Positions 1-21,279 of a stretch of DNA of 21,279 nucleotides are shown in pieces. The position numbers were made by a program, and so were the translations under genes. The notes below the pieces were generated by a model. It was not told the origin of the DNA and ran no database searches. It saw only the letters and a program-made list of their open reading frames with translations. Source of the stretch: a virus; the IMG/VR virus record IMGVR_UViG_3300004369_000183, positions 1-21,279 of that record; one strand, written 5' to 3'. Every line of letters begins with the position of its first letter. Positions within the stretch are counted from its first letter, which is position 1.

Positions 1-77
1 TCCAGAGGGCCTACAGGACACGATCGGGTGATTGTGGTGTTTGGATATGGGGGCTTATATGGTAGCCAATAAAGCAC

Positions 78-154
78 CCTATACGCTTCCTATACGCTCT
101 CTATACGCTATAGATACCCTATAGATACTCTATCTATACAGTACCTATACCCTA
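78..154. repeat. Seven tandem 11-bp repeats, probable operator or iteron array
   Basis: Seven units follow one another without gaps at 78, 89, 100, 111, 122, 133 and 144, each exactly 11 bp. The consensus is YCTATACNCTA, with variants TAGATACCCTA and TAGATACTCTA. The core ATAC is present in all seven units. Two looser TTGATAC-type units follow at 160 and 171, again 11 bp apart, and run into the -35 of the promoter at 179. A period close to one helical turn places every unit on the same face of the DNA, as expected for cooperative protein binding. The binding protein is unknown; the RHH protein at 2116 and the HTH protein at 6316 are candidates in this window. Confidence 0.75.
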
Positions 155-178
155 TGCCGTATTGATACCATTTGATAC

Positions 179-206
179 TTGCACATCTAGCAGATTGTAG
201 TAGTAT
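179..206 (+). promoter_or_regulatory. Rightward sigma70-type promoter for the first early genes
   Basis: The -35 is TTGCAC (179-184), followed by a 16-bp spacer and a -10 TAGTAT (201-206). It lies just downstream of the 11-bp repeat array and 35 bases before the first start codon, so a protein bound to the array could touch or block RNA polymerase. The -35 is the same as that of the promoter at 3554. Assigned by eye from hexamer match and spacing. Confidence 0.5.
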
Positions 207-241
207 ATCACCATACCAACACAACAGAGGGCTAGACAATA

Positions 242-397
242 ATGAAACAACACATCAGGCACTTTCAGATAGCAGCACACTACGCAGCATCAGGCGATAA
301 AGTTTCAGCTATTAGATACCTAGAAGGTATGCTCCGCTCCGCTATGTCAAACAGGGCAGCTAAAGAGATTCAGCAAGAGATTGCTAAATACTCATAA
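242..397 (+). CDS. Small unknown early protein (51 aa)
   Basis: ATG at 242 with an AGAGG ribosome-binding site about 11 bases upstream opens a 51-codon frame ending in TAA at 395-397. The protein is basic and mostly helical, starting MKQHIRHFQIAAHY and ending AKEIQQEIAKYS. No membrane segment or known motif is visible. It is the first gene behind the leftmost promoter, where phages often keep host-takeover genes, but no function can be assigned. A strong UUCG hairpin lies 10 bases after its stop. Confidence 0.6.
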   Translation: MKQHIRHFQIAAHYAASGDKVSAIRYLEGMLRSAMSNRAAKEIQQEIAKYS

Positions 398-407
398 ACC
401 AATAACC

Positions 408-423
408 GGGGGCTTCGGCCCCC
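408..423 (+). other. Very stable UUCG-capped hairpin between two early genes
   Basis: GGGGGC (408-413), loop TTCG (414-417) and GCCCCC (418-423) form a perfect 6-bp GC stem with the exceptionally stable C(UUCG)G tetraloop. The following bases are ATTACC, not a T run, so this is unlikely to be a full Rho-independent terminator. It may pause polymerase, protect the 3' end of the upstream message or define an RNA processing point. The next ribosome-binding site starts about 10 bases later. Confidence 0.7.
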
Positions 424-443
424 ATTACCACGAGGATTAAATT

Positions 444-668
444 ATGTATTTAAACAATCAACAAATTTCACGCTTGGCAGAATACGCAGCAAACAATTAC
501 GAGTTTAGCTGTGACTGGAGACCAGTTTATCAATCGGTTAAAGATGAAATATATAGCGAATATGGTTTCAAGCCCCGCTCAAGCCTGGTCAAGCTGGTAA
601 TCAGACACGCTCAAGTGATATGGGAAGGATACAGAATTGCGGCACAGGTTCACAACAATTCACACTGA
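444..668 (+). CDS. Unknown early phage protein (74 aa)
   Basis: ATG at 444 follows a GAGG site in ACGAGGATTAAATT. The 74-residue protein begins MYLNNQQISRLAEYAANNYE and ends with AAQVHNNSH. It is aromatic-rich, with FSCDWRPVY around residue 21, and its second half (residues 46-66) looks like an amphipathic helix. No known domain, signal peptide or membrane segment is visible. It sits between two sets of RNA hairpins in the early operon. I do not recognise the family. Confidence 0.65.
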   Translation: MYLNNQQISRLAEYAANNYEFSCDWRPVYQSVKDEIYSEYGFKPRSSLVKLVIRHAQVIWEGYRIAAQVHNNSH

Positions 669-673
669 AGAGA

Positions 674-710
674 GCCAGCTGGTAACTGGCCGAAACTCCC
701 GACAGGGAGT
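674..710 (+). other. Two adjacent RNA hairpins between early genes
   Basis: GCCAG (674-678) pairs with CTGGC (686-690) around a 7-base loop. Four bases later ACTCCC (695-700) pairs with GGGAGT (705-710) around a GACA loop. Neither is followed by a T run, so they are not classic terminators. They occupy most of the 69-base gap before the gene at 738. A role in message processing or stability is an inference. Confidence 0.55.
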
Positions 711-737
711 CTGTGATAACCAAACGAGGGTTAAAAA

Positions 738-1055
738 ATGAGCGAGTTTGTAATTAATGACTACCTGCTACACCAAGAGGCAAGAAGCATCGTGGACGAA
801 ATCTTGTCGCAAGCCGATGAAGGCCAGGATATTGAAGAAATGATCTGGCAAGCTGTGGACGGCCACGAATGGGTGATCTACACCTATAAAGCCCTGAAAC
901 TCTGTGCTGAGTGCAACATAGACGAAGGCGAGGCGATGCTTGAGTATACCGGGCAGACCTTTACCAGCCTTTCAGACCACGCAACTACGGTCGCACATTG
1001 GACTCTATGCGCGGCATGTCGCGATTACTTGAACGAATTGGAGGCGGCAGCATGA
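738..1055 (+). CDS. Unknown acidic phage protein (105 aa), conserved-type early gene
   Basis: ATG at 738 has a GAGGG site in ACGAGGGTTAAAAA. The protein is acidic, starting MSEFVINDYLLHQEARSIVD, with the central motif AVDGHEWVIYTYKAL (about residues 39-53) and cysteines in KLCAEC and LCAAC. The overall pattern, an NDYLLHxxAR opening and a DGHEWVIY core, resembles small hypothetical proteins common in phages of Gram-negative bacteria, none with a known function that I can name. Its TGA overlaps the next start as ATGA, so the two genes are probably translationally coupled. Confidence 0.75.
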   Translation: MSEFVINDYLLHQEARSIVDEILSQADEGQDIEEMIWQAVDGHEWVIYTYKALKLCAECNIDEGEAMLEYTGQTFTSLSDHATTVAHWTLCAACRDYLNELEAAA

Positions 1056-1246
1056 AAACAAACGCACTAGCAGAGACGATATACGCGGCGATTACCTGCG
1101 CCCTTGTGATTCTCTTTACTCTCATGGTGATTGATGGATGGAGCAGTGACATATGCCAGCAGCGAGAAGCCTGGGAAGCTACAGGCCACGACTATGTGGG
1201 GATTCCACCGGGTGCCGATAATTGCGCCACAAATGGATCAGAATAG
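1052..1246 (+). CDS. Small single-span membrane protein (64 aa)
   Basis: The start is placed at ATG 1052, which overlaps the upstream stop as ATGA and has GGAGG at about 1040. A start at 998 would lie deep in the previous gene. The protein has one hydrophobic segment at about residues 9-27 (TIYAAITCALVILFTLMVI), then a polar tail with cysteines in SDICQQ and DNCAT. The charge pattern does not clearly fix its orientation. It may be an early inner-membrane protein with the tail in the periplasm. No holin or exclusion family is recognised. Confidence 0.6.
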   Translation: MKTNALAETIYAAITCALVILFTLMVIDGWSSDICQQREAWEATGHDYVGIPPGADNCATNGSE

Positions 1247-1319
1247 CCCAGAATCGGGATATATGCGCCGGATATGTGGCAGTAAGTAGATAATGACACA
1301 AGAGAATTAGAGGGTAATT

Positions 1320-1550
1320 ATGATAATTCACAGGCAAGTAAAAGAATGTGATTTTACCGGGGCAAAATACCCCGATCATGTTGACGGGATAGCCTATATT
1401 GCGCAGGGAAACACTGGCAGGTGGTGCGAAGTGTTATGGGGTGGCCCGGAAGAAAAGGCCCGTATTGAATCCGATGGGGAGGAAATACTAACAGAAGAGC
1501 AAGCAAGGAAAATAATAATAGAATCGGGCAATGGATGGCCTGATTTTTAA
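1320..1550 (+). CDS. Unknown early protein (76 aa)
   Basis: ATG at 1320 has AGAGGG ten bases upstream. The protein starts MIIHRQVKECDFTGAKYPD and contains the segment RWCEVLWGGPEEKARIES near residue 34. Its C-terminal half is acidic and helical with TEEQARKIIIESG and ends NGWPDF. The N-terminal part could form a small beta domain. No catalytic motif or membrane segment is visible and the family is not recognised. It is the last gene before the 565-base structured control region. Confidence 0.65.
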   Translation: MIIHRQVKECDFTGAKYPDHVDGIAYIAQGNTGRWCEVLWGGPEEKARIESDGEEILTEEQARKIIIESGNGWPDF

Positions 1551-1575
1551 GAAAAGAAGTTGATAAAAAAAGCGT

Positions 1576-1592
1576 TACAAGTGCTACAAGTG
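1576..1592. repeat. Direct repeat TACAAGTG, possible protein-binding site
   Basis: TACAAGTG occurs at 1576-1583 and again at 1585-1592, so the period is 9 bp, followed by TGACACC. It lies just downstream of the gene ending at 1550 and upstream of the leftward terminator. An operator role is only an inference from the repeat and the location. Confidence 0.35.
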
Positions 1593-1625
1593 TGACACCA
1601 GGACAGGATTATAAAAATTTGTCCG

Positions 1626-1650
1626 AAAAAAAGCCCCGGATGTGGGGCTT
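1626..1650 (-). terminator. Leftward Rho-independent terminator
   Basis: Read on the - strand, AAGCCCC (1650-1644), a 6-base loop (1643-1638) and GGGGCTT (1637-1631) form a perfect 7-bp stem followed directly by Ts down to 1626, giving an unbroken run of seven T. On the + strand the hairpin is followed by ATAGTTG, so it should end leftward transcription only. Its orientation shows that something is transcribed leftward from between 1650 and about 2115, which matches the promoter at 1785-1756. Confidence 0.8.
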
Positions 1651-1654
1651 ATAG

Positions 1655-1683
1655 TTGATAACGAGGGGGAGAGTGTATATTAT
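1655..1683 (+). promoter_or_regulatory. Rightward sigma70-type promoter facing the small RNA
   Basis: -35 TTGATA (1655-1660), a 17-bp purine-rich spacer and -10 TATTAT (1678-1683) each match the consensus at five of six positions with ideal spacing. Transcription would start near 1690 and run through the inverted repeat at 1686-1749, the two 36-bp repeats and the multi-hairpin leader into the gene at 2116. This is the best promoter I see for the replication operon. It faces the leftward promoter at 1785-1756. Confidence 0.55.
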
Positions 1684-1755
1684 AACGAATCGGCTGGGTT
1701 GACGACCCATAAGCAGCCGGGAAACTAGGAACCAGCTCCGACCGATTCGGGGCGA

Positions 1756-1785
1756 ATTGTACCAAGCCTTCCCAGACTGTTTCAA
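1756..1785 (-). promoter_or_regulatory. Leftward promoter with extended -10 for the small RNA
   Basis: On the - strand, -35 TTGAAA (1785-1780), an 18-bp spacer and -10 TACAAT (1761-1756) are preceded by TGG, which gives an extended -10 element. Transcription would start at about 1749, exactly where the 8-bp closing stem of the candidate small RNA begins. Confidence 0.6.
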
Positions 1786-1820
1786 GTCAAATCCCACCCC
1801 AATATATGGTGTTTTTTAGT

Positions 1821-1907
1821 AGTGACCTACTCAACTGCTAGTCGAAAGACGTTAAATCGGTGTTAATTGGCAGTGACCTACTCAACTGTCAGTCCCAGGA
1901 CGTTAAA
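1821..1907. repeat. Two 36-bp direct repeats, 51 bp apart
   Basis: Copies at 1821-1856 and 1872-1907 share the first 17 bases (AGTGACCTACTCAACTG) and end alike in GACGTTAAA. Five of 36 positions differ. Three of the differences fall in the four bases between GTC and GAC, which read GAAA in copy 1 and CCAG in copy 2, so the 3-bp GTC/GAC stem is kept while its loop changes. The pair lies between the leftward promoter and the multi-hairpin leader. Binding sites for a regulator, or repeated RNA elements in the leader, are both possible. Confidence 0.7.
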
Positions 1908-1927
1908 CAAAAAATCCAAGCTCTGAC

Positions 1928-2085
1928 CCGCCCTGTCAACTTGGCCCATGAGACCCCGCAAGGGGAGCGATTCACTACAGGAAGTAGTGCCACGTTATGT
2001 GGGGGGGAACACTTAGTACCTGCACAGTAGTGCACTGCCACCGGCAGACATGAGTACCGGATAAGCTCATGGGGGAAAAGGGCGG
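1928..2085 (+). promoter_or_regulatory. Multi-hairpin leader upstream of the RHH gene, possible RNA switch
   Basis: Six local hairpins stand almost back to back: CCCC-GCAA-GGGG (1954-1965, GNRA loop), CACTAC/GTAGTG (1973-1989), CCAC/GTGG (1990-2002), TGCAC/GTGCA (2021-2034), CTGCC/GGCAG (2035-2047) and CATGAG/CTCATG (2049-2071). CCGCCC (1928-1933) can close the whole region with GGGCGG (2080-2085). CCCATGAG (1945-1952) can pair over 8 bp with CTCATGGG (2066-2073), which competes with the last local hairpin. The region ends 30 bases before the ATG at 2116 and holds no convincing gene. It could be a leader RNA controlling translation, a separate RNA or an origin structure. No known riboswitch is recognised. 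Confidence 0.55.
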
Positions 2086-2115
2086 AGTTGTGTCTGAAAT
2101 TTAACAGGGGGAAGT

Positions 2116-2712
2116 ATGCCAAAACGAGTAACCAGCTACAGTCCGAGGTCCAAGTTTGCTCCAGATGGTTATAGAAGGATAAGCGCCAACCTGAAATTCG
2201 GCATTTATTGCAAGCTAAAGATGCTCACAGTAGCTACACGCAAGCCAGCCGGGGTAATCCTGGAAGAGTTAATCGCCGACTACGGTGACCAAATTAAACC
2301 GCTAGACAATGTCATATCAATAGAGGATGAAACAATGAGGACACTTGATAATTTTGTTGATGTTAGTAATGCACGAAGAAAAGCAGTACCAAAGACCAGC
2401 GACCCGAACACTATGGCGCTGAACAGGAACCTGAAATCAGCAAGCCTGAATATCACGCTGGGCGCAGACGTACTCTCAGCCGCCGGACTACGCGAGGGGG
2501 ATAATGTCTCACTACTATTAAACGGGCGGGAAGCTGCGATTGTCCGGGGTGGTAACCGGAAATTGAAGCGTTGCTACTCACAACTGAAGGTGGATTTTCC
2601 CAAAGTCCTACTGGTAGACCAGAGTACGCGGTTCCAGCCTACCATTGAAGGCGGGGTGATCTACTTTGATGTGCCTGAATCGGTTGAAATCAACCAGGAA
2701 TTAGTCCCATGA
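2116..2712 (+). CDS. Two-domain DNA-binding regulator: RHH-like N-terminus, AbrB-like C-terminus (198 aa)
   Basis: ATG at 2116 follows a GGGGGAAG site. Residues 21-56 have the ribbon-helix-helix (CopG/Arc type) pattern: a strand RISANLK, a helix GIYCKLKMLTVA, a turn around RKPAG and a second helix VILEELIADY. Residues 110-144 (SLNITLGADVLSAAGLREGD onward) have the spacing of a SpoVT/AbrB swapped-hairpin domain, with the usual GLxxGDxV core. The two are joined by a polar linker. This architecture would be a dimeric DNA binder, plausibly the repressor or copy-control protein of the operon it heads. It follows the structured leader and overlaps the next gene by 4 bases. Both domain calls are pattern matches by eye; the RHH call is the stronger one. 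Confidence 0.65.
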   Translation: MPKRVTSYSPRSKFAPDGYRRISANLKFGIYCKLKMLTVATRKPAGVILEELIADYGDQIKPLDNVISIEDETMRTLDNFVDVSNARRKAVPKTSDPNTMALNRNLKSASLNITLGADVLSAAGLREGDNVSLLLNGREAAIVRGGNRKLKRCYSQLKVDFPKVLLVDQSTRFQPTIEGGVIYFDVPESVEINQELVP

Positions 2713-2939
2713 GTTATCAAATTTTCGCCTCCCTAAATAAGCTAGACCCCAACTTGCGGGCGATTGTTGAAATGCGGCATGGATTGGTTGATTACCAGAT
2801 ACGAACCTATAAAGAGATCGCGGAGGCTATGGGTTATCCACTGGGCCGGGCAAGGAATGACTACGGCAAAGCAATGTTTAGATTAAAGAAACTCAATAGG
2901 GGGTTGAATGAAGCGAAAACAGTACAGCCTAGTGTTTGA
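2709..2939 (+). CDS. Stand-alone sigma-70 region-4-like protein (76 aa)
   Basis: ATG at 2709 overlaps the upstream stop (ATGA). Residues 9-62 follow sigma region 4 closely: LDPNLRAIVEMRHGLVD matches the 'L...r.vl.lRyGL' helix, RTYKEIAEAMGYP the first HTH helix and turn, and GRARNDYGKAMFRLKKL the recognition helix with the closing 'A..rLk.L'. There is no region 2, so it cannot act as a complete sigma factor. It could bind the RNA polymerase flap or DNA near -35, as an activator, antiterminator or anti-host factor; this is inference. It lies where lambdoid phages place small transcription regulators, just ahead of the replication gene. A plain HTH regulator is the alternative. Confidence 0.65.
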   Translation: MSYQIFASLNKLDPNLRAIVEMRHGLVDYQIRTYKEIAEAMGYPLGRARNDYGKAMFRLKKLNRGLNEAKTVQPSV

Positions 2940-3345
2940 AATGTTCTGGAAGTCCCTGGACAGTTACTTCCCCAAGGGCTCCAAGGTGGAAGCATACCGG
3001 GAGTTTCAGAAACTTGAATGTAATCAAGACGATGCAGTCTGGATTGCCGGGAGGTATAACGATGCCGTTAGACTTAAACGTGCAGTAATAGAGGGCGGGG
3101 GGTGGTCAGCACCCCTCAAACACGTTTGCAGATACCTAAAAAACGAGGATTTTGATCTTGAAATCAGTGAACCAATTACTCCAAAGCACACAAAGGACAG
3201 CGAACGAAGAAGACAATACGCCGAATTTTTCCAATCAACAGAGGCAGACATGGGCGAAAGTCTGGGCGATGCTGGAGGCCAGCCGCTTAGTACAGGAACC
3301 TGTAACATCGTCTACTTCCCTGTATTGGATGAGCCAGGTGATTAA
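2908..3345 (+). CDS. Replication protein (helicase-loader-like), N-terminal part in frame 1
   Basis: ATG at 2908 with AGGGGG upstream opens inside the preceding gene (32-base overlap). The start, MKRKQYSLVFEMFWKSLDSY with PKGSKVEAYREFQKL, is the 'FexFWxxYPxKxxKxxAxxxfxkL' domain common in phage replication proteins. GGWSAPLKHVCRYLKNEDF at about residues 65-83 fits its usual end. After about 3230 the reading becomes atypical (DMGESLGDAGGQPLSTG) and stops at 3345. The next frame over the same bases reads far more naturally. I therefore take residues 1-106 as the real N-terminal part of a longer protein that continues in the frame ending at 3553. Confidence 0.6.
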   Translation: MKRKQYSLVFEMFWKSLDSYFPKGSKVEAYREFQKLECNQDDAVWIAGRYNDAVRLKRAVIEGGGWSAPLKHVCRYLKNEDFDLEISEPITPKHTKDSERRRQYAEFFQSTEADMGESLGDAGGQPLSTGTCNIVYFPVLDEPGD

Positions 3346-3553
3346 CCATCCCCCTGAGAGGCTATTAGGGGCCGCTAGGGAGCTTACAAACAAACATAAG
3401 GGCTACCTTACCCTTGGGCATTTAACGGCCTGTATAGACGAGCAGAGAGGCTCTAAATCGCATCAGCCGTACCTTGCCCTGCCCAAAAAGGGATTGCCGG
3501 GGGATGAGTTGAAATCAAGAATTAAAAAAATGCGGGAAGAGTTGAATATATAG
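3152..3553 (+). CDS. Replication protein (lambda-P-like helicase loader), C-terminal part in +1 frame
   Basis: This frame is open from about 3140 to TAG at 3553. Its only start-like codon near the left end is TTG at 3152, with GAGGA just upstream. From about 3228 it reads QRQTWAKVWAMLEASRLV, then YWMSQVINHPPERLLGAARE and YLTLGHLTACIDEQ. This is the 'W...L....pe.l..a........P.l..l...c' pattern of lambda P-type helicase loaders. Dropping one T from the TTTTT at 3226-3230 joins it smoothly to the upstream frame as a 214-aa protein. Either a natural +1 frameshift, a mutation or a sequencing error explains the break; a separately started second protein is less likely. Confidence 0.55.
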   Translation: MILKSVNQLLQSTQRTANEEDNTPNFSNQQRQTWAKVWAMLEASRLVQEPVTSSTSLYWMSQVINHPPERLLGAARELTNKHKGYLTLGHLTACIDEQRGSKSHQPYLALPKKGLPGDELKSRIKKMREELNI

Positions 3554-3581
3554 TTGCACAATACCTTGAATGTAGTATAGT
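3554..3581 (+). promoter_or_regulatory. Internal rightward promoter for the recombination genes
   Basis: -35 TTGCAC (3554-3559), 16-bp spacer and -10 TATAGT (3576-3581) lie just after the stop at 3553. The -35 is identical to that of the promoter at 179. Transcription would start near 3588, leaving a leader of about 20 bases with AGGAGG-type ribosome binding before ATG 3608. The leader contains ATAACCAAACG, which also occurs at 716-726 before the gene at 738. Confidence 0.5.
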
Positions 3582-3607
3582 GCGACCATAACCAAACGGG
3601 AGGAGTT

Positions 3608-3865
3608 ATGCGAAATACCAAATTAGTTAACGATTTTCTTTTTGACGAGTATCAAGAGGTTGAGGCAGATCGGATAGAGGACGGGTGTAAGTTAAACACA
3701 CTTCAAATGGCCCTTGACGACCCCACAGATACCTTGATTCACCTATTGGCTAACCGCCAGGATGCTGAAGCAGGCAGAATTATCAGGGAAATGCTGGCTG
3801 AATATATTGATTATGAGTTGTGGAGGAAGGACGTTCATTCAATTCCGGGGAGGAAACTAGCATGA
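3608..3865 (+). CDS. Unknown acidic early protein (85 aa)
   Basis: ATG at 3608 is preceded by a strong GGGAGGAG site. The protein is acidic and mostly helical, starting MRNTKLVNDFLFDEYQEVEA, with LIHLLANRQDAEAGRIIREM near residue 43 and EYIDYELWRKD at about 66. No nuclease, membrane or DNA-binding motif is visible. It is the first gene behind the internal promoter and its TGA overlaps the next ATG by ATGA. The position before the recombination genes suggests a link to DNA metabolism, but the sequence gives no function. Confidence 0.65.
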   Translation: MRNTKLVNDFLFDEYQEVEADRIEDGCKLNTLQMALDDPTDTLIHLLANRQDAEAGRIIREMLAEYIDYELWRKDVHSIPGRKLA

Positions 3866-4050
3866 ACATGATGCAGCAGATTGATGATTTTCTAAACGGT
3901 CAGGCCGATTGCCACAGGGGACTGCCTCATAAATCAGGCCAGAGTAAAGACTATGACCGAGGATATGCGGCTCAATATGAACTAGAGCAGATGAATAACG
4001 AGAGGACACGTAATGAACCTTCAAGACCTAAGCAAACCGCTAGAAATTAA
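3862..4050 (+). CDS. Small RMF-like unknown protein (62 aa)
   Basis: The start is placed at ATG 3862 because it overlaps the upstream stop (ATGA) and has GGGGAGG about ten bases before it. The core reads FLNGQADCHRGLPHKSGQSK, then YDRGYAAQYELEQ. A G..DC..G.P pattern followed by Y..GY is common in short phage proteins that loosely resemble ribosome modulation factor. The resemblance is weaker than for the gene at 7322. The last 38 bases overlap the start of the Sak gene in another frame. Function unknown. Confidence 0.65.
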   Translation: MNMMQQIDDFLNGQADCHRGLPHKSGQSKDYDRGYAAQYELEQMNNERTRNEPSRPKQTARN

Positions 4051-4534
4051 CCAGATAGACTTCAGAGTCCAGTCAGTAAACAGGGGTGGTCATGCGATCA
4101 TCCTTGCTTACAAGGACGCTAGGGTTGATATGCAGCGTTTAGATGAAGTCTGCGGCCCCCTTAATTGGAAGCGCGAACACGTTAGAGATAACCATAACTG
4201 CATTGTAAGTATATGGGATGAATCCAAGGGACTGTGGGTATCTAAAGAGGACACGGGAACCGAATCCAATACGGAACGCGAGAAGGGGTTGGCTTCCGAT
4301 TCCTTCAAACGCGCCTGTTTTAACTGGGGGATTGGTCGGGAGTTATACGACTACCCCTTAATTCAGGTGAAACTCAAGGATGACGAGTGGCAATCAAAGG
4401 ATGGTAGACCCTCGGCTACCTGGAAGCTAAAACCGAATCAGTGGATATGGCACTCAGTGTTTAATGATGGAGTCATTACTTATCTAGGAGCTAAGGATGA
4501 ATCCGGCATGAGGTTTAGCTGGGGGACATTATGA
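4013..4534 (+). CDS. Rad52/Sak-family single-strand annealing protein (173 aa)
   Basis: The protein matches the Rad52/22 (Sak) family of phage recombinases, which form rings on single-stranded DNA and anneal complementary strands. Visible hallmarks are YKDARVDMQRLDEVCGPLNW (residues 33-52), a CIVSIWDESKGLWVSKEDTG strand pair (63-82), then ESNTEREKGLASDSFKRACF and NWGIGRELYDYP (about 84-115). The length is typical for phage Sak proteins. ATG 4013 is chosen for the fit of the family N-terminus. The stop overlaps the next start (ATGA), so it is translated together with the exonuclease, the usual two-part phage recombination system. Confidence 0.9.
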   Translation: MNLQDLSKPLEINQIDFRVQSVNRGGHAIILAYKDARVDMQRLDEVCGPLNWKREHVRDNHNCIVSIWDESKGLWVSKEDTGTESNTEREKGLASDSFKRACFNWGIGRELYDYPLIQVKLKDDEWQSKDGRPSATWKLKPNQWIWHSVFNDGVITYLGAKDESGMRFSWGTL

Positions 4535-5310
4535 TTTCCGAAAGTACACATTGGTACGACCAGAACGGCGACCCGGCCTATACCATAATTGGTAAGAATG
4601 GTAAGGAACGGAATGTTACTTTAAGGGATGCAAGGGAGTTAAACCTTGTCCCCTCAGTTACCACGATAATCGGTGTCGCAGCCAAACCATCACTGGAGAA
4701 TTGGAAGATAGATCAGGCTTTGATGTCTGCCCTGACTCTTCCGAGGTTTAAGGATGAACCCTTAGACACGTTTATGAAGAGGGCCAAGCTGGATTCCAAA
4801 CAGCAGGCGATTGATTCAGCCAATAGGGGTACTGAGATTCACGCCGCTATTGAGATCGGATTCACCGAGGGAGTGGAGAATAATTACTTCCTTACTGTTA
4901 GGAAGATATTAGACAAACTCTTTCCGGGTAAAACCTGGACAGCGGAGGATTCCTTCGCTCATCCTTTGGGCTTTGGTGGGAAGATTGACCTGTACTCCGA
5001 TGGGGTGGTGGTTGATTTCAAAACTAAGGATAACCTGAAGGGTAAAGACCCCCAGAAGTTAGTCTATGACGAACATGGTATGCAGTTATCTGCCTATGCC
5101 CTTGGGTTAGGAATGGAGAATCCAGAACGTGTATCTATATTTATAGATCGCCAGGAGGACGTGGCTGTCTGTTATAGGTGGGATGATTCACATCAAAAGC
5201 ATTTGGATATGTTCTTGTCTTTACTTAAATACTGGCAGCTATCCAAGAATTATAAACCGGGGGTTAAACAAGCCTGCACTGCAACAGCCGCAGAGCTTCG
5301 ATGGTTTTGA
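4531..5310 (+). CDS. PD-(D/E)XK exonuclease of the RecB/Cas4-like type (259 aa)
   Basis: The nuclease core is visible in order: GTEIH at residues 100-104, GFGGKID with the metal-binding D153, VVDFKTKD with D162 and K164, and the QLSAYA motif starting at Q185. An N-terminal LVPSVTTIIGV segment (39-49) is typical of this phage nuclease group. The likely job is 5'-end resection to give single strands for the Sak partner encoded just upstream, with which it overlaps by 4 bases. No zinc or iron-sulfur cysteine cluster is present, unlike Cas4 or AddB. It could also act in host DNA breakdown. Confidence 0.88.
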   Translation: MISESTHWYDQNGDPAYTIIGKNGKERNVTLRDARELNLVPSVTTIIGVAAKPSLENWKIDQALMSALTLPRFKDEPLDTFMKRAKLDSKQQAIDSANRGTEIHAAIEIGFTEGVENNYFLTVRKILDKLFPGKTWTAEDSFAHPLGFGGKIDLYSDGVVVDFKTKDNLKGKDPQKLVYDEHGMQLSAYALGLGMENPERVSIFIDRQEDVAVCYRWDDSHQKHLDMFLSLLKYWQLSKNYKPGVKQACTATAAELRWF

Positions 5311-5361
5311 CGACGATGTACCGTTCTAGCCACCCAGGTATGAGTACCACAGGAGAGAGGA

Positions 5362-5538
5362 ATGAGCGAAAACAACGAGTCAGATTTTAGCTTTATTGGA
5401 TGGATTGCATTCATGCTCTTGATAGCTTTCGTGTTTGAAGGCGAACCGAGCATTTATGATTTGGCCCACGATAAAGTAATAGCCATCCTATCCACTGAAG
5501 GTGGTGAGATGAGTGAGTTTAATGGAGATTGGAAATGA
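5362..5538 (+). CDS. Small membrane protein (58 aa)
   Basis: ATG at 5362 has a strong GGAGAGAGG site. After a short acidic start (MSENNESDFS) comes one hydrophobic segment at residues 11-25 (FIGWIAFMLLIAFVF), then an acidic tail that contains DLAHDKVIAILSTEGGEM and ends NGDWK. The single span is short but convincing. Its TGA overlaps the next ATG (ATGA). No family recognised. It begins a run of five micro-genes leading to the SSB gene. Confidence 0.6.
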   Translation: MSENNESDFSFIGWIAFMLLIAFVFEGEPSIYDLAHDKVIAILSTEGGEMSEFNGDWK

Positions 5539-5702
5539 TTGAATACACAGTAAAGGTTTATCTCAATTGCTACAAGGAATGGTACTTGAATGGTGAACGG
5601 GTCACCGAAAAGAAACACAGGCGCCGTACTAGCAAGACCAAAGAACTGACAGTACAAGAGATCAGTGACCTGCTTGGCTATGAAGTGAAGGTGGTGAAAT
5701 GA
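5535..5702 (+). CDS. Small basic unknown protein (55 aa)
   Basis: ATG at 5535 overlaps the upstream stop, and its own stop overlaps the next start, both as ATGA. The protein has a beta-like start (MIEYTVKVYLNCYKEWYLN), a very basic middle (EKKHRRRTSKTK, about residues 25-36) and a helical end (TVQEISDLLGYEVKVVK). The basic stretch suggests nucleic acid contact. No known domain is visible. Confidence 0.6.
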   Translation: MIEYTVKVYLNCYKEWYLNGERVTEKKHRRRTSKTKELTVQEISDLLGYEVKVVK

Positions 5703-5887
5703 GCTATAAAAAATTGAAACAAGAGGTTGAAAAAGAGCTAGCAGGATACGACCCCGCTAATGATAACCACAACATAGTGATTGCTCCAAAGTTTGCCGAT
5801 CTACTGGAACGGTGTCTATTCGAGCTTGAGGAACAGGCAAGGTTAGTCGAAGAACTTGAGATAGAAGCCTACGGAATTATCAGATAA
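5699..5887 (+). CDS. Small acidic helical protein (62 aa)
   Basis: ATG at 5699 overlaps the previous stop (ATGA). The protein begins MSYKKLKQEVEKELAGYDPA, has FADLLERCLFELEEQARLVE near residues 32-51 and looks like two helices joined by a PANDNHN loop. The second helix could form a coiled coil. No function is recognised. It is followed after 11 bases by the next micro-gene. Confidence 0.6.
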   Translation: MSYKKLKQEVEKELAGYDPANDNHNIVIAPKFADLLERCLFELEEQARLVEELEIEAYGIIR

Positions 5888-5898
5888 AGGACAGGTAG

Positions 5899-6036
5899 AT
5901 GGAGGAGTTACAGAGGGCAAAAGAAAAACCAGCAGAACAGATAGCGGAGGCTTTAATGAAGGCTGACGGTATCCCCAGGTATGTTGTAGTAGAAGTAGAT
6001 AATTTAATCAAAACCTTTTTGGAGGAAACAAAATGA
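5899..6036 (+). CDS. Very small unknown protein (45 aa) just before SSB
   Basis: ATG at 5899 with GGACAGG upstream gives a 45-residue protein starting MEELQRAKEKPAEQIAEALM, with IPRYVVVEVDNLIKTFLEET at the end. Its TGA overlaps the SSB start as ATGA and the SSB ribosome-binding site (GGAGG) lies in its last codons. That arrangement supports real translation. The helical, charged character offers no clue to function. Confidence 0.55.
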   Translation: MEELQRAKEKPAEQIAEALMKADGIPRYVVVEVDNLIKTFLEETK

Positions 6037-6308
6037 AAATAGGTGTTCGTTTAAGCATTGATGTTAGCAAGATCGACAAGAGCAAACTGTACAAAGGTGA
6101 GAAGGGAACTTACTTAAGTTGCACCGCCTTTATTGACCCCAACAACCCAGACCAATACGGGAACGCCGGGATGATAACGCAGGATGTTAGTAAGGAAGAA
6201 AAGGAAGCCGGAGTTAAGGGGACAATCCTTGGTAACTCAAAGGTATTCTGGCAGGGCGAAGGTAAGCAGCAGGCAGCCCAGCCTTCACTTGATGATATTC
6301 CGTTCTGA
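6033..6308 (+). CDS. Phage single-stranded DNA-binding protein (91 aa)
   Basis: The protein starts MKIGVRLSIDVSKIDKSKLY and carries TYLSCTAFIDPNNPDQYGNA (about residues 26-45), then GTILGNSKVFWQ, a pattern of short phage SSBs with one OB fold. It ends SLDDIPF, the acidic tip through which SSB proteins bind replication and repair partners such as host exonuclease I, RecO or the clamp loader. The stop is followed 8 bases later by the HTH gene. It fits with the nearby Sak, exonuclease and NinB as the single-strand handling part of the replication module. Confidence 0.85.
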   Translation: MKIGVRLSIDVSKIDKSKLYKGEKGTYLSCTAFIDPNNPDQYGNAGMITQDVSKEEKEAGVKGTILGNSKVFWQGEGKQQAAQPSLDDIPF

Positions 6309-6315
6309 GGTGGAC

Positions 6316-6561
6316 ATGAATTACGGTAGTTACTTAATGCAGTTGCAGTTAAATTCCAATAGAAGTAAGGCCAGTGTGGCTCGTGCAGTAGGGATGAATC
6401 TATCCAACTACTGCAAGCTATTAGAGAGGGACGATATTAAAATCTCCAACTTCCACAGAATATGTAAGGAGTTGGGGGGTTCAATGGCAGACCTTGACGG
6501 AGACGATTATGCAACCGACAGCAGAATCAAGACAACGGCAGATAGCTCAACTGGAATCTGA
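6316..6561 (+). CDS. Small XRE-type HTH regulator (81 aa)
   Basis: The start is placed at ATG 6316, after a GAGGTGGAC site and 8 bases past the SSB stop. A longer frame opening near 6184 would overlap the SSB gene out of frame. Residues about 7-55 fit a lambda-repressor-like (XRE) fold: LMQLQLNSNRSKASVARAVG gives helices 1-2, MNLSNYCKLLERDDIKIS gives the recognition helix and turn, then FHRICKELG. The C-terminal third is polar with no dimer or peptidase domain, so it is not a CI-type cleavable repressor. It overlaps the next gene by 53 bases. Target sites could include the repeats at the left end. Confidence 0.7.
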   Translation: MNYGSYLMQLQLNSNRSKASVARAVGMNLSNYCKLLERDDIKISNFHRICKELGGSMADLDGDDYATDSRIKTTADSSTGI

Positions 6562-6703
6562 GATCGAACTATTAACCCAAGAAGCGATTGATATTCAAGA
6601 TCAGATAGAGGAACTAAACGGCCAGCTTGTTCAACTTAGGGAGGATGTGGATTGTAAGTACCACCTAATCTCTGAGTTGAAGCTGGAGGGGGACAGGCTT
6701 TGA
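6509..6703 (+). CDS. Coiled-coil protein (64 aa)
   Basis: The start is placed at ATG 6509, which has GGAG seven bases upstream inside the preceding gene; a TTG further left has no better site. Almost the whole protein is one heptad-patterned acidic helix: RQIAQLESEIELLTQEAIDI then DQIEELNGQLVQLRED. It should form a coiled-coil dimer or trimer. Such proteins often act as partners or scaffolds, but nothing identifies the partner. Its TGA overlaps the TTG start of the next gene. Confidence 0.65.
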   Translation: MQPTAESRQRQIAQLESEIELLTQEAIDIQDQIEELNGQLVQLREDVDCKYHLISELKLEGDRL

Positions 6704-7338
6704 GGATATGCGAGAGGGAGGGGTGTAGTAATTCAATAGACCCCTCCATGAGGAAGAGTACCAGATTCTGCTCCAGGTCATGCCAGGTCAAGAACCTTCA
6801 ACCAGAGAAACCTAAGTTAACAAGGGTTTGTTTGCTTGATGGCTGTGATGAGGAGTTTGAAACAATCAAGAACAAGATGTTCTGCTGTAACAAGCACAGA
6901 CTCAGGTACAAAAGACTCCACCCCGATTCAGAATTTAGGATATGGGGCGACACATTAACCAACTTCAACAAGACCAACAATAAGTCTGTGCTTGGCACTC
7001 TCAAGGTTAAAGTTATGAAGAAAGATAATCCTAAATGGGATGGTGCTGAACACATCTTAAAGAGTGAGGTAAAGGAAATCTTCAGCCAGCATGGGTTTTC
7101 TGGTGTAGCCACGGGTAGAGTTAAAGGCCCGTGGATTGACCAGGGAAGGCATGACAGGTGCAGTATGGAGCTTATCCTTCATTACTTCCCGGAGATGAAA
7201 GATGCCGAGCAGAAACGCGGCATGAGGGTGATTAGTTGCAAGGAAAGGAATTTATTCTTTGACACCATGAAGCCTTATGACGATGAAGGTAGATTAAGGA
7301 ATCACTTGTACGAGGTTAGCAATGGCTTACAACATTGA
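6700..7338 (+). CDS. Protein with two zinc-knuckle motifs at its N-terminus (212 aa)
   Basis: The start is a TTG at 6700, overlapping the preceding stop and preceded by GGAGGGGGA; no in-frame ATG would keep the first cysteines. Two treble-clef-like clusters stand in tandem: C4-x4-C9-x14-C24-x3-C28 and C44-x4-C49-x12-C62-x3-H66. The remainder (about 67-212) is basic and aromatic, with WDGAEHILKSEVKEIFSQHG and later MRVISCKERNLFFDTM, and I do not recognise it. DNA binding, or a diverged nuclease working with NinB and NinG downstream, is possible. The last 17 bases overlap the next gene. Confidence 0.65.
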   Translation: MRICEREGCSNSIDPSMRKSTRFCSRSCQVKNLQPEKPKLTRVCLLDGCDEEFETIKNKMFCCNKHRLRYKRLHPDSEFRIWGDTLTNFNKTNNKSVLGTLKVKVMKKDNPKWDGAEHILKSEVKEIFSQHGFSGVATGRVKGPWIDQGRHDRCSMELILHYFPEMKDAEQKRGMRVISCKERNLFFDTMKPYDDEGRLRNHLYEVSNGLQH

Positions 7339-7510
7339 ACATTATGATATGTACGACCTCGGCAGGCAGGCAAGGGAAGCTGGATTCGGCCCCGGTCATT
7401 GCAATGTTAACCATCCAGTTAAACGTGGCTGGTGGTTAGCAGGCTGGCATGATCTGGATATGGAGAAGGGTAACACCCGGTACTTCAGGGACTACAAGGA
7501 AGCGGCATGA
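7322..7510 (+). CDS. RMF-like protein (62 aa)
   Basis: ATG at 7322 lies within the end of the upstream gene. The sequence LGRQAREAGFGPGHCNVNHP followed by WWLAGWHDLDM closely follows ribosome modulation factor, whose core is RGxxAGxxGxxxxxCP...W..GW. RMF dimerises stationary-phase ribosomes into inactive 100S particles. A phage version could modulate host ribosomes, but similar short proteins in phages are untested and may do something else. The stop overlaps the NinB start (ATGA). Confidence 0.65.
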   Translation: MAYNIEHYDMYDLGRQAREAGFGPGHCNVNHPVKRGWWLAGWHDLDMEKGNTRYFRDYKEAA

Positions 7511-7911
7511 GCCAGTTCTGGATTGCTAACTCCAGTGAAACAAAAAGGAATTGCCTTGAGCATCTCGAGCAGGTGTTCAAGGATAATCCTTATGTGGAGG
7601 TTAGTTACAAGATCGGTAGTACAAGGACTAACCTGCAAAACAACGCCCTTCATGCATGGTGTCAGCTACTTGCCGATACATTAAATGAATCTGGTATTAC
7701 CTTTGAACAATTTTTCAAAGAAGGATATGAGGTTCCTTGGACTAAGGATGTTGTCAAAGATCATATATGGCGACCAGTTCAAGAATTTATCACAGGGGAA
7801 AAATCAACCGCAAAGGTCAAGCCTGGTGACTACCCGAAGATTTATGAGCCAATCAATATGAAGCTCTCTAATTACGGTATTCACGTTCCTTGGCCCGTAA
7901 GGAGTAAGTAA
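7507..7911 (+). CDS. ninB: NinB recombination protein (134 aa)
   Basis: The family signature RTNLQNNALHAWCQLLADTL starts at residue 40, and DVVKDHIWRPVQEFITG follows near residue 80, as in lambda NinB (Orf). NinB binds single-stranded DNA and SSB and replaces host RecFOR functions in phage recombination. Length is close to the lambda protein. It is linked by ATGA to the gene before and by TAATG to the gene after. The nearby SSB with a DDIPF tip is a natural partner, which is inference. Confidence 0.85.
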   Translation: MSQFWIANSSETKRNCLEHLEQVFKDNPYVEVSYKIGSTRTNLQNNALHAWCQLLADTLNESGITFEQFFKEGYEVPWTKDVVKDHIWRPVQEFITGEKSTAKVKPGDYPKIYEPINMKLSNYGIHVPWPVRSK

Positions 7912-9077
7912 TGCCAAAAGCAAACCCCCCGTCAAGAGAATTACTTGAGTACGCCACGGAAGCAGGGCGGGAAAAGCTCCAACTATGGATTGATCTTGGT
8001 TCATCCGAGAAAGCCGCCAAGGCTTTAGGTGTGACTCCGGGGACTATAAGAGTCGCAAAGTATCAGGCAGAACGGCAGGCTGCAAAGAGAGGTTATACCC
8101 CTGAAGCAGACCATTCCAGATTCATCCCCGAGGGCCAGAAGTACAAAGGCCAGTCGGTCATGGTGGATGAGGATGGGAATGTTAAGTTACGCTGGATAAA
8201 GACTGATGAGGATGAGCAGCGCCAAGAAGATGCAATCAGGGAGGTAATGGATGAGTTGTGTCAGGGGATTAAACCATTCAAAAGAGTCGCCTCTCCCAAG
8301 AAAGTATTGGCAGATTTGTGTACCGTATACACCATTACTGATTACCATGTGGGTGCTTATTCATGGAAGGACGAGACCGGGGATGATTGGGATATAGAGA
8401 TTGCCGAGGAAGTATTGTTAAAAGGAATCTCGGACATGATGAACGGCTCCCCTGATAGCGATCAGGCCGTGTTCTGCCAAATGGGTGACTTCCTTCACTG
8501 GGATGGGTTATTGGCTATCACACCCACGGCTAAGAACGTCCTGGATGCGGATACAAGATACCCCCTGCTGGTTCAGGTGGCGATTAGATTGTGTGTTAAG
8601 GCGGTTGAAATGCTCTTACATAAACACAAGTCAGTCCATGTTGTGATCTGTGAGGGTAATCACGATCTAACGGGAAGTGTTTGGCTACAGGCGATTATGA
8701 AGGTGGCATTTAAGGATAACCCAAGGGTAACAGTGGATGAGTCTGTATTCCCTTATTACTCATTTGTGTGGGGTTCTACTTTCTTAGGATGGCATCATGG
8801 TCACTTATGCAGGATTAACCAACTGGCCTCAAAGTTCTTCAGCGAGCCAAGGTTCAGAAAGCAGCTAGCCCATTCTGATTACATCTATCTAGCTACTGGA
8901 CACCTTCATACCAAAGAAGTTAGAGAGGAATCCGGGGCTGTCATTGAAAGACATCCAACATTAAATGCCAGAGACGCACACGGGGCGAGGGGTTTTGATA
9001 ACTCTCAAAGGGGTGCATTGGCTATTACTTATTCAAAAGAGCGCGGTGAGACTACCCGCGTTACAGTGGTTCCATAG
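7911..9077 (+). CDS. Metallophosphoesterase with N-terminal HTH (388 aa)
   Basis: Residues 133-388 form a calcineurin-like phosphoesterase with all metal motifs: TDYHVG (D144, H146), GDFLH (D193), GNHD (N250, H251), WHHGH (H296, H298) and GHLH (H331, H333). Residues 1-60 contain a helix-turn-helix, SSEKAAKALGVTPGTIRVAK, of the type that marks DNA-packaging or terminase-small-subunit-like domains. The combination suggests a nuclease or phosphatase aimed at DNA, in keeping with the recombination neighbours; SbcD/Mre11-like action is one possibility, and the substrate is unknown. Start ATG 7911 overlaps the NinB stop (TAATG) with AAGGAG upstream. Confidence 0.85.
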   Translation: MPKANPPSRELLEYATEAGREKLQLWIDLGSSEKAAKALGVTPGTIRVAKYQAERQAAKRGYTPEADHSRFIPEGQKYKGQSVMVDEDGNVKLRWIKTDEDEQRQEDAIREVMDELCQGIKPFKRVASPKKVLADLCTVYTITDYHVGAYSWKDETGDDWDIEIAEEVLLKGISDMMNGSPDSDQAVFCQMGDFLHWDGLLAITPTAKNVLDADTRYPLLVQVAIRLCVKAVEMLLHKHKSVHVVICEGNHDLTGSVWLQAIMKVAFKDNPRVTVDESVFPYYSFVWGSTFLGWHHGHLCRINQLASKFFSEPRFRKQLAHSDYIYLATGHLHTKEVREESGAVIERHPTLNARDAHGARGFDNSQRGALAITYSKERGETTRVTVVP

Positions 9078-9085
9078 GGGTAATT

Positions 9086-9286
9086 ATGGCAAGCGTAACT
9101 ATTACAGATAAAGACTTTGAGCAATCAGAGGACAGGGGAGAGTTCCTCAAATCCAAGGGAGTTCCAATGGTAATCAAGGAAGGGTGCTGGACATTTGACC
9201 CTGCATACATTGTGGATATTGAAGAAGTAACCTATGTGGGTAGAAGGGGTGAACGGGTGTTTGTTTACAAGTGGTTTAAGAATTAA
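9086..9286 (+). CDS. Unknown small protein (66 aa)
   Basis: ATG at 9086 has AGGGG upstream. The protein starts MASVTITDKDFEQSEDRGEF and has IKEGCWTFDPAYIVDIEEVT (about residues 31-50) then GRRGERVFVYKWFKN. It looks like a compact beta-rich domain with one conserved-looking GCWTF turn. No known family or motif. The TAA overlaps a 20-codon frame (TAATG). Confidence 0.65.
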   Translation: MASVTITDKDFEQSEDRGEFLKSKGVPMVIKEGCWTFDPAYIVDIEEVTYVGRRGERVFVYKWFKN

Positions 9287-9348
9287 TGGCCCGTGACGGA
9301 CATCCTATTAACGGGCAATTCTCAGGTTCTGATCGGGCCACCCAATGA
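9286..9348 (+). CDS. Possible 20-codon micro-gene linking to ninG
   Basis: ATG at 9286 overlaps the previous stop as TAATG, and its own TGA overlaps the ninG start as ATGA. The peptide is MARDGHPINGQFSGSDRATQ-like in composition: polar, without a hydrophobic segment. Its likely role is to carry ribosomes from one gene to the next, since ninG has no strong separate ribosome-binding site. It could also be a real micro-protein. No homologous family is recognised. Confidence 0.35.
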   Translation: MARDGHPINGQFSGSDRATQ

Positions 9349-9755
9349 AGACATTAAGAAAAAGAGTAGATGATTTAGCCGTAGCCATGCAGAAGCTGGT
9401 GAGGTTAAAGGAAGCCGTTCAGAATGACGGGTACTGTAAGTGCGTCTCCTGTGGGATTGTTAAACATTGGAAGGAAATGGATGGGGGACATTACATCTCT
9501 CGTAACCACCAGTCTACCAAAGTCCTGGAGGAGAACATCCACCCCCAATGTAAGGGGTGTAATTTAAAATCAGGCAAGGGGGATACTCTTGTTAACATTC
9601 ATTACAGGAATTGGATGATTGAGTTCTACGGCGAGGAGTTCGTAGAGGAATTGGAGATTCTAGCAAGGAAACCAGCCGACCATTTCGGGCCGGATATTGA
9701 AGATCAGATAAAAGAGGTAAAGGCAAAATGCAAAGAGTTGCAAAAGTTATTATGA
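9345..9755 (+). CDS. ninG: NinG/Rap recombination endonuclease (136 aa)
   Basis: The treble-clef nuclease signature is complete: C33-x2-C36 in CKCVSCG, DGGHYISR at residues 46-53, NIHPQC (64-69) and GCN (71-73). This matches lambda NinG (Rap), a structure-specific endonuclease for Holliday junctions and D-loops. The C-terminal IHYRNWMIEFYGEEFVEELE segment fits the family. At 136 residues it is shorter than the lambda protein, which has a longer N-terminal part. Start ATG 9345 overlaps the micro-gene stop. Together with Sak, exonuclease and NinB it completes a full phage recombination set. Confidence 0.85.
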   Translation: MKTLRKRVDDLAVAMQKLVRLKEAVQNDGYCKCVSCGIVKHWKEMDGGHYISRNHQSTKVLEENIHPQCKGCNLKSGKGDTLVNIHYRNWMIEFYGEEFVEELEILARKPADHFGPDIEDQIKEVKAKCKELQKLL

Positions 9756-9934
9756 CATTTGGTATGTTGACCGGATGCACACCCACATTAACCGTATTAG
9801 AGGGTGCTACACACGCCTGTGGGGAGATTTACGTTGAGGGGTACTTCACGGACACCCAGGGTCAAGTAATCGTTGTAAAGGCCCCTGAGGACTGGGACGC
9901 GCAGCAGGTAAAGGAGTTCTGTGGGCGTGAGTAA
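9728..9934 (+). CDS. Small secreted lipoprotein (68 aa)
   Basis: ATG at 9728 lies inside the end of ninG (28-base overlap). Residues 1-17 form a lipoprotein signal peptide: basic start MQRVAKV, hydrophobic core and lipobox LTGC with C17. The mature part (CTPTLTVLEGATHACGEIYV) has two further cysteines (C31, C65) that could make a disulfide and a short beta domain. Early expression of an envelope lipoprotein suggests superinfection exclusion or cell-surface change, as in some T5 and lambdoid phages, but this is inference. A spanin is less likely because the late lysis-like genes are elsewhere. Confidence 0.65.
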   Translation: MQRVAKVIMTFGMLTGCTPTLTVLEGATHACGEIYVEGYFTDTQGQVIVVKAPEDWDAQQVKEFCGRE

Positions 9935-10049
9935 ATTAGACGATAAGATAATAGAGGAGTTGAATAAAGCGGATACCATTGAATTGCTTTATTTACTCTA
10001 TGATCTTCAATCGCGTGTGCTGAAGATTCTCATTGAAAGACAAACCTAA
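9927..10049 (+). CDS. Very small helical protein (40 aa)
   Basis: GTG at 9927 overlaps the last codons of the lipoprotein gene and has AAGGAG eleven bases upstream. The 40-residue product (MSKLDDKIIEELNKADTIEL at its start, then LYLLYDLQSRVLKI) is a clear amphipathic helix pair with leucine-rich spacing. The strong ribosome-binding site and codon-like composition support it. Function unknown. Confidence 0.5.
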   Translation: MSKLDDKIIEELNKADTIELLYLLYDLQSRVLKILIERQT

Positions 10050-10070
10050 TGTTATGCGGGGTATGCTGGC

Positions 10071-10310
10071 TTGAAACAGGAAATCCAGAATGTAGGGGAG
10101 GTTGTAGAGATAGAGCCGATGGAGCCGGAGGAGTTGATGGACTGGCTGAACAACAACTTACCCTATTTGACTGGGGAGGAACAGAAGGCTGTGGGGACAA
10201 TGGCAATGATGATTAGTGATTACGCAGAGTTCTTCTATTTCAATGACCACCTGCATGATCTTCTTATTGAGTTCATTACCAACAAGTATTCGGAGAATGA
10301 ACTACATTAA
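10071..10310 (+). CDS. Acidic unknown protein, last early gene (79 aa)
   Basis: The frame is clearly protein-like: acidic start EIEPMEPEELMDWLNNNLPY, then a helical end FNDHLHDLLIEFITNKY. The start is uncertain. No in-frame ATG lies at the beginning, so TTG 10071 is taken; it overlaps the TGA of a 6-codon frame opening at ATG 10054, which may deliver ribosomes. Many acidic residues and tryptophan with the DNN motif recall small phage proteins that mimic DNA or bind host enzymes, but there is no specific match. It is the last gene before the convergent late operon. Confidence 0.6.
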   Translation: MKQEIQNVGEVVEIEPMEPEELMDWLNNNLPYLTGEEQKAVGTMAMMISDYAEFFYFNDHLHDLLIEFITNKYSENELH

Positions 10311-10379
10311 GAGAGGTCGGCGCAGCACCCCGAGGACAGGGGGAGGAAACCCAAGATGCCACGCCGCCTCAGATATTAA
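10311..10379. other. Convergent junction of early and late operons
   Basis: The two operons end only 69 bases apart. A nested fold is possible: CGGCG (10318-10322) with CGCCG (10362-10366), enclosing CCCC (10328-10331) with GGGG (10339-10342). Neither strand shows a T run after it, so no classical Rho-independent terminator is present. Termination may be Rho-dependent or the transcripts may overlap. Confidence 0.45.
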
Positions 10380-13145
10380 TCATCTACCAATAAGACTTTC
10401 TTCGTAATTCTTTTCAAGGCCGCCACCAAAGAAGTTATACCAGAAGACGCCTATACCTGGAATCTGTCTTAAAGATTTCGCCTCATCCAAAATAAATTCA
10501 CCATTAGCAACCTTCCACAGGTCTGTTCCGACAGCGTCAATCAGGTCTGGAAATGCTGGAGCAACAATCTCACCTATGGCAGACCCCACCTGACCAGATT
10601 TCCCATACCTGTCAACAATATATTCTGAAGCCCCGAATAACTTAAAGACATTTTCCACATAATTGTCTGGAATATCCTCTACAGATGATCTTCTGCCTAG
10701 CAGAAAGTCTTTTACTTCATCAATGCTCGCGCCCATTGCTGGCACTATGGTCATATAAGCAAGCAGATTCTTTCCAGCTTTCTTGTAGTTTCCTTTTGAA
10801 ATTTCTTGAACAATATCTCTTCGCAAAACATCAAGCTGCTTTATGGCAAAAGTTTTTAATGCGTAAAAAACTCTTCCATTCGGGTTGTTAAGATAAGCCG
10901 CTGGCATCTCGGAAAGAGATATAGGCTGGAAATCTGAAAGCTCGTTAAACAGAAAGTATTTTACATTGTCTGTAATATCCTTTGACTTCAAATCGTCTAT
11001 TAGATTCTTAAACTCATCACCAAACACAGCCCCATATTTTTCTCTAAGAGATTTTATGCCCGCCTCTGACAATGCCTGAGACTGCGCCTTATTAAGTGAT
11101 GAATTAATTAGAGTGTTCTTTCCGATCTTGTCTATCTTCTTGAATCCAACAGAAGATAATGCAATGTTGAGGAATCTGCCTGTTGACCCCAGACTTGAGA
11201 GCTCTTCCGCAATAAGAGAGTCCAATCCAAAATCATCTACTGATACTTGCCTTTTTCCTGCAATAGATTTTATGACATTGTAAAATCCATTTGCATAAGC
11301 AGACATGCCAATGTCGCCAATTTGTGTTAGTGCAGATATTGGGTTACCAATAGTTGTCGAATAACCTATGTTTCTTATATCCTGCACAATCTTGTTCGAT
11401 GATGCCTCGCCCAAACCAAAACGAGCCTCTAGCAAAGACGCAAGCTCGTCAGCTTGTGATGATGAAATTTTTGCATTATCAATTTCACGGGCAACGAAAT
11501 TAGCAATTGATGAATCAAGGTCTATAGAAATAACGCCTTTATCAACGGCATTGTCCCTTCCAAAAAACTTTCTTTTCTCTATATCATTAACAGCCCTTCT
11601 TATATAAAGGGCTAGGGACTCTTCCGGGCTGCTGTACTCATCAAGTATTTCGTCATTAATCCTTGCTATATTCCTTGCTTTTGCAAATGATATTTTGCCA
11701 TCACTAAGGTAGTGTCTCCTTCCGCGAAGAATTTGATTAATTATGTTAATCCTTTCGTTCTCCGGCATATTCTTTACTGTTGTCTTTAGCTGCTTTGCTC
11801 TTGCATTAAGCGCACTATCAATTGCCCCTCTTTCTGTTGCGCCAAGTTTTTGCAATAATGATTTGTAATTTTTAACATTACGCGGGAAATAATTTTCTAT
11901 TTCTCCAAGGTCTTTGTATCCAGCTTCCTTTAGCTCGTCAAATAATTCATTAAGCGTATTCTTTACCGCAAGAAACTCAGAACCATCTGAACCATGTTTT
12001 TTGATTATAGACAACACATCATCAAAATCCCCATTGTATAGACTCCTGGTCATTGACCTTTTTTCTGCCTCTGGGATTTTTGATATAGAATTAATGAACG
12101 GTCTAATCTCGTCCATTCTTTGTTTTGTCTTTGCGTGAACATTGTATTCAAGTCTTCTCAGTCTTGAAAATGCTTCTTCTGAAACATTCTTGACTCTTGT
12201 TGACAATGTCCCCAATAAATTATCTAGGAACTTAGAACCAGACCTAGCCGCAACAGGGTCAAGAGCAGCAGACTTTGTCTCAAGTATTGCTTTTGCTGAT
12301 TCTACTGATGGTATCTTTAGCTTTATATCTGATTTAATAAGGATGTCATCAAGACCTTCCTTATCTATACCCATTCTATTGATTACTGTTTGCTGTATTT
12401 CATCAATGCTTTCCACCCCTCTTGCTCGTTCTTGAACTATGATGTCTTGAATTTCATCAATAGATTCATTAGCGGCAGCCCTTTCTTCTGGAACACTTCT
12501 CTGCCTAACAGACCTTCTTGCCGATGGGGACAATTTGTTTATTACAGCCCCAACAGCAGGGGCGGCAATGGTACCAACTCCAGCACCAACAGCAACCTCT
12601 TCAGGGTTGATAGCTCCCTCTTTTGCAAGATTCTCTAAAGCTACATATTCTGCACCCATAAAGGCTCCAATTGCCGCCATGCCTTTCATGCTAGCGCCAG
12701 CAGGAGCAAGTGTTGTTGGGGATGACAGACTTCCTACAATCATTCCAACCTCGTCAATGATTCCATCTATGGATTCCATTTGACTTAAAACTGGGTACTT
12801 TGCTTGAAGTTCTTTTTCCTTGGCAAGGTTTAAGACTTGACGCCTAACTTCAGGGCTGGCGTTCATAAAGTCTTGTCCATATATTTCTTCTGGAGAGTGA
12901 TATGAAAATCCACCCTCAAAAGAAAATGAAATCTTGCCAAGAGGCATCTGGCTTTCTAACCAAGTTGCAGCATTTTCTACATCTGAATCAGCTTTATCAA
13001 AACCATAGCTGAATTTATCCCACATTGAAGGCTCTTCTTGAACATCGCCCTGAAGCAAAGACATGCCCTCTGGAGATATGTCGCCATATCTTTTGTCAGC
13101 TAATGCGTTAAAGTCATCTTCACTTAGCTTAGTAAAATCAACCAT
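10380..13145 (-). CDS. Very large internal-virion-type protein (921 aa), last late gene
   Basis: The protein is long, mostly helical and highly charged, with a small-residue-rich hydrophobic stretch at residues 141-204 (APAGASMKGMAAIGAFMGAE and VGAGVGTIAAPAVGAV) and a repeated motif ESIDEIQ near 227 and 245. The C-terminal third holds NPISALTQIGDIGMSAYANG and GRVFYALKTFAIKQLDVLRR, a pattern of very large phage virion proteins ejected with DNA (some annotated as large polyvalent protein domains such as LPD38). It follows two other internal-virion-type genes in the usual podovirus order. The start overlaps the upstream stop (TAATG). The gene is markedly AT-rich compared with those upstream. Enzymatic activity is not visible. 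Confidence 0.7.
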   Translation of the reverse strand: MVDFTKLSEDDFNALADKRYGDISPEGMSLLQGDVQEEPSMWDKFSYGFDKADSDVENAATWLESQMPLGKISFSFEGGFSYHSPEEIYGQDFMNASPEVRRQVLNLAKEKELQAKYPVLSQMESIDGIIDEVGMIVGSLSSPTTLAPAGASMKGMAAIGAFMGAEYVALENLAKEGAINPEEVAVGAGVGTIAAPAVGAVINKLSPSARRSVRQRSVPEERAAANESIDEIQDIIVQERARGVESIDEIQQTVINRMGIDKEGLDDILIKSDIKLKIPSVESAKAILETKSAALDPVAARSGSKFLDNLLGTLSTRVKNVSEEAFSRLRRLEYNVHAKTKQRMDEIRPFINSISKIPEAEKRSMTRSLYNGDFDDVLSIIKKHGSDGSEFLAVKNTLNELFDELKEAGYKDLGEIENYFPRNVKNYKSLLQKLGATERGAIDSALNARAKQLKTTVKNMPENERINIINQILRGRRHYLSDGKISFAKARNIARINDEILDEYSSPEESLALYIRRAVNDIEKRKFFGRDNAVDKGVISIDLDSSIANFVAREIDNAKISSSQADELASLLEARFGLGEASSNKIVQDIRNIGYSTTIGNPISALTQIGDIGMSAYANGFYNVIKSIAGKRQVSVDDFGLDSLIAEELSSLGSTGRFLNIALSSVGFKKIDKIGKNTLINSSLNKAQSQALSEAGIKSLREKYGAVFGDEFKNLIDDLKSKDITDNVKYFLFNELSDFQPISLSEMPAAYLNNPNGRVFYALKTFAIKQLDVLRRDIVQEISKGNYKKAGKNLLAYMTIVPAMGASIDEVKDFLLGRRSSVEDIPDNYVENVFKLFGASEYIVDRYGKSGQVGSAIGEIVAPAFPDLIDAVGTDLWKVANGEFILDEAKSLRQIPGIGVFWYNFFGGGLEKNYEESLIGR

Positions 13146-14233
13146 TATCTTCTTCCAGAAGGTATTACAGAACTCAAGTAAGCGTCCGATCTTGATTGCG
13201 CCCGACCCATAAGGCTTTGACCCATGTCTGCCTGAATCCTTGCGGCGGCAGCTTGATTGGATAACTCTTCTAAATTAGATTGGGGAATTTGTCCGGCAAT
13301 CTCTTGAGCCTGTTGCTGCTCGGCTTGTCTTGACTGCTCTATCTCTTCAGACATCTGCTCGCTAAGAATTTTCACGTGTTCCCCAGGAGTTTTATCTGGG
13401 TTCTCTGCTCTAATTCTTGCTATCCTGTCATATAAGATATTGTCATCAACTTTCCTCAATCCCAATCCTACGCCTCTTAGGTCTTTAATTACCTCATCTT
13501 GATTAAATAATCCTTTATACACATCTTGATCTCTGGCAGACAGAGGCTTAATTTCCAACTTATCTTCTTTAGGTGCAAGAGTTGTAATCTCTTTTTGGAA
13601 TTCTGGGTCTTCCCTATCGAACATTACCAATCTTGTGACATTATCTTCACCAGTAATTTCCTGAAGAAATAGATTTCTATCTGGTTCTTTTACTGATTCT
13701 TGACCCAACTTAAGCGCATCCTGCGGGTCAAGGTTTGGCATTAATGCCGCCAATTCAGGATTGTTCCTTGCAAGACCTTGAGCGTATCTAATTATGTTTG
13801 CATCTCTTATTGCTTGTTGCTCTTTACGCAATCTTTCTGCCATTGCAGCATCTTGAGCAGCAGAGGTTTCGGAAGCCATAGCTCGCATCTGTGCGGCCTG
13901 TGCGCCCATACCAAGCTCACCAACCCTTTGGGCAGCAGCTATGATGGTTTCAGGCTTGGACGGGTCTACACCCTTCAGGACATCTTGGAGCTTTTCAGAT
14001 TCAGTACGTACATCCAGACCCAGCATACCCCCAACACCCCTACGGAGTGCCTCCTGCCTTTGGGGCATCTGCATGGAAAGGGCAGATACTAATGGGGCTT
14101 GAGTACGGGCAAGACCAGTTAGACCACCTGTTAACTCACGGCCCCTCAAGATTCCTTCGGTCAGCATCCTTTCTTGACGCTGAGCAGGAGTCTCAATGAT
14201 GTCGCTAAATAAAGATTGTATGTTGATAGCCAT
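13145..14233 (-). CDS. Internal-virion-type protein (362 aa)
   Basis: Helical, alanine- and glutamine-rich protein, starting MAINIQSLFSDIIETPAQRQ. Residues 95-160 are a long helix (AAQRVGELGMGAQAAQMRAM then AERLRKEQQAIRD) and another coiled coil lies near 295-345 (EIEQSRQAEQQQAQEIAGQI). The middle (about 180-240) is a charged domain. It stands between two similar proteins at the end of the tail operon, the place of ejected internal core proteins in podoviruses. GC content falls within the gene toward its 3' end. ATG 14233 follows the upstream stop by 11 bases. Confidence 0.6.
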   Translation of the reverse strand: MAINIQSLFSDIIETPAQRQERMLTEGILRGRELTGGLTGLARTQAPLVSALSMQMPQRQEALRRGVGGMLGLDVRTESEKLQDVLKGVDPSKPETIIAAAQRVGELGMGAQAAQMRAMASETSAAQDAAMAERLRKEQQAIRDANIIRYAQGLARNNPELAALMPNLDPQDALKLGQESVKEPDRNLFLQEITGEDNVTRLVMFDREDPEFQKEITTLAPKEDKLEIKPLSARDQDVYKGLFNQDEVIKDLRGVGLGLRKVDDNILYDRIARIRAENPDKTPGEHVKILSEQMSEEIEQSRQAEQQQAQEIAGQIPQSNLEELSNQAAAARIQADMGQSLMGRAQSRSDAYLSSVIPSGRR

Positions 14234-14244
14234 GATTAATCCTG

Positions 14245-15327
14245 TTACCCAAAGATAGCCCTTGATTGTGAAAGCACATTACCAATATTTCCTAAAGCTC
14301 CACCCAACTCAAACTGTCCTGTTTGAGGGTTTATAGTAATTACTGAGTTATCGGCTGTCTGTCCGCTTTGCCGCTGTTGCTCACCACGCAACAGGTCAAA
14401 CAATCCTTGATACTGCTGCTGCCTGAGGGCGTTCTTAAGGCTCTCAAAGCCCAACTGGGACTCTATAGCAGACTCAGCAATACCAGCCCCCAGACCCAAT
14501 CCTGAGGACTGTAGTATGGTAGCAAGACGAGATGCCTCAAGTTGCGGGGTCAATGCCCTCAGAAGCTCCTGCTGTGGAGTGTACGCAGTAGGTATAGCGG
14601 CAAGTCCCAACTCACCCAATAGGCCCAATCTGGCACGAGTCTCACCCAATCCGGCAAGAGTCTGCTGAGATCGCAAAGCCTGTTCAGCCCTGGCCTGTTC
14701 CATAGCGGATACAGCAGATGCCGCACGTTGCTCTTCAATAGCTTTACTAAGGGCTAATTGCTCAGGAGTACCCCCGAACATTGAGGTACGCACACCACCT
14801 CTACCCTGACCAAACAATCTTTCCTCCAACTGGAGGGCGGCACGTTCCCTTTCAGGGGCTTGCATTGCCTCTAGTCTCTGGAAGATGTCAGCCTCTCTAG
14901 CAGTCATTTCACCAGCCTGAGGGGTTAACATACCTATTATGGCCTGTTGTTCAGCAAGGCGCTGCTCAGGGCTTCCTAGGGTCTCAAAAGCACCCTGGGC
15001 AAACCCACCTACAGACCTCATCAAACCCATCTCTTCGGGAGATAGCTGGGCCTGCATACCCGTAGCACCCAGCGTAGCAGCCGCCCCAGTGGGGGTAGTA
15101 ACGGTAAAAGGCTTGAACTGGGACTGTCGCCCTATCTCGCCCATTAAACCGCCTTCAAAGGTAGGCAGGTCAGGTTGTCCACCAAAGAAAATATTAGCCT
15201 CCTGACGGGCTTGGCCTATGTCCTGAATACCTCGTTCTGTTAGTGCCGCTTGACCGATACCGCTTACCAAGCCACCCAGTTGAGTGCCAAAAAGACCACC
15301 AAGTAATGATTTTAATGTTTCGTCCAT
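14245..15327 (-). CDS. Internal-virion-type protein, Ala/Gln/Leu-rich (360 aa)
   Basis: The N-terminus is glycine-rich and weakly hydrophobic (SLLGGLFGTQLGGLVSGIGQ), then long helices rich in A, Q, E and L follow (LAEQQAIIGMLTPQAGEM, SAMEQARAEQALRSQQTLAG). The C-terminus ends NVLSQSRAIFG. The composition resembles membrane-active helical proteins that podoviruses eject to build a channel across the envelope. The start ATG 15327 overlaps the previous stop (TAATG). The DNA here is visibly GC-richer than the 921-aa gene downstream. Assigned by position and composition only. Confidence 0.55.
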   Translation of the reverse strand: MDETLKSLLGGLFGTQLGGLVSGIGQAALTERGIQDIGQARQEANIFFGGQPDLPTFEGGLMGEIGRQSQFKPFTVTTPTGAAATLGATGMQAQLSPEEMGLMRSVGGFAQGAFETLGSPEQRLAEQQAIIGMLTPQAGEMTAREADIFQRLEAMQAPERERAALQLEERLFGQGRGGVRTSMFGGTPEQLALSKAIEEQRAASAVSAMEQARAEQALRSQQTLAGLGETRARLGLLGELGLAAIPTAYTPQQELLRALTPQLEASRLATILQSSGLGLGAGIAESAIESQLGFESLKNALRQQQYQGLFDLLRGEQQRQSGQTADNSVITINPQTGQFELGGALGNIGNVLSQSRAIFG

Positions 15328-15557
15328 TAGTATGTGCCTCCGTCAATGGTGCCGGAGAATGTTCCTGACACGGTGAGGTTGACAGCAGTGGCAGTGCCCG
15401 TAAATGCTGGGCTTGCCTTATTAGCCTTAGTGGCTACGGCTGTCGCTATATTATCAAACTCAGTGTTGACTTCTGTTCCTTTGACCACCTTGGCAGGGTT
15501 GCCTGACACCAGGGCATCCTTGGCGGCAAAGTTTGTTGTCTTAGTATAGTCAGTCAT
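15327..15557 (-). CDS. Short tail-fibre-type protein (76 aa)
   Basis: The sequence begins MTDYTKTTNFAAKDALVSGN, then GTEVNTEFDNIATAVATKAN. This is the N-terminal motif of many phage tail fibre proteins, where 'TEFdaIatAiatKAd' precedes the shaft. The rest (PAFTGTATAVNLTVSGTFSG) looks like one shaft repeat and it ends there. It is therefore either a small structural protein of the tail or a fibre reduced to its attachment part. Both junctions are TAATG overlaps, with the nozzle gene before and a virion protein after. Confidence 0.7.
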   Translation of the reverse strand: MTDYTKTTNFAAKDALVSGNPAKVVKGTEVNTEFDNIATAVATKANKASPAFTGTATAVNLTVSGTFSGTIDGGTY

Positions 15558-17086
15558 TAGACAATCCTTCCAAGTAGTGCTTGAATGTTTAATTGTTGAA
15601 GAGCAATGGATTTACCGTTTACGGTCGTTTCAACACCCACGGATACCACGGCACCAGAACCCGATGCGTTGATCTTCTGTCTGTTAACAAGACTCAAAGA
15701 ACTGGAGTATTCCGCGTCCGTGTTGTATTCGGATATATTATATTGGGCAGCGTTGTTAGCAGGTAAGGTATACGCCTGCTTCTTATAATTATTCGTGTAA
15801 TCATAGGCCCAGTTCAGTACGACAGTAGCCTCTGCACCGTCAAAGGTAATCAGGTTGATCTTTTTAAGGAACTTCAAGACAGAACTATCCCCGAATGATA
15901 AGGGATGGGAGAAGTAACTTAATTGATAGGAGGTGTCGTTATCATCATAGCCGTTATACTTGGCAATTCCTGAAACATTACCAATGTAAACGGTGTCATC
16001 CACCAGATTTGTGAAACACAATGGGGACATGTGAGTCCACGTAGTCGCTCGGTAAGACCCGTCCTGAAGGGGGAATCTGGTGTCAAAGACATAAACGGTC
16101 TGAAGCCCTGAAAAGTTAACAAGAATGAACGCCTCTTTGGGAGAGTAGAACATATTGATAGTTTCAGTCTCACTAGCTACAAGGTTCTTCACATCATTGT
16201 TAACATTCTTTGAAATATCCCCAATGGGAGAGGATTTTTCCTGAATAGTCCTAGCTAAACTCCTCACACCAGAACGGTCAAGGAAGATCAAGTCCTTACC
16301 AGTGGATACAACACAATCTCTGGATACGCATCCTATATTAGATATGGTATCCGCTAGGCTCATAGTAGAAGGAGAATCAGGCCCCTCGTAAATAAGGATG
16401 GAGTCCTTGCCAAAGATAACTAGGAACCCATTGTGGGATGCCAGAGACACGATCTCGTCATACCCATTAGGCCATACCTTGGATATATCTATTGAACCAG
16501 AAGAGCCTCCTGTCCACCCTGTACCGTCAAGAAGGTCGCTCCAGTAGATAGTTGACTTGTCTGACGAGAAATCAGCAACCCATAATCTACCAAAACCCGC
16601 GAGAACTTCATTACCCTGTGGGGGTGTCCCAGCGGAACCGGAATGAGCAGACATCTTCTGAACAGCACCTGCGGCGTCTGAGTAGACAAGAGGCTCGTGT
16701 CCTCTTTGGAAGAAGTAAGCCTTGTTGTTGAAACTTACAATCTTCCAGTTATCATCAGATACTGTGTAAGAGGCCGGGGTTTCATCTACCAATGTAGTAT
16801 CCCCAGAGAATATAAGGTTATTCCCAACAGAGAATATAACCTCATTTCCACTGGAATCCCTGAATTGATGCACCGCCTCAATACCATCGGAACTTCCCAA
16901 TACGGAAGCCCCGTTAGTGGATACCATTTCGTATCCTTTACGCGCAGCAACACGGCCCTCTTTGTCAATAATGCAGTTATCCGCAACAGAGGCAAAGGTC
17001 GGGTCTTGTGCCAGTGGGGCATCCTGGGTGTTAATCCCAGCAAACCCCGGCGCAGTAATAGTAATACTTTGTAGTTTCTGGGCCAT
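15557..17086 (-). CDS. Tail nozzle / tail tube-B-like protein (509 aa)
   Basis: The start ITAPGFAGINTQDAPLAQDP, followed by ADNCIIDKEGRVAARKGYE, is the typical opening of podoviral tail nozzle proteins (P22 gp10 / T7 gp12-like in role). The rest is beta-rich with repeating strand patterns such as NNLIFSGDTTL, LAGFGRLWVADFSSDKSTIY and IGNVSGIAKYNGYD, in keeping with a beta-propeller. Such proteins form a hexameric nozzle below the adaptor ring. Gene order (adaptor directly upstream, TAATG overlap) supports this. Confidence 0.8.
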   Translation of the reverse strand: MAQKLQSITITAPGFAGINTQDAPLAQDPTFASVADNCIIDKEGRVAARKGYEMVSTNGASVLGSSDGIEAVHQFRDSSGNEVIFSVGNNLIFSGDTTLVDETPASYTVSDDNWKIVSFNNKAYFFQRGHEPLVYSDAAGAVQKMSAHSGSAGTPPQGNEVLAGFGRLWVADFSSDKSTIYWSDLLDGTGWTGGSSGSIDISKVWPNGYDEIVSLASHNGFLVIFGKDSILIYEGPDSPSTMSLADTISNIGCVSRDCVVSTGKDLIFLDRSGVRSLARTIQEKSSPIGDISKNVNNDVKNLVASETETINMFYSPKEAFILVNFSGLQTVYVFDTRFPLQDGSYRATTWTHMSPLCFTNLVDDTVYIGNVSGIAKYNGYDDNDTSYQLSYFSHPLSFGDSSVLKFLKKINLITFDGAEATVVLNWAYDYTNNYKKQAYTLPANNAAQYNISEYNTDAEYSSSLSLVNRQKINASGSGAVVSVGVETTVNGKSIALQQLNIQALLGRIV

Positions 17087-17733
17087 TAGACTACCTGAAA
17101 GGTCAATTCAGACGGATAACGGTTAGCATCTAAAGCAATAGCATCTGATAACGCGGTAGAGGCTACAGCAAATTGTTCTGCTGCTGACTGACCACCTGTC
17201 TCACCCCTTTCCCTAAGAGCCATTGCAAAGGCCATCTGTAATACAGGGTTGGTGGGTACTGACAATACATCAGCGTCATCTGATAAATCAGCCTGGGGTT
17301 TAACAACATCAAACCTCAATGAATATACAGCGTCAGGCTGGGGATAAACCTGAATCTCCAAGTCCCGATTTGAATCCGTACCAATGAAGGTAAAGTAATC
17401 AGGAGCGCCGGACTGGGGGGTGGTGTTGTAGTTGACGTTGTTAAAATATTCCTTAGTCCGTTGGTGCATGAACCTTTTGGACGTTGTGTTAATCACATCC
17501 TTAACAACAGCCAGATCGCCACTTCCAGTCAGTGAATAGATGTCCGTACCATCTACCGTACTAACAGTTATGGTCTCTCTAAGGGCAGTCCAGTCGTAGG
17601 AGTTTTCCACTAACTTCTTGGCATCATTAACAAGATCACCAATGAGAGCAGAGTAATCCGTCTCGTTGGCTGTCGTTACAACATCCTCCCTTAATCTACG
17701 GAGGACATTGTTAATAAGGTCTAAATACGTCAT
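17086..17733 (-). CDS. Tail adaptor protein, gp4/gp11-like (215 aa)
   Basis: MTYLDLINNVLRRLREDVVT and DLVNDAKKLVENSYDWTALR are the N-terminal helices seen in podoviral head-to-tail adaptors (T7 gp11 / P22 gp4-like in role). A beta domain follows (ITVSTVDGTDIYSLTG, YFTFIGTDSNRDLEIQVYPQ) and then LRFDVVKPQADL and a helical end. The 12-mer adaptor ring would connect portal and nozzle. The start overlaps the upstream stop by 4 bases and the nozzle gene follows by TAATG. Confidence 0.75.
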   Translation of the reverse strand: MTYLDLINNVLRRLREDVVTTANETDYSALIGDLVNDAKKLVENSYDWTALRETITVSTVDGTDIYSLTGSGDLAVVKDVINTTSKRFMHQRTKEYFNNVNYNTTPQSGAPDYFTFIGTDSNRDLEIQVYPQPDAVYSLRFDVVKPQADLSDDADVLSVPTNPVLQMAFAMALRERGETGGQSAAEQFAVASTALSDAIALDANRYPSELTFQVV

Positions 17734-18932
17734 ACGAATGGCCTCGCTATAGACTGAAGCATACCAAGGGCTTTAGCTACGTTATTCAATTCTTTCATTT
17801 GTGGCTCAAACAATTCTCTTGAAAACATCTGTTCTGTAATGGGGGCTTGTTGAGATAACATCATAATCAGACCGTTTCTAACACCGTCACCTATACCATC
17901 TCCTGTACCACCAGTACCACCACCAGTACCACCACCAGTACCACCACCAGTACCCCCGTCACCGCCTGTAACTTGTTTGACAGTGCCGGGAGTACCAGTG
18001 GGGGTTTGCACTACCGTGTCTCCAACCAAGCCACCATTTGTAACCGCAGGGGTTACAGTAGCTATATCATCAATACCGCCAACTACATTAACCGTATCTC
18101 CTGGAGTCGTTTCAACATCCTGTGTTCCTGAATCTGGGCCGCTATAAGAACCACCAATTACATAAGACGGGTTATTTGCTGCGTCCTCATTGTAGTCAGT
18201 CTCGCCTGTGCGCTCATTCCTGAACACTCCACCACCCTGATATATCCAAGGGTTCTCTGGGATGATAGTAAGATCACCGTCTCTAGCCGAAACATCACCA
18301 TCTGTAATATCACCCTCTATATCTACAGCAGTGGTATCTTGGGTTAAGTCATCTGTGGTTCTTTGACTTAAATCTACTTCCTGTTCGGCGGTTATACCTC
18401 CTGTACCTGCAACATCACCAATCCCGCCTTCAACATCTAAAGGTTGAACGGGGCCAGTCTGAAGAAGTTCCAGAACTGATGGCTCACGTCTCTGCTGGTC
18501 ATAGGCGGCCTGTATTTCGCTTTCAGGGATTCCTGTGCTTATGGATACATCTTCTACTGTTACGTCACCGCGCCTTAACAATTCAGTGACATAATCTATT
18601 TCAGCCTGATTAACCCCATCAGCAACAGCCTGACCAATAGCATCCAAGACTGTTTCTTTTGCGCCTTCACCGTTTTGACCCAACTGCTGAGAAGCCAAGG
18701 CCAGCCTTTGCGTGTTCTCAAAAGCTATCCTTTCCTCGGGGGTCATTGGGGTTTCCTGAAGACCGTCATCCTGAAGAAAGTCATACAAGATTGAAGCAAA
18801 CAAAGATGCTGGGCCACCAATAGAAATAAGAGGGCTAAGACCTGCTCCGGCAGTAGTGCCAAGAATGTCTGCGCCAATAGAACCGCCCATAGCGGCCTGT
18901 TTTTCAAGTGCGGCGATTGAAAGATCAGACAT
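17730..18932 (-). CDS. Virion-type protein with Gly/Thr-rich linker (400 aa)
   Basis: Residues 1-55 have a small-residue hydrophobic start (AAMGGSIGADILGTTAGAGL and SLFASILYDFL). A helical part (about 65-155) is followed by a long acidic, low-complexity region with many D, T, G and V residues, a four-residue GTGG repeat at about 326-342, and a helical C-terminus ending GMLQSIARPFV. The layout suggests a flexible structural or ejected protein between head and tail genes. No known domain is recognised. Starts at ATG 18932 through a TAATG overlap. Confidence 0.6.
   Translation of the reverse strand: MSDLSIAALEKQAAMGGSIGADILGTTAGAGLSPLISIGGPASLFASILYDFLQDDGLQETPMTPEERIAFENTQRLALASQQLGQNGEGAKETVLDAIGQAVADGVNQAEIDYVTELLRRGDVTVEDVSISTGIPESEIQAAYDQQRREPSVLELLQTGPVQPLDVEGGIGDVAGTGGITAEQEVDLSQRTTDDLTQDTTAVDIEGDITDGDVSARDGDLTIIPENPWIYQGGGVFRNERTGETDYNEDAANNPSYVIGGSYSGPDSGTQDVETTPGDTVNVVGGIDDIATVTPAVTNGGLVGDTVVQTPTGTPGTVKQVTGGDGGTGGGTGGGTGGGTGGTGDGIGDGVRNGLIMMLSQQAPITEQMFSRELFEPQMKELNNVAKALGMLQSIARPFV
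17911..17954. repeat. 12-bp tandem repeat coding for GTGG
   Basis: The + strand unit CCAGTACCACCA repeats at 17911, 17923 and 17935, with a partial copy at 17947. On the coding - strand it gives the four-residue GTGG repeats of the linker in the 400-aa protein. Perfect copies suggest recent slippage and probable copy-number variation between relatives. Confidence 0.8.
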
Positions 18933-19108
18933 TATTCTTCCTCAATCATGTCGGTTAAAATGTATTGCATTTGATACTGGAGTATCCCCACTAAATATAC
19001 GGGGTCTAGCCCTTGCTCAATCTTTTCTAGACACCATTCAGTTAGCTCGCAATCTGCTGTTTCCGCTAGAGCCACCATCTTGTTAACAGGAAACTCCACA
19101 ATAGACAT
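18932..19108 (-). CDS. Small acidic unknown protein (58 aa)
   Basis: ATG at 19108 overlaps the lipase stop (TGATG) and its TAA overlaps the next start (TAATG). The protein starts MSIVEFPVNKMVALAETADC, then LTEWCLEKIEQGLDPVYLVG and ends TDMIEEE. It is helical and acidic with two cysteines. The tight overlaps on both sides make translation likely. In phages, such small acidic helical proteins in late operons are often chaperones or head-tail factors, but no family is recognised. Confidence 0.6.
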   Translation of the reverse strand: MSIVEFPVNKMVALAETADCELTEWCLEKIEQGLDPVYLVGILQYQMQYILTDMIEEE

Positions 19109-19809
19109 CACAGAACCCCAAGGTTAATAGCGCAATAAACTCTATCTATTAGTTCTTTGTATCGGCTCATGTCGTGATCTGATACAGCATCAGTCAATCG
19201 CCAATCATCCTTCATATAATCTCTGTCTGGGTCAATACAGACCATATTCGTGTTACTAAAGTAAACAAGGGACTGGCCTGAGTCCGGGCCATAAAAGTAC
19301 CTTGGTACTCTTGAGACTATATCGCTACCCTGGACAAAAGATAGCTGGGTCTTAAGGTGGCTCATGGTGGTCACATCTGACTTCCAGAACACATTGGGTT
19401 TGCCAAATGTCACAAGGTGAAGGTCAATAAAGTCATTCATAGAATGTGCTGATAGTTCAGCTAATGCGCCACCAAGGGAATGGCCGCATATTATTGTCCT
19501 TTCGTCAGGGGATAGGAGACTTCTGATCTCATCCCAGACTGACTTGTGTGCCATTGCAAAACCACCATGACACCACCTGCCCTTATACTTAATCGGAATA
19601 GCGGATAGGTTAAACAACCAATCATGTGCCTGCTGAGTCCCCCTAAACACAACAACCTGGAAGTGATCATCTTTAATCACATACGCCGTTGTGGAGGTCA
19701 GCCCCCGCTCTACCTTGACACCCTGAACTTCGTTATAACAGTTGAGTGAATAGTTAGCAGCGAGCTTGGCAATCTGTTGGTTTCTACTCAGCACCGCAAG
19801 TAATCTCAA
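19108..19809 (-). CDS. Class 3 lipase / alpha-beta hydrolase (233 aa)
   Basis: The fungal-type (class 3) lipase pattern is complete: VVVFRGT (52-58), HGGF (81-84), the nucleophile elbow GHSLGGALAE with S111, VTFGKPNV (133-140), GSDIVSRVP with D163 and DHDMSRY with H212, giving the triad S111-D163-H212. It would hydrolyse ester bonds in glycerolipids. There is no signal peptide, so it acts in the cytoplasm or in the virion, or after holin action. The start is uncertain: TTG 19809 keeps the N-terminal helix, GTG 19794 is an alternative; both lie within the upstream lipoprotein gene. Lysis of the membrane or host lipid breakdown is inferred from its neighbours. Confidence 0.85.
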   Translation of the reverse strand: MRLLAVLSRNQQIAKLAANYSLNCYNEVQGVKVERGLTSTTAYVIKDDHFQVVVFRGTQQAHDWLFNLSAIPIKYKGRWCHGGFAMAHKSVWDEIRSLLSPDERTIICGHSLGGALAELSAHSMNDFIDLHLVTFGKPNVFWKSDVTTMSHLKTQLSFVQGSDIVSRVPRYFYGPDSGQSLVYFSNTNMVCIDPDRDYMKDDWRLTDAVSDHDMSRYKELIDRVYCAINLGVL

Positions 19810-19963
19810 TCCTGTGTGGTTCTACAGCTACAGCAACCGCCTCACGGTTAGCCATACGTGATTCCATAGGAAGGGCGCAGTATCTATCAACGGCGCTTTT
19901 AACAGCCCCTACGGAGCTACAGGAGGCCATAAACAACAGGCTAATGGTAAATAGGATTCTCAT
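19784..19963 (-). CDS. Small lipoprotein of the late operon (59 aa), possible outer spanin
   Basis: ATG at 19963 opens a frame with a lipoprotein signal peptide: MRILFTISLLFMASC with C15 as the lipid-bearing residue (lipobox MASC, with an uncommon Met at -3). The mature part has DRYCALPMESRMANREAVAV and ends HRIEITCGAE, so C29 and C56 could pair. It lies between the holin-like gene and the lipase, where outer spanins (Rz1-like) usually lie. It is not proline-rich as Rz1 is, so the spanin call is weak. Similar small lipoproteins with a 'YC..P...R...R' core occur in many phages without a known function. Confidence 0.65.
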   Translation of the reverse strand: MRILFTISLLFMASCSSVGAVKSAVDRYCALPMESRMANREAVAVAVEPHRIEITCGAE

Positions 19964-19964
19964 G

Positions 19965-20219
19965 TTAAACTCCAGTGTAATTAGTAATAACAGCTACAGC
20001 GGCGGCAAATACAACCCAGAAGATTCTTTCAACAAATGCCCGGCTAATCTTGTCGCTTAATAAAGAAATCTGCTCGTCCATGTGTTCAACCTTCTGCTCT
20101 ATATTAGTCTGACGATTGAATACTGTAACCAGCCTTTCCTCAACACGGGCAAGACTTACAACAGCTTTCTGGAGGTCATCCAGCTTATTCTCTATTCGCG
20201 AAAGGCGATCTTCTGACAT
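19965..20219 (-). CDS. Coiled-coil protein with C-terminal membrane anchor, holin-like (84 aa)
   Basis: The start is taken as ATG 20219, which overlaps the upstream stop (TGATG); a GTG sits one codon earlier. Residues 1-60 form a heptad coiled coil (MSEDRLSRIENKLDDLQKAV, IEQKVEHMDEQISLLSDKIS) and residues 65-82 a membrane span (RIFWVVFAAAVAVITNY). This is the layout of XhlA-type holin partners. The position just ahead of the lipoprotein and lipase fits a lysis cassette. A structural tail protein is the alternative. Confidence 0.6.
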   Translation of the reverse strand: MSEDRLSRIENKLDDLQKAVVSLARVEERLVTVFNRQTNIEQKVEHMDEQISLLSDKISRAFVERIFWVVFAAAVAVITNYTGV

Positions 20220-20692
20220 CACTTCACCTGACTACTAACAAAACTAAAAAACCAACTAATCGTAAAGATACAGGCTGTTACCAGGCTAACGATGATTGTT
20301 CCGTCAATCATAATGCGTTTCTTTGCTGCCTTGGCTTTTGCTTCTTCTACCCTTCGCTGACGTATCTGCTTGCGCTTCCTCATCATGTCTAGGTAGAAAT
20401 CATTACCTACTGTCCAACAGATCAATTCCCTTAAGTCAGACTCCATCTTCTGCATTTTGTGTTCAGCCATCTGGAGTTCCAGTGCTTCAGCTTCTACACT
20501 TTTGCCACGGAATAACTTTGACCCGTTTTCGTTTTGAATCTTCCTTACGTCTAGCTGGTCTTTCTTATCATAAAAAGCAGAGAAATACTCAACCATGTCA
20601 CTGGCTTCACGCCCCATCTCCATGGCCTTCTTGACCATGTTGTAGGACTTGGCAGCGGCACCAAGCAAAGCCGTGACGGTAACTGGCTCCAT
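20219..20692 (-). CDS. Helical phage protein with C-terminal membrane segment (157 aa)
   Basis: ATG at 20692. The sequence starts EPVTVTALLGAAAKSYNMVK, a small-residue amphipathic segment, then AMEMGREASDMVEYFSAFYD. Next come GKSVEAEALELQMAEHKMQK, MESDLRELICWTVGNDFYLD and a very basic stretch (RKRKQIRQRRVEEAKAKAAK), and it ends in one membrane span (about 130-152). This layout is shared by a widespread family of phage proteins near tail genes, usually annotated as hypothetical. A role in the virion or in lysis is possible. It overlaps the holin-like gene by 1 base. Confidence 0.65.
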   Translation of the reverse strand: MEPVTVTALLGAAAKSYNMVKKAMEMGREASDMVEYFSAFYDKKDQLDVRKIQNENGSKLFRGKSVEAEALELQMAEHKMQKMESDLRELICWTVGNDFYLDMMRKRKQIRQRRVEEAKAKAAKKRIMIDGTIIVSLVTACIFTISWFFSFVSSQVK

Positions 20693-20695
20693 TCT

Positions 20696-21226
20696 TTAAT
20701 TAGGCTCAACAGGCCAATCAGTGTCTTGTAAGTTCGGGAAGTTTGCGTGACTAGTAATATCACGCAGAGCTTGTCTGTAGTCTAGCCAGACCTGTGGTAC
20801 TTGAATGCCTAGACTGTCTTGGGCGTTCTGGTCTACTGCCTTGACTGTCACCCAGTCTGATTCGGCGAGTAGTTTATCACGTTGAGTCCTAACAGAAGCC
20901 GCAGCCTTAGCATCAAGATCAGCTTGATAAGCCGCCTCTTGGTCTGCCTTAGTGTGCGTTACACCTTCATCGTCGGTGTAGTCTTGGAACATATCCACGA
21001 TCTTCCACGCCTGTACCCAGTTGCCATTGGCGTCTTGGGTAGCACCGTCTCTTACCGCTGTTGTATATCCAGTGGTTTCCGGCTTGGGAGTGATTAGAAC
21101 AGGGTCAATGCCTAATGAGGCGCATACATTTGCACCCCAGACTTTAGGCAGTGAAGTGTTTGGGAACATTCTTCTGACATCGCCTTGATTTTTGACTTCG
21201 CCAGTTGATTGAATACGATATTCCAT
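20696..21226 (-). CDS. Tail fibre assembly / tail chaperone-type protein (176 aa)
   Basis: The C-terminal domain, starting RTQRDKLLAESDWVTV at about residue 113 and continuing VPQVWLDYRQALRDIT to the closing DWPVEP, is the 'R..RD.LLa.sDW......W..YRqaLRDi....WP..P' motif of phage fibre assembly and tail chaperone proteins. The N-terminal half (EYRIQSTGEVKNQGDVRRMF, then NTSLPKVWG) looks like the part that varies with the fibre. It lies directly after the fibre gene whose end is at 21234, the usual order. Separated from the next gene by only 3 bases. Confidence 0.75.
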   Translation of the reverse strand: MEYRIQSTGEVKNQGDVRRMFPNTSLPKVWGANVCASLGIDPVLITPKPETTGYTTAVRDGATQDANGNWVQAWKIVDMFQDYTDDEGVTHTKADQEAAYQADLDAKAAASVRTQRDKLLAESDWVTVKAVDQNAQDSLGIQVPQVWLDYRQALRDITSHANFPNLQDTDWPVEPN

Positions 21227-21233
21227 GATTCAC

Positions 21234-21279
21234 CTATGCTATCGCTAAGAAGATGTAAGTGCCGCCACTAGCGTTAAGC
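21234..21279 (-). CDS. C-terminal end of a tail fibre-type gene (partial)
   Basis: Only the last 14 codons and the TAG lie in the window; the gene continues past the right edge. The visible end, LNASGGTYIFLAIA, is the 'sGgtYiylAiA' ending shared by many phage tail fibre and receptor-binding proteins. The assembly-type gene directly downstream supports the call. Nothing more can be said about its specificity. Confidence 0.6.
   Translation of the reverse strand, partial: LNASGGTYIFLAIA

Follow-up and report, generated by a model that had tools for sequence, protein, structure and literature searches.

Phage RNAs that block phage ribosome-binding sites, short phage RNAs with promoters of their own, and phage RNAs that act in trans are all known already. 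The c4 RNA of phages P1 and P7 is a small folded RNA whose loops are complementary to sequence around the ant ribosome-binding site, and it blocks translation (PMC12197685). The OOP RNA of lambda is short, has its own promoter, and is transcribed against the early genes (PMC12197685). The sar RNA of P22, also small, base-pairs with an mRNA of the phage and disturbs translation initiation (PMC12197685). VpdS (VP882) and PreS (lambda) are phage-encoded, Hfq-dependent RNAs that act in trans on mRNAs encoded elsewhere (PMC12197685).

The small RNA considered here is previously undescribed, and belongs to a group of uncultivated bacterial viruses. It was identified in a virus record of 21,279 bases (the whole stretch analysed, hereafter the window), in which the early half is read rightward and the structural half leftward. 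To our knowledge, covariation supports the fold of few small RNAs from uncultivated phages, and a predicted target that co-varies with the RNA is rarer still.

This leftward three-way-junction RNA is probably an antisense regulator that works in trans, repressing an early phage gene via the ribosome-binding site of that gene. The transcription unit, its fold, and its co-variation with a start region all rest on sequence comparison; production of the RNA, repression by pairing, and timing are what we infer. An extended -10 promoter would direct host RNA polymerase to make a leftward RNA about 125-170 nt long. The 5' half of this RNA would fold into a three-way junction, at or next to +1, to form a stable and possibly protein-binding 5' head. 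The 3' half would contain a C-rich element (located in most relatives in the loop of a hairpin, P5) and then an intrinsic terminator. Translation of an early phage mRNA from elsewhere in the same genome would be blocked when the C-rich element pairs with the Shine-Dalgarno region of that mRNA. In six relatives, this mRNA would be that of a gene for an acidic protein of 131-133 aa, in the adjoining operon on the right side; the window's branch is without this gene, and there the target would have changed.

Transcription unit and fold

The sequence-only reading that drew attention to the locus had described a leftward promoter and a leftward terminator framing about 125 nt that hold no gene, on the strand opposite all nearby genes. 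Promoter and terminator are present as claimed (Table 1), and the adjoining genes are indeed rightward. The unit sits between ORF 1320-1550 and ORF 2116, and overlaps no target gene on the other strand. A 62-codon ORF on the minus strand (1609-1797) does overlap it. However, indels of 1 nt and 2 nt break this frame in the closest relative, L002, so that it is not a conserved gene; minus-strand coding was rejected, and the interval stands as free of genes. The unit has its own promoter, its own terminator, and no gene inside, as expected of a phage small regulatory RNA. The surrounding interval (1550-2130) contains two promoter-like sites, compared with 0.4 +/- 0.7 in shuffled sequences.

Table 1. 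Features of the locus and of its candidate targets (window coordinates, except where a contig is named)
Feature	Position	Strand	Details
Leftward extended -10 promoter	1756..1785	-	TTGAAA-18-TACAAT, with extended -10 TG
Small RNA, about 124 nt	1626..1749	-	start inferred at 1752-1749
Three-way junction	1686..1749	-	each of P1, P2 and P3 shows compensatory changes; matches to model R1 confined to family members
C-rich unpaired element CUCUCCCCCUCG (candidate pairing region)	1662..1673	-	hairpin P5 in six relatives
Leftward intrinsic terminator	1626..1650	-	AAGCCCC-ACATCC-GGGGCTT + T7
Rightward promoter-like site	1655..1683	+	TTGATA-17-TATTAT; faces the small RNA promoter
Two copies of a 49-nt hairpin unit	1808..1856, 1859..1907	+	adjoins the leader
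Rightward structured leader RNA, 192 nt	1908..2099	+	precedes the early operon; separate family from the small RNA
Candidate target: ribosome-binding site and start of ORF 2116-2712 (AACAGGGGGAAGUAUG)	2101..2118	+	core UCCCCCU:AGGGGGA, -18 to -20 kcal/mol
Candidate target: start region of ORF 3608-3865	3580..3612	+	by analogy with L002; duplex -15.6 in the window
Predicted target gene in L138	8280-8672	+	homologues in the other five P5 phages

Homologues of 126-170 nt are present in seven further distinct IMG/VR phage contigs. The family thus has eight distinct members: the window, L002, L138, L139, L141, L143, L144, and L232 (a ninth locus, in L142, carries a small RNA identical to that of L141 and was not counted separately). 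L002 is a close relative that keeps the unit with unchanged -35 and -10 hexamers; differences within the RNA are confined to loops and linker, and gene 1320-1550 is absent. A search pattern built from the tandem hairpin unit at 1808-1907 led to L138, L139, L141, L142, L143, and L144; one further contig that it matched, L140, was judged a chance hit. A pattern built from the leader led to L232, and to a second group of contigs (L225-L231, L233-L235).

All eight members keep the promoter, its spacing, the junction, the C-rich element, and the terminator at the same place. The -35/-10 pair, with a spacing of 17-18, occurs in each (p 0.00-0.04 each) and lies 5-6 nt before P1, the outer stem of the junction. 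The sequence-only reading had predicted a transcription start at the first base of the 8-bp stem in P1. The terminator closes the unit in every case, with its T-run on the leftward side only. Genes to the left vary from phage to phage, which suggests that the small RNA unit is kept for itself. The earlier judgement that so complete a unit is hard to ascribe to chance gains from these seven contigs, which keep all of it with compensatory changes.

Nor was the RNA recognised as a known phage RNA, and the databases bear this out: searched at gathering and at relaxed thresholds, Rfam gave no matching family, c4, tracrRNA, and phage RNAs included. The best weak match, to tracrRNA, reached 16.9 bits against a threshold of 70 (E 4.7) and was taken as chance. 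A covariance model of the junction (R1) matched the nine family loci at 69-94 bits, and matched nothing besides these among 186 sources (1.7 Mb). A cultured phage collection contained no DNA relative of the locus, and 160 loci from relatives of Erf and the exonuclease contained no further copy of the small RNA.

The proposed fold, an 8-bp stem enclosing two further stems, is likewise present. A U.G pair (1741/1694) lengthens the 8-bp stem (1749-1742/1693-1686) to give P1 (1749-1741/1694-1686), which surrounds P2 (1739-1732/1720-1713) and P3 (1709-1705/1699-1695); an unpaired linker and the terminator hairpin follow. Folding energy for the 126 nt of the minus strand is -39.2 kcal/mol, compared with -27.5 +/- 3.2 for shuffled sequences (z -3.68; 1 of 200 shuffles folds as well). 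The plus strand, with a z of only -1.05, folds no better than shuffles.

Compensatory changes among relatives had been proposed as the check on this fold; the check was run and passed, with double changes in each of P1, P2, and P3. In an automatic alignment of the junction, 96.3% of cells are paired, and five pairs have changes on both sides. The covariation score is 0.309, compared with 0.165 +/- 0.022 in shuffles (0/500) and at most 0.087 in slid controls. With manual registration of P2, the minus-strand RNA has 217 of 222 helix cells paired and the plus strand 194, since U.G pairs in the former are C.A in the latter. The sequences of the P2 and P3 loops raised the possibility of a contact between them (GCAA with UUGC), but it fails in the window, L002, and L143.

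Preservation of the junction in 8/8 members, and of GCUA in the P3 loop in 7/8, would also be expected if the RNA worked mainly through its junction, by binding a host or phage protein, with the C-rich tail as a generic anti-Shine-Dalgarno stretch. That account is very improbable, as it leaves unexplained why the tail matches one gene in a phage-specific way (see below).

In six of the eight members, two additional hairpins occur in the 3' half. The loop of P4 is A/U-rich, and that of P5 is C-rich (ACUCCCUU, UCCCUU, UCUCCU, or UUCC). In each hairpin the two arms covary, the C-rich loop of P5 is retained, and P5 is positioned directly before the terminator inside the conserved leftward unit. 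The window and L002 instead have a short linker in which CUCUCCCCCUCG or CUCUCUCCCUCG is unfolded. C-rich loops ahead of the terminator suggest pairing with Shine-Dalgarno regions.

Features elsewhere in these records were also noted. L143 contains a Type II hammerhead ribozyme (9298-9362, minus strand; Rfam RF02276; 38.8 bits, above threshold) with an intact core. In the window, a short array of CCTATACGCT-like repeats in 11-nt steps (74-150) lies upstream of the first small gene; stretches 48-98 and 161-240, which overlap or flank this array, are conserved in L002. A small rightward ORF (2709-2936) matches sigma-70 region 4 (Pfam PF04545, E 2e-9), and L002 has a different gene at that place.

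Predicted pairing with an early gene

In all six P5-bearing phages, P5 is complementary to the ribosome-binding site of one early gene, 1.4-2.8 kb to the right of the small RNA. This predicted target encodes the acidic protein of 131-133 aa (MSELERYIKENINQY...), which has no family match and, for the 131-aa protein, no relative among cultured phages; its predicted structure is of low confidence (pLDDT 60) and was not used.

Compared across these phages, the 3' half of the small RNA co-varies with the start region of this gene, through three independent pairing classes only: differences in P5 are accompanied by differences in the target ribosome-binding site. In L143, UCUCCUGAUU in the RNA stands opposite the start region AAUCAGGAGA; the match, of 10 bp, is perfect and covers the ribosome-binding site. 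In L232, CCCUUGUAU stands opposite AUACAAGGG, a perfect 9-bp match, again over the ribosome-binding site. In L138, L139, and L144, UUGUUG and CUCC(C) in the RNA stand opposite CAACAA and (G)GGAG. Net of the cost of opening both partners, core pairing amounts to -10.6 kcal/mol in L143 and -4.4 in L232, and only -1.1 to -2.4 kcal/mol in the remaining four, the class A phages. The best whole-linker duplex in L232 lies partly outside the ribosome-binding site. L142 has a diverged copy of the 131-aa gene to the left of the small RNA, with a start region unmatched to its RNA (-8.2).

For every shared gene family, duplex energy on the same start region was compared between a phage's own RNA and the RNAs of other phages. 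The 131-aa gene, first spotted by eye in the same data later used for this test, has a cognate advantage of 4.96 kcal/mol, compared with 1.13 for the runner-up among families found in four or more phages. Among all 30 families, the second-highest value is 3.25, in three phages only. The largest advantage over families in 300 seed shuffles was 3.96, below that of the 131-aa gene, and the true assignment of RNAs to phages ranks best of 24. With the whole linker, the advantage becomes 8.87 versus 2.24 for the next family, and, in the comparison with shuffles, 9.49 versus a shuffle maximum of 6.87. A common target in the gene immediately following the leader was considered and rejected, the pairing being inconsistent between phages.

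Complementarity to a minus-strand RNA is equally a similarity between two plus-strand stretches. The C-rich stretch and the 131-aa start region might accordingly be alike as binding sites, in DNA or RNA, for one phage protein, and P5 is palindromic, as operators often are. This explanation is nonetheless improbable. P5 belongs to a conserved leftward transcription unit and immediately precedes its terminator, and its arms change together around a C-rich loop that is kept, which is more in keeping with an RNA hairpin than with an operator.

The 131-aa gene was looked for in the window and in L002, and is absent from both; the target in the window's phage is therefore uncertain. Two candidates are listed in Table 1. 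For ORF 2116, the cognate advantage over other phages' RNAs is 5.6 with the short seed and -0.5 with the whole linker. The second candidate derives from L002, in which the best-scoring start region is that of ORF 5178 (-18.9), the homologue of window ORF 3608. The start regions of ORFs 6700, 2116, and 1320 in the window equal or exceed that of ORF 3608 in score, and none is singled out.

ORF 2116-2712 encodes a protein of 198 aa that matches no family. The L002 version is 95% identical, and none was seen in the other relatives. By eye, the first part of the protein resembles a ribbon-helix-helix regulator. No relative was found in cultured phages or host genomes.

If regulation by trans-acting pairing is true, an early phage gene is kept in check by a phage RNA dedicated to it, and the two evolve together. 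The P5 hairpin and the 131-aa gene start region, from L143 or L144, would then make a short testable pair.

A neighbouring rightward leader

The small RNA and the rightward leader adjoin in every member of the small RNA family. The leader is a second undescribed structured RNA family, with a wider range: it occurs in L225-L235, L138-L144, L232, L002, and the window. Across 13 distinct sequences from two phage groups, 96.5% of cells are paired, 14 of 34 pairs have changes on both sides, and covariation is 0.343 versus 0.110 in shuffles; the signal is weaker on the reverse strand. No Rfam family matched. In host genomes, the leader pattern occurs at nine loci; the three examined lack the rest of the element and lie in apparent host genes, and were rejected.

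The leader ends just 5' of the ribosome-binding site of the first gene, and this gene differs between phages. Control of the whole operon, for example by antitermination, fits this arrangement better than control of one gene, and is the function that we infer. Each 49-nt hairpin unit beside the leader has the loop GACCUACUC, followed by GUC-NNNN-GAC-GUUAAA. The stem of copy 2 shows compensatory changes in L002, and six other contigs have a single copy.

Group 2 contigs share the leader without the three-way junction of the small RNA. At the corresponding place, some 60-260 nt upstream of the leader, six of them (L226, L227, L228, L230, L233, L234) carry another leftward RNA-like unit. It comprises a hairpin (CAGGGUUG/CAACCUUG), in which the loop varies and a G.U pair favours the minus strand; a stretch reading CCACCUC or CCCCCUC; and a terminator.

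The rightward promoter-like site faces the promoter of the small RNA, so a rightward transcript from it would be antisense to the small RNA head. This brings in the main rival to trans-acting repression, namely cis control of the leader. Here the small RNA, or opposing transcription from its promoter, would govern the rightward leader and the early operon, much like RNA I/RNA II in ColE1 or OOP/cII in lambda, with the whole small RNA complementary to the rightward transcript. The two promoters stand face to face in the window and L002, where the rightward site is strong; no rightward terminator was found between the left genes and the leader; and the two RNAs are neighbours throughout the small RNA family. 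However, the rightward site is weak in the other six members (p 0.05-0.30), and the leader also occurs without the junction, in group 2. Cis control would, moreover, leave unexplained both the U.G pairs that favour the minus strand and the co-variation with a distant start region. We consider it unlikely, although control in cis and in trans could both be true.

A broader possibility, tentative and on balance doubtful, is that the trans-acting junction RNA and the back-to-back leader jointly decide expression of the early operon, as an undescribed RNA-only control region. Such a region would cover both the reading and the translation of the early (replication, recombination) operon, and the small RNA would switch targets upon gene exchange.

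Comparison with known phage RNAs

The phi29 packaging RNA is built around a three-way junction, as is the RNA described here. Unlike it, the present RNA has an intrinsic terminator, and it has no Rfam match. A phi29-type packaging RNA was set aside, since these phages have a terminase gene of the ordinary kind.

OOP RNA is leftward and has a terminator. Both it and the present RNA are short phage RNAs with their own promoters and a direction opposed to the early genes. However, OOP is antisense to cII and acts through RNase III, whereas the present RNA overlaps no gene and has a conserved fold.

Like sar, the present RNA is a small phage RNA predicted to pair with a phage mRNA at its translation start; sar is a cis antisense of its target, whereas here the RNA and its predicted target are at separate places. 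Action on an mRNA encoded elsewhere, again predicted, is shared with VpdS and PreS. The target of PreS is a host gene, in contrast to the phage gene predicted here.

With c4, the likeness is that of a folded phage RNA complementary, here by prediction, to a ribosome-binding-site region of the same phage. The c4 RNA and its target share one transcript, with c4 immediately upstream; the present RNA has its own promoter and terminator on the opposite strand, and its predicted target is 1.4-2.8 kb away. A member of no Rfam family, the small RNA is by its mode of action closest to c4.
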